Shown here in pieces: positions 1 through 64,000 of a DNA stretch of 64,000 nt. A program made the translations under genes and the position numbers. A model generated the notes under the pieces. It worked only from the letters and a program-made list of their open reading frames with translations, had not been told where the DNA came from and searched no databases. How positions within the stretch are numbered: the stretch's first letter is position 1; each line of letters opens with the position of its first letter. Source of the stretch: Nitrosopumilus adriaticus (GTDB taxonomy: Archaea; Thermoproteota; Nitrososphaeria; Nitrososphaerales; Nitrosopumilaceae); contig NZ_CP011070.1 of assembly GCF_000956175.1 (NCBI RefSeq), positions 558,001-622,000 of the forward strand, read 5' to 3'.

Positions 1-8663: not shown

Positions 8664-9029
8664 ATGGATTATGAAAAATTTTGCTCAGATATTTTAGCTG
8701 CTGATCCTAAAATTAGGTTTGCTACCGTATATGATGAATGGGCCTCTCGTGTTGCAGGTGGAATACGCGAGGGAGTTGAAAATTTACTTTCCAATCATGC
8801 TGAAAATGAATTAGTTAATCTTTCAATTATGGATTGGAAAGCACGAAAGGACATGTCAAAATGGTTGGGTATGACAAAATATACTCTGGGTGAATATGAT
8901 AAAGTCAAACGATTTTCATTTTATCTTGGGGCTGAGCATCTGCTTTTGGTTAGTGCTGAAAAAGATGCAGACACTAATGTTGTAGTTGATGAAGTAATCA
9001 AACTCTATTATCAAAATCAACCAAAATGA
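8664..9029 (+). CDS. roadblock/LC7-like small protein (paralogue of 47501-47848)
   Basis: No assured function. The 121-residue protein shares with the 47501-47848 product the C-terminal pattern DWKxRKxxxKxLGxxKYxxxEYDKVKR followed by GxxHxLxV. The alternation of strand and helix and the position of these residues suggest a profilin/roadblock-like fold, as in small regulators of Ras-like GTPases; that fold is my inference. A 26-codon membrane peptide gene starts six bases after its stop and is probably co-transcribed. Confidence 0.65.
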   Translation: MDYEKFCSDILAADPKIRFATVYDEWASRVAGGIREGVENLLSNHAENELVNLSIMDWKARKDMSKWLGMTKYTLGEYDKVKRFSFYLGAEHLLLVSAEKDADTNVVVDEVIKLYYQNQPK

Positions 9030-9035
9030 TTCTTT

Positions 9036-9116
9036 ATGGATAATCCAAAAATTGCTTTGATTGGGGGATTCGTTACTGTAGTTGCTTTGTCAATAGCACT
9101 GGTCTTATTTCGTTGA
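9036..9116 (+). CDS. 26-residue single-pass membrane peptide
   Basis: A short reading frame (begins MDNPKIALIGGF, ends VLFR) starts six bases after the roadblock-like gene. Almost the whole peptide is one hydrophobic helix with an Arg at the C-terminus. It stops one base before the convergent redox gene. It is too small for statistical gene calling, but tight spacing and a clean membrane profile support it. Confidence 0.4.
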   Translation: MDNPKIALIGGFVTVVALSIALVLFR

Positions 9117-9117
9117 T

Positions 9118-9783
9118 TTAATCTTCAGCCATTAATTTTTTAATAATGGCTTCTATGTGTCCGGTTTGTCCAAATGACACATCTCTGAGAATTCCTTTTC
9201 TATCTACTATTATTGTTGATGGCGTTCCTTGCAATGCATATTTTTCAAATGTCTCAGCAGAATACTCCTTTGATTTCATATAGTCCTTGACTCTTTGAAT
9301 TATTTGATTTTTGTAATCATCAGGCTGTGAATCAAAATCGGGAATTTGCGGATAGATAAACTGCATGATTTTTTCTTGGCTAATTTCTCCTGAAGTCTTT
9401 GTTAAATTATCCATCCCTAATGGAAATGGAATTTTATAATTTAGCTTATTTCCATCTTTTAATTGTCCATACATTGATAGTGCATTTTTTGTTTCTCCAA
9501 TAACTTCACCAGTTTCTGCAAGCATCTTCAAATTTTCTAATGTATTTTTGTCAAAATCTTCAAATGCTGTTGCAAGACCTAGTACTCTAACTCCGTCATC
9601 TTTGAATTTATTGTAAATGTTAATTGCCTCTGGAAGTGCATTCATGAAACATCCTGGACAATTGACTTGAAATACTTCTAATACTACAATATGATCTTTT
9701 TCCTGGTCAAAGTTTGTTGGGGCACCTTGAACCCATTCTGAAACCCCAAAATTTGGTGCTTTTTGGCCAATTACTGCACTCAT
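9118..9783 (-). CDS. TlpA/AhpC-like thioredoxin-fold protein
   Basis: Thiol-disulfide or peroxide-linked redox protein of 221 residues. The active-site motif CPGC lies at about residues 39-42 within VFQVNCPGCFM, and the cis-Pro loop GTPSTIIVDRKG near residue 186 is intact. There is an insertion of about 60 residues between the motif and the cis-Pro loop. No signal peptide or membrane segment is visible, so it is probably cytoplasmic, unlike the exported DsbA-like product at 50653-51474. Peroxiredoxin activity is possible, but the double-Cys motif argues for a TlpA/ResA-like reductase. Confidence 0.78.
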   Translation of the reverse strand: MSAVIGQKAPNFGVSEWVQGAPTNFDQEKDHIVVLEVFQVNCPGCFMNALPEAINIYNKFKDDGVRVLGLATAFEDFDKNTLENLKMLAETGEVIGETKNALSMYGQLKDGNKLNYKIPFPLGMDNLTKTSGEISQEKIMQFIYPQIPDFDSQPDDYKNQIIQRVKDYMKSKEYSAETFEKYALQGTPSTIIVDRKGILRDVSFGQTGHIEAIIKKLMAED

Positions 9784-9953
9784 AGTACAATCTTATATTT
9801 TTTCCATTAAATACTAAACGCTAATTGTATTTTCTTTATATTGGAATTATTCATAGTAGAGTAGAAAATCCTACTTGTAATTTTAAATACATAATTTTTG
9901 ATTGTTAAAATAAACAGACAATTCGATAAATCCCTTAGGAGCGAACTGTATTT

Positions 9954-10409
9954 GTGAGAAAATTTCCAATTATATTGATAGTAGATGACTCTCAAGCATT
10001 TCGTGTGTTCTTTAGGGATACTCTGAAAAGAACTGTAAAGTGGGCCCGTATTGTAGAGGCTAAAGATGGTTATGAGGGCCTAAAGATGTATCTAAAGTAC
10101 AAACCAGATGTGATTTTATTAGATTTGAAAATGCCTAAACTAGATGGCTTCAAAGTATTGGAAGCTATAGTTCGAGATAACATGAATACAAGAGTTGTTG
10201 TAACTTCTGCGTATATTGATGATCAAACCAGTATCAATGAATTAATGAAAATTGGCGCCTTTAGCTATCTTCCAAAACCTATGAATCGTATGGTTCTGAT
10301 GAAAACCATCACTGATGTTCTCAATAGTGGTAGAAAAGTTGATTCAAAGAAAAAGTCTCCAAGGGACAAAAGGACTTCTAATTCTTTTGTATTGAATCAA
10401 AATTATTAG
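9954..10409 (+). CDS. CheY-like response regulator receiver protein
   Basis: Single receiver domain of 151 residues with a basic C-terminal tail and no output domain. The acidic pair DD follows strand 1 (IVDDSQ), the phospho-acceptor Asp lies in VILLDLKMPKLDG, and the conserved Lys is in LPKPMN. GTG start. The C-terminal tail after residue 125 is rich in Lys, Arg and Ser and may bind nucleic acid. No histidine kinase is nearby. A HEAT-repeat gene follows 48 bases downstream on the same strand. Confidence 0.85.
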   Translation: MRKFPIILIVDDSQAFRVFFRDTLKRTVKWARIVEAKDGYEGLKMYLKYKPDVILLDLKMPKLDGFKVLEAIVRDNMNTRVVVTSAYIDDQTSINELMKIGAFSYLPKPMNRMVLMKTITDVLNSGRKVDSKKKSPRDKRTSNSFVLNQNY

Positions 10410-10457
10410 ATTTTTTTCAAGTAACCTAATATAGGACACACAAAGTTTCAAAACAAA

Positions 10458-10946
10458 TTGCAAGTAGTAACTGATGATAGATTAGCACTTTTTGCTGAAA
10501 TGGAAGAAAAGTATGAGCAGAAAGATACCGATTATTTTGTATCTCTTTTAGATCATCCTGATTATGTTGTTAGAACCAGAGTAGCTTGTATTTTGGTTGA
10601 TTTTGGTGGTGAGGATAAGGTGCAATATATTGCCAAAGTTTTAAAAAATGATGAAAATGAATTGGTTAGACATGAAGCTGCATTTGCATTAGGTCAGATG
10701 AGCTATTCTAGTGCCATTCCCCCATTAACTGATGCAACTCTCAATGATCCAAGCATGTTTGTGCGACATGAAGCTGCAATTGCTTTGGGTGTTGTTGGAA
10801 ATAAAGAGGCTAAAGAGGCACTTCAAAAAGCATTAAACGATCCGGATCCTCCAGTTGTAGAGTCAGCCGTAGTCGCCCTATCAAATATTGAATTTATGGA
10901 AAAGTTAAGTAAGAACGAAAAGTTTGCAAAGTTAACAGGTGGATGA
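10458..10946 (+). CDS. HEAT-repeat protein resembling half of deoxyhypusine hydroxylase
   Basis: The 162-residue protein is built of about four HEAT-like repeats. Two carry His-Glu motifs: [12 protein letters not shown] (H72-E73) and [12 protein letters not shown] (H104-E105), 32 residues apart. Eukaryotic deoxyhypusine hydroxylase has two such pairs with a spacing of 33, flanked by very similar residues, and uses them to hold a di-iron centre. A dimer of this protein could rebuild the four-motif site; that is inference. General PBS-lyase HEAT proteins also contain similar repeats, so a scaffold role is the plain alternative. TTG start. The next gene starts one base after its stop. Confidence 0.7.
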
Positions 10947-10947
10947 G

Positions 10948-12027
10948 ATGAATTTTGCATATGGAGTAATAGCAATTGTTGGTGTTTTAGCTGCAATCAC
11001 ATTGGGATTCATTGCAATGAATCCGGATGATATTATTCAACCAAGAATAGTTTCAATTGAAGAAAAACCAACTGTTTGTACAATGGAATATGCTCCTGTA
11101 TGTGGTATTGATGGCGAGACTTATGGTAACATGTGTATGTTAAACGCTGCTGATGTAAAATTGGTCCATGAAGGCGAGTGTAGTGTTGATGATCCTAAAG
11201 TAAAACCAAGAATTCAACTTGAAGAAATAGTAGAACCAGAACCAATGGTAGAACCAACACCTGAACCAACTATGACTGCTCCAATGACATCTGGAATTCA
11301 TACAGTAAACATTGCTGAAGGTTCTGGAGCACCTGGATGTGAAGAAACAAACGAATGCTATTTGCCTTATTCTATTATAATTTCTGTAGGTGACACTGTA
11401 ATTTGGAACAACCCTGACAGTGCTGCTCATACTGTAACAAGTGGAACTATTTCTGATGGACATGATGGAATGTTTGATTCTAGTTTGTTTATGTCTGGTT
11501 CAACTTTTGAATTTACTTTTGATGAATCAGGAACATATGATTATTTCTGCATGGTTCATCCATGGATGACTGGCAAAGTTGTTGTTAATGAAATTGAAGA
11601 GATGATGGTAATTGAAGAACCTGAACCTGAACCAATGGTAGAACCAGAAACAATGACAGAACCTGAACCAATGGTAGAACCAGAAACAATGACAGAACCT
11701 GAACCAATGGTAGAACCAGAAACAATGTCAATGGCTATAGTCTCACTTCCTGCAGGATCTGCAATTCCAGGATGTGAAGAAACAAACGAATGTTACTTGC
11801 CTTACGAGATTACTGTATCTGTAGGTCAAACAGTTACTTGGAGTAATGATGATTCAGCTGCACATACTGTAACTAGTGGAACTGTTGATGCTGGAGTAAC
11901 AGGAGTATTTGACTCTGGATTATTTATGTCAGGTTCAACCTTTGAGCATACATTTGAGAAAGCAGGAACATATGATTATTTCTGCATGGTTCATCCTTGG
12001 ATGACTGGAATTGTTACAGTTAACTAA
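10948..12027 (+). CDS. membrane-anchored Kazal plus double plastocyanin-like copper protein
   Basis: The 359-residue protein has an N-terminal membrane segment (about residues 4-24) and a Kazal-type motif with four Cys (C44, C52, C63, C78; [15 protein letters not shown]). Two type 1 copper cupredoxin domains follow, joined by a Pro/Glu linker. Copper ligands are H161, C201, H204, M207 in the first domain and H306, C346, H349, M352 in the second. Each copper domain is preceded by an identical two-Cys segment [12 protein letters not shown]. It probably carries electrons outside the membrane; the Kazal domain suggests protease inhibition. The ATG at 10948 is one base after the HEAT stop; a GTG at 10939 would overlap that gene. 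Confidence 0.85.
11623..11730 (+). repeat. three tandem 36-base repeats encoding the inter-domain linker
   Basis: Three near-identical 36-base units encode [12 protein letters not shown] in the linker between the two cupredoxin domains. The third copy differs only at its end. A related, diverged Pro/Glu stretch precedes the first cupredoxin domain. Confidence 0.9.
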
Positions 12028-14093
12028 AGTGCTGTAACCAAACTTCCTTGTTCAGTGGATTCAAATTTGTAAATCTGTTCTACACTTGAATCTTCAAAGA
12101 TTTCTGTATCGTGAGTAATGATTAGAAACTGCATGGGTGTTTGTGAGTTTGAAATCTCTGATAACTGAGACAAAACCCCTACCAGTGATTTTTTTCTTTC
12201 AGCATCCAAATGTGTTGTCGGCTCATCAAGTATCATTAGATTAAGATTTGATGCGCCCAGAAGACTTGCCATTCCTAATCTTAATGCTAATGCTACACTG
12301 ACTTTTTCTCCTCCGCTAAGTGATTCTAAATCTAGCATTTCACTTTTTGAATAACATGTTATAGAAATATCTCTAGCTTTTTCTGATAATGTAATTCTCT
12401 GTATCTTTGTGTTGAGTAATGTCAGGTATTCTGAAGTTTTTACTGATATTGTATTTAGTGCCCATGATCTTAGACTTGTTGCAACTGGTCCGTCTCTACT
12501 GAAAATGTTTAGCTGAATTTCATCCAGTTTTACAATATACTCTTTAACTGTGATTAATTCTGAAATTGAATTTTGAATTTTTTCTATTTGTTCTTCGGAT
12601 TTAGTAATTTTCTCTGAAATTGCTCCAATTTGTTGGTGGATTCCTGATAGATAATTTTGTTTTTCAGCTACTAATCTTTTTAGCTTGGCAAACTCGTTTT
12701 CATCAAATCCTTCAGTTTCGCTCTCCAATTTACAAATACTTTCAAATATCATTTTTGCATGTGTGTCTATTTGTGAGATTTCTAATAAACTCCCATTGTT
12801 TGTTAAAGGGATTTTCTGTTTTTTAATTTCTACTTCTTTTTGAATTTTTTCTAATTCTTCTTTATTTGTAATCGAGTGCGCTCTAAGTGTTGCTTCTGCA
12901 TCTCGTGCATTTTGTACTTTGTGTAAAAAATCTTCTTTCTTTTGATTATACATGTCTCTCTCTTTTCCTTTTTCAATAATTTCATGCTCTAATGTTGTCA
13001 ATTCATTTTTTAGATGGTCTTCTTGGAAAAGTGGATTAAGTTTTTCTACATGTGAATCACAAACAGGACATTTGTTATCTTTTAGCTGAAGTTTAGATGC
13101 TAGCAATTGTTTCTCTTTTAATGATGCGGTTTGAATTGTCATTTCTTGAATTTTCTTTAATGTATCCTCTATTGCTTGATCAATTTTTTGGATTTTCAAT
13201 TCCAAATCTTCTTTTAGATTTGCATGCTCAAAACAATCTTTACAATCATGTATTTTACGCTCATTTTCACTAATTTCCCGCTTAATTTCATGTATGGCCT
13301 CTTTTGCATATGTCAAAAGCTCTTTTTTCCTCAATTCTAATTGGTTAATTTTATCTATTTTTGGAGATTCAGTTTCTACTTTATCCCGTAAACTATCTAC
13401 TTCTTTTTGCAATTGGTTTTGTTTTATTTCTAGTTGATTTTTCTCAGGTTTTGCATCTTCTACTTCTTTTTGATTTTTTTCTAACTCATGTGACAAAATT
13501 TCAATATGTGTGTCATCATATCCGATTTTTTCTCTAATTTTTCCTCGAAATTCTTTATTTACCATTTTCATCGCTTCTGATGCAATATCGAGTTTATCAA
13601 TTCCTATAATCGCATTAAGTAATTCTTTGAATTCTTTGGGTTTGGCATTAATTATGGCATTTAGTTCTCCTTGTTGTACAATTGATGCAATCTTTAATTT
13701 TTCAAAATCAAGTCCTATTACTTTTTCAACTTCATTCGTCATCGATTCCCCAAATTGCTTTCGTTCACCTGCTGCAATTTCAATACGATCTTCTTTTGTA
13801 ATTTCTGAAAATTTTGCAGATAGACTTCCCTTACTATCTATTTTTCTTACTGCCTCGTAATTTTTTCCACTGATAGAAAACCCTACTTTTGCAAATCCTT
13901 GATTTGCACCACGTTTGATTAATCCTTTATTTGATTTTCTTGTGTGCTGACCAAACAATGCAAATGTTATTGCATCAATGATACTTGATTTTCCTGCACC
14001 GTTATCTCCTACAAATACTGTAACTCCGTTTTCAAATTTAATTTTTGTATTGGAATGTGCTAAAAAATCTCCTAGTTCTATAGTTGTAATCAT
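12024..14093 (-). CDS. rad50: Rad50 double-strand-break repair ATPase
   Basis: SMC-like ATPase of the Mre11-Rad50 complex. The 689-residue protein has a Walker A motif (GDNGAGKSS, residues 29-37), a long coiled coil with the zinc hook CPVC (342-345), the ABC signature LSGGEK near 594, and Walker [13 protein letters not shown] near 620. A second CxxC (284-287) lies in the coiled coil. It is shorter than Pyrococcus Rad50 (about 880 residues) because of shorter coils. Its ATG overlaps the Mre11 stop by four bases, the last gene of a nurA-herA-mre11-rad50 operon. Confidence 0.95.
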
Positions 14094-15232
14094 TGTTTTT
14101 TCACCTTTTTATATTTCTCAAAATTTTCATAGACTAATTGAGAAGCCTCTTTAATTTGATTTGATGATAATATTGGAAGTAATTCTTTTATCGCAAAACT
14201 TGCATTTTCTTCTGAACCTAATGCGTCAACTGATAGTCTAAACATTTCATCATCTATCACATTTGGTCTATCTAGGAATACTGAAGAATCTGAAATTTGT
14301 TTTGAACTAATTCTCCAAAAACATCTGAGGACCAATGAGTTTAATCTTGCAATTTGTGCCTGAATTTGATCAGTTTCTATATTTTCACCTTGAATTTTTA
14401 CTTCTACTATTGGTTTTTTCTTTGAATTTGATATCTTTTCAGAAATTTCATCGATTGTTTTTGATAATTCTTGATATTTTGTTTGAAATGAAAATTGTGG
14501 TCTGGTATCTAATTCAATCCAATTTGGATTCGCCTCTTCCCCTGAAATATCAACTTCGAAGAATCCTTTTTTTGTATCTTTAATTCCTTCACTTGTAGTT
14601 AATTCGATAGAACCAGGATATGCAATTGGTCCATTTAGGTGATTGAATCGTTTAACATCTTTGTCATGTAGGTGACCCATGGCATAATATGTAAAATTTT
14701 TTGGCAAATCTGTTGATTGTATCTCTGCTGCAAATTTGTTGAATTCTGTAACACCTTGATGCAAAACCAATATTTTGTGTCCTGAGTGATTTTGTGCTAT
14801 TTTATCAATTTCAGAAAATTTATCTTCATATTGCGGAATTTCTGCCTTTCTAATTTTATCAAACCCTGCTAAGAGAACTCCTTTGTATTCTAATGGTTTT
14901 CCTTGTCCAATGTATTTTGAAAATTCCAAATTATGATAAACATATGGAATGGGTGTAGTTCTTATTCTACTAATGTCATGCTCTCCTAAAATAAAAAATG
15001 AATCTATGTTGTTTTGTTTTAGTCTCTTCAAGCCATTACCCATTTGCACAATTGCGGTTCCGTTAGGATTTGGAACATGAAAAATATCCCCCGCAAAAAT
15101 TACAAAATCTACATGATCTTTTATTGAAATATCTATTGCTTGATTAAATACGTCATACACATCTTGTGCACGCTCATCTGTACCATATTGCACTAATCCC
15201 AAATGTGTATCTGAAATGTGAGAAAATAACAT
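14090..15232 (-). CDS. mre11: Mre11 nuclease
   Basis: Mn-dependent exo/endonuclease partner of Rad50, 380 residues. Metal ligands visible are D8 and H10 (ISDTHLG), D49 (FAGDIFH) and the late His pair (GHLHDKD near residue 200). The third phosphoesterase motif, normally GNHD, reads GEHD at residues 83-86, so the Asn that bridges the metals (N84 in Pyrococcus) is Glu here; H85 is kept. The ATG shares one base with the HerA stop codon. The C-terminal 100 residues contain the capping and Rad50-binding regions by position. Confidence 0.92.
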   Translation of the reverse strand: MLFSHISDTHLGLVQYGTDERAQDVYDVFNQAIDISIKDHVDFVIFAGDIFHVPNPNGTAIVQMGNGLKRLKQNNIDSFFILGEHDISRIRTTPIPYVYHNLEFSKYIGQGKPLEYKGVLLAGFDKIRKAEIPQYEDKFSEIDKIAQNHSGHKILVLHQGVTEFNKFAAEIQSTDLPKNFTYYAMGHLHDKDVKRFNHLNGPIAYPGSIELTTSEGIKDTKKGFFEVDISGEEANPNWIELDTRPQFSFQTKYQELSKTIDEISEKISNSKKKPIVEVKIQGENIETDQIQAQIARLNSLVLRCFWRISSKQISDSSVFLDRPNVIDDEMFRLSVDALGSEENASFAIKELLPILSSNQIKEASQLVYENFEKYKKVKKQ

Positions 15233-16764
15233 TAGTCTAACAACAAATCTTTTTGAACTAGTCCTTGAGTTGATTCAATTGCAACTTCCTTCATTTTTTC
15301 TGCATTTGCCCAAGCATTAACTGCACTTTGATCTGCACCCATGATTTTCTCTTTTACTTCTTCAACATGAACTAGTGATGGTAAATTTGTCCATTGTCCA
15401 ACTAGAACTGCGTCTCCCACGTTGAGTGATGTCAACTGTGCAATCAATTCACGACTGGTAGATTCAGTTGCTGAGGCTATTTGACGCTGATCATCTTCTT
15501 GAATAATTTTCATTATGGCAAATGATCCTAATTGGCTTAGAACATTCAGATCCACACTTCTAGGCCTTTGTGATACGATCCCTAATCCTAATCCAAACTT
15601 CCTTCCTTCTCTTGCAATTTTAGCTGCCCAATATTTTGCACTGGTATCATGGTCTTTTGGAATGAAAACATGTGCTTCCTCTATTATTACAAATATTGGC
15701 GAATTAAATTGATAATTTCTTTCTCGTTTTGTTTTTCCATGCCTTGCAATACTTGCATCTTTTCTATCTTTCAATAACTGTTGTAAATAAAATGCTACAG
15801 CTACATTTGCTTGTTTTTCTGATAGCTCTGAAATGTTAAGGATGTTTGTGCGACCTTCCTTGATAAAACTAATCGGATCACCCATGTCTGGATCTAAAAT
15901 ATCTTCAAATCTTCTTTGTGCCTCTTCTATAATGTCTTGTACTCTATATGCTGACGTTCTAATTTCTTTTAATTTTTTATCCTCAGAATTAACTATGAAA
16001 TCAATTTCGTTTTCTAGCTTTTGCCAAAACTCTTTTGATTCTTTGACATGTTTTGTAAATGCCATTCTTAAAACTCGTTGTTGAACATTTGCACCATCTC
16101 TAATTTCTAATACTTCTGAGAGTTGATCAGCATCTAGTAATCTAGGATTAATTTTGGCATCAATTACATTGATGCGTGGTATGTTTAGACTTGTGTAGTC
16201 GTTGTGATAATCAAATATTATTACTGTTCCCTTTAATTTTGAAATTTGTTTTGTAACAAGAGACACCAGATTACTTTTCCCCATTCCTGTCATTGCTAAA
16301 ATCCCTAAATGTCTTGAAACAATTTTATCCAAATTTATCTTGGCTTCAATGGTTTTATTTCGTAAAAGATTTCCTATTGTTACCCATCCTTCTTTTTTTG
16401 GACTAAAAATTATTTCCAAATCTTGTTTACTTGGTTGGGTAATTTCTGTACCTGGAATTGGTGGAATTGAGGGTATGATTGATTGGCCTTTTCTCAAATT
16501 TTCTAAAAATCCTAAAATTCCTATATGTGCTGTAAATGTTTTGTCGCGTTTGTTGATTTCAGCAATTTCTGTGCTTTCTGATGCTTCATCAAAATTCCTA
16601 ACATCCATAAAAGCTGCACTAGAAACAGATGATCTTTCAACCAATCCTAAAATTTCCCCTTCATCTGTTCTTATTTTGATATATTCTCCCACAGAGAGAG
16701 CCCTTGAAGTTATTGCCGTTACAAATGTGGGTTTTGATTCCCCAATCACGAATCCTAAACTCAA
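15232..16764 (-). CDS. herA: HerA bipolar DNA helicase/translocase
   Basis: Hexameric FtsK/HerA-family ATPase of 510 residues that works with NurA in 5' end resection. An N-terminal HAS beta-barrel domain (about 1-110) precedes the ATPase domain, with Walker A TGMGKSN near residue 154 and Walker B VIIEEAHVFIP near 357. The arginine/sensor region GIVSQRPRSVD is present. It overlaps NurA by four bases (ATGA) and Mre11 by one, so coupled translation is likely. Confidence 0.95.
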   Translation of the reverse strand: MSLGFVIGESKPTFVTAITSRALSVGEYIKIRTDEGEILGLVERSSVSSAAFMDVRNFDEASESTEIAEINKRDKTFTAHIGILGFLENLRKGQSIIPSIPPIPGTEITQPSKQDLEIIFSPKKEGWVTIGNLLRNKTIEAKINLDKIVSRHLGILAMTGMGKSNLVSLVTKQISKLKGTVIIFDYHNDYTSLNIPRINVIDAKINPRLLDADQLSEVLEIRDGANVQQRVLRMAFTKHVKESKEFWQKLENEIDFIVNSEDKKLKEIRTSAYRVQDIIEEAQRRFEDILDPDMGDPISFIKEGRTNILNISELSEKQANVAVAFYLQQLLKDRKDASIARHGKTKRERNYQFNSPIFVIIEEAHVFIPKDHDTSAKYWAAKIAREGRKFGLGLGIVSQRPRSVDLNVLSQLGSFAIMKIIQEDDQRQIASATESTSRELIAQLTSLNVGDAVLVGQWTNLPSLVHVEEVKEKIMGADQSAVNAWANAEKMKEVAIESTQGLVQKDLLLD

Positions 16765-17597
16765 CCTAGAACCTCCCTTGAACCAATTTCATTACTTAAT
16801 CCTAACAAACTAACCATTTTTGCAAGCTCTTTATCAGATATTTTACAGTTGTTGTGTGCAAGCTTTAATGCATACGGGTATCCGCCAACACTATTTTTGT
16901 ATAATTTATTCATTGCAGTTTTAATGTCATTTTCATCATGTTGATCCCCTAGAAACTCCAATTTAATTATTGGAGTGGAATCACTTAATCTGACAAATGT
17001 AGATGAGATGACTTTGTCTGTACCGTATTTTTTTTCTACAAATATTTTACTAAACCCTGAATTATTTGAAACATGGTTGTAATAGAAAATATCTCCTGCA
17101 AGAGATCCTAAATTTTCAAATTGTTTTTTTGTATTTGATGTTTTTGCAATAAAAATTACGTTGTCTCTTTTTTTCATTGTTTTAACTACCAAAGAATCTA
17201 GAGATGATTGTCTTGTCATAAACTGAGAATGAAGTGATCCATCCATTAATACCAAATCCACCATGTCAACTGTTTTTTCACATGCCTCGATCTCCATCTT
17301 ACTTGCAATTCTTGAAAGGTCTTTATCTGAGCCAAGACCTGACTCATGTAAATCCACTAAAATTTCTCCATCTGACTTTATTGAAACTGCAGTTGTTGCC
17401 CAAAGTTCTATCCCTTGAAATTTGGTGTTGTTAAAACTACTATCTATGCCGGCAGTAACTGCTTCTTCTTTTTCAGGCGTAAATTCCACCCAATTCTCCT
17501 TTGCCTTTTGTATGATTTGCTCAAATTTTGGACCTTTTAGAATTGATAACATTTTCTCTCTGTTGATAATGGCGTCTTTGTAAACTGTATTGAGCAC
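16761..17597 (-). CDS. nurA: NurA 5'-3' nuclease
   Basis: Partner nuclease of HerA, 278 residues. The NurA motif AGIDSSFN near residue 49 supplies the first catalytic Asp, and LVLMDGSL near residue 117 supplies the second. Length is somewhat below that of Sulfolobus or Pyrococcus NurA. It is the first gene of the resection operon. A short gap of 74 bases separates it from the upstream exported-protein gene on the same strand, so read-through from there is possible. Confidence 0.9.
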   Translation of the reverse strand: MLNTVYKDAIINREKMLSILKGPKFEQIIQKAKENWVEFTPEKEEAVTAGIDSSFNNTKFQGIELWATTAVSIKSDGEILVDLHESGLGSDKDLSRIASKMEIEACEKTVDMVDLVLMDGSLHSQFMTRQSSLDSLVVKTMKKRDNVIFIAKTSNTKKQFENLGSLAGDIFYYNHVSNNSGFSKIFVEKKYGTDKVISSTFVRLSDSTPIIKLEFLGDQHDENDIKTAMNKLYKNSVGGYPYALKLAHNNCKISDKELAKMVSLLGLSNEIGSREVLG

Positions 17598-17671
17598 ACC
17601 AATAGTTTGTTGGTTTGAATAAAATCTTTAGGTTATACTAAACTTTGACAAACCTGTTCTATCAAAACCAT

Positions 17672-18649
17672 TTATCCAATTCTACCTTTATAGATAATTT
17701 TTTCATCAGTTCCTGAAGGTGTACTTCTATCAATGTATCTGATTTCATATTTGTCTCCGATGTGAATCACTTTACCGTCTAATTCTCTTGGGATCTTAAT
17801 TTTTACTTCAAACGTGCTTGTATTGGGTCCCGTCTCAATCAAAGAACTGGAATTTGCATCAAATCTTGGATTTGCAAGTGTAGTTCTAATTCCTCCTTCT
17901 CCTCTGAATTCAAATGAGCTTAATGGAATTTTGTCTTCATCTTTAGAGTCTCTATTTGCATCAGGTTCGTAAATTCTTAATGTAAATTCATGTCCAATTC
18001 TAGAACCTCCTCCAGAAGTTTCAACTTTGGCAAATGTGGAAGTTAAAGGAAATGATTTTACAAGTATTCTTTTATCTCCTGCAAAGTCTGATTCATCCAA
18101 GTATTTTATGATGACCACATCATCTTGACTTAATGGTTTTCCATTGATTGTAGCAGGTAATTCTAATCTGATATAAAATTCACCAGTGTTTGGTCCTGTC
18201 TCAATCATTTTCTGAGGACCGCTAATTTCAATTCCATTAACTGTAAATTCAAACAAGCCTTGTGTGGAAATTTCTTCAACTCCATTATGTGCTACATTCA
18301 AGTCTTGATCTTTTATGTAAAAATTAACAATTGACATACTTGATGCAGGAATAGTTTCTATTTCTTTTTCTGAAGCTGAAACTGTTTTGAATTCTTTTTG
18401 CAAATCTGTGAATTTTATTGGAATGAATAACATTCCTAATTTTTGCATTTTTTCGGCAGTTTCTGCCCTTACACAGGCAGCAAAACCATTTGTTCTGATA
18501 ACTAATTCTAATTCTGTCTTACAAAGAACATCTTGGGGTGAAATTCCACGTTCCATTTGTTTTCTAGGAGAATCAAAGTCTCCAAAAACTGGTTGTATTA
18601 TAATGAGAAAAAGACTACAAAAAACTGTAATTTGCAAAGCATTCAACAC
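17672..18649 (-). CDS. exported protein with two beta-sandwich repeats
   Basis: Unknown function, 325 residues. A signal segment (residues 5-23) is followed by the pattern SPRKQMERGISPQDVLC...NGFAACVRAETAEKMQKLG, which I recognise as a recurring N-terminal module of exported proteins in this archaeal group. Two homologous beta-rich domains follow, each with ETGPNT and a tail like VIIKYLDESD or YEIRYIDRST. It looks like a surface or S-layer associated protein. No C-terminal anchor is visible. Confidence 0.72.
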   Translation of the reverse strand: MLNALQITVFCSLFLIIIQPVFGDFDSPRKQMERGISPQDVLCKTELELVIRTNGFAACVRAETAEKMQKLGMLFIPIKFTDLQKEFKTVSASEKEIETIPASSMSIVNFYIKDQDLNVAHNGVEEISTQGLFEFTVNGIEISGPQKMIETGPNTGEFYIRLELPATINGKPLSQDDVVIIKYLDESDFAGDKRILVKSFPLTSTFAKVETSGGGSRIGHEFTLRIYEPDANRDSKDEDKIPLSSFEFRGEGGIRTTLANPRFDANSSSLIETGPNTSTFEVKIKIPRELDGKVIHIGDKYEIRYIDRSTPSGTDEKIIYKGRIG

Positions 18650-18653
18650 AAAT

Positions 18654-18720
18654 TTTTGATTTTCTTTACATAAATAATTTGGTGATAAATTGTACTTTGT
18701 TTCCGACTAGAAAATCAAAA
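18654..18720. repeat. 11-base inverted repeat spanning a divergent promoter region
   Basis: TTTTGATTTTC (18654-18664) and GAAAATCAAAA (18710-18720) are perfect inverted copies about 45 bases apart in the gap between two divergent exported-protein genes. The sequence is AT-rich, so chance is a real possibility. Confidence 0.35.
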
Positions 18721-18769
18721 TTGATAATTAACTATTTTGTTATATGTGTTGGAATTATACTATTACTAC

Positions 18770-19351
18770 TTGATTCGTTATGTTTTTCTACTTCTTTTAC
18801 TTTTGGTAATGCCTGCATCCAACTATGCTTTTGCTGAACACATATTCAATCCTGATGCATATGCGCAATACCTTGACATTTCTCAAATAGAATCTGAAAA
18901 ATTCACTTTTGAATTTGATGAAAAAACCTATGACATTTACTATGGATATCGTGGTAGTCTTGATTCTATGGGTGCTAATCATCAATACCCTATACTATCT
19001 TCGATGAATATCAACCAAGAACGAAAATCGATTGAAATCATAATGGAGGATGTTCCAGAAAAAACTGATTTTTGGGTAAGAACTCCTGAAGATGTTCTTT
19101 ATGCTGAAGGTGAAAAATTCAAAGTTATAGTAGATGGGGTAGATACTGGTTATGATTTGATGAAATACCCTAATGACTATGTCGTTGGTTTAGTAATTTC
19201 AGAAGACACTAAAAAAATTGAAATAATTGGAACTAGAGTCATTCCGGAATTTGAAGGATTGACAATTTTGATTCTTGGGGTTTCTATTCTGGGAATAATT
19301 TACGTGGCACAAAAGAATCCCCTTGTAAAGGGTTTGACTAGAATTAATTAA
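18770..19351 (+). CDS. exported protein with PEF-type C-terminal anchor
   Basis: Unknown function, about 193 residues from the TTG at 18770. This start is preferred because a TATA-like GTTATATG lies about 25 bases upstream and translation then begins directly with a clean signal peptide (IRYVFLLLLLLV). The frame also opens earlier, at 18737. A beta-rich domain ends in KKIEIIGTRV. Then comes IPEFEGLTILILGVSIL and a short basic tail, resembling the PEFG-CTERM sorting signal of thaumarchaeal exported proteins. Architecture matches the products at 5365-6222 and 8059-8610. Confidence 0.7.
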   Translation: MIRYVFLLLLLLVMPASNYAFAEHIFNPDAYAQYLDISQIESEKFTFEFDEKTYDIYYGYRGSLDSMGANHQYPILSSMNINQERKSIEIIMEDVPEKTDFWVRTPEDVLYAEGEKFKVIVDGVDTGYDLMKYPNDYVVGLVISEDTKKIEIIGTRVIPEFEGLTILILGVSILGIIYVAQKNPLVKGLTRIN

Positions 19352-19374
19352 GTGAACAGTTCTAGTATTATTGA

Positions 19375-20193
19375 TTGAAACGAATAGGTTTGTTGGGATG
19401 TGGCGCAATAGGTACTCAAATTGCTCTTGCTATTGATTCAGGAAGGATTCCCGGCACGCTCACCCATGTTTATGATGCATCTAAAGAAAAAGCATCTGAA
19501 CTTGTCTCAAAATTAAACTCAAAACCAGAAATCGTTGAAAACTCTCACCTTTTATCTTCTCATAGTGTAAACATTATAGTTGAAGCTGCATCTCAGGATG
19601 CCGTAAAAGATGTTGGCCTTAGTGTATTGCAAAATAAACGTGATTTGATGATAATGAGTGTCGGTGCATTATTGGATGAATCAATTTATGATATTTTATC
19701 TGATGCATGTGATCACTTCAAAAAAACTATCTACCTGCCCTCTGGTGCAATTGCCGGTTTGGATGGAATTAAATCTGTAAAAGACGAATTAGAATCTGTG
19801 TCGATTACAACAACTAAACACCCGCGTTCTCTGAAAGGTGCAAAGTTTTTTGAAACATCTCAAATTGATTTGAATGCTATTAGTTCACCTACAAAAATTT
19901 TTGAAGGCAGTGCAAAAGAGGCAGTTTCATTGTTTCCTGCAAACATCAATGTTGCAGCACTTCTTTCATTATCTGGAATCGGAAGTGAAAAAACAATCGT
20001 AAAAATTATCGCTGATCCAAATACTGATAAAAATACTCACCATATTGAGGCAGCAGGAAAATTTGGAAAGATGGATTTTACAATAGAGAATTTTCCAGAT
20101 TCTAACAACCCTAAAACAAGCCGATTGGCAATTTTATCTGCAATTGAAACCCTACGAAAATATTGCTCGGATGATATTCAGATAGGTACCTAA
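19375..20193 (+). CDS. nadX: L-aspartate dehydrogenase
   Basis: Converts aspartate to iminoaspartate for NAD synthesis, replacing the oxidase NadB. The 272-residue protein opens with the Rossmann motif GLLGCGAIGTQ and has the conserved middle block LPSGAIAGLDGIK near residue 121 and ENFPDSNNPKTSRLA near the end, both typical of aspartate dehydrogenase. TTG start, 23 bases after the previous gene. It is followed by nadA, which supports the pathway assignment. Confidence 0.9.
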   Translation: MKRIGLLGCGAIGTQIALAIDSGRIPGTLTHVYDASKEKASELVSKLNSKPEIVENSHLLSSHSVNIIVEAASQDAVKDVGLSVLQNKRDLMIMSVGALLDESIYDILSDACDHFKKTIYLPSGAIAGLDGIKSVKDELESVSITTTKHPRSLKGAKFFETSQIDLNAISSPTKIFEGSAKEAVSLFPANINVAALLSLSGIGSEKTIVKIIADPNTDKNTHHIEAAGKFGKMDFTIENFPDSNNPKTSRLAILSAIETLRKYCSDDIQIGT

Positions 20194-20195
20194 TC

Positions 20196-20210
20196 TGGCA
20201 ATAATTGCCA
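20196..20210. promoter_or_regulatory. palindrome between nadX and nadA
   Basis: TGGCAAT-A-ATTGCCA is a perfect 15-base palindrome beginning three bases after the nadX stop. A weaker dyad CCAGA...TCTGG follows near 20217-20237, and a TATA-like TTTAAATC at 20253-20260 precedes the nadA ATG by about 30 bases. It could be an operator for nadA or the transcript end of nadX. Confidence 0.4.
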
Positions 20211-20286
20211 CATTTACCAGATTTTTAGAGAATTCTGGACTGCTTCCCATTCTTTAAATCCCTACAAACTCAAAATTTTGTAGCCT

Positions 20287-21243
20287 ATGTTAGTTCAACA
20301 ATCATCTCAGCTCAAAGAAGAGATTCTAAGACTCAAGAAGGAAAAAGATGTGGTAATTTTAGCACATAATTATCAAATCCCTGATGTGCAAGATGTTGCA
20401 GATTTTACAGGCGATTCCTTGGGGCTTTCACGTCAAGCTGCCACTGTAGACCAAAAGACAATTTTATTTTGTGGTGTAAATTTTATGGCAGAAACTGCTG
20501 CAATTATTAGCCCAGACAAGAAGGTACTTCTTCCTGATTTGGAAGCAGGTTGTTCTCTATCTGATTCTATTACTGTTGCTGAATTACGTAATTGGAAAAA
20601 GCAACATCCTGACGCAATAGCTGTAGGTTATGTTAATACTACTGCAGAAATTAAAGCGGAATTGGATTATTGTTGCACTTCATCTAATGCAGTAAATGTT
20701 GTAAAGGCAATCCCTGAAGAAAAAGAAATATTGTTTTTGCCTGACATGTTCCTTGGCTCTTATGTTGCAAAAATGACTGGAAGGAAAAATATGCATATCT
20801 GGGCAGGAGAATGTCATGTGCATGCTGGAATTACTCCTGAAGATGTAAATGAAAAACTAAACTCTATGAAAGATACAGAATTTGTAATTCATCCTGAATG
20901 TAGCTGTACTACCCCTATGATGTATGATGTTGCTGATGGAAGCTATGATGGCAAAAAAGTTTCAATTCTTTCTACTGAAGGAATGCTAAATCACGTGCAT
21001 CAATCAAAAGCAAAAAACTTTGTTGTTGCAACAGAGACTGGAATCCTGTATAAAATGAGACAGCAAAATCCGGGAAAAACATTCATCCCTGCATCAGAGA
21101 AAGCTGAATGTCAATACATGAAGATGATTACTCTTGAAAAAGTGTATGACGCACTGGTAAATGAAAAGAATGTCATTACTGTACCAAAAGAAATTGCCGA
21201 TAAGGCTCGTTTGGCAATTAATAGAATGCTTGAAATCAGCTAA
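20287..21243 (+). CDS. nadA: quinolinate synthase A
   Basis: [4Fe-4S] enzyme condensing iminoaspartate with dihydroxyacetone phosphate to quinolinate. The 318-residue protein has the three-fold pseudo-repeat of NadA and the cluster Cys in CGVNFMAETA (near 81), HPECSC (near 212) and KAECQYM (near 278). NYQ and DSL active-site blocks are seen in the N-terminal part. It sits between aspartate dehydrogenase and the convergent nadC gene, so the whole de novo route to nicotinate mononucleotide is within 3 kb. Confidence 0.95.
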   Translation: MLVQQSSQLKEEILRLKKEKDVVILAHNYQIPDVQDVADFTGDSLGLSRQAATVDQKTILFCGVNFMAETAAIISPDKKVLLPDLEAGCSLSDSITVAELRNWKKQHPDAIAVGYVNTTAEIKAELDYCCTSSNAVNVVKAIPEEKEILFLPDMFLGSYVAKMTGRKNMHIWAGECHVHAGITPEDVNEKLNSMKDTEFVIHPECSCTTPMMYDVADGSYDGKKVSILSTEGMLNHVHQSKAKNFVVATETGILYKMRQQNPGKTFIPASEKAECQYMKMITLEKVYDALVNEKNVITVPKEIADKARLAINRMLEIS

Positions 21244-21248
21244 ATTGC

Positions 21249-21650
21249 GTGACTGCTTTGGTTGGATTATTTAGTAGAACTCCAAAAGATCCCAACAAGA
21301 AAAAAAATATTGAAAAACTCAAAGAGATAAAAAAACTAGTCAAAGAAAAAAAATATACTGCTGCTCTAAAGTCTGGCAATGATTTTTTGCACAAAGTTCC
21401 ACACCATCATGATATCTTGTTTACTATGGGTGGAATATACTATTTACAAAACAAGTACAAAACTGCAATATCTTACTTTGATAAAGCATTAGAAATCGGT
21501 TCATATGATGTTGAAGTTTTACTGCTCAAAGCATATTCTCATCAAAAACTAAGTGAAAATAAAAGGGCAATTCAGTGCTGTGAAAAAATTCAAGAAATTG
21601 ATCCTAAAAATAAATCTGTTTTAAAATTACTAGAAGAATTGAATTCTTAA
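21249..21650 (+). CDS. TPR-repeat protein
   Basis: The 133-residue protein has about two and a half tetratricopeptide repeats (HHDILFTMGGIYYLQNKYKT and ALEIGSYDVEVLLLKAYSHQ regions) after a Lys-rich N-terminus. TPRs bind other proteins; no partner is evident. GTG start five bases after nadA suggests co-transcription. It overlaps the stop of convergent nadC by four bases. Confidence 0.8.
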   Translation: MTALVGLFSRTPKDPNKKKNIEKLKEIKKLVKEKKYTAALKSGNDFLHKVPHHHDILFTMGGIYYLQNKYKTAISYFDKALEIGSYDVEVLLLKAYSHQKLSENKRAIQCCEKIQEIDPKNKSVLKLLEELNS

Positions 21651-22465
21651 ATTTCTAAACTCATATCAATTCCTTTTACAGAATTTGTAATGCTTCCAAT
21701 TGATATGATGTCTACTCCCGTCTTACCATAATTTGCAATATTTTTAGAATTAATCCCTCCTGATGCTTCAATCTTTATTCTGTTTCGTAATTTTTCATTT
21801 TTGAGCACTTGTATTGTTTTCTTGATTTGTGCTGGTGTGAAATTATCCAGCATAATTATTGATGCCCCCTCTTTTGCTGCGAGAACTGCATCTGATGTTT
21901 TTTCAACTTCCACTTCGAATTTTTTGTGTCTTTTTTTTGCTTTTTTAATGAGTGATGATATTGAGCCTTCAATTGCAATATGATTATCTTTTATCATGAT
22001 CATTTCATCCAGTCTGAGTCTGTGCTTTTTACCTCCTCCAATTTCCACTGCTTCTTTATCAAAATATCTTAGTCCAGGAGCTGTCTTTCTGGTTGCATAC
22101 AATTTTGTTTTTGTTGGAATCTTTTTTACAAGTTGATTTGTTTGCGTTGCAATTCCGCTCATTCTAGTAAGTATGTTTAATGCAGTTCTCTCACATGTGA
22201 GGATTTTTCCTGCATCTCCTGAAATTGTCATTATGGTTTGATTAGGTTTGACTTTGGACCCATCTTTTCTAGTAATTTTGACATTACATCCTTTTAATTT
22301 AAAAATATTTTTTGCATAACTTGCTCCTGCAACAATAGCTTCTTCTCTTGAAATTATTTTGGCTGAAATTTTTTTCTTGGGTAAAAGTGCACTCGTAATA
22401 TCTCCCGTCCCTATATCTTCAGCAAGAAATTGTGATAATTGTTTTTTAGAATTAAATGACAACAT
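21647..22465 (-). CDS. nadC: nicotinate-nucleotide pyrophosphorylase (carboxylating)
   Basis: Quinolinate phosphoribosyltransferase, third enzyme of NAD synthesis. The 272-residue protein has the family blocks EDIGTGDITS, RTALNILTRMSGIAT, RKTAPGLRYFDKEAV, GGKKHRLRLDEMIMIKDNH and the C-terminal GGINSKNI barrel motif. All phosphate and quinolinate binding basic residues of these blocks are in place. It converges on the nadX-nadA-TPR group. Confidence 0.95.
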   Translation of the reverse strand: MLSFNSKKQLSQFLAEDIGTGDITSALLPKKKISAKIISREEAIVAGASYAKNIFKLKGCNVKITRKDGSKVKPNQTIMTISGDAGKILTCERTALNILTRMSGIATQTNQLVKKIPTKTKLYATRKTAPGLRYFDKEAVEIGGGKKHRLRLDEMIMIKDNHIAIEGSISSLIKKAKKRHKKFEVEVEKTSDAVLAAKEGASIIMLDNFTPAQIKKTIQVLKNEKLRNRIKIEASGGINSKNIANYGKTGVDIISIGSITNSVKGIDMSLEI

Positions 22466-22508
22466 TATTGTTAAAATATTAATGTGATTTTAAAGATTTA
22501 GAAATTTT

Positions 22509-22697
22509 TTATGTTACTTTGATTGCATACTTACCTTTTTGAGTGATGCCTAGAGTTTTTGAAATCTCTGAGTTTGTAGGATCAACTACAAGTACAATTC
22601 CAGTCCAGTCTGGTGTCAAATCTGATGATTTACAACCAGGACAAACTTTGCCTGTTGTAACAAATTTGCATTTACGGCATGCCATTTCTCGTGCCAT
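22509..22697 (-). CDS. spt4: transcription elongation factor Spt4 (RNA polymerase subunit E'')
   Basis: The 62-residue zinc protein has CRKC and CPGC pairs and the conserved DWTGIVLVVDP stretch. Spt4 pairs with Spt5 and clamps RNA polymerase during elongation. It starts one base after the stop of the Rpo7 gene, the usual archaeal pairing. Confidence 0.93.
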   Translation of the reverse strand: MAREMACRKCKFVTTGKVCPGCKSSDLTPDWTGIVLVVDPTNSEISKTLGITQKGKYAIKVT

Positions 22698-22698
22698 C

Positions 22699-23295
22699 TT
22701 AACTTGCCTCTACTTCAGCTTCTTTTGCAGGTTTATCTGAATCCCCTGTGGATTTTTTAATCTCTTCTACAATCCAGTCATCTGCACCAAGGAATGGTTG
22801 TCTACATGTAATTCCAATCTTGCCCATTGCAGCAGCTTTTCCTAGTGATACTGCAGTAATTCTTGCACGAAGTGTAGAACCAACTTTTAATGTTCTTCCA
22901 CTTTGATTAGCTAAAATCATTCCAGACTTTACATCACTTTTGAGATAATCATCCATCACTTGTGAAAGGTGAAGTAATGCATCAGTTGGACCTATTCTTA
23001 CAAATGCTCCAAAGTCAGTAATGTCTACAATTTCTCCTTGGACAATTTCTTGTAATTTTGGATAAAATGTTAATGCTTCAAACTGAACTCTGTGGAATGT
23101 ACCGCCATCTCCTGCAATCATTTTTCCCATTTCGTCAACTTTGGCATCTAAAATCATGATGATATATCCCAAATCTGCATTAATCATACTCTCGTACTTT
23201 TCCTTGAGAATGTTTACTGCTGCCTTTTTGAGTGTAGTTCCAAATAAGCTGGGAGGAATCCTAACAACATCAACTAGGGTAGATATAGAAAACAA
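22699..23295 (-). CDS. rpo7: DNA-directed RNA polymerase subunit Rpo7 (E')
   Basis: Stalk subunit of archaeal RNA polymerase. The 198-residue protein has the N-terminal tip domain with D-V-V-R-IPP and the S1 domain from about residue 83 (GEIVDITDFGAFVRIGPTDALLH). TTG start (TTG TTT TCT ATA) fits the conserved N-terminus best. The C-terminal 15 residues after the S1 domain are an acidic tail. Forms an operon with spt4. Confidence 0.95.
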   Translation of the reverse strand: MFSISTLVDVVRIPPSLFGTTLKKAAVNILKEKYESMINADLGYIIMILDAKVDEMGKMIAGDGGTFHRVQFEALTFYPKLQEIVQGEIVDITDFGAFVRIGPTDALLHLSQVMDDYLKSDVKSGMILANQSGRTLKVGSTLRARITAVSLGKAAAMGKIGITCRQPFLGADDWIVEEIKKSTGDSDKPAKEAEVEAS

Positions 23296-23411
23296 CTAAG
23301 TTTTTTTCTTGAATTTCAATTTATGAATCTTTGGGTGATTTACTCATAATTTTCTAAAGATTTTGTTAATTTTTCAAAAAAATGACAATTTTTTTTGATG
23401 TCTGACTTATG

Positions 23412-23420
23412 TTTAAATAA
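23412..23420 (+). promoter_or_regulatory. TATA-like promoter element of the Mrp gene
   Basis: TTTAAATAA lies about 26 bases before the ATG at 23442, indicating a leaderless transcript. The Rpo7 operon is divergent from the same gap. Confidence 0.5.
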
Positions 23421-23441
23421 TGTAGACAGGATTTTTACGCA

Positions 23442-24554
23442 ATGGTTGGAATAGATCAAGTTCTTGAAAAACTAAGTACTGTCATTGATCCTGATTTGAA
23501 AAAAGACATTGTTTCAATGGGCATGATAAAAGACTTGGAACTAAATGATGGTGATTTAAAATTTACTTTAGAATTAACAACTCCTGCATGTCCGTTTAAT
23601 GTCGAAATTGAGGATGATGTAAGAAAAGTAATTGGTGAAATTCCTGAATTGAAAAATTTTGATTTAAAAGTAACTGCTAAAGTCATGGAGGGTCGTTCAC
23701 TTGATGCAGATACGGGTATGGCAACTGTCAAAAACATTATCGGTGTTGCAAGTGGAAAGGGTGGAGTTGGAAAATCAACTGTTTCATTAAATCTAGCTTT
23801 GGCATTATCTGAATCAGGGGCTAAGGTTGGCTTACTTGATGCTGATATCTATGGCCCTAGCATTCCGTTAATGTTGGGAATGAAAGACGGATTCATGGAA
23901 GTAGAAGAAAACAAACTTCAACCTGCAGACTTTAATGGACTAAAAGTTGTATCATTTGGCTTCTTTGCAGATCAATCTAATCAAGCAGCAATTTACCGTG
24001 GCCCAATTATTTCTGGAATCTTAAAACAATTTTTAGTTGATACTAATTGGTCTGATTTGGATTATCTTATTGTGGATCTTCCTCCTGGTACTGGTGACAT
24101 TCCACTTACACTTGCTCAAACAATTCCTATTACTGGAATCCTTGTTGTTACTACTCCGCAGGATGTTGCAAGTAATGTTGCAGTAAAAGCTGTGTCTATG
24201 TTTGAAAAACTAAATGTTCCAATAATTGGTGTTGTTGAAAACATGAGTCACTTTATCTGTCCAAACTGTGATGACAAACATTACATCTTTGGTCAAGGTG
24301 GTGCAAAAAAAATTAGTGAGCAGTTTAACATGCCATTCTTAGGAGAAATCCCATTAAATTCTGGAATCATGACAGGTTCTGATTTGGGAAAGCCAATAAT
24401 GATCACAAGTCCTGATTCTCCAAGTGCAGACGCTTTTAGAAAGAGTGCAAAAAATATTGCGGCCCAATGTAGTATTCTTGCATCAAAACTACAAGATGAA
24501 ATGGCATCTGAAGGTACTGGCGAAGAATCTGCTCCCGAGCCAAATACAACTTAG
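23442..24554 (+). CDS. Mrp/ApbC-type iron-sulfur cluster carrier ATPase
   Basis: The 370-residue protein joins an N-terminal MIP18/DUF59 domain (about 1-90) to a MinD-like P-loop ATPase with the deviant Walker A ASGKGGVGKST near residue 107. The CPNC motif near residue 270 (FICPNCDDK) binds the bridging [4Fe-4S] cluster at the dimer interface. It delivers Fe-S clusters to apo-proteins such as NadA and the radical SAM enzyme here. The next gene follows after 11 bases. Confidence 0.93.
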   Translation: MVGIDQVLEKLSTVIDPDLKKDIVSMGMIKDLELNDGDLKFTLELTTPACPFNVEIEDDVRKVIGEIPELKNFDLKVTAKVMEGRSLDADTGMATVKNIIGVASGKGGVGKSTVSLNLALALSESGAKVGLLDADIYGPSIPLMLGMKDGFMEVEENKLQPADFNGLKVVSFGFFADQSNQAAIYRGPIISGILKQFLVDTNWSDLDYLIVDLPPGTGDIPLTLAQTIPITGILVVTTPQDVASNVAVKAVSMFEKLNVPIIGVVENMSHFICPNCDDKHYIFGQGGAKKISEQFNMPFLGEIPLNSGIMTGSDLGKPIMITSPDSPSADAFRKSAKNIAAQCSILASKLQDEMASEGTGEESAPEPNTT

Positions 24555-24565
24555 TCACGATTACT

Positions 24566-25060
24566 GTGAAGTTACCTGATTCTTTAAGAGATCAATTGAA
24601 AATTCCTTTAGGATTACTTTTACCTGAAAACCAAGCTGATAAAATAAATATTCAAAAACATCTTTTGCCAAATTCCTATATCGTTACTGTTGGTGACAGA
24701 ACAACCAAAAAGATGATTGAGTTTGGTCTTATCCCTTCTTTGCAAATTATTGATGGTCAGGAAAAACGAGAAAAAAAAGACCCACCAAAACTTGCAAATG
24801 CTATTGAATTGACTGTAGAAAACCCTGCAGCAGAAATAACTCCTCAAAGTATTGATGTAATTAAAAATGCCTTTACTATGAAGCCCCCAGTAAGACTCTT
24901 TGTTGTTGGAGAAGAAGATCTTTTAGTACTTCCAGTTTGTATCCATGCACCTGATAATGCAATTGTTTTGTATGGCCAACCAAATGAAGGACTGGTAATT
25001 GTAAGAATTACTCCAGAAATTAGAAATAAAGCACAATCCATACTTGATTTAATGGAATAA
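24566..25060 (+). CDS. GTP-dependent dephospho-CoA kinase
   Basis: Archaeal enzyme (former DUF359) for the last step of coenzyme A synthesis. The 164-residue protein has the family blocks IVTVGDRTTKKM, QIIDGQEKRE, VGEEDLLVLP and YGQPNEGLV, which hold the catalytic Asp and Lys/Arg residues. GTG start just after the Mrp gene. Length fits the Thermococcus enzyme. Confidence 0.9.
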   Translation: MKLPDSLRDQLKIPLGLLLPENQADKINIQKHLLPNSYIVTVGDRTTKKMIEFGLIPSLQIIDGQEKREKKDPPKLANAIELTVENPAAEITPQSIDVIKNAFTMKPPVRLFVVGEEDLLVLPVCIHAPDNAIVLYGQPNEGLVIVRITPEIRNKAQSILDLME

Positions 25061-25062
25061 TT

Positions 25063-25121
25063 GGGGTGTGATGAGACGGTGGCTGTATGATTGATGATTA
25101 CTCTACTAAACCTTCTGACCC
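25063..25121 (+). ncRNA. candidate box C/D guide RNA
   Basis: In the gap after the dephospho-CoA kinase gene, GTGATGA (25068-25074, box C) and CTGA (25115-25118, box D) are flanked by GGG and CCC able to form a short closing stem. An internal TTGATGA (25091-25097, C') and ATGA (25087-25090, weak D') divide it into guides of about 12 and 17 bases. Size and layout fit archaeal C/D RNAs. The targets are not known, and D' is a variant. Confidence 0.42.
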
Positions 25122-25212
25122 TATTAATTCATATTTTAAAGAATGAAAATACACCAAACTTCTCACAACAATTGACATTTCAAGATAAACACGGATTATT
25201 ACAGTAAGATAT

Positions 25213-25590
25213 GTGAAACTTGATCCTGAATTGAGACTGCAAATTTTGGAGAAAATTGGAATCTATTCTAATCGTTTTTCCATTTCAGAACCTCAAATTC
25301 TCCTATCTACAAAAGAGGTACTTGATGCTCCAAAAGAAATGACTGAGGGTAGACGTACTTCGGCATACAAGTATTATGGAGTTTCATATCTTCAGCATAA
25401 TCTAGTTTTCATTAATGTTAGAAAAATTCCCGATGAGAAGACTCTGGAAAATACCATAGTGCATGAATTAATTCACATGAGATTTCCTTATCTTGCTCAT
25501 GGCAAAAGATTCAACAAGTTGGTAAGACAAGGGCTCAAAGGAAAAACATTTTTGCCATATAGAAAAAGAAGTAAGATTTCTGCTATTTGA
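25213..25590 (+). CDS. SprT-like zinc metallopeptidase
   Basis: The 125-residue protein has the motif HELIH near residues 84-88 followed by HGKRFNKLV, the HExxH...HGxxF pattern of SprT-like proteases. In eukaryotes such enzymes remove DNA-protein crosslinks; in archaea the role is unknown. No zinc ribbon C-terminal region is present, so this is a minimal form. GTG start. Confidence 0.75.
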   Translation: MKLDPELRLQILEKIGIYSNRFSISEPQILLSTKEVLDAPKEMTEGRRTSAYKYYGVSYLQHNLVFINVRKIPDEKTLENTIVHELIHMRFPYLAHGKRFNKLVRQGLKGKTFLPYRKRSKISAI

Positions 25591-25628
25591 TTTATATTTC
25601 CCAGACTTTGGCAAAAGCTGAGTATAAC

Positions 25629-27668
25629 ATGGAAATTGCTGAAATTCTGCCATTTGTTGCAGGAATTGCATCATTTTTAGTTGCTGGCGGTTTGGTTGCA
25701 TGGATTACAAAACAACCTGCAGGAACAAAAGAGATGATGGACATCTCAAATGCAGTCAAAGAAGGGGCTGCAGCATTTCTAAAAAGAGAAATGATGATTA
25801 TTGTTCCAGTAGCCATTGCATTATCGCTTATTATTGCAGTATTTTTGACTCCATCAAATGGAATAGCATTTGCAGTTGGTGCAGCATTATCTGCAGTTGC
25901 AGGAATTATCTCATTAAAAATTACAGTAAAAGCAGCAGTAAGGGCTGCAAATCTTAGTAGCAGTGGATTGGGAAAGACATTTGCTATGGCCTTTAGAGGA
26001 GGCGCAACAGTCGGTCTTGCAGTTCCTGCAATGGCCTTGATTGCAATTACTGGTCTTTATGTAATTTATCCAGACCCAATTACAATTGCAGGTGTAGGAA
26101 TTGGCGCCAGTTTAATTGCATTATTCATTAGAATTGGAGGGGGAATTTTCACAAAAGCTGCAGACATGGGTGCAGACTTGGTAGGAAAAGTAGAGGCAAA
26201 TATTCCTGAAGATGATCCTAGAAACCCTGCAACTATTGCAGACAACGTTGGAGACAATGTTGGTGATGCAGCAGGAATGGGATCTGATGTTTATGAATCA
26301 TACATTGTTACAATACTTGCAGCATTACTTATTGCAGCATTAATTGGTGCACCAAACTATTTCCTTTATCCTATTCTTATTGGTTCATCTGGAATGATTG
26401 CATCAATCATTGGTGTTGTAATTGTTGGCTCAAAAGGAGTAACTGATGTGATGAAGCCACTTAATCGTTCATTTTATGTTTCAGCTGCAATTGCAATTGG
26501 ACTGAACTATGTCTTTATCACGCAATTCATTGAACAGTCTGCTGCAGGATATGCTTTGTTTGGAACAACCGTAATTGGTGTAATTCTGGTTCCAATAATT
26601 CAGAAAATTACAGATTACTATACTAGTTACAAGAAAGCCCCTGTAAAAGAAATTGCAGATTCTGCAAAGTGGGGCTATGCGTCATTAACATTAATGGGAA
26701 TTATCAAAGGTATGCAATCAACAGGACCATTTATGATTGCCTTGGTTGTTGCAATTATAATATCATACACTATTGCTTCATCAGCTGCGCCTGAAGGAAC
26801 TGACCCAATACTTTATGGAATCTTTGGAACGTCTCTAACTGCAATGGCAATGCTAAGTCTTGCAGGAATTGTTCTTAGTATTGATGCATTTGGTCCTATT
26901 GCAGATAACGCAGGAGGAATTGTAGAGATGACTGGAATGGGAGAAGAAAATCGTAAAGTAACTGATGAGATTGATGCAGTTGGAAATACTACAAAGGCAG
27001 TTACAAAGGGATTTGCTATTGCCAGTGCTGCACTAGCTGCCTTGGCCATGATTCAAGCATTCCAATTTGAAGCAGCCCACATCTTTGAAGGCGTTTTGGA
27101 ATTAGATTATAGCTTAACTAACCCTGCAATCATTGTTGGATTACTCATTGGTGGTTTAATTCCATTTATCATTACAGGTCAATTAATTAATGGTGTCTCA
27201 AGGGCTGCAGGAAAAATGGTAGACGAAGTAAGACGACAATTCAAAGCAGATTCTGGAATTCTTGAAGGAACATCAAAACCTGATTATGCTAAATGTGTAG
27301 ATATTGCAACTGTTGCATCAATTAAAGAACTTTGGAAACCTGCAATCGTTGCAATTCTTGCACCAATAATTTTAGGTATCTTGTTAGGTCCAACCGCAGT
27401 TGCAGGATTACTGATGGGTGCAGTTGTTACTGGAATTTTACTGGCATACCACTTGGCAAACACTGGTGGTGCATGGGATAATGCAAAGAAGCTAGTGGAG
27501 ATGAATGGCGAGAAAGGCTCTGAAGTTCACAAAGTCGCAGTAGTTGGAGACATCATAGGTGATCCTTACAAAGATACTGCAGGACCAGCACTTAACACTG
27601 TGATTAAATTACTAAACACAATTGCAATCGTATTTGTATCTGCGTTTGTTGCAATACTTGCAATCTAG
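25629..27668 (+). CDS. hppA: proton-pumping membrane pyrophosphatase (K+-independent type)
   Basis: Couples pyrophosphate hydrolysis to proton export. The 679-residue protein has some 15-16 membrane segments and the substrate loop DMGADLVGKVEANIPEDDPRNPATIADNVGDNVGD. The motif GNTTKAVTKG carries Lys and Thr at the two positions that distinguish K+-independent enzymes; K+-dependent ones have Ala and Gly there. The frame is open from 25587, but ATG 25629 gives a normal N-terminus. It recovers energy from pyrophosphate released by AMP-forming CoA ligases and other synthesis. Confidence 0.95.
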   Translation: MEIAEILPFVAGIASFLVAGGLVAWITKQPAGTKEMMDISNAVKEGAAAFLKREMMIIVPVAIALSLIIAVFLTPSNGIAFAVGAALSAVAGIISLKITVKAAVRAANLSSSGLGKTFAMAFRGGATVGLAVPAMALIAITGLYVIYPDPITIAGVGIGASLIALFIRIGGGIFTKAADMGADLVGKVEANIPEDDPRNPATIADNVGDNVGDAAGMGSDVYESYIVTILAALLIAALIGAPNYFLYPILIGSSGMIASIIGVVIVGSKGVTDVMKPLNRSFYVSAAIAIGLNYVFITQFIEQSAAGYALFGTTVIGVILVPIIQKITDYYTSYKKAPVKEIADSAKWGYASLTLMGIIKGMQSTGPFMIALVVAIIISYTIASSAAPEGTDPILYGIFGTSLTAMAMLSLAGIVLSIDAFGPIADNAGGIVEMTGMGEENRKVTDEIDAVGNTTKAVTKGFAIASAALAALAMIQAFQFEAAHIFEGVLELDYSLTNPAIIVGLLIGGLIPFIITGQLINGVSRAAGKMVDEVRRQFKADSGILEGTSKPDYAKCVDIATVASIKELWKPAIVAILAPIILGILLGPTAVAGLLMGAVVTGILLAYHLANTGGAWDNAKKLVEMNGEKGSEVHKVAVVGDIIGDPYKDTAGPALNTVIKLLNTIAIVFVSAFVAILAI

Positions 27669-27847
27669 TCTTCAATAATTAGTGTCATATCTAATTCATC
27701 AATTTGAGCTTGAATTGCTTTTTGTAAAGTTGTATTGTGAGTATCGCAAAATTTGAAATAGTTATCAGCTGTCTGGAAACAACCACAAATCCATTTTGTT
27801 TTCTTGTCTCCTTCTACTGTCCACTTTGAATATTTGTGCTCAGACAT
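27665..27847 (-). CDS. small Cys-containing protein of unknown function
   Basis: A 60-residue product with CGC and a later Cys-His pair (FCDTHN), suggesting a metal or disulfide site, and an acidic C-terminal helix. Stops overlap the convergent pyrophosphatase gene by four bases. I do not recognise the family. Confidence 0.6.
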   Translation of the reverse strand: MSEHKYSKWTVEGDKKTKWICGCFQTADNYFKFCDTHNTTLQKAIQAQIDELDMTLIIED

Positions 27848-27903
27848 GATAGATGTAAAATGATAGATCTAAAAAAGTCTTGTAGAAAAAGAGAAAAAAA
27901 TGT

Positions 27904-28161
27904 TTAAGGACAGCCTTCCATCTTTTGGATAAAGTAGCCTTTTTCCTTAATTGCCTGCTCAACAGGCTCTGGTGCTCCTTGTGAATGGCAGAATTGACAT
28001 TCGTTAGTAGTCATCTCTGCTTCTCCTTCACCGATTGATTTTAACCACTCTTTTCCATATGTAATGGCTTTATCGTGATCTTTTTCACCAGTAATTACAT
28101 CAAAGTGCATGGTATGACCATCTGCTGCTTTGACATAAGTGTCGTATACGTGAATTTCCAT
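27904..28161 (-). CDS. DUF2024-family protein
   Basis: The 85-residue protein starts MEIHVYDTYVKAADGHTMHF, the strongly conserved beginning of DUF2024 proteins, and has ECQFCH near residue 55. The family has a ferredoxin-like fold and no known function. The gene stands alone between short gaps. Confidence 0.8.
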   Translation of the reverse strand: MEIHVYDTYVKAADGHTMHFDVITGEKDHDKAITYGKEWLKSIGEGEAEMTTNECQFCHSQGAPEPVEQAIKEKGYFIQKMEGCP

Positions 28162-28209
28162 ATTTGTAATTAAAAAAAGGGATATTTAATTCAAAGATAA
28201 TCAAAATTC

Positions 28210-28602
28210 ATGAAATATGCAGTTGAGATTAAAATTCCAAACTCTTCAAACATACTTTTAGAATTAGATGATCATAATTCTCCTAAAACTGTCAACGATT
28301 TTATCAAAAATTTGCCCTTTACAGTTGATCTTAATGTTTGGGGTGATGAAATCTATACTTCAAAATCTCCAATATCTCAACCTGAAGAAAATTCCAAGTC
28401 TCCTGTAGAACTAAATGATGTTGCTTATTGGCCTACAGGAAAAGCAATCTGCCTATTTTATGGTCCTACCCCAATAGGAAAGCCCGGTGAAATTACACCT
28501 GCTTCACCTGTAAATGTTATAGGAAAAATCATCTCACCTGACAAGTCAATTCTAAATGCTGTTGATACTGAACGTACAACATTTGTCTTGAAATCTGATT
28601 AA
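28210..28602 (+). CDS. cyclophilin-like fold protein (DUF369/TM1367 type)
   Basis: The 130-residue protein has the family signature DVAYWPTGKAICLFYGPTP near residue 76. Members adopt a cyclophilin-like barrel, but the isomerase residues are not conserved and activity is unproven. It overlaps the convergent JAMM gene by four bases at their stops. Confidence 0.8.
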   Translation: MKYAVEIKIPNSSNILLELDDHNSPKTVNDFIKNLPFTVDLNVWGDEIYTSKSPISQPEENSKSPVELNDVAYWPTGKAICLFYGPTPIGKPGEITPASPVNVIGKIISPDKSILNAVDTERTTFVLKSD

Positions 28603-28991
28603 TTCAATTCAATTGGAATTTCTACAATTTCTGATTCAAGTACAAATGCTCTGAAATTTTTATTGATTCCAGAATAAATTATCCATACCACTGGATTACT
28701 TTGCATGAATTTTTTGTCCGTACTTGAAGGAAATGCATCTGAATCTGGGTGTGAATGGAATATTCCGATAACATCAAGTCCTTTCTGTTCTGCAATCTTG
28801 TACCCTTCAATTAGTTGATCATTTGAGATTGTAAAATTAACTGGTGACTCTTCAATATTTTCCGTAAGAAACAAGTCTGAGACTATATCATTTTTTCCAA
28901 ACAAAATTGCACATGACTCGTTAGGTTTTTGGTTTTCTGAATACTCTGATAGAATTTTTTTGTCTGTTTCTGATAAAATAATTTTCTGCAA
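28599..28991 (-). CDS. JAMM/MPN+ domain metalloprotease
   Basis: Predicted zinc isopeptidase of 130 residues. The full JAMM motif is present: Glu25, then H79-x-H81, S89 and D92 (HSHPDSDAFPSSTD). In archaea such enzymes release ubiquitin-like SAMP modifiers; others act in sulfur transfer. It follows the membrane cupredoxin gene by two bases on the same strand. Confidence 0.85.
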   Translation of the reverse strand: MQKIILSETDKKILSEYSENQKPNESCAILFGKNDIVSDLFLTENIEESPVNFTISNDQLIEGYKIAEQKGLDVIGIFHSHPDSDAFPSSTDKKFMQSNPVVWIIYSGINKNFRAFVLESEIVEIPIELN

Positions 28992-28993
28992 AT

Positions 28994-30085
28994 CTATTCT
29001 ACGTTAACTGTTCCAACCATCCATGGATGTAAAATACAATAATAATCATAATTTCCAGCTTCTGCAAATGTAAACTCGTATGAGTCTCCCATAGATAATA
29101 TATCTGAATCAAATACTCCATCAGCACCTGTTTCAGGATTACCTGAAGTTGAAGTGTGCATTGTACTATCTACATTTTCCCAAACTACTGTAGTTCCAAC
29201 TGGGATGTTGATTACTTCTGGATCATAATATATCTGCCCTTCTTCTGGTATTGCAGCTCCTTCTGGTATTGTAACTTTGGTTGGTTCCTTTGGTGCTTCA
29301 ATTATTAATGTTGAAACCATCCATGGATGTACAATACACAGATATTCATATTCGCCAACTTCTAAATTACTAGTATCTAATGTATAGACTTCACCTGCAC
29401 TAATCAAGCTAGAATCAAATGTTTCTCCAAAGTCTACTGCACTAGTTACAGTATGTGCAACAGAGTCTACGTTTGTCCATTCTATTGTATGTCCTTGTTG
29501 GACTATAGCTACATCAGGTTCATAATCTGGTTTACCTTCTTCAGCTGAGCCTTCCAAAATTGCAATTGCAAATATTGGTCCTTTCGCTTCAATTTCTTCA
29601 ACAGGTTCTTCTACTTCTGCCTGCTGTGGTAACATATACGTGTCAGGACTGACAAATCCAAACGCAATCCACATAATTATTCCAGTGGCTGCTGCCATTC
29701 CGACAATTGCACCGATTGGTTTTACAATTGTTGGATGCTTCATTGCAAGATATGCTATAATTATTGCTGGGAATGCTATTGCCATTAAGATTCCTGCAAT
29801 AGTGATTACATAGTTTGAAGAGTTCATAGTTAATGCAAACATTCCAAATCCCAAAGCAATTGATATAATTACCAAAGTCGTTGCTTTGGCTCTATTACTA
29901 GTTGAAACACCTCCATCTAAGATACCTGCAGCTAAGAAAATCAACCCTACAAACATGGTAAGCCCTGTCAAAGCGTGCATTCCATCGATGAACGTATGCG
30001 CAATACCTGCATAAGACAAGGTAAGACCAGCTAATCCTATAGCTGTTAGTCCCATTCCAGGCATCATGAGGTCCCAATTACTCAT
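28994..30085 (-). CDS. membrane protein with two C-terminal plastocyanin-like domains
   Basis: The 363-residue protein has five predicted membrane helices in residues 9-145, then two type 1 copper cupredoxin domains. Ligands are H211, C250, H253, M256 and H310, C350, H353, M356, each in the pattern CxxHPWM. It is probably a membrane electron carrier facing outside. It is divergent from heme o synthase with a 97-base gap, which hints at a link to the heme-copper terminal oxidase. The N-terminal membrane part matches no family I can name. Confidence 0.82.
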   Translation of the reverse strand: MSNWDLMMPGMGLTAIGLAGLTLSYAGIAHTFIDGMHALTGLTMFVGLIFLAAGILDGGVSTSNRAKATTLVIISIALGFGMFALTMNSSNYVITIAGILMAIAFPAIIIAYLAMKHPTIVKPIGAIVGMAAATGIIMWIAFGFVSPDTYMLPQQAEVEEPVEEIEAKGPIFAIAILEGSAEEGKPDYEPDVAIVQQGHTIEWTNVDSVAHTVTSAVDFGETFDSSLISAGEVYTLDTSNLEVGEYEYLCIVHPWMVSTLIIEAPKEPTKVTIPEGAAIPEEGQIYYDPEVINIPVGTTVVWENVDSTMHTSTSGNPETGADGVFDSDILSMGDSYEFTFAEAGNYDYYCILHPWMVGTVNVE

Positions 30086-30182
30086 TTAAGATAGCTGATA
30101 GAGCTGAGATACTTATTCCTTTTGAAATATGAAGATCACCTAGACGAAGAAATTAAATGGCTTTGGGAGAGGATAGAGTCAA

Positions 30183-31070
30183 TTGGGATTTAATGAAATA
30201 CTGGAAATATCAAAACCCAGAATTGTTGTACTTTTAGTAATAACTGCAGTTACATCCATGTATGCTGCAAGCAAACTAGTCCCAGGAGCTCCTGATCTTA
30301 GTTATTGGTCGTATTTACACATCATAATTGCAGGTGCTCTGGCATCTGCAGGATCTAGCGCTCTCAATCACTATTATGATAAAGACATTGATCCAAAAAT
30401 GACGCGAACAAGTACTAGGCCAATTCCTTCAGGTCGAATGGCTGCATCAAGTGTTTTGATTTATGGTGTTGTTGTTAGCTGTATTTCTGTAATCTATGGA
30501 TATTTTGCATTAAATGCAGTATCTGCATTCTTTATTGCAGTTGGAATCTTCTCATATGTGATAATCTATACTGTTTGGCTAAAACGTAGAAATACCTCAA
30601 ACATTGTAATTGGTGGAATTGCAGGTAGTGCCGCAGCTTGGGCTGGATGGGCAGCAGCTACTGGTAGTATGGATTTGCTAGGATTCTTAGTTGGCTTTTT
30701 GGTATTTGTTTGGACACCTTCTCACTTTTGGTGTCTTGCAATGAAAATTAAAGATGAATATGAACAAGCTCAAGTTCCAATGCTTCCCGTTGTAATTGGA
30801 ATGCAAAAAACATCAAAATTCATTTTAGGAAATACTTTGATTTTAATTCCATACTCATTGATACTTTCAATAATTCCTGATGGAATGGGAATTGTTTATA
30901 CAATTATTGCAATTGCTTCTGGTGGATTGATGCTTGTATATCACTATAAACTGACAAAGAATCCTACGTCTGACTTTGCTTGGAAAGCATACAAAGTAAC
31001 TGCACCTTATCTTACAATTATCTTTGTGGCTGTTGCATTAGATGCGGCATTTCATATTCCGTTATTCTAA
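30183..31070 (+). CDS. ctaB: protoheme IX farnesyltransferase (heme o synthase)
   Basis: UbiA-family prenyltransferase making heme o for the terminal oxidase. The 295-residue protein has about nine membrane helices and the two Asp-rich loops: NHYYDKDIDPKMTRTSTRPIPSG near residue 64 and KIKDEYEQAQVPMLP near 189. The TTG start is preceded at about 28 bases by a TATA-like AATTAAATG. The product converges on the Cdc48 operon. Confidence 0.93.
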   Translation: MGFNEILEISKPRIVVLLVITAVTSMYAASKLVPGAPDLSYWSYLHIIIAGALASAGSSALNHYYDKDIDPKMTRTSTRPIPSGRMAASSVLIYGVVVSCISVIYGYFALNAVSAFFIAVGIFSYVIIYTVWLKRRNTSNIVIGGIAGSAAAWAGWAAATGSMDLLGFLVGFLVFVWTPSHFWCLAMKIKDEYEQAQVPMLPVVIGMQKTSKFILGNTLILIPYSLILSIIPDGMGIVYTIIAIASGGLMLVYHYKLTKNPTSDFAWKAYKVTAPYLTIIFVAVALDAAFHIPLF

Positions 31071-31073
31071 TAA

Positions 31074-31370
31074 TTATTTCTCAAATCCTGGAAAACTTGC
31101 TTCATAATCTTTTTCCATCATTTCTTTGTTTTGCTCGTCGATCTTATCTACTTCCTCTTTGATTACTATAGCTTCTATCCTACGCTCATCTTTTGTTATC
31201 CATGCAACAGAAATTAATCCTAGAATTTCTAAATCTAAAAGTAGTTTATTGTATTTGTCTTCTGGAATGATTAATCCGTCACTTGTCAGGCTTCTGTAAA
31301 GCTCAACATCAGTTAATGATCCAACTTCTTTTACCTTATCATATATTGTATTTCGTAGTGGTATTGCCAT
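31074..31370 (-). CDS. small winged-helix-like protein downstream of cdc48
   Basis: Unknown function, 98 residues. The first 65 residues have the helix pattern of a winged helix (VELYRSLTSDG...YNKLLLDLEILGLISVAW), followed by an acidic helical tail. It starts two bases after the Cdc48 stop, so it is translated from the same transcript and could be an adaptor; that is inference. Confidence 0.65.
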   Translation of the reverse strand: MAIPLRNTIYDKVKEVGSLTDVELYRSLTSDGLIIPEDKYNKLLLDLEILGLISVAWITKDERRIEAIVIKEEVDKIDEQNKEMMEKDYEASFPGFEK

Positions 31371-31372
31371 TT

Positions 31373-33541
31373 TTATCCGTAGAATGATTTATCTCCTGTT
31401 TTTGGTACTACGTTAGATATACTTTCCTTCACCGTATTATACCACTGATCAACTTCTTTTGTAATTGATGGTCTAATCTGCTTCAAACTATTTGCAAAAT
31501 GCTGACTGGATATTTTTGATGATTTCTCTCTCATTGCAAGAACTGCAGCTTCTCTACAAAGAGCAGCTAAATCTGCACCCGTGTAGTTTTGAGTGGCAAC
31601 TGCAATCTCTTGTAATTTCACATCATTTGTCAAAGGCATCTTTTTTGTTAATATTTTGATTATTTCTAATCGTCCTTTTTCGTCTGGAGGTGCAACATAG
31701 AGGACTAAATCCAATCTGCCTGTTCTTAACAAAGAATTATCTAATACATCTGGTCTGTTTGTGATTCCAATGACTACAACTCTTGAAGAAATCCCTTCTT
31801 CAATTTCTGTTAAAAGTTGACTTAGAATAGTCTCGCCTACTCCTCCCTCCCCTGATTTGAATCGTGCCAAAGAGTCTAACTCATCAAAAATTACAACACA
31901 TGGTGATGATGCTTTTGCTTTTCTGAAAATCTCTCTGATTGCTTTTTCAGATTCGCCCATCCATTTAGAAAGAATTTCTGGACCTCTAACTAAAATCATA
32001 TTTGCTCCAGTCTCTGTCGCAAGTGCCCTTCCAAGTAATGTTTTTCCACATCCTGGTGGTCCATAAATCAAAGCTCCTTTTGGAGGTCTGATTCCCATCT
32101 TTGTGAATTTACTTGGTTCCTTCATTGCGATAATTAGGTTATCCGTTAATGCTTTTTTGATTTCATCTAATCCTCCTACATCTTGCCACCATACTTTTGG
32201 TCTTTCAACATAAAATTCCCTCATTGCAGTAGGCACTACCTCATGCATGGCATCGTAAAAATCCACTAATTTTATCTGCATAGATTGTAGTACTTCAGAT
32301 GGTATCTTTTCAGTTTCAAGATCAATTTCTGGAAGATACCTCCTGATTGATTTTAGAGCAGCTTCTCTACAAAGTGATTTGATGTCTGCACCTGTATAAC
32401 CGTGTAACTCTGATGACAAGTCTTTCAAATCAATATCGTCACTTATTGGCATTCCTCTTGTATGGATTTCTAGAATCTCTAACCTCCCATCTTCATTTGG
32501 AACTGAGATTTCAAATTCTCTATCGAATCTACCTGGTCTTCTAAGTGCTGGATCCACACTGTCTGGTCTATTTGTTGCACCAAGTACGATTACATTTCCT
32601 CTATCTGTAAGTCCATCCATTAATGCTAATAATTGCGCAACAACTCTTTTCTCAACATCTCCGTATGCCTCTTCTCTTTTTGGTGCAATTGCATCAATTT
32701 CATCTATGAAAATTATGCTAGGTGAATTGTCTTTTGCTTCTTTGAAAATCTCTCTTAACTTTGCTTCTGTTTCACCATAATATTTGTTCATAATTTCTGG
32801 ACCATTTATTGAAAACATATTGGCCTCTGATTCGCTTGCCATTACTTTAGCTAGTAATGTTTTTCCACATCCTGGTGGGCCGTAAAGTAGAATTCCACTA
32901 TGTGGCTCAATTCCTAATCTTGTAAATAATTCTGGATGTTTCAATGGAAGTTCTACAATCTCCCTCATTGCTTTGACTTCGTTTCTTAGACCTCCCACTT
33001 CTTCATATGTAACACGTACTTTTCTATCCACAGTAGATTCAGTTGAAATGGAGAGGTTTGTACTACGATCAATTTTTACAACTCCTTTTGGACTGGTCTT
33101 TGTAATTTTAAAGTCCATTGAGTTCCCTAAAATCATAACAGATATTTCATCACCATGTGTTATTGGCAATCCTTTCAATCTGTTTTTGACAAAATCAGTA
33201 AATTCCTTGTCTACTGTTACTGAATCATTAACTGGTGTAAGTGATACTGCTTTTGCAAATTTTGATGTTACTTTTCTAATTTTTACAAAATCATTTAGTG
33301 AACCCCCGACATTTTTTCTTGTTTGCCCATCAATCCTAATAATGTCTGGAAATTTTTCATCTTCATCAACTGGCCAAACAACTGCACAACTTGTTCTTGA
33401 ACCCATTACTTCGATAATATCTCCTGGTGTAACTCTGAGAAAATCCATAGCTTCGGGACCAATTCGAGCACGTTTTTTACCTACGTCTCTTTGTTTTGCT
33501 TCTCCGATTCTCATTTGCAAAGGTTCTTCTTTGCGGGCCAA
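31373..33541 (-). CDS. Cdc48/VCP-type AAA+ ATPase
   Basis: Hexameric unfoldase of 722 residues. An N-terminal double-psi barrel and beta-clam domain (about 1-175) is followed by two AAA modules, each with Walker A GPPGCGKT and Walker B (IIFIDEIDA, VVIFDELDS), plus arginine fingers in RRPGRFDRE and RTGRLD. It feeds substrates to the proteasome or disassembles complexes. It lies in a group running zinc ribbon - aEF1B - cdc48 - winged-helix protein. Confidence 0.95.
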   Translation of the reverse strand: MARKEEPLQMRIGEAKQRDVGKKRARIGPEAMDFLRVTPGDIIEVMGSRTSCAVVWPVDEDEKFPDIIRIDGQTRKNVGGSLNDFVKIRKVTSKFAKAVSLTPVNDSVTVDKEFTDFVKNRLKGLPITHGDEISVMILGNSMDFKITKTSPKGVVKIDRSTNLSISTESTVDRKVRVTYEEVGGLRNEVKAMREIVELPLKHPELFTRLGIEPHSGILLYGPPGCGKTLLAKVMASESEANMFSINGPEIMNKYYGETEAKLREIFKEAKDNSPSIIFIDEIDAIAPKREEAYGDVEKRVVAQLLALMDGLTDRGNVIVLGATNRPDSVDPALRRPGRFDREFEISVPNEDGRLEILEIHTRGMPISDDIDLKDLSSELHGYTGADIKSLCREAALKSIRRYLPEIDLETEKIPSEVLQSMQIKLVDFYDAMHEVVPTAMREFYVERPKVWWQDVGGLDEIKKALTDNLIIAMKEPSKFTKMGIRPPKGALIYGPPGCGKTLLGRALATETGANMILVRGPEILSKWMGESEKAIREIFRKAKASSPCVVIFDELDSLARFKSGEGGVGETILSQLLTEIEEGISSRVVVIGITNRPDVLDNSLLRTGRLDLVLYVAPPDEKGRLEIIKILTKKMPLTNDVKLQEIAVATQNYTGADLAALCREAAVLAMREKSSKISSQHFANSLKQIRPSITKEVDQWYNTVKESISNVVPKTGDKSFYG

Positions 33542-33549
33542 AAAATCTC

Positions 33550-33831
33550 CTATTTCATGTCGACTGACATTCGACTCATGTTAAGTACTTCAAATTCACT
33601 AACTCCTTCAACAGATCTAACTGCGTCTTCTAATGAATCCATTTGTCCTTCTTCATCTTCTAAAATAAATTCTGCCTTAAGAAATTCTAAGCCGAAAGCC
33701 AATGGCTCTTTAGCGTGCCTTTTCATAGAAATTCCTTCTTTTAGTGAACCTTTGATGGTTTCTGCTAATTTGTCAAGATCAATTTCAGTTCCATCCGGAA
33801 GAATTTTTGTGATTAGTAGTAATTGAGTCAT
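33550..33831 (-). CDS. ef1b: translation elongation factor aEF1B (EF-1 beta)
   Basis: Guanine-nucleotide exchange factor for aEF1A. The 93-residue protein has the ferredoxin-like exchange domain with [20 protein letters not shown] and [10 protein letters not shown]. It starts three bases after a zinc-ribbon gene, a pairing conserved in archaea. Confidence 0.92.
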
Positions 33832-33834
33832 TTT

Positions 33835-34014
33835 CTAAGGTCCCTGAAAATTACAAGAGGAACAAGTGTAGTTTCTTGCTGCTTCTCTGCAACTTTGACA
33901 TCTCCATATTAAATCTGCACCACAATCAGGGCAATTGAATTTTACACATTTATCATTAGGCATAATGGGTCTATGACAACAACTACATGTTGGTAATGAA
34001 ATCGTAGACGACAT
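33835..34014 (-). CDS. zinc-ribbon RNA-binding protein paired with aEF1B
   Basis: A 59-residue protein read from the gap between aEF1B and the reductase gene. It has ten Cys, including pairs near residues 10-13, 28-31 (CPDC), 39-42 (CQSC) and 51-54 (CSSC). This matches the small Zn-ribbon RNA-binding protein (COG2888 type) that accompanies aEF1B in archaea. The stop is three bases before the aEF1B ATG. Confidence 0.88.
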   Translation of the reverse strand: MSSTISLPTCSCCHRPIMPNDKCVKFNCPDCGADLIWRCQSCREAARNYTCSSCNFQGP

Positions 34015-34069
34015 ATTCCCATTTTTTCTGTAAACATCATTTATACCTTGCTTAGAAATTGAGCATGCT

Positions 34070-35206
34070 TTAACTCAATAATTTTTTGAGTTCTCCACCA
34101 ATTAGGGTTTGAGCAGTTTTCAATGAACCTTTGACTCCAAGTAATTTTATAATGGAACCAGTATGAAAATCAAAATCATCTTTCTCTGAAATTTCTTTTG
34201 TGATCTCAGGTGTAATTGACTCAAATAATTTATTGATTGTATTGTTATCTATTCTTTCTAAGATTTTTCTTGCAAGTGATTGCTTTTCAAATTCCTTGCC
34301 AAACCTATGCATCCATTTCCTTTGATATTCCTCCAGAACTGTTTTATCATTCGTTTCTAAAAATTTTGAAATAGCTTGTCCTGCGTAAACTCCTCCCATA
34401 CCACTAGTGAATATGCCTCCAGCTGTTGTTGGTTTTGCTTGTCCTGCTGCATCTCCTACAATTACTATTTTTCCTTCAACAAAATTATCAATTGGCCCTT
34501 TGATCCAAATTGGTGCAAAAATTTTCCTGATTACTGAAAAGTTTTTTCTCTCCTCTAGAATTTTATCTAGTGTTTCAGCTACGTTGATCCCTCTTCCTGC
34601 AACTCCTACTTTTCCTTTACCTTCTCCTGATGGAATGATCCATGCGAAAAACCCTGGGAATTTTTCCTGATCGAAAATTACTTCTACTTTACCTTTCTTT
34701 ATCCAATTTGAATAGATTTCATATTGAGCAGATGATAAAATACCTGTTCTGTCTTTATGAATTAGCGATGAAACTCCTCTTGCATCAACTAAAATTTTAC
34801 AATCAATCTTTTCCTCATTTGTTCTAATTCCTGTGTCTGTTATTTCCTGAAAACTTGTTCTGACTTTGATTACTGCTCCGTTCTTCTGAGCTTGAAAAGC
34901 AATCTGCTTGTCTAATTCTCTTCTACTAATTTCTACTACTTTTTGATTCTTTGAATTAATTGTAAAACTATTTCCATTAGGTGATGTAATTTCAGCTGAA
35001 TCTATCATATGTTCAAATGTTTTTCTAAATGGAATGATTCCTAGTTCTTCTAAGCCTGCAATACTAACTAGTCCGCCACAATGCTCTGGAGTGCCAATTT
35101 CATAATCTTCTTCAATTACTAGAACTGAAAACCCTTTTGAAGCGATTTCTCTTGCACACAATAACCCTGCAACACTTCCACCTGCAACAACTACATCAAA
35201 GTACAC
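34070..35206 (-). CDS. geranylgeranyl reductase-family flavoprotein
   Basis: FAD enzyme of 378 residues that saturates isoprenoid chains of archaeal lipids or of a quinone. The dinucleotide motif is AGGSVAGLLCAREIA near the N-terminus, the conserved PEHCGG is near residue 39, and the second FAD motif IVIVGDAAGQAKPTTAGG near 258. The substrate (membrane lipid, menaquinone side chain, or another) cannot be read from sequence. Confidence 0.88.
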   Translation of the reverse strand: MYFDVVVAGGSVAGLLCAREIASKGFSVLVIEEDYEIGTPEHCGGLVSIAGLEELGIIPFRKTFEHMIDSAEITSPNGNSFTINSKNQKVVEISRRELDKQIAFQAQKNGAVIKVRTSFQEITDTGIRTNEEKIDCKILVDARGVSSLIHKDRTGILSSAQYEIYSNWIKKGKVEVIFDQEKFPGFFAWIIPSGEGKGKVGVAGRGINVAETLDKILEERKNFSVIRKIFAPIWIKGPIDNFVEGKIVIVGDAAGQAKPTTAGGIFTSGMGGVYAGQAISKFLETNDKTVLEEYQRKWMHRFGKEFEKQSLARKILERIDNNTINKLFESITPEITKEISEKDDFDFHTGSIIKLLGVKGSLKTAQTLIGGELKKLLS

Positions 35207-35272
35207 ATATTTCGTTTCTTTGTCAATTATTTAATTCAAAAGTTTTTCATTAAGCCTGTATTTGATTAGATC

Positions 35273-35626
35273 ATGGGTGACATTAAACAAGTAATTATTG
35301 TAAGAACTGATCTAAAAATGGGTAAGGGAAAGATAGCTGCGCAAGTAGGACACGCTTGTGTACTTGGTGCAGAACATGTAAGAAAATCTCATCCTGAATG
35401 GTATCAGGAATGGTGGGGAGGTCAAGAAAAGGTTGTAGTCAAAGTCTCTGGAATTAAAGAATTACAAGAAGTAAAAAGACATGCTATTGATTTGAATCTT
35501 CCATGGTCTGAAGTTACTGATGCTGGACATACCCAGATTGCACCTGGAACAACTACATGCATTTCAATTGGACCTGCTCCTGAAAATTTAATTGATAAAA
35601 TAACTTCTGAACTAAAATTACTATGA
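35273..35626 (+). CDS. pth2: peptidyl-tRNA hydrolase, archaeal/eukaryotic type
   Basis: The 117-residue protein has the Pth2 blocks DLKMGKGKIAAQVGHA, GQEKVVVKV and the C-terminal DAGHTQIAPGTTTCISIGPAP. It releases tRNA from prematurely terminated peptides. Length and motifs are complete. It is followed by the beta-propeller gene after a 44-base gap. Confidence 0.95.
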   Translation: MGDIKQVIIVRTDLKMGKGKIAAQVGHACVLGAEHVRKSHPEWYQEWWGGQEKVVVKVSGIKELQEVKRHAIDLNLPWSEVTDAGHTQIAPGTTTCISIGPAPENLIDKITSELKLL

Positions 35627-35670
35627 TATACTTGGAATAAGATATAACGAGGCTTGATTTTTTTAAAGAC

Positions 35671-37272
35671 ATGAAGAAAAAAGCAGTAATGGTTACAGTA
35701 TTTTTTGGATTTATTTTATTATCATCTACTATTATGATTACTCTCCCAGGAATCATGCCTCCAAGTGATGAAACTGAAATGACTGTTACTGGTACTCCTG
35801 CAGATAATTTTCCAGATGATCAACGTGCTCAGTTCTGTGGTTCAAGCACTCCAAAATCCACTGCTTTCATTCAAGAGTATTCTATCCCAACATTATGTAC
35901 TAATCCTTTAGCTATTGTAGCTGATTATGATGGAAATGTTTGGTTCACTGAAACAAACACTGGTAATTTGGCAAAATTTGATCCTAGAACTGAAACATTT
36001 ACTGAATATGAAAATCCTTCATGGCCACCTGGTGGACGCTCTATGATGTGGGGAATAGATTACGCACCTGACGGAACTGTTTGGTATACTGATGAAACAT
36101 ATGATTCTGTTTGGAAATTTTCAACTCTTGATGAAACGTATAGTAGACTATCTTATCCGTCTGAAGGAGATTCATTGCCTCAAAAACTTCAAATTCATGG
36201 TTCTCAAATTATAGTAAATGATTTTACTGGAAATAAAATTACCTTCTTAGATCCAAATCAATCTGAAGAAGATGTCAATTATCTAAGTATTCCTTCCCCT
36301 GTCGATGATTCTGTAACTGCTGATTTTGCAGTTGATGCAGATGATAATGTTTGGTTCACAAATTGGTTATTCCAACAAGGAGGTGTTTTAGTAAAGTTTG
36401 ATCAAAATGCATATTTTGATTCTGTTTCAAATTCTGGTGAAAACTATCTTCCGCTACTTGACTTTATTGAAATATACCAACTACCTCCAGAATTACTTAC
36501 GCCAAATGGCTCAGTTGTTTCTAATGATGGAACAATCTGGTTGGCCGATACCACTACGTCGTACTTTTTTAATTTTGATCCTGTGACTGAAAAATTCACC
36601 CAATACGTTACATCTGACCCATTGCCTAGCACATATGGTAACCAAACTGGAATTGTAAAGACTCCGATATCTAGACCATATTGGATTGAAACTGATGAAC
36701 AGGATAGAATTGTCTTTAATGCACAAACTGCAAATAACATATCTGTCATGGATCCAAAATCTCAAACGCTAGTGGAATACCATGTTCCATCAAAAAATCC
36801 TAATTGGGGTGACTGTGATCCTGGAACTGGTTTAATGCTAGCTGATTGCGGTTTGGCTCAAATCTTTGATTTTACAATAGATGGTGAAAAAATTTGGTTT
36901 ACTGAATGGGTTGAAAATAATATAGGCGTAGTTGATACTTCGGTTCCATTACCTATAGAAATTCAATTTGAATCCAATTCTATTGATCTTGCACCAGGTG
37001 GTAAAAAACATTTCAACTTTATCGTTTCCCCAAAGTCTCAAAATGATTTGATGGGTGTTTCATTAGTAATGTCTACTACTCATGATTTTCTAAATGTTGA
37101 ACTTGAAAACCATTCTCCTAAAACATTTCAACTAGATTCTGATGGACCACGTCCAATTCATACTTCTATTATTGCCTCAGAGGATGCAGTTCCTGGAACT
37201 TACAAAATTCTCCTTGGTGCACAATCTACTGATGTGGCAGTCAGCAAATTTGTTACAGTGAAAATAGAGTGA
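35671..37272 (+). CDS. exported Vgb-like beta-propeller protein
   Basis: The 533-residue protein has an N-terminal membrane/signal segment (residues 6-27) and five or more repeats of the form NVWFTETNTGNLAKFDP, TVWYTDETYDSVWKFS and KIWFTEWVENNIGVVD, typical of virginiamycin B lyase-like propellers. A beta-sandwich region of about 100 residues follows. Lyase activity is not implied; a surface binding role is as likely. The truD gene starts on its stop codon (GTGA overlap). Confidence 0.8.
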   Translation: MKKKAVMVTVFFGFILLSSTIMITLPGIMPPSDETEMTVTGTPADNFPDDQRAQFCGSSTPKSTAFIQEYSIPTLCTNPLAIVADYDGNVWFTETNTGNLAKFDPRTETFTEYENPSWPPGGRSMMWGIDYAPDGTVWYTDETYDSVWKFSTLDETYSRLSYPSEGDSLPQKLQIHGSQIIVNDFTGNKITFLDPNQSEEDVNYLSIPSPVDDSVTADFAVDADDNVWFTNWLFQQGGVLVKFDQNAYFDSVSNSGENYLPLLDFIEIYQLPPELLTPNGSVVSNDGTIWLADTTTSYFFNFDPVTEKFTQYVTSDPLPSTYGNQTGIVKTPISRPYWIETDEQDRIVFNAQTANNISVMDPKSQTLVEYHVPSKNPNWGDCDPGTGLMLADCGLAQIFDFTIDGEKIWFTEWVENNIGVVDTSVPLPIEIQFESNSIDLAPGGKKHFNFIVSPKSQNDLMGVSLVMSTTHDFLNVELENHSPKTFQLDSDGPRPIHTSIIASEDAVPGTYKILLGAQSTDVAVSKFVTVKIE

Positions 37273-38464
37273 TACCAAATCTAGATTCAGAAATTGGTAT
37301 TTCTGTTTACAGCACAACTTTTCCTGGAATCGGTGGAAAAATCAGAGTAGTTCCTGAAGATTTTATCGTCACAGAAATAATTTCAGATAAAACAAAAAAC
37401 TCTGTAAGTGATCAAGAAGGATATGCTGTATACAAACTAAAAAAGAAAAAAATCGATACCAATCATGCATTATCTGGCATTTTTAAAAAAAAGGCATTCG
37501 ATTAAAATCCCTTGGACTAAAGGATTCATCTGCAATCACTGAACAATTTGTTTGCTCTGGAAATAAAGGAAAAGCGATAGAAAATTTCTCAACCGAAAAA
37601 TACTCGTTGGAAAATATTGGCTATGTAAAAAAACCCTTGTCGAAAAAAGACATGATTGGCAATCATTTTAAAATTCAAATTTCTGACTGCTCTGATGGTT
37701 TGTCAGAATTTATAGAATATGACCATGTCTTGAATTTTTATGGTTATCAGCGCTTTGGCTCAAAAAGACCTGTTACCCATCTAATTGGTAAGGCTATTTT
37801 ACAGCGAGATTTCAAAAAAGCAGTAGATCTTATCTTATCTTTTACTTCTACGTATGATTCAAAAGAAAATATTGAAATTCGTGAAAAACTATCTGATAAG
37901 GAAAATTATGAAAAATATTTTGATCAAGTTCCAATCCAAATGGATATTGAGCGAATTGTTCTAAAGGAAATGATTGAACATGACGAACACATTCGTGCCA
38001 TTCGGGCTATTCCTTTATCATTAAGACGATTTTATATTCAGGCATACCAATCTTTTATTTTTAATCAGTCTCTAAGTTTATCTTTTGAGGATGGTGAAAA
38101 TCTTTTTGAGGCTCAATCAAGTGATGTTTGCTTTGATTACAATGGCATCATTGGAAAATATGTAAAAGGTTTGGATCAAAGATTGGCACTACCTTTTGTT
38201 GGGTATTCATATTACAAAAAAACAAGATTTGATTATCAAATATCAAAAATCCTAAAGCAAGAAGAGATTACACCAAAAGATTTTTTCATCAAGGAGATGC
38301 AAGAGGTGAGCAGTGAAGGTGGATTCAGGCAAGCTGCAATTCATTGTTTTAATTATACATCAAAACAAAATACTGTAGAGTTTTCATTATCTAGAGGTAT
38401 GTTTGCAACAATTTTGTTAAGGGAGATCATGAAACCTGAAGATCCAATGTTGGCAGGTTTCTGA
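37269..38464 (+). CDS. truD: tRNA pseudouridine synthase TruD, interrupted by a -1 frameshift
   Basis: Makes pseudouridine-13 in tRNA. The first frame (37269-37505, 78 codons) ends soon after a run of eight A at 37485-37492. In the -1 frame the protein continues without a stop: GIRLKSLGLKDSSAITEQF, containing the catalytic Asp motif of TruD, then FYGYQRFGSKRPVTHLIGKAI and the rest to 38464. The zero-frame codons at the joint form A_AAA_AAG, a known -1 slippery sequence. Programmed frameshifting, transcript slippage, a real mutation and a sequence error all fit. The GTG start overlaps the propeller stop. Confidence 0.85.
37487..37493 (+). other. slippery heptamer A_AAA_AAG in truD
   Basis: In the zero frame the bases read A AAA AAG, and a -1 slip of two Lys codons puts the ribosome exactly into the downstream truD frame (next codon GGC at 37493... 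read as the first after AAA AAA). Zero-frame termination follows four codons later at 37503. Confidence 0.6.
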
Positions 38465-38533
38465 GATCATTTTTAGAAAGATATTTGCTTAGATGTCTTT
38501 AAGTTGGTGTTTTTTTAACAAAATTTGATCTAG

Positions 38534-38764
38534 ATGGAAAAAGCATACATGCTAATTAGTTGTGAAATAGGGGAAGAGCAATCCCTTTCTACTCAATTAA
38601 AAAAAATACCTGAGGTGAAAAACTGTCTGATAACTTATGGTAGTTATGATGTTGTGGCAGAATTTGTTACAGATACTCCTGCACAAATGAATGAGATAAT
38701 TTCTGCCAAGATTAGAAAACTACCAAAAATTCGAAGCACAATAACATTACGTGTTACAAACTAA
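38534..38764 (+). CDS. stand-alone Lrp/AsnC ligand-binding (RAM) domain protein
   Basis: The 76-residue protein is only the alpha-beta effector domain of Lrp/AsnC regulators (VKNCLITYGSYDVVAEF); the DNA-binding helix-turn-helix is absent. Such proteins assemble into rings and may bind amino acids or pair with full regulators. It is a paralogue of 48948-49181. It overlaps the next, convergent gene by four bases. Confidence 0.85.
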   Translation: MEKAYMLISCEIGEEQSLSTQLKKIPEVKNCLITYGSYDVVAEFVTDTPAQMNEIISAKIRKLPKIRSTITLRVTN

Positions 38765-38970
38765 TCTTTTTTCAGTACGAAGATTGCTGTCCCTATTCCT
38801 ATTACAATTAATCCTATTATTGCAATTTGAATGCCATAGGTTATCCAATCAGGATTTGAATACATGAATGATGATTCAGGGCCTACCACGGATTGCCCTT
38901 GAAGATGAAAAATAATGCCAAACAATCCAATAATTGCTCCTACTATTATGATGGAAATCCACTTTTTCAT
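38761..38970 (-). CDS. small two-helix membrane protein
   Basis: Unknown function, 69 residues. Two membrane segments (about 4-22 and 44-64) with a short polar loop between and Lys at the C-terminus. It is convergent with the RAM-domain gene and overlaps it by four bases. Confidence 0.6.
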   Translation of the reverse strand: MKKWISIIIVGAIIGLFGIIFHLQGQSVVGPESSFMYSNPDWITYGIQIAIIGLIVIGIGTAIFVLKKD

Positions 38971-39073
38971 AAAATATCTAAAGTTTTAGTGCTAAAAAGG
39001 GTAAAGAGAATTGATAATTTGACCAAATGATTTTTCGATTTGCTCTTTAATTACATCCCTAAGAGTTGATAAA

Positions 39074-39760
39074 ATGTACGAATGGGATACGACCTATGAG
39101 TCGCACGGCCACAAATATGTGGGTTTGATATTATTTGCATCTTCAGCATCTCTGGCAATTCTCTTGTTTCTAATTTTTCATCCACAAATTGAATCTATCA
39201 ATAAAGAATCCCCTATTTTGATAAATATCATGTTTCTTCCAGCCATGGCAATTGGATTTCTTTATGGTGTGAGGATTACAGAAAGGGCTGTACGTCCTTC
39301 AGAAATACGTAGTGCGTTTAAAAGATCCATTGTAAAAATATTCTTGTTCTTTTTTGTTATAGGTGGCATGTTCAGTGCTGTGAACTTTGCAATTAATGGC
39401 GGAAGTGTGATGCCAGAAGTTTCAATTTTAGATGATGGACTTTTACCATGGGTAAATGAATTTGTAACTGCAAATGGCGGTGCAACATTTCTGATAATCA
39501 CTAGTATTACATTGATGGCTTCTGCAACTAAAAGAATTGTTGGAATGAATTCTGGGTTTTTGAATAGAATGGTGACCTTTGTTGGAACCTTTGTGTTTAT
39601 GACAATTCTTGTTTTGAGTTTCACTAAATCTGATCCAACCTCTTCTGGAGTCTTCTTGTATACATTTTATCAAGCAGGAATAGTTGGTGGAGCATTTTAT
39701 GCTATGAATAAACTGACAAAAAATCAAAACATGCTAGAAGATTTTACTAATGGTTACTGA
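39074..39760 (+). CDS. multi-spanning membrane protein of unknown function
   Basis: The 228-residue protein has five or six predicted membrane helices (about 15-35, 48-66, 86-107, 132-150, 163-184, 192-210) and a short cytoplasmic C-terminus. The N-terminal MYEWDTTYESHGHKY has two His near the first helix. I recognise no family. It converges, one base apart, on a small membrane gene. Confidence 0.65.
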   Translation: MYEWDTTYESHGHKYVGLILFASSASLAILLFLIFHPQIESINKESPILINIMFLPAMAIGFLYGVRITERAVRPSEIRSAFKRSIVKIFLFFFVIGGMFSAVNFAINGGSVMPEVSILDDGLLPWVNEFVTANGGATFLIITSITLMASATKRIVGMNSGFLNRMVTFVGTFVFMTILVLSFTKSDPTSSGVFLYTFYQAGIVGGAFYAMNKLTKNQNMLEDFTNGY

Positions 39761-39761
39761 G

Positions 39762-40016
39762 TTATTCCCACTTTACTGGGTCTACATAAATTCCTGAGAT
39801 TTCATTGTTAATTCTATCTCTGTATTTTACACAATCATCTGGTACAAAATCATTTAATTTACATTCATTGAAATGTGCTGTGGCATCTCTTTGAATGTTA
39901 TCTGCAAAAAGTACATCATCTGCCATAAATAATGCCAAAAGACCTACAACTGCAAGACTTGCTGAAACTAAAATCATTGAATAACCAACTTGGGCATAAT
40001 TGTGAGGTTCTTTCAT
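39762..40016 (-). CDS. small single-pass membrane protein with Cys pair
   Basis: Unknown function, 84 residues. One membrane helix (about 12-32) is followed by a polar domain with two Cys (ECKLNDFVPDDC) that could form a disulfide outside the cell. It is convergent with the multi-spanning protein gene. Confidence 0.6.
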   Translation of the reverse strand: MKEPHNYAQVGYSMILVSASLAVVGLLALFMADDVLFADNIQRDATAHFNECKLNDFVPDDCVKYRDRINNEISGIYVDPVKWE

Positions 40017-40136
40017 TTACTAAAAATCAAAAACTCTTGAATTTAATCTTTTCAAGTTATGATTTTGCGATCAATTTCTTAGAACTAGGGTATTTTTTGG
40101 GAAAAAAAGAAAAGAAAGTACTCTAAAAGTTCTACA

Positions 40137-40637
40137 TTGAGCATTCAAATTCTCCAGTATGAGTTTCTAGGTCCAATCCCTCTTGATGATTGGGGACCAC
40201 CAATGGAAAAATTGGTCTATCTAATCCTTTCAAAAGATCAGGACAAATTCAATGTTCTCTATATTGGTGACTGTGAGAAGACTGATGACAAGTCCTTTTT
40301 TGTACAGCACAAAGATTTCAAATGCTGGGTTCAGAAATCAGGCTCTGAAAAATCACTTTACCTTGCAATATTGCCTATGTTTGAATCAAGTAAGGATTAC
40401 AGACAAAGTGTTTACAATAAAATACTTTCAAGATACAAACCACCATGCAATTCTGAAAATACTGTAAAACCAGAGCCCACTTATACTGTTAGAAATTCTG
40501 AAGAATCGAATGAAAAACCACAAAAAATTTCTTGTCTATGTTGTGGTTCGGAAATGAAGGCAGAACAAATCCTTGAAAAATCCACCGTTTATCGATGTAC
40601 TAGCTGTGGGTTGAGTGACACAAAACTTAACTCTTAA
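40137..40637 (+). CDS. divergent GIY-YIG-like domain fused to a zinc ribbon
   Basis: The 166-residue protein has an N-terminal region with VYLIL, then VLYIGDC, a His (QHKDF), and a closing block RQSVYNKILSRYKPPCN, in the order seen in GIY-YIG nuclease domains. The usual catalytic Glu in the last block seems replaced, so activity is doubtful. The C-terminus is a zinc ribbon (CLCCGSEM...YRCTSCGL). TTG start. The domain call is by eye and tentative; the ribbon is clear. Confidence 0.6.
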   Translation: MSIQILQYEFLGPIPLDDWGPPMEKLVYLILSKDQDKFNVLYIGDCEKTDDKSFFVQHKDFKCWVQKSGSEKSLYLAILPMFESSKDYRQSVYNKILSRYKPPCNSENTVKPEPTYTVRNSEESNEKPQKISCLCCGSEMKAEQILEKSTVYRCTSCGLSDTKLNS

Positions 40638-40860
40638 CTTTATTTTGCACATCAAACAATTGCAGAGTTAGCAAATCAATAGCCTTTTTCAAATGCTGAA
40701 ATTCATTGATTGAATGCATTTGCCCTTCTACTAGAGCCCTCATTATTTTAATTGAATTTTTTTGATAATCATCTGATGCAACAATTTCCATTGCATTTAT
40801 TTTTGATAATAAATTGTCTAATTCTTTAATCATTTCATCTGATGGTTTATGTTTGTCCAT
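40627..40860 (-). CDS. small helical protein of unknown function
   Basis: A 77-residue, Asp/Lys-rich, mostly helical protein that could form a coiled coil. It overlaps the convergent GIY-YIG-like gene by 11 bases. No motif is recognised. It may be co-transcribed with the small Cys/His gene at 40894-41046 upstream of it. Confidence 0.55.
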   Translation of the reverse strand: MDKHKPSDEMIKELDNLLSKINAMEIVASDDYQKNSIKIMRALVEGQMHSINEFQHLKKAIDLLTLQLFDVQNKVKS

Positions 40861-40893
40861 GAATACTGTAAATTGATTTTACTATATGAATTG

Positions 40894-41046
40894 TTACAAC
40901 AAATCTTCATCGATTTCTTGAATTGGATCCAAGTATTGCTGACATGTGCATGTGGGAATTTGACATTTGCCGACTTTGATTATAGAATTACTCTCCTCGT
41001 TTGGTGAATGTGCTTCATCAGTATGATGGCATCTATTGCAATTCAT
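40894..41046 (-). CDS. 50-residue Cys/His metal-binding protein
   Basis: A short frame read from the gap upstream of the helical protein gene. It has CNRCHH at the N-terminus and CQIPTCTC in the middle, five Cys and three His that could hold one or two zinc ions, and an acidic tail. Thirty-three bases separate it from the gene after it. Family unknown. Confidence 0.5.
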   Translation of the reverse strand: MNCNRCHHTDEAHSPNEESNSIIKVGKCQIPTCTCQQYLDPIQEIDEDLL

Positions 41047-41082
41047 ATCCAAATTCAGATTTTCCGATATTTAATCTGCAAG

Positions 41083-42129
41083 TTATGGTATTAAGACTGC
41101 TCGAGCTTCAATTTCGGAATTTTTTAATTTTTTTAGTACTTCATTTGCACTTTCTAATGGGAACGCTTGGGAAATCACCTCAATATTATTCTCATTGCAT
41201 ATTTTGATTACCTGCTCCATATCTTTTGTAGAACCAATCAAAGTTCCTCTAATTGTTTTTTCCTCAAATGCCATGAATGAAGGATTTTCTCCAACCGTTG
41301 CAATTACGATTAATCCCCCTTTTTTTACTGATTTTATTGCAGTGTCTGTAACTATGTCTGCAGGCGCAAAAACTATTGCAGCATCTAACATCCCATGTTT
41401 TTCTTTTACTTTGTCGAGAAATTCATCTTGATTTTCTGAAAATGTCATTGAATCAACTGCACCCAATCTTTTTGCAACATCAAGATGCTTCTGTGTTCTA
41501 GAAAATGCAATGACATCACAATTTTCAACTTTAGCAAACTGTATGGCCATATGTCCAACTCCTCCAATTCCAAAAATTCCAATTTTTTTATGTAATTTTG
41601 GTTCTACTGCTTTGACTGCCTTGTATGCTGTAATGCCTGCACAAAACAACGGTGCAGCATATTCTGATTTCATATTATCTGGAACTTTTGTAGCAAAATC
41701 TTCTGTAACTGTGATAAATTCTGTATAGCCACCTTTGAATGACTCTCCAGTAATTATTGATGATTCACAAAGATACTCTTTACCTTCTTTACAATATTGA
41801 CAGTCTTTACATGCCTCTAATAGTGGGGTGATTCCTGCCCTGTCTCCTACTTTGAATTTGGAAACTGAATCACCTATTTGAACAACTTTACCAACAAGCT
41901 CATGACCTGGAACTGTCGGAAGATTTGGTGGTATACCAATATCCTTCCAATCTCCTTCAATTCCGTGAAGTTGAGAATGACAAACTCCACATGCTTCAAT
42001 TTTTAAGAGAATTTCATTTGGTCTTTGAATTTGATGCTTATCAATCTCAGTTAATTTTAATGGATTTGTTTCAATTTTGGCACATTCAGATAGTACCATG
42101 GCACGCATTTTTTCCATATAATGGAGCAT
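41083..42129 (-). CDS. zinc-dependent alcohol dehydrogenase
   Basis: Medium-chain dehydrogenase of 348 residues. Catalytic zinc ligands lie in CGVCHSQLHG and GHELVGKV. Structural zinc is held by four Cys in CKDCQYCKEGKEYLC. The nucleotide motif is GIFGIGGVGHMAIQFAK, with a Ser-Arg (FSRT) after the next strand suggesting NADP preference. It is closest in layout to the cinnamyl alcohol dehydrogenase group; the substrate is unknown. An in-frame ATG at residue 8 (MRAMVL) is a likely alternative start. Confidence 0.87.
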   Translation of the reverse strand: MLHYMEKMRAMVLSECAKIETNPLKLTEIDKHQIQRPNEILLKIEACGVCHSQLHGIEGDWKDIGIPPNLPTVPGHELVGKVVQIGDSVSKFKVGDRAGITPLLEACKDCQYCKEGKEYLCESSIITGESFKGGYTEFITVTEDFATKVPDNMKSEYAAPLFCAGITAYKAVKAVEPKLHKKIGIFGIGGVGHMAIQFAKVENCDVIAFSRTQKHLDVAKRLGAVDSMTFSENQDEFLDKVKEKHGMLDAAIVFAPADIVTDTAIKSVKKGGLIVIATVGENPSFMAFEEKTIRGTLIGSTKDMEQVIKICNENNIEVISQAFPLESANEVLKKLKNSEIEARAVLIP

Positions 42130-42190
42130 AAAGCATGAAATTTTAAGATTCGCTCATTAGAAAAATAAAGGACTAAAATTCAGATGAATC

Positions 42191-42424
42191 ATGGCTGAAA
42201 TTACTGATGAGGATCGTGAGAGGGTAAAACTATTGCAGCAAATCACAGCATCTAAAAATGAATTTAAGAAATTATCCTTAGAGCAATTACAGCGATTACA
42301 AGAATTAGTTGAAAAAAAAGATTACAGTCATGATAAAAAGGCTCATAAATCAAAAATGAAATTGCTTGGAAAAATTAATGTTAGAATTTATGAATTAACT
42401 GAAGGCAGAGGCATTTGGGGCTAG
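42191..42424 (+). CDS. small helical protein of unknown function
   Basis: A 77-residue, charged, helical protein (EITDEDRERVKLLQQITASK...LQRLQELVEKKDY) that probably forms a helical hairpin. It lies 43 bases upstream of the YyaL-type gene on the same strand. Family not recognised. Confidence 0.6.
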   Translation: MAEITDEDRERVKLLQQITASKNEFKKLSLEQLQRLQELVEKKDYSHDKKAHKSKMKLLGKINVRIYELTEGRGIWG

Positions 42425-42467
42425 TATATCCAATTAAGTACTAATATTGAAATGACTTTGATTAAAC

Positions 42468-44495
42468 GTGGCAGAAAATAATCTTATTCATGAGAGTAGT
42501 CCCTATTTGCTTCAACATGCACATAATCCCGTTGAATGGTATGGCTGGAATGAAACTGCATTAAAAAAAGCAAAAGATGAAAACAAACCAATTTTTCTGA
42601 GTATTGGGTATAGCTCATGCCATTGGTGTCATGTAATGGCACATGAGTCCTTTGAAAATGAAGATATTGCAAAATTCATGAATGAAAATTTTGTAAACAT
42701 CAAGGTTGATAGAGAAGAAAGACCTGACATTGATGATATTTATCAAAAAGTTTGTCAAATAGCAACTGGTCAAGGTGGTTGGCCTTTGAGTATTTTTCTT
42801 ACGCCTGATCAAAAGCCATTCTATGTTGGCACTTACTTCCCTGTTTTGGATTCTTATGGACGACCAGGATTTGGAAGTATTTGCAGACAGCTATCACAGG
42901 CATGGAAGGAAAAACCAAAAGACATTGAAAAATCAGCCGAAAAATTCCTTGATGCACTTCAAAAAACAGAAACAACTGCAGTTCATACAAAATTAGAACG
43001 ATCAATTCTAGATGAAGCTGCTATGAATTTATTTCAAATTGGTGATCCGACATATGGTGGATTTGGCTCTGCACCAAAGTTCCCAAATGCTGCAAATATT
43101 TCATTTCTATTTCGCTATGCAAAACTTTCAGGTCTATCGAAATTCAATGAGTTTTCCCTCAAAACACTCAAGAAAATGGCAAAGGGCGGAATTTTTGATC
43201 AAATAGGTGGTGGTTTTTCTAGATATTCTACAGATGCAAAGTGGCTTGTTCCTCATTTTGAAAAAATGCTTTATGACAATGCATTGGTATCTGTTAATTA
43301 TGCTGAGGCATATCAAATTACAAAAGATCCTTTTTATCTTGATGTGATGAAAAAAACACTTGATTTTGTATTACGTGAAATGACTTCTCCTGAAGGTGGA
43401 TTCTATTCTGCATATGATGCAGATTCTGAAGGTGTTGAAGGAAAATTCTATGTTTGGAAGAAAAGTGAAATTAAAGAAATTCTAGGTAACGATGCTGATC
43501 TATTTTGTCTTTACTTTGATGTCACTGATGGTGGCAATTGGGAAGGAAATAATATTCTGTGCAATAACCTTAATCTCTCAACTGTTGCATTTAATTTTGG
43601 AGTAACTGAGCAAAAAGCTCAAGAAATAATTAATTCATGTTCTGAAAAATTATTAAAAGTTCGTTCAACGCGAATTCCACCAGGCTTAGATGATAAAATT
43701 TTGGTCTCTTGGAATTCTTTGATGATTACGGCATTTGCGAAAGGATATCGTGTTACAAATGATACACGATATCTTGATGCTGCAAAAAACTGCATTTCTT
43801 TTATTGAAAATAATCTTTTTGAAAATGATAAATTATTACGTACTTATAAAAATGGATCCGCAAAAATTGATGGATATCTGGAAGATTATTCCTATTTTGT
43901 AAATGCACTACTGGATGTATTTGAAATTGAACCTGAAAAAAAATATCTTGATTTGGCTTTAAAATTGGGTGTTCATCTGGTAGATCATTTTTGGGATTCA
44001 GACACTAGCAGCTTCTTTATGACTTCTGATAATCACGAAAAATTAATTATTCGACCAAAGAGCAACTATGATTTGTCATTGCCCTCTGGAAACTCTGTTT
44101 CTGCTTTTGTAATGCTAAGATTATTTCATCTTTCTCAAAAACAGAATTTTCTAGAAATTTCAACAAAAATAATGGAATCTCAGGCACAGATGGCAGCAGA
44201 AAACCCTTTCGGATTTGGATATTTACTCAATACTATTTTTAACTATGTGCAGAAACCATTGGAAATAACAATTGTTAATACTGAAAATTACGAGTTATGT
44301 CATTCTATTGTAACTGATTATCTGCCTAATTCATTTATTGTAACTATTCAAAATTCTACACAATTGGATGGCTTATCTGATTTTCCATTTTTTGCTGGAA
44401 AAACTTTTGAGGATAAAACTACTATTTTTGTTTGTAAAGATTTTTCTTGCTCATTGCCATTACATACATTAGATGAAATAAATTCACATCTTTAG
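42468..44495 (+). CDS. YyaL/Spermatogenesis-associated 20 type protein (thioredoxin domain plus glycan-like toroid)
   Basis: The 675-residue protein opens with the conserved block [22 protein letters not shown] and a thioredoxin-like domain with [13 protein letters not shown]. The large remainder is an alpha/alpha toroid with the family stretches [28 protein letters not shown] and [11 protein letters not shown]. The family is widespread, but no reaction has been established. GTG start. Full length for the family. Confidence 0.88.
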
Positions 44496-44869
44496 ATTTT
44501 TTTTAAATTTACATCAATTGTACTTCCAACTTGAGGTCTTCCCATGTTATCGTATCTTGATTTTGGCATAGCTATTGTAATTTGTGTTTGTTGATATGAT
44601 TTTATATTGACTGTGGGTTGAGCTTGTAAAATAGCTTCAAGTAATGGCATTACTTGTTCTTTTGTTTCAGCATCAAGTCTTTTTGAAACATTTTCTATAA
44701 TCATTTGTTTTTGTGATATTGGTTCTGTTGAAACATTTTCTACTAGTGTTAATTGGATCATCTGCCCATTATCTACTATCTGTGTTATTTTGAATTCGTT
44801 TGTTGCTGACAATGATTTGTTTAGTATTTTTGATGATTTATCTTTACCGAATTGCAAAATATAGTGCAA
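44492..44869 (-). CDS. unknown protein overlapping a small membrane peptide gene
   Basis: Up to 125 residues from TTG at 44869, or about 121 from TTG at 44857. The middle resembles a soluble alpha/beta domain; nothing is recognised. The early part of the frame overlaps, in another frame, the end of the 30-residue peptide at 44844-44936, so translation may be coupled. Its stop overlaps the convergent YyaL gene by four bases. Confidence 0.55.
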
Positions 44870-44936
44870 TTACTGCAGTTGCCACAGCTGCACTTACACC
44901 TAACCCGAAGATGATTTTACTACCGTCGACATTCAT
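44844..44936 (-). CDS. 30-residue single-pass membrane peptide
   Basis: A short frame starting MNVDGSKIIFGLG and ending ALYFAIR, with one hydrophobic helix and terminal Arg. It overlaps the start of the downstream gene by up to 26 bases, a pattern seen in coupled archaeal genes. Similar in style to the peptides at 9036-9116 and 45568-45675. Confidence 0.42.
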   Translation of the reverse strand: MNVDGSKIIFGLGVSAAVATAVIALYFAIR

Positions 44937-45065
44937 ATTTTTATTTTATTTATTCGGAATTAAACTGTACTGGTTTTTCTTTTTTCTGATTAACCCACTA
45001 ATGATTTCTACGTAAGTGTTTTAATAGAAAAATTCTATTTTTTATTATTACAAGCCAAAAAAACT

Positions 45066-45142
45066 GTGTCCATACCCTCTACGCGGAAACCCTTTCTAAC
45101 AGAGGAGTCACGAAAGAGTGCCTAATCAGGCACTCTTTCACA
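45066..45142 (+). ncRNA. candidate structured RNA with a perfect 12-base hairpin
   Basis: A relatively GC-rich island in an AT-rich gap. It can fold as CCTCT (45076-45080) with AGAGG (45101-45105) enclosing GAAA-CCC-TTTC, followed by a perfect hairpin GAAAGAGTGCCT-AATC-AGGCACTCTTTC (45112-45139). A TATA-like T/A run at 45037-45047 sits about 25 bases before its 5' side, after a palindrome AATAGAA-AAA-TTCTATT. The strand is inferred from that box. The hairpin could instead end the minus-strand gene whose stop is at 45152. Confidence 0.42.
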
Positions 45143-45151
45143 TCAATATTA

Positions 45152-45490
45152 CTATTCTTTGAAAATAGAATCTTCATTTCCATCTGCCTCTTTTTTATTG
45201 GTTTCAAATCTATGAGGTTCCAAAATAGATTTTTTGATTAGTGGGGCACGCTCTTTGATGATCTGATTGAATTCTTTCATATCTTCCAAACTTGGTGACT
45301 GTTGTTGATTTTGATATGCCTGTAAAAACCCTGAATAAACACATCCAGTAATAATGCCAAATGCAGTATCGGGAACAGATCCTATTTCTGGTACAAAATT
45401 CTCTGCAATTTGCCTATATGACTCAGATTCATTAATGTAATAGTCGATCAAACTATCGATAAAATCTTTGTTCTCTTTAGAAATTGTCAT
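45152..45490 (-). CDS. helical protein of unknown function
   Basis: The 112-residue protein is mostly helical with an acidic/basic C-terminal tail after residue 80. One Cys (GIITGCVYSG). No family recognised. A strong hairpin begins 13 bases downstream of its stop. Confidence 0.6.
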   Translation of the reverse strand: MTISKENKDFIDSLIDYYINESESYRQIAENFVPEIGSVPDTAFGIITGCVYSGFLQAYQNQQQSPSLEDMKEFNQIIKERAPLIKKSILEPHRFETNKKEADGNEDSIFKE

Positions 45491-45567
45491 GATTTTTTCT
45501 CTATTTCCTAGTTTATTTAATTGTCTTTGAATTGATTTTTCTCTATTTGCAAAATTACCTTAATTGA

Positions 45568-45675
45568 CTATCTGCCTGTGACGTAAGAAATATACAAAAT
45601 TGATGAGACAATTAGAGATGCAGATAGGATTAATGCTAACTCTTTTTTTGAAAAAACACTTGCTCTAAAACTCAT
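45568..45675 (-). CDS. 35-residue single-pass membrane peptide
   Basis: A short frame starting MSFRASVFSKKEL and ending YISYVTGR, with a basic N-terminal part and one membrane helix. It lies alone in the 300-base gap between 45490 and 45792 and is divergent from the gene at 45792. Without it this gap would be empty. Confidence 0.42.
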   Translation of the reverse strand: MSFRASVFSKKELALILSASLIVSSILYISYVTGR

Positions 45676-45791
45676 AATATCGCTGAAATGATTATGAATA
45701 AAGCCTTGAAAAACTACTCTGACTAAAATTTTAACAAATTGTACCAATTGTCTTTGATTAATCGTTTATTTATTCATAAATTATTTTTTAG

Positions 45792-46250
45792 ATGTTGTGG
45801 AAATTAGAATCTGACGAAGACTTTTTTCGAATATATGATTCAAAAAAAATGGTGGCAGGATACTTTGATCCAGACTATGGAAACATTTTCCCAAAAGCGA
45901 ACTCTGAAGAAATTATTTCATCCATGCTAAAAAATCATGATAAAATTTTAGGTGGTATTGTGATGGTCCCTCTAGTTAAATTTGGTTTATTTGATTCTGA
46001 TTTGGATACTGATATTTCTAAAGTAGAAGAAAATGTAACTAGGGTTAATGAGCATTTGCAAAAATGGAAGAATTTTTTATCTCAAACTAATAAAGAAAAG
46101 CACTCAATTAGAATATCCCATACAGATCAAGATATGCTTACAATAACTTTTGAAGTGAAGTTTTCAAAACCTACTCCTCTTGAAAAAAAACACCTAGCGG
46201 AAGAACTCTCTACGACTTTAGATTTGTTGCAGAAATTAGATTTGTTATGA
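45792..46250 (+). CDS. protein of unknown function
   Basis: The 152-residue soluble protein has an N-terminal beta-rich part (MLWKLESDEDFFRIYDSKK) and a helical C-terminal half. No motif is recognised. Its last 41 bases overlap the end of the convergent exported-protein gene, a longer overlap than elsewhere here. Confidence 0.6.
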   Translation: MLWKLESDEDFFRIYDSKKMVAGYFDPDYGNIFPKANSEEIISSMLKNHDKILGGIVMVPLVKFGLFDSDLDTDISKVEENVTRVNEHLQKWKNFLSQTNKEKHSIRISHTDQDMLTITFEVKFSKPTPLEKKHLAEELSTTLDLLQKLDLL

Positions 46251-46971
46251 TTTTACCTGAAAATCTCGTAATTCCAATATATGCTGATAGTGTTATTGCT
46301 AGTAAAACAAGTGTGCTTATGGGAAATTCTGGAACCGCTGCATACTCTTCTGATTCAGCAATCAATGTGTATTCTTTTATCTGACTATTTTGAATTTTAT
46401 CGGGAATTGTAACCAAAAAGAAGGCATTGTCATTTACCCCTAAATAGTCTGGTTCTGGATGGATTCTGGAGACTCCTGCCACATTTCCTTCAACATCATA
46501 AAGAGTTGCAATGATTGCTACCGTATTTGCTGTAATGTAGCCATTGTTCTTGACAACACCAGTAATGATTAGGTTATTGTGATTGTCTGTTGATAATTCT
46601 GATTCAGTAATATCTATCACCTGACTTTTTGGATGACTCAACTCATAATCTAAATTCAATGAATATGATTTAGTATCTTTTGCTTCATTACTTGGCAATA
46701 TCAGTTCAAATGGTCCCTTCATTCCTGGCATGATTGTATTTACTAAAGAATTCACTTCTTTTACTAAAATTTGATTTTTATTTTCATCAAATAATGTTAT
46801 TATCACATTGATTTGGCTTAGGGGGACCTTGAGATTATTTGTTATCTCCCCAACAACGTGGAGAGATTTGTCGTCTCCAATAAACTGCTGATCATTTTCA
46901 ATAAATACTTCTCCAAATACAGGTGTAATAATTCCTGTAATTAGAAATATGATGATAAAAACCTGTTCCAT
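46210..46971 (-). CDS. exported protein with PEFG-CTERM-like sorting signal
   Basis: Unknown function, 253 residues. A signal segment (3-20) precedes two beta-sandwich domains with the pattern VVGEITNNLKVPLSQINVIITLFD and ITGVVKNNGYITANTVAIIATLYD, like FxLYD-type modules. The C-terminus VPEFPISTLVLLAITLSAY followed by Arg/Lys residues matches the PEFG-CTERM signal processed by a thaumarchaeal archaeosortase. The protein is therefore probably processed and attached at the surface. Confidence 0.75.
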   Translation of the reverse strand: MEQVFIIIFLITGIITPVFGEVFIENDQQFIGDDKSLHVVGEITNNLKVPLSQINVIITLFDENKNQILVKEVNSLVNTIMPGMKGPFELILPSNEAKDTKSYSLNLDYELSHPKSQVIDITESELSTDNHNNLIITGVVKNNGYITANTVAIIATLYDVEGNVAGVSRIHPEPDYLGVNDNAFFLVTIPDKIQNSQIKEYTLIAESEEYAAVPEFPISTLVLLAITLSAYIGITRFSGKIITNLISATNLKS

Positions 46972-47137
46972 GTTTTGGTTTGTTTGAATTCTTTAAAGAA
47001 GTTTTATCTTTCATATCTTGTTCCTTTTTTGCCTACATGCATAATTGTGATAAATCAACTCAAGAGAGAATTATCTTAGAAAACTGGTCTTTTTAAAAAT
47101 CTTATTAATGAGAATCGAGTATAAACTATTAGAAAAT

Positions 47138-47395
47138 ATGGCTAAAATAAAAGTACGATCTGGTAGAGGAACAGGAACTATTGAAGTTGATGAGGATGCC
47201 AGTAAATGGTCAGGCTCTGATTTCAAAAAAATTCAAGCTGCAAGAAAAGAAGCCTCAAAAGACAAGTATGTAACTGTTGGAAGAGGAACTGGAAAAATAA
47301 AATTTGGTGATATTGCATCTACCAAAACCACTGACACAAAAGGCATGTGGGTTAGTTCTGGTAGAGGAACCGGAAGACGACAACTCAAAAAGTAA
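47138..47395 (+). CDS. small basic protein with three GRGTG repeats
   Basis: About 85 residues, unknown function. Three copies of the motif (S/V)GRGTG are followed by a hydrophobic or basic position (SGRGTGTIEV, VGRGTGKIKF, SGRGTGRRQL). The protein is Lys/Arg-rich, suggesting nucleic-acid binding. The ATG at 47138 is preferred over 47108 because a TATA-like TTTTTAAAAA at 47092-47101 would place transcription start after the first ATG. Confidence 0.65.
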   Translation: MAKIKVRSGRGTGTIEVDEDASKWSGSDFKKIQAARKEASKDKYVTVGRGTGKIKFGDIASTKTTDTKGMWVSSGRGTGRRQLKK

Positions 47396-47500
47396 ACTGA
47401 AAATTAAATTACAATTAATATTTTTTTAAGTAGCCTAAATAATTTTAGCATTAATTAATATGTAAATAAAAAAATAATAGAAAAAATGAAATTGTTGAGG

Positions 47501-47848
47501 TTACTTGAATGAGCGCACCTTTCGAACAACTTTGTTATGATCTAAGGAAGCAGTAGTAGTCACATACAAAATATGATTCTTTCCTGCAGGAATGACTATT
47601 CTCTTTACTTTGTCATATTCTGCAACAACATATTTGCATGCACCTAGTGTTTTCAATAGTTTTTTTCTTTGCTTCCAATCATATGCTGCAGCCTTCAATG
47701 ATGCCAAACTCTGCTTCTTTGTCACCAAAATGCTTACTTTCTTTGAACGTGCTGAATAAACCAGTTTTCCATTTAGATCGCATACAGTCACTACTCTAAC
47801 TGATGGACTAAGTTTCAATAGTTTTTCAACAGCCACTTCAATTTCCAT
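47501..47848 (-). CDS. roadblock/LC7-like small protein (paralogue of 8664-9029)
   Basis: The 115-residue protein has the motif DWKQRKKLLKTLGACKYVVAEYDKVKR and then NHILYVTT, shared with the 8664-9029 product. The N-terminal VVTVCDLNGKLVYSAR looks like the first strands of a roadblock-type domain; the fold is my inference. It is more basic than its paralogue. Function unknown. Confidence 0.65.
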   Translation of the reverse strand: MEIEVAVEKLLKLSPSVRVVTVCDLNGKLVYSARSKKVSILVTKKQSLASLKAAAYDWKQRKKLLKTLGACKYVVAEYDKVKRIVIPAGKNHILYVTTTASLDHNKVVRKVRSFK

Positions 47849-47937
47849 AATAATACCAAAACATTCTAGATGATAAAATTTACTAAAATATTTTTAAAAG
47901 ATTTCATTGTTTTGTGATGATAAAATTTTTTTCCTTA

Positions 47938-48627
47938 TTAGGGTAAATGTTCAATTTTCCATTTTTTGGCCTCATTTGTACAGTTGAACCATTCGATTTC
48001 TATCTGCTCTGAATCAAATTCTCCTAGCTCATTTCTAAATTGATTGTCGCATTGTTTTTTCATATTTTCAGAAATTTGTATTACTTTTTGTGTCAGTCCT
48101 GTTTGTGGTGCTTCAAATTTTTCTGGTTCATCATAGTTTTTGACACCCGTTTTAGCAGAATAAAATTCAACCAAGCCCAGCATCTCATATTCTAGTGATT
48201 CCTGAATTTGGGTATCTGAGCGAATTTTAGCTGATTCATCCCCTGTTTTTATCCATTTGATAAACTCTGTATCACTATCTAGTTGAGCCTGGGATGATAA
48301 TTTCAATAGCTCTACTGACCCCTTGAAAATCTCTGGAGGTGATAAATCATCATATTTAGAAATTATTACTTCAAAATCTTGTAAATGCTTTTCATAAAAT
48401 TCTAACAATTCTTCTTTTGTCATATCGCCTTCTTCCCATCGTGTTTTTTCAGAATAGAATTTTGTTTGCAATTCTTTAACCTCCTCTTGAATTTGTTCAA
48501 GCTCTATTCCGAATTGAAGACCTTTCTGTTTGGTTTGGTCTACAGAAAAATTGTATACTATAATAGCGCCAATTATTGTAACTGCTATTATCCCAATTGT
48601 GATATTTTGTATTTTCTTTTTCTTCAA
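47938..48627 (-). CDS. membrane-anchored coiled-coil protein
   Basis: Unknown function, 229 residues. A basic N-terminus (KKKKIQ) and one membrane helix (7-27) precede a long helical, acidic region likely to be outside the cell. Two Cys are near the C-terminus. Its ATG overlaps the stop of the 48624-48914 gene by four bases, so the two are an operon. Confidence 0.62.
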   Translation of the reverse strand: MKKKKIQNITIGIIAVTIIGAIIVYNFSVDQTKQKGLQFGIELEQIQEEVKELQTKFYSEKTRWEEGDMTKEELLEFYEKHLQDFEVIISKYDDLSPPEIFKGSVELLKLSSQAQLDSDTEFIKWIKTGDESAKIRSDTQIQESLEYEMLGLVEFYSAKTGVKNYDEPEKFEAPQTGLTQKVIQISENMKKQCDNQFRNELGEFDSEQIEIEWFNCTNEAKKWKIEHLP

Positions 48628-48914
48628 AGATAATCTATGTAATTCCCATCTTCATCTAACTTTAATTCTACTGTAAATTCTGTACCGCTGATAAACGAAT
48701 CATTTCTGGTTGTTCTAACTCTTCCAATAACTAATTCATATGGCCAAATCTCAACAACTATTGCCCCAACTTTGGCTTTTGGAGTTTCAGTAATCTCCAT
48801 ATCTTCTCGTTTAACTCCATGTCTTTCTAGCATATGGATGGCGTGATCTAATAGTGGTTTTGGATTATTATAATTTAATACCCAAACTGGAGCTTCATAA
48901 TCAATTTTTTGCAA
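48624..48914 (-). CDS. small protein of unknown function
   Basis: The 96-residue alpha/beta protein has the conserved-looking stretches WVLNYNNPKPLLDHAIHMLE and VVEIWPYELVIGRVRTTRND. No family recognised. It lies between a RAM-domain gene and the coiled-coil gene, probably in one transcript. Confidence 0.6.
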   Translation of the reverse strand: MQKIDYEAPVWVLNYNNPKPLLDHAIHMLERHGVKREDMEITETPKAKVGAIVVEIWPYELVIGRVRTTRNDSFISGTEFTVELKLDEDGNYIDYL

Positions 48915-48947
48915 TTTGAAACAATTCCAATATGACTCATATAACTA

Positions 48948-49181
48948 TTATTCGGGTTGAATGACATTTAGAGTCATAGTGCTTACAACTCTTGATAATT
49001 TTCTAATTTCTCCAATCACTTTTTCAAATTCATCTTGATTTTGTGTTTGCACTTCTGCAACTACATCATATGCTCCAAAAGTAAGGTATGCATTATTGAC
49101 ATCTTGCATGTGTTTTAATTCATCTACGATATATTCTTCAGCTCCTAGATCACAATTCAGTAAAATGAATCCTTTGTGCAT
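48948..49181 (-). CDS. stand-alone Lrp/AsnC ligand-binding (RAM) domain protein
   Basis: The 77-residue protein consists of the effector-binding domain only (VNNAYLTFGAYDVVAEVQT), with no DNA-binding part. Paralogue of 38534-38764. It may modulate a full Lrp regulator encoded elsewhere. It stands first in a three-gene group on the minus strand. Confidence 0.85.
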   Translation of the reverse strand: MHKGFILLNCDLGAEEYIVDELKHMQDVNNAYLTFGAYDVVAEVQTQNQDEFEKVIGEIRKLSRVVSTMTLNVIQPE

Positions 49182-49233
49182 TAGTATACCTAGTAATGAT
49201 TAGTGAAGTTCAGGTCTTTAAGTTTTACAGTGA

Positions 49234-50550
49234 TTACCATCTACTACGTCCGCCGTAGCTATTTTTATTATCATTGTCTCGATATCTCTTTCTTCCGCCT
49301 CTGTCGTCTCTGGGATTTCTATTTCTGTCTGATCCTCCATATCCTCCTGAACGGCCTCCTCTGGAATAATTGGATCTTGATTGGCCGCCATATCTTCTAG
49401 ATGGTGTCTGTCTTTTTAGCGGATCTGGAATGGATATTTGAATTCCCATCTCTTGATTTAAATCCCTTAGAGGAACTTTGATTTGTCTTTTAATGAGATT
49501 CCAATCTCCTACTGATGAATATGATACAAATGTAACAGCTTTACCAAGTGCCCCAGCTCTTGCAGTTCTTCCAATTCTATGGAAATATGCCATCTCTTGA
49601 TTTGGTACATCATAATTTACTACTAGTTCTACTCTTGGGACGTCAATGCCTCTTGATGCCACATCTGTTGCAACAAGAATGTCTGCTTTTCCACTTCTGA
49701 ATTTGCCCATGGACTGTTCTCTTCTATGTTGAGACATATCCCCTTCAATTGCAACTGCATTGTATTTTTCCTGATGGAGGAATTTTGCTACGTCTCTGGT
49801 TCTATATTTTGTTGAACAAAATACAATTGATTGACCTTTTGTTTTTTTGATAAAATCAATTAGATACTTGAATTTATCTCGGTCTTTTATTACTAAATAT
49901 GATTGATCAATTCCCTCTCCACTGAGATCATCGGCATCTAAAAGGAATTGTTTTGGATTGTTGAGATATTCTTCTGACAATCTTAGGATTTCAGTAGGCA
50001 TTGTTGCAGAAAACAATGACATAACTCTATCTTCTGGTGCTAAATCTAAGATAAATGAAATGTCATCTACGAATCCCATATCGAGCATTGTGTCTGCTTC
50101 ATCAAGAACAATGTGGGTTACATCTCTGAGTTCGATAGAACCTCTTTTTAGATGATCAATTAATCTACCTGGAGTTGCAACAACAATCTCTACCCCTCTA
50201 TGAAGAGCATCTAACTGAATTCCCATTCCTTGTCCTCCGTAAACTGTAGCTACTTTGATTCCTGTATACTTTCCAAATTTTTTAACTTCATCACTAATCT
50301 GCATTGCAAGTTCTCTTGTGGGGGCCATGATTAATCCCTGAATTCCATTTTTTGGTTGTATCTCTTGTAGCATTGCCAATGCAAATGCTGCAGTTTTTCC
50401 TGAACCTGTATGTGCTTGACCTACTACATCTCTTCCTGAAAGAAGTACGGGGATAACAGCCTCTTGAATTGGAAAAGCTTCATCAAAGTGTTGATCAGTA
50501 ATTCCCTTTAGTACTTCATCTTTTAATCCTAATTCTGTAAATTTTGTCAT
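49234..50550 (-). CDS. DEAD-box RNA helicase with Gly/Arg-rich tail
   Basis: The 438-residue protein has all helicase motifs: the Q motif region (FTELGLKDEVL), AHTGSGKTAAFA, PTRELA, VLDEADTMLD, SATMP, and HRIGRTARAG. The last 50 residues are rich in Gly, Arg, Ser and Tyr (SNYSRGGRSGGYGGSDRN), an RGG-type RNA-binding tail. It resembles the cold-induced DEAD helicases that unwind rRNA and mRNA. No operon partner. Confidence 0.93.
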   Translation of the reverse strand: MTKFTELGLKDEVLKGITDQHFDEAFPIQEAVIPVLLSGRDVVGQAHTGSGKTAAFALAMLQEIQPKNGIQGLIMAPTRELAMQISDEVKKFGKYTGIKVATVYGGQGMGIQLDALHRGVEIVVATPGRLIDHLKRGSIELRDVTHIVLDEADTMLDMGFVDDISFILDLAPEDRVMSLFSATMPTEILRLSEEYLNNPKQFLLDADDLSGEGIDQSYLVIKDRDKFKYLIDFIKKTKGQSIVFCSTKYRTRDVAKFLHQEKYNAVAIEGDMSQHRREQSMGKFRSGKADILVATDVASRGIDVPRVELVVNYDVPNQEMAYFHRIGRTARAGALGKAVTFVSYSSVGDWNLIKRQIKVPLRDLNQEMGIQISIPDPLKRQTPSRRYGGQSRSNYSRGGRSGGYGGSDRNRNPRDDRGGRKRYRDNDNKNSYGGRSRW

Positions 50551-50652
50551 TTTGTTTTCTTCTCTTAAGCAATGACGAAAAGCTCATTGCTTTGACGTCA
50601 TTATTCCGATAATTGTAATGACTTTGAAGGTGTAATAAACGCTTGTTATTAT

Positions 50653-51474
50653 TTACGCCTCTAACTGAGCATCAATAATTTTTTTAAAACTCTCAAATGG
50701 CTGTGCACCTTTAATCTCTACATATCCGATCTGATCATTTCCTACAAAAAATCCAGGTGTTCCTGAAACTCCATAATCTCTACCATCGTCGAGATCTTTT
50801 CTAATCTCTTCGATATATTTTCCACTAGTAAGACATGAATCAAATATTCCTTTATCCAATTGAATCTCTAATGCATAATTACTAAACAAAGAAAGTACAT
50901 CACTAGTTTCTAATTTGTTCCACTGATTTTGATTATCAAATAACATATCGTGCATTTCTCTGAACTTTCCTTGCTCATTTGCACATTCAGCTGCAACAGA
51001 CGCTGGTAGTGCATTTGGATGAATGCTCTGAATTGGGAAATCTCTAAAAACTAACTTTACTTTTCCTTTCTCAATGTATTCTTCAAGAATTAATGGAAGT
51101 GTTTGAATGTGGAATCTGGCACAAAATGGACACTGAAAATCTGAAAATTCTATTATTGTAATTGGCGCATCAGGATTTCCAATAATTGGGTCATTATCTG
51201 CTGAAATTTTTACTGTGGGTGTTGGTTGTTTTGTCGGTAATTGATTTTGTAGTAGTTTCAGTTCTAATTTGGCAATTGCATCATCTAGATCTTCTTCTGT
51301 AATTTGATTTGAGTTAAGTTCAGAGACATAAGAACCAGCAAAAAATGCCGCAATCCCAACTATGGTAATAAAACCGATTATTAATCCATTAAATGTTGAT
51401 TTTCTTACTAAACGATGATCATTATGATTTTGATTAGATTCCACATCCTCAGAACTCATTTTGATTAATGACAA
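50653..51474 (-). CDS. DsbA-like thiol-disulfide oxidoreductase, membrane-anchored
   Basis: The 273-residue protein has an N-terminal membrane segment (about 30-50) and a thioredoxin-fold domain with an inserted helical region. The active site is CPFC within EFSDFQCPFCARFH, and the cis-Pro loop is GTPGFFVGN. The domain faces outside and could make disulfides in exported proteins, many of which in this window carry Cys pairs. Confidence 0.9.
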   Translation of the reverse strand: MSLIKMSSEDVESNQNHNDHRLVRKSTFNGLIIGFITIVGIAAFFAGSYVSELNSNQITEEDLDDAIAKLELKLLQNQLPTKQPTPTVKISADNDPIIGNPDAPITIIEFSDFQCPFCARFHIQTLPLILEEYIEKGKVKLVFRDFPIQSIHPNALPASVAAECANEQGKFREMHDMLFDNQNQWNKLETSDVLSLFSNYALEIQLDKGIFDSCLTSGKYIEEIRKDLDDGRDYGVSGTPGFFVGNDQIGYVEIKGAQPFESFKKIIDAQLEA

Positions 51475-51531
51475 AATCCAGCATACTTATTCGTATTGCC
51501 AAATTTGGAATTAATTATAGAAATATGATAA

Positions 51532-51606
51532 AGCCAATGACGGGATCCGAACCCACGACCTGCTGATTACAAATCAGCTGCTCTAACCAGGCTGAGCTAC
51601 ATTGGC
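51532..51606 (-). tRNA. tRNA-Thr (anticodon TGT)
   Basis: A full cloverleaf: acceptor stem GCCAATG/CATTGGC, D stem GCTC/GAGC, anticodon stem GCTGA/TCAGC with loop TTTGTAA, T arm GTGGG-TTCGGAT-CCCGT. The anticodon is TGT (Thr). Discriminator base T. No intron, and no encoded CCA. Confidence 0.97.
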
Positions 51607-51703
51607 ACAAAGTAAAATGAAATTTTTCAGGTTTAAAATGTTACCAAGATTTAGTTGACTCCTCTATATCTTGATCCCTTTGTTTGACAGTCAATTTATA
51701 ATA

Positions 51704-51725
51704 ATGTCGTATTTTGATACGACAT
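51704..51725. promoter_or_regulatory. operator-like 22-base inverted repeat abutting a start codon
   Basis: ATGTCGTAT-TTTG-ATACGACAT is a perfect dyad with nine-base arms. It lies between a TATA-like TTTATAATA (about 51694-51702) and the ATG at 51726, the place where archaeal repressors block RNA polymerase. Confidence 0.55.
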
Positions 51726-51953
51726 ATGCGATACATTGAACCAACAAGGGTCAAGGTTCTGATGATGATGTTTTTCACTACAGGGGTACTTGGAATCATT
51801 ATTGGATTATCTGTTGCACCTCCATCAATGACTGTTATGATTACTTTTATGGGTCTGATCAATGTTGGTTTAGGGGCATTCTTTACATTCATCTTTCTGA
51901 CACAAGTTCAAAAATCTCCCGATAAAAGAAAGAAGAAAAGAAAAAGAGATTAG
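51726..51953 (+). CDS. small two-helix membrane protein under a dyad operator
   Basis: Unknown function, about 75 residues from ATG 51726. Two membrane helices (about 10-30 and 38-60) are followed by a strongly basic tail (KRKKKRKRD). The start is chosen because the TATA-like box and the dyad place the transcript start at this ATG; the frame is open from 51714. The conspicuous dyad suggests regulated expression. Confidence 0.65.
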   Translation: MRYIEPTRVKVLMMMFFTTGVLGIIIGLSVAPPSMTVMITFMGLINVGLGAFFTFIFLTQVQKSPDKRKKKRKRD

Positions 51954-52022
51954 ATAGATATTTTTGGTTTAGATTTTAAAATTTCTCTCTGTCAATTAAA
52001 GTATAAATAATAACTCTCTTTC

Positions 52023-52586
52023 ATGAATTCAGAAATGCTTGATTTAGTTGCTAAAAAATTATTTCTTACAAAAGGAAAAGGCGTACATGAAGATAGATTA
52101 ACCAGTTTTGAATATGCATTAAGGGATGCGGGAATTGCTGGAACTAATCTAGTTCTTATATCTAGTATATTTCCACCTAAAGCAAAATTAATTTCAAGAA
52201 AAGAAGGCCTTAAGAGAATTAGCCCTGGACAGATATTGTTTACAATTTATTCAAAAAATCAGACTAGAGAACCCCATAGAATGTGTGCAGCTTCTGTTGG
52301 TATTGCAATTCCTAAGGATTGTTCTAGATATGGATACCTTTCAGAATACGAATCTTTTGGTCAAAATGAAACTCAAGCCGGTGATTATGCTGAAGATATT
52401 GCAGCACAAATGCTGGCATCTTCATTGGGAATTCCATTTGATGTTGATAAAAACTGGGATGAAAAAAGACAACAGTGGTCTATATCCGGGAAAATTTACA
52501 ATACAAAAAATATTACCCAGTCAACGAAAGGTGATAAAGATGGAAAATGGACTACTGTTTTTGCAGCAGCTGTCCTCTTACTGTAA
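52023..52586 (+). CDS. pdaD: pyruvoyl-dependent arginine decarboxylase
   Basis: Makes agmatine, the start of archaeal polyamine synthesis. The 187-residue proenzyme has the self-cleavage Ser-Ser in LVLISSIFPP (S47-S48) and family blocks SPGQILFTIYSKN and SEYESFGQNETQAGDYAEDIAAQML. Cleavage makes a beta chain and a pyruvoyl-bearing alpha chain. Preceded by a TATA-like AGTATAAATA about 25 bases before the ATG. Confidence 0.93.
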   Translation: MNSEMLDLVAKKLFLTKGKGVHEDRLTSFEYALRDAGIAGTNLVLISSIFPPKAKLISRKEGLKRISPGQILFTIYSKNQTREPHRMCAASVGIAIPKDCSRYGYLSEYESFGQNETQAGDYAEDIAAQMLASSLGIPFDVDKNWDEKRQQWSISGKIYNTKNITQSTKGDKDGKWTTVFAAAVLLL

Positions 52587-53744
52587 TTATTTTCTATATC
52601 CTTTAAGGTAGAATATCGCAGCAGCAATTGCAACAACAGTGATAATGATCACAACTATAATTGATTCATCAAATTCTATCTTTTCAGGCTGTTTGCTTTG
52701 TAATTGCTCCCCTCCAAGTGAAAATTCTAGTTCTTGCTTGCTAACTGTTGTGTCTTTGCCGAAAATATATTTTCCTTGAATTCTTTGTCCTTCTTGTGGA
52801 TCAAAAACCCAACCTTGCTCTGTAATGTTTGTTGGAATTCTTTCACCACCTATGATTTGTGAGGGTGTAATATTTCCTTTCACATCAGAAACCTTTGTAC
52901 TTTCAGTATCTAATACTACTATCTGAATTATTGAATTCAAAGGGTAAAACCCTGATGAAAAATAATCTGATCTTTTCAACTCATCTGTTTTTAAAAATTC
53001 TAATGGACTGACTTCATTAATCTCTGATGCTGTTTGAGGGTAATTTACTGACAATCTTAACTGAAGTAATGATTTATTCTCAGTTGGAATTATTGAGAAT
53101 GTCGTTTTTGCATTTTCGTGATTTGACAAGTTTCTTGCAACATCATAAAACCCTCCTGATTCTCTAATGATTTTAGGAATTAATATTGCAGATATTTTCT
53201 CATACATTGAATCTGTATCTTCCATCGGCATTGTATATACCGCAGAAATAGTTCCTCTGCCCGAAATTACTCCTGATGTTTCCATAGCAGTACTTGCTTC
53301 ATCTGAACTGTGGATAAATATAGAATGTAGCTTGGCATTGGTATCTAGTACCTCGTTTATCTCATCAATGAATTCTCCGGCAATCTGGATGGTTCTGTTT
53401 TGAATTTGTAGAAAATTCTTATCATCTGGATTTCTCTTTACATTAATCAAAATACATGATTCATTATTTACTCCTAATACACACTGGTTCTGATTAGTTA
53501 GGGTTACTGCAGAAATATTTCCATTTTCTCTAATTCTTTGTTCTAATTCTGCTGGAATTTTGATCTCTTGAATACTGGTGCTTTGTAGTGTAATTGAGGC
53601 AGTTGTATTTTGCGATATGCTCTTATCAATAATCACTTGAGCAGTTTCTTGAAAAGTTGCAAGACTCATTTCTTGTGAATATGAATAATTTACTGAAATT
53701 CCAATCATTGCAACTAAAAAAAACAAAAAAATTAACTTCTGCAT
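52587..53744 (-). CDS. exported, C-terminally anchored protein
   Basis: Unknown function, 385 residues. A signal segment (3-22), a large beta-rich extracellular region, and a C-terminal membrane helix (about 357-378) ending in KGYRK. Two Cys close together (CVLGVNNESC) probably form a disulfide loop. It is stop-to-stop with the arginine decarboxylase gene without a gap. Confidence 0.7.
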   Translation of the reverse strand: MQKLIFLFFLVAMIGISVNYSYSQEMSLATFQETAQVIIDKSISQNTTASITLQSTSIQEIKIPAELEQRIRENGNISAVTLTNQNQCVLGVNNESCILINVKRNPDDKNFLQIQNRTIQIAGEFIDEINEVLDTNAKLHSIFIHSSDEASTAMETSGVISGRGTISAVYTMPMEDTDSMYEKISAILIPKIIRESGGFYDVARNLSNHENAKTTFSIIPTENKSLLQLRLSVNYPQTASEINEVSPLEFLKTDELKRSDYFSSGFYPLNSIIQIVVLDTESTKVSDVKGNITPSQIIGGERIPTNITEQGWVFDPQEGQRIQGKYIFGKDTTVSKQELEFSLGGEQLQSKQPEKIEFDESIIVVIIITVVAIAAAIFYLKGYRK

Positions 53745-53873
53745 GGTGTTCCAAATATTGAGGAAATTATAAAATTTACTCTTATTTTAGATTCTCAAAC
53801 ATATGATTTGATTATGATGGTTGAACCCACACCAATTAGATAATATTCTCTTTATTTGAATAATCTACTGGTA

Positions 53874-54443
53874 ATGGCACTAATTCCGTTTCTTGTTGAA
53901 ACTTTCAATGAACCTATTATACAACTTATTGCAGTCTTAGTAGTTTTTGGAATTGGTCTTATTCAAGGAATAATCTTGGGGCGCTCAATTCTTGTAAGAT
54001 TCCCTCGTCTTCAAAATCATATTAAGACAGTTTCTGTGACATTGTTTTTTTTATTTTTGGCAAATGCTATTTTGAGTGTTCCTAGATTTGCATCTCCTGA
54101 AAAAATTGATCTCTTTAATTTACCTGCTGGAAATACTAGCGAGATTGCTTCATCATTATTTTTGATTTTTGGAATGAATACTGGCTTTCTTACTATCTTG
54201 GCAATTTCTGTTACTGTGATGACCTTTGTTCTTTTAAAATTTACAAATCTTGGTGGTCCATCAAAAATATTCGTTTTAATTTCTAGTGCTCTTTTACTTT
54301 TGCTTACCGGTTTGAGTAGATTTACAGATCTTACTCCAAGTTCATTTGAAGTTCTTTTGTATTTCCTGTATCAATTAGGTTTCACTATTGGAATTCTTGC
54401 TGGGACGATTAGGAAAATTAAACCAAAAAAATTGGGCCTATGA
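53874..54443 (+). CDS. multi-spanning membrane protein of unknown function
   Basis: About 189 residues from ATG 53874 (the frame opens at TTG 53856). Five predicted membrane helices and a basic C-terminus (RKIKPKK). A TATA-like TAGATAATAT about 30 bases upstream favours the later start. It resembles in style the membrane protein at 39074-39760, but I see no clear homology. Confidence 0.62.
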   Translation: MALIPFLVETFNEPIIQLIAVLVVFGIGLIQGIILGRSILVRFPRLQNHIKTVSVTLFFLFLANAILSVPRFASPEKIDLFNLPAGNTSEIASSLFLIFGMNTGFLTILAISVTVMTFVLLKFTNLGGPSKIFVLISSALLLLLTGLSRFTDLTPSSFEVLLYFLYQLGFTIGILAGTIRKIKPKKLGL

Positions 54444-54480
54444 TTACTTCAAACGTTTAAATCAGATTGACATTTTCTTT

Positions 54481-54552
54481 AGGATGACATCGAATTCAAA
54501 CCGTTCGGGGAACAAGCTGGCAGTCCATGCGTTGGACTGTCAGCCCCATTAA
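54481..54552 (+). ncRNA. candidate structured RNA between convergent genes
   Basis: A GC-rich island in the 117-base gap between two convergent genes. It has a strong 3' hairpin, GCTGGCAGTCCA (54516-54527) and TGGACTGTCAGC (54533-54544) with a five-base loop and one G-T pair, and a small upstream hairpin GTTC-GGG-GAAC. A TATA-like TTTAAAT near 54455-54461 lies about 25 bases before GGATGACATC, so it could be transcribed by itself. The alternative is a terminator hairpin shared by both genes. Confidence 0.45.
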
Positions 54553-54560
54553 TTTAAAAC

Positions 54561-56345
54561 CTAGTTCAATAATGATAATGTTCTAACTTGGTCTCTGACA
54601 TAATCAAATCCTTCTTGCCAAAATTTTGGGGATCTAATGTCAAAACTGTGCTCTAATAGGAGTTTTTCTGGTTTCTTTGAGCCACCTGCTGCAAGAATTT
54701 CAATATATGATGGAACAAAGTCTTTTCCTTCCTTTTTGTATCTTTGAAATAGTGATAGTGCAAGTAAATTCCCAAAAGAATATGCGTAGCAGTAAAATGG
54801 TGTATGGTAAAAATGTGGAATACAACTCCACTCTATTGCAAAGTCTTCAGATAGATTTACTGAATTTCCAAACTGCTCTTTGAGATTTTTAAGATATGTT
54901 TTTGAAATCTCATCCACAGTAGTTCCTTTTCCAATTTGCTCATGAGCATCTACTTCAAAAATGGTGAAAAATGATTGTCTGAGTATTGTAGCATATAGAT
55001 CATCTATTTTTTCAGATAACATAATCTTTTTTTCATTGTCTGAAATTTTGTCTGATAAATTATCATACAATAACAATTCTGAAAATGTAGATGCAGTTTC
55101 TGCTAAAGGTAATGGGGCATCTTGAACCAGAATTGATCTGTTTTGCGCAGCTTGACTGTGAACTGCATGGCCTAATTCATGAGCTAAAGTAAATACGTCT
55201 CTTGACTTTCCTGTAAAATTTACTAGAACATAGGGTGTGATTTTTGGGGTTAATGTACTACAAAATGCTCCGTCTCTCTTTCCTTGTCTTACTGATGAAT
55301 CAATATGTTTTTCATTGAATACCTTTCTTGCAAATTCTTCTAATGTTTCACTAAATTTCCCTAGAGATTCAAAAACTAGTTTAACTGAATTGTTGTAAGA
55401 ATAATTCTTTTCTTTGATACTTGCTGCTGCTGGTGCGTACAAATCATATCTTCTTAATTTTTTCATTTTCAACATCTTTGCTTTTTGGGCAAAGAATTTT
55501 TGAAATATTGGGGAATTTTTTCTGCATACTAAAAGAAGTGATTCTATAGTTTTATCATCTACATCATTTCCAATATTCCTCATTGATATTGGGGATTTGT
55601 AACCTCTGATTTCTATTCCTTCATCTCTCCAATTGAGAACAATATTTTGATATATTTCTCCAATTACTCCTTTGTTTTCAGAATATTTTGTCAGAATTGT
55701 TTTGTAGGCCGTTTCACGAACTTTAGAATTTGTACTTCGAACATAATTTGTAAGCTCTTCTCTTGTCATTTTTTTTGTTTTATTTCCTATCTTCATTTTG
55801 TACTCGTATGCATTTGTTATTTTGTCATACAGTTTTACAAGTGCAGAGATTCCAGTAACATCTAGAGTGTTGATTATTCTCTCTTCAGGTTCGCTTAGTG
55901 CGTATTTTGCAAATAATCTTTTATGGGATAGATATTCTGTTATTTCTCCTGCATTTTTCATTAGTCTCTTTGCATTTTTGTCGTCAACTTGGGTTTTCCA
56001 CCATAAATCAAAAAATAATATTTTATTTGAAATCTCGGAACCTAACTTTGACATTTTAGTCATTAGTGATGTTGCCTCATCAGATTGCGTATCTGATGAA
56101 TATGATAAAGATGCATATCCTCCAATCTTACTCATCTTTTCAGAGATTTCTTCTACCTGATGCAAAATATTCATAAATTTCTCTGTTGACATTTTAGGAT
56201 CTAGTTTTGATTTTATTTTTTCAAATTTTTCAGATTGTTTTTCTAATTCCTGAATTTGTTTTTGAAATGCTGGACTTTTTGGATCTTTTGCCAATTCTGA
56301 TAGATCCCATTTTCCAAGCTTATACTCTTTCATTAAAAATATCAA
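54561..56345 (-). CDS. pepF: oligoendopeptidase F (M3 family)
   Basis: Zinc metallopeptidase of 594 residues degrading short peptides in the cytoplasm. The motif HELGHA near residue 389 is in the M3 context FTLAHELGHAVHS, and the downstream Glu ligand lies in ETASTFSE. The N-terminal 200 residues form the family's helical domain. An in-frame Met at residue 5 (MKEYKLGKWDLS) is probably the true start. Confidence 0.92.
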   Translation of the reverse strand: MIFLMKEYKLGKWDLSELAKDPKSPAFQKQIQELEKQSEKFEKIKSKLDPKMSTEKFMNILHQVEEISEKMSKIGGYASLSYSSDTQSDEATSLMTKMSKLGSEISNKILFFDLWWKTQVDDKNAKRLMKNAGEITEYLSHKRLFAKYALSEPEERIINTLDVTGISALVKLYDKITNAYEYKMKIGNKTKKMTREELTNYVRSTNSKVRETAYKTILTKYSENKGVIGEIYQNIVLNWRDEGIEIRGYKSPISMRNIGNDVDDKTIESLLLVCRKNSPIFQKFFAQKAKMLKMKKLRRYDLYAPAAASIKEKNYSYNNSVKLVFESLGKFSETLEEFARKVFNEKHIDSSVRQGKRDGAFCSTLTPKITPYVLVNFTGKSRDVFTLAHELGHAVHSQAAQNRSILVQDAPLPLAETASTFSELLLYDNLSDKISDNEKKIMLSEKIDDLYATILRQSFFTIFEVDAHEQIGKGTTVDEISKTYLKNLKEQFGNSVNLSEDFAIEWSCIPHFYHTPFYCYAYSFGNLLALSLFQRYKKEGKDFVPSYIEILAAGGSKKPEKLLLEHSFDIRSPKFWQEGFDYVRDQVRTLSLLN

Positions 56346-56396
56346 CTTGTAACTATTAAAAAATCAATATGTGCTGAAATTCTTAAATCTCAAGCT

Positions 56397-56413
56397 CACG
56401 TATACTATACGTG
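56397..56413. promoter_or_regulatory. 17-base palindrome overlapping a GTG start
   Basis: CACGTATA-C-TATACGTG is a perfect palindrome with eight-base arms. Its right arm contains the GTG start at 56411. A TATA-like CTTAAATC lies about 26 bases upstream, so the palindrome covers the transcription start. Confidence 0.5.
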
Positions 56414-56608
56414 GCAACAAGAGATGATCTTAGAAATGATATTTTTAAAGCAACTGAAGAACAACAGCGACTCATGGCACTCCGAAAACCTCTCTTAGGA
56501 TCAAAAGCTAACGAGGATCAGATGAATGCGTTTCGATTAACTACACAAATAATGAAATATGAAGATTTTATTCGTGATACTGAAAAACAATTACGAACAA
56601 TGAACTAG
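56411..56608 (+). CDS. small helical protein preceded by a palindrome
   Basis: Unknown function, 65 residues with GTG start. Entirely helical by composition (ATEEQQRLMALRKPLLGS...QIMKYEDFIRDTEKQL), suggesting a helical hairpin or coiled coil. The promoter palindrome suggests controlled expression, possibly self-regulation, though no DNA-binding motif is evident. Confidence 0.6.
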   Translation: MATRDDLRNDIFKATEEQQRLMALRKPLLGSKANEDQMNAFRLTTQIMKYEDFIRDTEKQLRTMN

Positions 56609-56622
56609 TCTGGTCGTAATTA

Positions 56623-56877
56623 TCAGTAATATTCTTTGTGAATATAACACCACTTCCAAATATCATTAGGAATTGCTTTCATTACGGGATGTCCTGTTTC
56701 CTCAAAGTGTTTAGTGGCGTGTTTTCCAATTGATGAATCACAACATCCAACATGACCGCATGTCAGACACATTCTAATTGCAACAACTGGCAGGTGTTCC
56801 TTTTCGCATTCTTCACAACTTTTTGTATTTGGGGATACTTGTTTCTCTTGAGTGAAATGCTCGCAATTTTTTGACAT
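56623..56877 (-). CDS. UBP-type zinc finger protein
   Basis: The 84-residue protein is a single ZnF-UBP domain: CEHF, CEECEK, MCLTCGHVGCCDSS, HATKHFEETGHPV, with the Trp/Tyr of DIWKWCYIHKEYY at the end. In eukaryotes this domain binds the free C-terminal Gly-Gly of ubiquitin. In archaea its ligand is unknown. It starts one base after the pyrophosphatase stop. Confidence 0.87.
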   Translation of the reverse strand: MSKNCEHFTQEKQVSPNTKSCEECEKEHLPVVAIRMCLTCGHVGCCDSSIGKHATKHFEETGHPVMKAIPNDIWKWCYIHKEYY

Positions 56878-56878
56878 G

Positions 56879-57418
56879 CTAATATTTTTTCAAAGTGTCT
56901 TTGTATCTTTTTATCGATTCTACAATGACAATTTTTGCTTCTTTTGCAGATTTCCAACCTAAAATCTCCACTTTTTTTCCTTCCAGATCTTTATACACTT
57001 GAAAAAAGTGAGCAATTTCTGAACGATAGTGATCTTCTATATCTGCAATATCTGTAGTATGCAGATATCTTGGATCATTTGTTGCAACACAAATTATTTT
57101 GTCATCTAATTTACCATCGTCTTTCATTTGTAGCAATCCAATTGGTCTTGCCTCAATTAGAATTCCAGGATATGTTGAGTTTGTTACTAGTACTAGTGCA
57201 TCAAGCGGATCCCCATCATCAGACAAAGTTTGAGGAACTAATCCATAATCGCCGGGATAGTGAAATGGTGAGAAAAGAACTCTGTCTAATTTTATCATAT
57301 TGTGTTTTTTATCATATTCGTACTTGTTCATGGATCCCTTTGGAATTTCAACAATTACGTTAATAATCTCAGGAATGTCATTTCCTGATTCTATATCGTG
57401 CCAATAATTCTTACTCAT
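56879..57418 (-). CDS. ppa: soluble inorganic pyrophosphatase (class I)
   Basis: Hydrolyses pyrophosphate with Mg. The 179-residue protein has the catalytic blocks KYEYDKK, PGDYGLVPQTLSDDGDPLDALVL and KDLEGKKVE. Complete and of normal length. It coexists with the proton-pumping enzyme at 25629-27668. It is probably co-transcribed with the UBP-finger gene. Confidence 0.95.
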   Translation of the reverse strand: MSKNYWHDIESGNDIPEIINVIVEIPKGSMNKYEYDKKHNMIKLDRVLFSPFHYPGDYGLVPQTLSDDGDPLDALVLVTNSTYPGILIEARPIGLLQMKDDGKLDDKIICVATNDPRYLHTTDIADIEDHYRSEIAHFFQVYKDLEGKKVEILGWKSAKEAKIVIVESIKRYKDTLKKY

Positions 57419-57510
57419 TTTCTAGCTCTTCCACTATCCAATCAATATATGAATTCTGTGAATTAATTCTAGGTGAAATTAGAAAAAATCTTTTATTGTA
57501 TTTTCTGATT

Positions 57511-58089
57511 ATGTGCCTATTGGCAAAAATTGTAGTCATTGTTGGTTCTGTCAGATCTGAAAGACAAGGAATCAAAGTTGCAAAATGGATAGTTGAAAAA
57601 CTGCAAGACCGAGGTCATCAAGTATCTATGGTAGATCCTATGGATTTGGAACTTCCATTACTTGATAAAATGTACAAAGAAATGAAATCCCCTCCTGTGA
57701 AATTACAAGAACTCCAAAAAATTATCCAAGATGCAGACGGATATGTTCCAATAACTCCTGAATATAATCACAGTGTCTCATCTTCATTAAAAAATACGCT
57801 GGATTATTTTTTAGAAGAATACTTTTTCAAGCCTTCAGCTATCGTTTCCTATTCTGTAGGTCCATTTGGAGGAATTCTGGCTGGAAATCATTTACGGCAA
57901 ATATTGGCAGAGATGGGAATGCCTGCAATTCCATCACAATTACCAATATCCAAAGTAAAAGATGTTTTTGATAATGATGGGAAACTATTGGATGAAAATT
58001 ATGAGAGAAGAATTGCTAAATTTTTAGATGAATTTGAGTGGTATGTTTCAGCTTTTACAAAACAACGAGAAATTGGAACCCCCTATTGA
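57511..58089 (+). CDS. NADPH-dependent FMN reductase family protein
   Basis: Flavodoxin-like protein of about 192 residues. The FMN phosphate loop is GSVRSERQG, and the family block VPITPEYNHSVSSSLKNTLDYF near residue 75 is intact, followed by SYSVGPFGGILAG. It reduces flavin or quinone-like substrates. ATG 57511 is preferred over TTG 57496. Confidence 0.87.
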   Translation: MCLLAKIVVIVGSVRSERQGIKVAKWIVEKLQDRGHQVSMVDPMDLELPLLDKMYKEMKSPPVKLQELQKIIQDADGYVPITPEYNHSVSSSLKNTLDYFLEEYFFKPSAIVSYSVGPFGGILAGNHLRQILAEMGMPAIPSQLPISKVKDVFDNDGKLLDENYERRIAKFLDEFEWYVSAFTKQREIGTPY

Positions 58090-58091
58090 TT

Positions 58092-58526
58092 TTAAACTAT
58101 ATCGTTGGAATTTGGAATGACTCTGAAAATCTTGACAATATATTCTCCTTCAAAAACATTTACAAATTCTCCTGTAGTTGAATCTAGGTTTCTTACTCTG
58201 AATTTGTATTCATATGATCCATCTCCCTTTACATCGACTTGAGCAAAATGAACAGGATCCTCACCGCTGTAAAACTGAATGATTACAGGAAATCTTTCAA
58301 CGTATTCAGATGGTGCACCTTTTACAAAACCCCAAGGCAACGTGTTGTCTTTAGGTATGTTCATCGTGGCTACTGTTTTCTCCAAACTAATCTCTTCATT
58401 AATTGGGGTGACTGTAACTTCGTTTGTTTGTGCAGAAATCTCTACTGGAATGATCCCAATAGACAAAGCTGCTAAAATTGATGCCATCAAAAATACTTTG
58501 GATTTCATCTGATAATGTTTTTTCAA
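58092..58526 (-). CDS. exported protein of unknown function
   Basis: The 144-residue protein has a signal segment (best counted from Met7, MKSKVFLMAS, to about residue 32) and one beta-sandwich-like domain. No anchor or motif is recognised. It lies stop-to-stop with the FMN reductase gene. Confidence 0.65.
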   Translation of the reverse strand: MKKHYQMKSKVFLMASILAALSIGIIPVEISAQTNEVTVTPINEEISLEKTVATMNIPKDNTLPWGFVKGAPSEYVERFPVIIQFYSGEDPVHFAQVDVKGDGSYEYKFRVRNLDSTTGEFVNVFEGEYIVKIFRVIPNSNDIV

Positions 58527-58565
58527 AGCTACTTAAAAAATTTTTTACTAATTTGTTCTAGTAAG

Positions 58566-58697
58566 TCATGGTAATTCTTCTTCTAGATCTGAGCATGCCT
58601 TGTGAACCCATTTATCATCTGAATTTTTCAAAATTTCCTTTCCTACCTTAATTGATTCTCCACATTCTACACATTTACCATTAAACTTGGCCTTCAT
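58566..58697 (-). CDS. 43-residue zinc-finger-like protein
   Basis: A short frame read from the 58527-58932 gap. It reads CVECGESIKVG near the N-terminus and VHKACSD later, a CxxC...HxxxC arrangement fit for one zinc ion. The C-terminus is acidic. It ends 40 bases before the exported-protein gene on the same strand begins. Upstream (58698-58947) I see only A/T-rich sequence with small dyads (AGCCAA-TT-TTGGCT near 58753). Confidence 0.5.
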   Translation of the reverse strand: MKAKFNGKCVECGESIKVGKEILKNSDDKWVHKACSDLEEELP

Positions 58698-58947
58698 AAT
58701 GTTAATTTGATTTTACTCCATTTTAACTAGTCTTTTTCAATTACTTAATCCCAGCCAATTTTGGCTAACTTAAATAATTATTATTTATACTCAATGTGCT
58801 TAAAATGCACAACATTCGTATTAAAACCAAAAAACGTGTCATCTCATAATATCCTGATGTCTTACTTTGTGATTTTTGATAATTCTCTGAGAAAACACAA
58901 AAGTCTGTATTTTTCTATTTTAGAATTTAATTTTGGAAATGATTTCT

Positions 58948-59253
58948 ATGGATGAATATAAAATCAAAAATCTAAATGCTGATGAAACCTACCGAGAGTT
59001 AGTGGCAACAGTAATTGAACACGTACTTCTTGGAATTAGTGTTGACTCTCTTGAAATTGTAAATAAAAAATTAAAAGAAGATCATAGTATTACTACTAGT
59101 GAAATATTTGATCATCCTGAAAGTCTAAAGTCTGTTCTGATTAGTCTTTATGGGAATTCATATGATTCAATTCTCAATAAAATTAAAAATATTTTTGATA
59201 CCTCAATTAGTCAAAACAGCATATCTGATTTTGTTTCTGTCTTGGAAAGGTAG
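58948..59253 (+). CDS. helical protein resembling a thaumarchaeal output domain
   Basis: About 101 residues from ATG 58948. The pattern VIEHVLLGISVDSLEIVNKKLKEDHSITTSEIFDHPESLKSVLISLYGNSYDSI is like the small helical NitrOD5-type domain of Nitrosopumilus signalling proteins; the match is by memory and eye only. It converges on a response regulator gene, which fits a signalling role. Confidence 0.55.
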   Translation: MDEYKIKNLNADETYRELVATVIEHVLLGISVDSLEIVNKKLKEDHSITTSEIFDHPESLKSVLISLYGNSYDSILNKIKNIFDTSISQNSISDFVSVLER

Positions 59254-59294
59254 ATTAAATTTTTTTAAAATTTTTGATTTTATAATACAATTTC

Positions 59295-59681
59295 CTAATT
59301 ACTTAGAGGTATGGAATTATTGATTGAAACTTTTTTTATTGTTTCCATAATTATGTTCATACTAGATGGCTTGGGCAATATTTCAGAGGCTCCCTGTGCT
59401 ATCAATTCATCCTGCAATTTTTCATCTACACTTCCTGTTAGCATAATTACTTTGGCATTGGGATTTATCTTACGGATATTCTCTAGTCCATATAGTCCGT
59501 TATATTGTGGCATCAAATAATCCATCACGACAACATCTGGTGAGTATTTTTTGTATAGCTCGACTGCCTCTTTTCCATTTCTCCCAATGGCAATTACGTC
59601 AATTGAGTTGAACCCAAGAAATTCTGAAATCACTCCAGTTACATCATGGTAATCATCAATTAGCATAACGCGAATTTTCAT
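59295..59681 (-). CDS. CheY-like response regulator receiver protein
   Basis: Single receiver domain of 128 residues. The acidic pair is in VMLIDDYHD, the phospho-acceptor Asp in VVVMDYLMPQ, the Thr in MLTGS and the Lys in LPKPSS. There is no output domain. It is a paralogue of the 9954-10409 product without its basic tail. No kinase is encoded nearby. Confidence 0.9.
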   Translation of the reverse strand: MKIRVMLIDDYHDVTGVISEFLGFNSIDVIAIGRNGKEAVELYKKYSPDVVVMDYLMPQYNGLYGLENIRKINPNAKVIMLTGSVDEKLQDELIAQGASEILPKPSSMNIIMETIKKVSINNSIPLSN

Positions 59682-59851
59682 TACATTATGATTGATTTGT
59701 GGAATAAGTGATAGCGTTTGAATTTAATGGACAAATTACGCATGAATTAAATTTTTGATAATCAAAAGTATTCATTCTCTAATCTGGCTCACATCTATGA
59801 TGGTGCTATTCTCATAATTCTTTAATTATTGAATGATATTTCTTAGGAGAT

Positions 59852-60829
59852 ATGATTCTAAACTCTGGCATAATTTTTGTATCAATACTTGTATTGATAA
59901 TTGTCAGTTCAAATTTTGTATCTGCCTCTGCCATTTCTGGTAGCTCGACTGAGTTTGGTTCGCTAAATATTGACCAAGATTCAGTCTCTATCTCTGAAAC
60001 TGCTCCTACAATTCTTAATATCTCTGGAACTGTAGTTGATTATAATTCGGGCCAGATGATACTAATTGAAATCAAAAAACCTGACAATACTTCGATAACT
60101 CTTAAAACTCAAGCAGATAAGGAAGGCATTTTTTCTACTCCTATTCTACTTGACTCTAATTGGACTGTGGGAAACTATCAACTATTAGCAACTTATCTCA
60201 ATAATGAAATTGGTTCTGCCTCCTTTTCTATCACTTCTGTTTCTGTGCAAAATATTCCAGTCATGTCCAACATTGGAAGTTTGGAGATTGATGAAGAGGA
60301 AATTATCGTTACAGGTAATGAGAAATCCACAGTTGAGGTAAATGGTAATATTAAAAATTATCAAAGAGGAGATCCAATCACACTAAAGATTCTTCATCCT
60401 AGTGGGTTAACATCTGATGTAACAATCACTGGAAAATCTAATGGTGATTTTACTGCTCACATCAGTATCGCAGATAATTGGGAATCTGGGAGTTTTAGTA
60501 TAATTGCATCTTATGATGAAGAAAATTTTGGCAAAGTGGAATTTCAATTAAATAAAATCCAAATTCCATCATATTTCAAAAATGTTGCATCCTGGTGGTC
60601 TGATGGACTGATTGAAGATTTTGAATTCGTAGATGGAATTGAATATTTAATTTCTGAGGAAATTATTGAGATCCCAAATCTATCTGGAAGTGCTGGAAGT
60701 TCTGATAATGTGGTTCCAGATTGGGTTCGTCAAAATATTGGATGGTGGTCAAATGGCCTTACATCTGATACTGAATTGGTTAATTCCATTCAATATCTGG
60801 TGGAAAAAGGAATTATTCAAGTAAATTAA
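59852..60829 (+). CDS. exported protein with Ig-like and paired-Trp domains
   Basis: Unknown function, 325 residues. A signal segment (4-25), two homologous Ig-like domains (ISGTVVDYNSGQMILIEIKKPD and VNGNIKNYQRGDPITLKILHPS), then two copies of the module SWWSDGLIEDFEFVDGIEYLI and GWWSNGLTSDTELVNSIQYLV. The last module is shared with 6731-7423. Probably a surface protein. A TATA-like CTTTAATTAT lies about 27 bases before the ATG. Confidence 0.75.
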   Translation: MILNSGIIFVSILVLIIVSSNFVSASAISGSSTEFGSLNIDQDSVSISETAPTILNISGTVVDYNSGQMILIEIKKPDNTSITLKTQADKEGIFSTPILLDSNWTVGNYQLLATYLNNEIGSASFSITSVSVQNIPVMSNIGSLEIDEEEIIVTGNEKSTVEVNGNIKNYQRGDPITLKILHPSGLTSDVTITGKSNGDFTAHISIADNWESGSFSIIASYDEENFGKVEFQLNKIQIPSYFKNVASWWSDGLIEDFEFVDGIEYLISEEIIEIPNLSGSAGSSDNVVPDWVRQNIGWWSNGLTSDTELVNSIQYLVEKGIIQVN

Positions 60830-60862
60830 ATTCTAAATCTCTTACGATTTGATGTAGTGGTA

Positions 60863-60959
60863 TGGTGGACCGGATGGGATTTGAACCCACGACCTTTGCG
60901 GGGATTACTCCCTTACGCAGTGTGAGTGCGTCATCCAAACCAAACTAGACGACCGGTCC
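60863..60959 (-). tRNA. tRNA-Val (anticodon CAC) with a 19-base non-canonical intron
   Basis: Acceptor GGACCGG/CCGGTCC with encoded CCA (60863-60865), D arm GTCT/GGAT, anticodon stem ACGCA/TGCGT with loop CTCACAC, T arm GTGGG-TTCAAAT-CCCAT. After the anticodon stem there are 19 bases too many for a Val tRNA. The intron at 60895-60913 forms a bulge-helix-bulge: TGCG pairs with CGCA, with three-base bulges TAA and AAG. Splicing leaves the normal five-base variable loop AGGTC. Confidence 0.9.
60895..60913 (-). other. tRNA-Val intron at the anticodon stem/variable loop junction
   Basis: On the tRNA strand the intron is AGGGAGTAATCCCCGCAAA, with an internal GGG/CCC stem. The position (around 44/45) is not the usual 37/38 site, so processing needs an endonuclease that accepts relaxed bulge-helix-bulge motifs. 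Confidence 0.75.
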
Positions 60960-61052
60960 GAAGATTCTACCAAAAGACGATCTTTTTTATCTTTAGATTA
61001 GATTATAATGTAATTACCTTGGGCTTTTGTATTCATTTTAGAAATTATTGAC

Positions 61053-61301
61053 ATGTCTCTGCAAGAATTTGATGCGCTAATTGATAGAATGAAATTGGCA
61101 TACGAGTATGCTGAAAATTTGGGACAATATGTAGAGGCTGCCAAAGTTCTCTATCAGATGAATGATCAATTACCTGATGATCTTCAATTAATTTTAGATG
61201 ATTTAGAAAATCCTGAATCTGCAAAATCATTTATCATAAAATACAATAATGAATTAAAATCTGCAATTGTAAATTATAGACAAAGATTGATGAATTTTTA
61301 G
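61053..61301 (+). CDS. small helical protein of unknown function
   Basis: The 82-residue protein is predicted to be all helical, acidic, with tetratricopeptide-like spacing (MKLAYEYAENLGQYVEAAKVLYQMND), so it could be a single TPR hairpin plus cap. No family is recognised. It converges on the L40e gene. Confidence 0.6.
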   Translation: MSLQEFDALIDRMKLAYEYAENLGQYVEAAKVLYQMNDQLPDDLQLILDDLENPESAKSFIIKYNNELKSAIVNYRQRLMNF

Positions 61302-61303
61302 TT

Positions 61304-61471
61304 CTATTTCTTAACGCCTAGGTTTCTGTTCTTTAATCTCAAGTATGGATTTCTGCATTTTCTGCATCGTGTAGCATCAATATCGTTTCTACATCCACAT
61401 TTGAAGCAAATTCTCATTACAAGACGAGCTTGCTGGGCAATTCGTTTCTTTTCTGGGTCTGTAATAGGCAT
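61304..61471 (-). CDS. rpl40e: 50S ribosomal protein L40e
   Basis: A 55-residue zinc protein read from the gap. It has ICFKCGCRNDIDATRCRKCRNPYLRLKNR, the four-Cys zinc site and basic tail of archaeal L40e (the part fused to ubiquitin in eukaryotes). It lies 31 bases upstream of the succinyl-CoA synthetase alpha gene start side and runs in the opposite sense to the small helical gene. Confidence 0.93.
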   Translation of the reverse strand: MPITDPEKKRIAQQARLVMRICFKCGCRNDIDATRCRKCRNPYLRLKNRNLGVKK

Positions 61472-61502
61472 TTAATTGACTCCTGAATCTCTCTCTTTTA
61501 TT

Positions 61503-62420
61503 CTAATCGGATTTATCCATTTTTCCAGCTAATAATACTGGTACTTCTGCCGGTCTTTTTGCTACTGGAATGTTTGCCTTGTTAAACATTGAAATTTTGG
61601 ATTCTGCAGAACCATAATTTCCCATTACGATTGCTCCTGCATGTCCCATTCTCTTTTCTTTGGGTGCTGCTCTGCCTGCAATGTAAGCTACTGTTGGCTT
61701 GCTAAATCCAGTATCTATGATTCTTTGAGCCAGCATTTCCTCAGAGTCTCCTCCTATTTCTCCTACAACTACCATTCCTTCCAAATCTGGAATGTCTTTT
61801 ACCATGTCAAATGCATCAATTAGTCTTGTTCCGTTAATTGGATCTCCTCCAATACCAATTGTAATTGATTGACCAAATCCTGCATTGGTTAATGCATCAG
61901 AAATTTCATAGAGTAATGTTCCGCTTTTTGACAATACTGCAATTTTTCCTGCCTTGAATGGCATTGGTGGCATGATTCCGATTTTAATTAATTCTGGAAT
62001 CATAATTCCTGGAGTGTTAGGTCCGATTACTACTGCTCCTTTTTGATTTGCAAGTTCTAAAGTCTCCATAGTGTCTCTAATAGGGACATGTTCTGGAATT
62101 GCAACTAGCAGTTTGATTCCTGCTTCTAATGCTTCTTTTGCAGCTGATAGAAAGAATTTTGCTGGAACAAAAATGATTGAGATTTTAGCGTGGGTGGCAT
62201 CAACTGCCTCTTGCATGGTATTGTAAATTGGTACACTTTCATTCCATGTTTGGTCTCCTTTGCCTGGAGTGACACCAGCAACAATGTTGGTTCCATACTC
62301 CAACATTTTTCCTGCATGCAGTGATCCATATGATCCTGTAATTCCTTGAACTATGACTCCTTTATTTTCATAATCATCTTCTCCTGGATTTCCTTTTAGG
62401 AGTCCAAAAATATCTGTCAT
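61503..62420 (-). CDS. sucD: succinyl-CoA synthetase alpha subunit
   Basis: Forms succinyl-CoA from succinate and CoA with ATP or GTP. The 305-residue protein has the CoA-binding Rossmann domain (VQGITGSYGSLHAGKML) and the phospho-His in GHAGAIVMG near residue 265. The nucleotide and CoA loops appear complete. Its ATG overlaps the stop of sucC by four bases. Confidence 0.93.
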   Translation of the reverse strand: MTDIFGLLKGNPGEDDYENKGVIVQGITGSYGSLHAGKMLEYGTNIVAGVTPGKGDQTWNESVPIYNTMQEAVDATHAKISIIFVPAKFFLSAAKEALEAGIKLLVAIPEHVPIRDTMETLELANQKGAVVIGPNTPGIMIPELIKIGIMPPMPFKAGKIAVLSKSGTLLYEISDALTNAGFGQSITIGIGGDPINGTRLIDAFDMVKDIPDLEGMVVVGEIGGDSEEMLAQRIIDTGFSKPTVAYIAGRAAPKEKRMGHAGAIVMGNYGSAESKISMFNKANIPVAKRPAEVPVLLAGKMDKSD

Positions 62421-63523
62421 TTCTTAACTCCCATTACTGCAGCATTGATAGCATCCTCTACTGAATCAAATATTTTGGTTCTGGATCCTTGCAACATTTC
62501 TTTTGCTTTATCTGACTCTGTTCCCTTTAATCTTGAAAATACTGGCAAGTCAATTAAATTATCTTCATATGCTTTTAGAAATGCTTCAGCTACCACTGTT
62601 GTCTTTACAATTCCTCCATACAGATTCACTAAAATTCCTTTTACTCTATCTAATTTACTAATCAAAGTCAATGCCTCATAAACTGATTCAGTAGTTGCGC
62701 CGCCACCAACATCTAAGAAACATGCTGGCTTTCCACCATTATCTGATAACATGTCTAATGTAGACATTACAAGACCTGCACCATTTCCTACAACTGCAAT
62801 GTCTCCATCTAACTCTACTAATGAAAATCCACTTTTTTCAGCTTGCTCTTCAATCTCTGTCTTTTCTTGATATTTTTGTAGTTCTGGATGTCTAAAGTTA
62901 CTGTTGTCATCTGTTACAAATTTACCATCAAGTGCCATGATTGTGTCATCTTGCATTATTGCAAGTGGATTAATTTCTACCAATTCTGCCTCTTTTTCAA
63001 TAGTGAGTTTTGATAATTTTTTCAAAGTGTCTACAAATTGTTCTGCAGTAGTTCCTTCCAGCCCCATCTCTTTTGCAACTTCTTTTGCAAGTTCATCTGA
63101 AACATGTCCTAATCCAACTTCTTTGATAATTTGATTTTTGACTGATTCGATCTCTACGCCCCCTTCTGCAGATGCAATGATTGTGTAGCATCTTTTTGAA
63201 CGATTCAAAAATAGTGACAGATACAGCTCTTTTTTAATATCTGCCATTTTTTCAAGTAAAATTGCTCTTGCTTTCTCTCCTTTGATTGTCAAGTCCATTA
63301 CTTGAGGATATTTTAGTTCAAATTCATCATCGTTTTGACATTTTTGAATTCCGCCTGCTTTTCCTCTACCTCCAACTGGGACTTGGATTTTAATTACAAA
63401 TGGATATCCTAATTCTTTTGCATGCTTTCTACCGTCTTCGATATTTGTAGATGATATGCTCTCTAGTAGGTTAATTCCGTATTCTCTAAATAATTCCTTT
63501 GCCTGAAATTCTAGTAATTGCAT
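62417..63523 (-). CDS. sucC: succinyl-CoA synthetase beta subunit
   Basis: The 368-residue protein has the ATP-grasp domain (PFVIKIQVPVGGRGKAGGI) and the C-terminal flavodoxin-like domain with LDVGGGATTESVYEA and VNLYGGIVKT. Together with SucD it provides succinyl-CoA, a central intermediate of the citric-acid cycle and of the carbon fixation pathway in this group. Order beta then alpha with a four-base overlap is the usual arrangement. Confidence 0.93.
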   Translation of the reverse strand: MQLLEFQAKELFREYGINLLESISSTNIEDGRKHAKELGYPFVIKIQVPVGGRGKAGGIQKCQNDDEFELKYPQVMDLTIKGEKARAILLEKMADIKKELYLSLFLNRSKRCYTIIASAEGGVEIESVKNQIIKEVGLGHVSDELAKEVAKEMGLEGTTAEQFVDTLKKLSKLTIEKEAELVEINPLAIMQDDTIMALDGKFVTDDNSNFRHPELQKYQEKTEIEEQAEKSGFSLVELDGDIAVVGNGAGLVMSTLDMLSDNGGKPACFLDVGGGATTESVYEALTLISKLDRVKGILVNLYGGIVKTTVVAEAFLKAYEDNLIDLPVFSRLKGTESDKAKEMLQGSRTKIFDSVEDAINAAVMGVKK

Positions 63524-63563
63524 GCAAAAAATGTGAACTCTACGGTCTTTATTAACTATGATG

Positions 63564-63893
63564 CTATTTTAATTGCTCATCAAGAAAATCAATCATTTCT
63601 AAAAAGCGATCTTTGCTCTTTCGTAATAATTCCTCAGGATACTCTTTAATTGTAAATACAAACTGCTGATGAAAACTTGGAACTAAAACACCGCCTGATG
63701 TCACCATCTGTTCAATAACATATCCTTTGGTTAGAGTGCAGACAATTTCTTCATAGGATTCATCCTCTTCTTCAAGAGTTTGTCTGTACAGTACAATTGG
63801 TCTATTTGTCTTTGCAACAATGTTTGAACCCTTTTCTAGTAGATCTGATAACTGTTGAATCTGCCATGCATCTAAGCTAATCTGTTTTACCAT
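63564..63893 (-). CDS. protein of unknown function upstream of sucCD
   Basis: The 109-residue soluble protein starts MVKQISLDAWQIQQLSDLLEKG and has an acidic loop (EEEDESYEE). It has no recognised motif. It lies 40 bases upstream of sucC on the same strand and may be in the same transcript. From 63894 to the window end I see only an A/T-rich promoter region. Confidence 0.6.
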   Translation of the reverse strand: MVKQISLDAWQIQQLSDLLEKGSNIVAKTNRPIVLYRQTLEEEDESYEEIVCTLTKGYVIEQMVTSGGVLVPSFHQQFVFTIKEYPEELLRKSKDRFLEMIDFLDEQLK

Positions 63894-64000
63894 ATTCTCT
63901 GTGAGTGATTTTTCTATTTAACCGTGATAAAACAACGCATCTTCACAACTTGTCGTCAATAAAATCACAAAATTTACAATTAAAAGAAAGAAAGTGATTT

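Follow-up and report, generated by a model that had tools for sequence, protein, structure and literature searches.

Human deoxyhypusine hydroxylase (DOHH; EC 1.14.99.29; PDB 4d4z and 4d50) is the closest described relative of the archaeal protein reported here. It is a HEAT-fold enzyme of 302 amino acids consisting of two halves and a linker, whose residues H56, H89, E90, H207, H240 and E241 anchor a di-iron centre, while E57, E90, E208, E241, G65 and G214 have been assigned to deoxyhypusine binding (PMC9117371). Hypusine occurs in some archaea, though papers from 2012 to 2018 knew of no DOHH orthologue in any archaeon (PMC3306375, PMC5178350, PMC6105217). The aIF5A of S. solfataricus is hypusinated, yet in vitro the deoxyhypusine synthase (DHS) of this species went no further than deoxyhypusine, thus a second enzyme is called for; Haloferax is stated to have deoxyhypusine only (PMC6105217). 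Our search of an open-access collection of papers yielded no later report of an archaeal DOHH. The PBS-lyase HEAT proteins, i.e., CpcE/CpcF, NblB and E. coli YibA, have short HEAT repeats of the same type as the protein described below, and YibA is reported to be without the DOHH active-site residues (PMC3306375).

Gene and conserved residues

The window, by which we mean the whole stretch of 64,000 nucleotides of Nitrosopumilus adriaticus DNA that was analysed, encodes a protein of 162 amino acids that, together with its relatives, is referred to here as family A. The open reading frame and its two His-Glu (HE) pairs, placed 32 residues apart in the preliminary description, were confirmed in the sequence; in human DOHH the spacing is 33 residues, both from H56-E57 to H89-E90 and from H207-E208 to H240-E241. 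The gene and its key residues are located as follows.

10458-10946, plus strand: family A gene for the half-size DOHH-like HEAT protein, with a TTG start codon; relatives have a start codon at the equivalent place
10671-10676, plus strand: first pair, His72-Glu73, counterpart of human H56-E57 and H207-E208 in the alignment to the DOHH halves, unchanged in 168 distinct sequences
10689-10697, plus strand: LGQ motif, Leu78-Gly79-Gln80, with Gly79 and Gln80 invariant and shared with each of the two halves of the human enzyme
10767-10772, plus strand: second pair, His104-Glu105, counterpart of human H89-E90 and H240-E241 in the same alignment, likewise unchanged in 168 distinct sequences

Each HE position of DOHH and the Gly of LGQ thus has a counterpart in family A, and both proteins share the Gly-Gln after the first HE pair and an R-x-R in the preceding repeat. 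The two HE pairs occupy the iron-anchoring positions of one DOHH half (two of two), and they proved as constant among orthologues as the DOHH comparison had led one to look for, being retained in all 167 distinct sequences with those columns filled. In the full alignment of 169 distinct sequences, R39, His72, Glu73, Gly79, Gln80, R103, His104, Glu105 and a few other residues are invariant. Unlike canonical DOHH, which has two fused halves, eight HEAT hairpins and four HE pairs per chain, family A comprises a single half with two pairs and is therefore classed as a half-size variant, which would need a partner subunit for a di-iron site. Most family A members, in contrast to DOHH, end in Thr-Gly-Gly.

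The neighbours of the gene in the window encode a peroxiredoxin, a response regulator and a cupredoxin/Kazal protein, and they are kept beside it in close relatives only. The response-regulator-like gene lies just upstream. Directly downstream, the frame at 10939-12027 (plus strand) starts a few bases from the family A stop codon and, as read from its sequence, combines a Kazal-like segment with two cupredoxin-like repeats. No general operon partner was found, since these neighbours are shared by near relatives only and aIF5A is never adjacent. A defence role was also discarded, PADLOC giving weak HEAT matches for the gene that carry no defence meaning.

Similarity to DOHH and to other HEAT proteins

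Among natural proteins of solved structure, DOHH is the nearest relative of family A by sequence, profile and fold, which upholds the DOHH-like reading of the preliminary description over one as a non-metal HEAT protein. The window protein alone matched DOHH among the solved chains at 3.9e-27. A family A profile (A1) searched against all solved chains reached DOHH at 6.4e-39, the next clearly natural proteins being the proteasome subunit RPN2 (1.8e-11), YibA (1.4e-10) and CpcE (7.8e-7). Artificial alphaRep proteins rank around and above DOHH in this search because they consist of consensus repeats and their score is summed over many copies; the computationally redesigned HEAT protein 6veh scored 2.6e-32. 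The AlphaFold2 monomer of the window protein (pLDDT 92.2, pTM 0.85) was matched by Foldseek to the DOHH-type HEAT superhelix of 4d4z with probability 1.00 and 1.6 Å over 127-129 columns, and no natural protein other than DOHH appeared in the top 39 matches. In the reverse direction, human DOHH (a query with one mismatch to 4d4z in 289 residues) had family A as its best match in all eight archaeal genomes tested, and in the genome of the window family A scored 2.5e-14 vs 6e-4 for the second match.

The window protein spans one half of DOHH, as had been proposed, and resembles both halves equally. The archaeal profile scored 70.0 and 70.1 bits against them. Sequence identity of the window protein to the halves is 34% and 36%, compared with 41% between the halves themselves. 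In a tree of 54 rows the DOHH halves pair together (100/97) beside family A; since the DOHH branches are very long and the root was placed at the midpoint, an ancestor with one half is only suggested.

Pfam assigned the window protein to generic families only, HEAT_2 (8e-51) and more weakly HEAT and HEAT_PBS. The named lyase models in NCBIfam stayed below their curated cut-offs, with 43.5 of 300 bits for NblB as the best, 27.7 of 330 for CpcE and 16.9 of 220 for CpcF. Generic HEAT or PBS-lyase membership was rejected on these weak scores in Pfam, NCBIfam and the solved-chain profile search, and the PBS-lyase proteins differ from family A in this respect despite their similar repeats.

Ammonia oxidisers contain a second HEAT family, family B, encoded in the genome of the window at L002:1318-1815 (G000:C1:852460-852726 region) and elsewhere at L155-L173. 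It is similar to family A in its length of about 170 amino acids, its HEAT_2 match and its two HE pairs, which are present in all 21 members listed; unlike family A, it is without LGQ, has RWDxVW upstream and forms a group of its own, apart from DOHH and family A in the tree. The HE pairs kept without LGQ indicate that the HE-pair HEAT scaffold was reused in ammonia oxidisers. Family B could be a partner subunit of family A or a different HE-HEAT enzyme.

Distribution and association with haem-copper oxidase

A search with a single sequence at 1e-15 across 397 sampled Thermoproteota genomes detected family A in 93, and this number together with the retention of both HE pairs in every sequence places the family far beyond chance. 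Profile A1 added three genomes of the 397, with weak matches (1e-12 to 1e-14) inside larger HEAT proteins. The carriers are nearly all ammonia oxidisers of Nitrososphaeria, the non-ammonia-oxidising members G310 and G381, and families f19 and f34 of one order, which we take to be Caldarchaeia, as well as family f60. A scan of contigs added soil Bathyarchaeota MAGs, Gagatemarchaeum, Nitrosocaldus, Nitrososphaera and Nitrosocosmicus; the soil Bathyarchaeota MAGs have the same family A locus as G333 of f60.

Profile A1 found no match at 1e-12 in f24 of the 397-genome set, an oxidase-rich family that presumably corresponds to Sulfolobaceae; with aIF5A of Sulfolobus being hypusinated, another enzyme would be needed there. 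In the ammonia-oxidiser genus g22 of family f3 (G373 and G441-G451), family A was not matched in 11 of the 12 genomes, of which several are incomplete; it may therefore be dispensable. G448 is the sole genome of this genus with the gene, which lies beside a DHS gene, reflecting either loss in the lineage or a misbinned contig; the latter is suggested by G448 having a contig with the length and the gene pair of the L138 contig (see below) in a genus otherwise without family A. The adjacency on the contig stands in either case.

The family is nearly restricted to genomes with haem-copper oxidase. A scan for COX1 (PF00115) over the same 397 genomes found it in 155, including 92 of the 93 carriers, and family A is absent from 241 of the 242 genomes without COX1. 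The one exception, G211, is a MAG that is 81% complete in about 350 contigs, and its genus-mates G016 and G048 have COX1. Carriers free of AmoA nonetheless possess COX1, and within the class only G384 is without both family A and COX1. The association has a Fisher P of about 1e-46 when genomes are counted singly and of about 0.008 when the lineages are counted as roughly three independent clades.

Putative pathway partners

DHS was present in all 61 family A carriers tested, mostly in two copies. Two diverged DHS homologues are typical of carriers and stand side by side in several genomes; those of the window's genome are at G000:C1:1203350-1204204 and 876589-877482 (L073, L074). The aIF5A of the carriers inspected has a GKHG loop with the modifiable lysine, in G186 once what seems to be an intron is left out. 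Family A and DHS are directly adjacent on two unrelated contigs, whose three DHS proteins were confirmed by Pfam.

L138, Nitrososphaeraceae HEB2_70: family A at 3956-4456 and DHS at 4571-5560, same strand
L040, G128: DHS genes at 1985-2908 and 2891-3925, family A at 4001-4501

DHS lies about 5 kb from family A in G016 and G048. Most genomes have no such linkage, the distances in 21 genomes being mostly as expected at random, and aIF5A was never adjacent to family A in the genomes compared. Because most genomes are unlinked and more than 200 related loci were inspected, DHS linkage counts as supporting evidence only. The preliminary description had also pointed to arginine decarboxylase at 52023-52586 in the window as the start of polyamine supply; the gene is real (Pfam PvlArgDC, 3.7e-57), but it is 41 kb away and provides no evidence for the family A gene.

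Proposed function and alternatives

Good evidence supports both the homology of family A to DOHH and its conservation of half a DOHH-type active site. Our favoured reading, to which we give about an even chance, is that this single-half relative serves as deoxyhypusine hydroxylase in aerobic Nitrososphaeria and their relatives. The absences in f24 and g22, the missing DHS linkage in most genomes, the much smaller oxidase association by clade, and the high scores of 6veh and the artificial HEAT proteins weigh against it. By analogy with DOHH, family A probably acts as a dimeric half-size form that depends on iron and O2, and a dimeric, di-iron, O2-dependent hydroxylase would be the most economical mechanism, with iron, the dimer and O2 use all carried over from the DOHH comparison. 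The iron ligands of each subunit would be two His and one Glu, namely His72, His104 and Glu105, corresponding to human H56/H89/E90, and Glu73 and Gly79 would help to keep the side chain of deoxyhypusine in place. The di-iron site would arise between two subunits arranged like the halves of human DOHH, and it would use O2 to hydroxylate the deoxyhypusine put on aIF5A by DHS. We infer aIF5A to be the likeliest substrate, the chances for and against it being roughly balanced.

The same active-site evidence would suit an oxygenase of the DOHH kind, with one iron or two, that acts on another substrate, be it a polyamine, a small molecule or some other residue of a protein. The unsteady linkage of family A to DHS or aIF5A is consistent with such an enzyme, as is the scaffold reuse within ammonia oxidisers seen in family B, and the absence from Sulfolobus-like genomes at the threshold used separates family A from known archaeal hypusine. 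However, the Gly and Glu positions to which deoxyhypusine binding has been attributed in DOHH (PMC9117371) are invariant in family A too, and DHS stands beside it on two unrelated contigs; we regard another substrate as rather unlikely. The conservation of these substrate-binding residues also weighs against a protein that would hold iron by its HE pairs to sense or carry iron or oxygen and not be an enzyme. Such a protein would show the same conserved residues and would agree with the haem-copper oxidase of nearly all carriers, and the response-regulator-like gene upstream in the window would suit it, but the neighbouring genes are conserved among close relatives only, and this role appears very improbable to us.

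An ordinary HEAT scaffold or a PBS-lyase-type lyase-chaperone with structural HE pairs would agree with the purely generic Pfam matches and with NblB as the best NCBIfam model. Against it, both pairs are kept throughout the 167 sequences, CpcE and YibA score far below DOHH in the profile search, and HE pairs are missing from generic HEAT proteins, L003 and L174 among them; we consider this explanation improbable.

Returning to the hydroxylase reading, family A provides a small, concrete and, on sequence grounds, strong candidate for an archaeal DOHH in culturable archaea and suggests a route by which the two-fold symmetric eukaryotic DOHH could have originated; it would also link the modification of an archaeal translation factor to oxygen. 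In a more far-reaching version, which we put forward tentatively and hold to be possible but somewhat doubtful, family A would be the missing archaeal DOHH and the single-half dimeric form ancestral to the fused two-half eukaryotic enzyme, and aerobic archaea would complete O2-dependent hypusine synthesis with a one-domain enzyme.

An apparent intron in aIF5A

In G186, a Nitrosocaldus-like member of family f2 of the same order, the aIF5A gene is broken by a 32-nucleotide insert in the hypusine loop (L183:1476-1507). Read without the insert, the gene gives SKPGKHGSAK again, and the junction falls within the modifiable lysine's codon. At the RNA level the fold is that of an archaeal bulge-helix-bulge, with a UAU bulge, a 4-bp CUGG/CCAG helix and an AUA bulge, and the insert resembles an intron of the splicing-endonuclease type, here within a protein gene.
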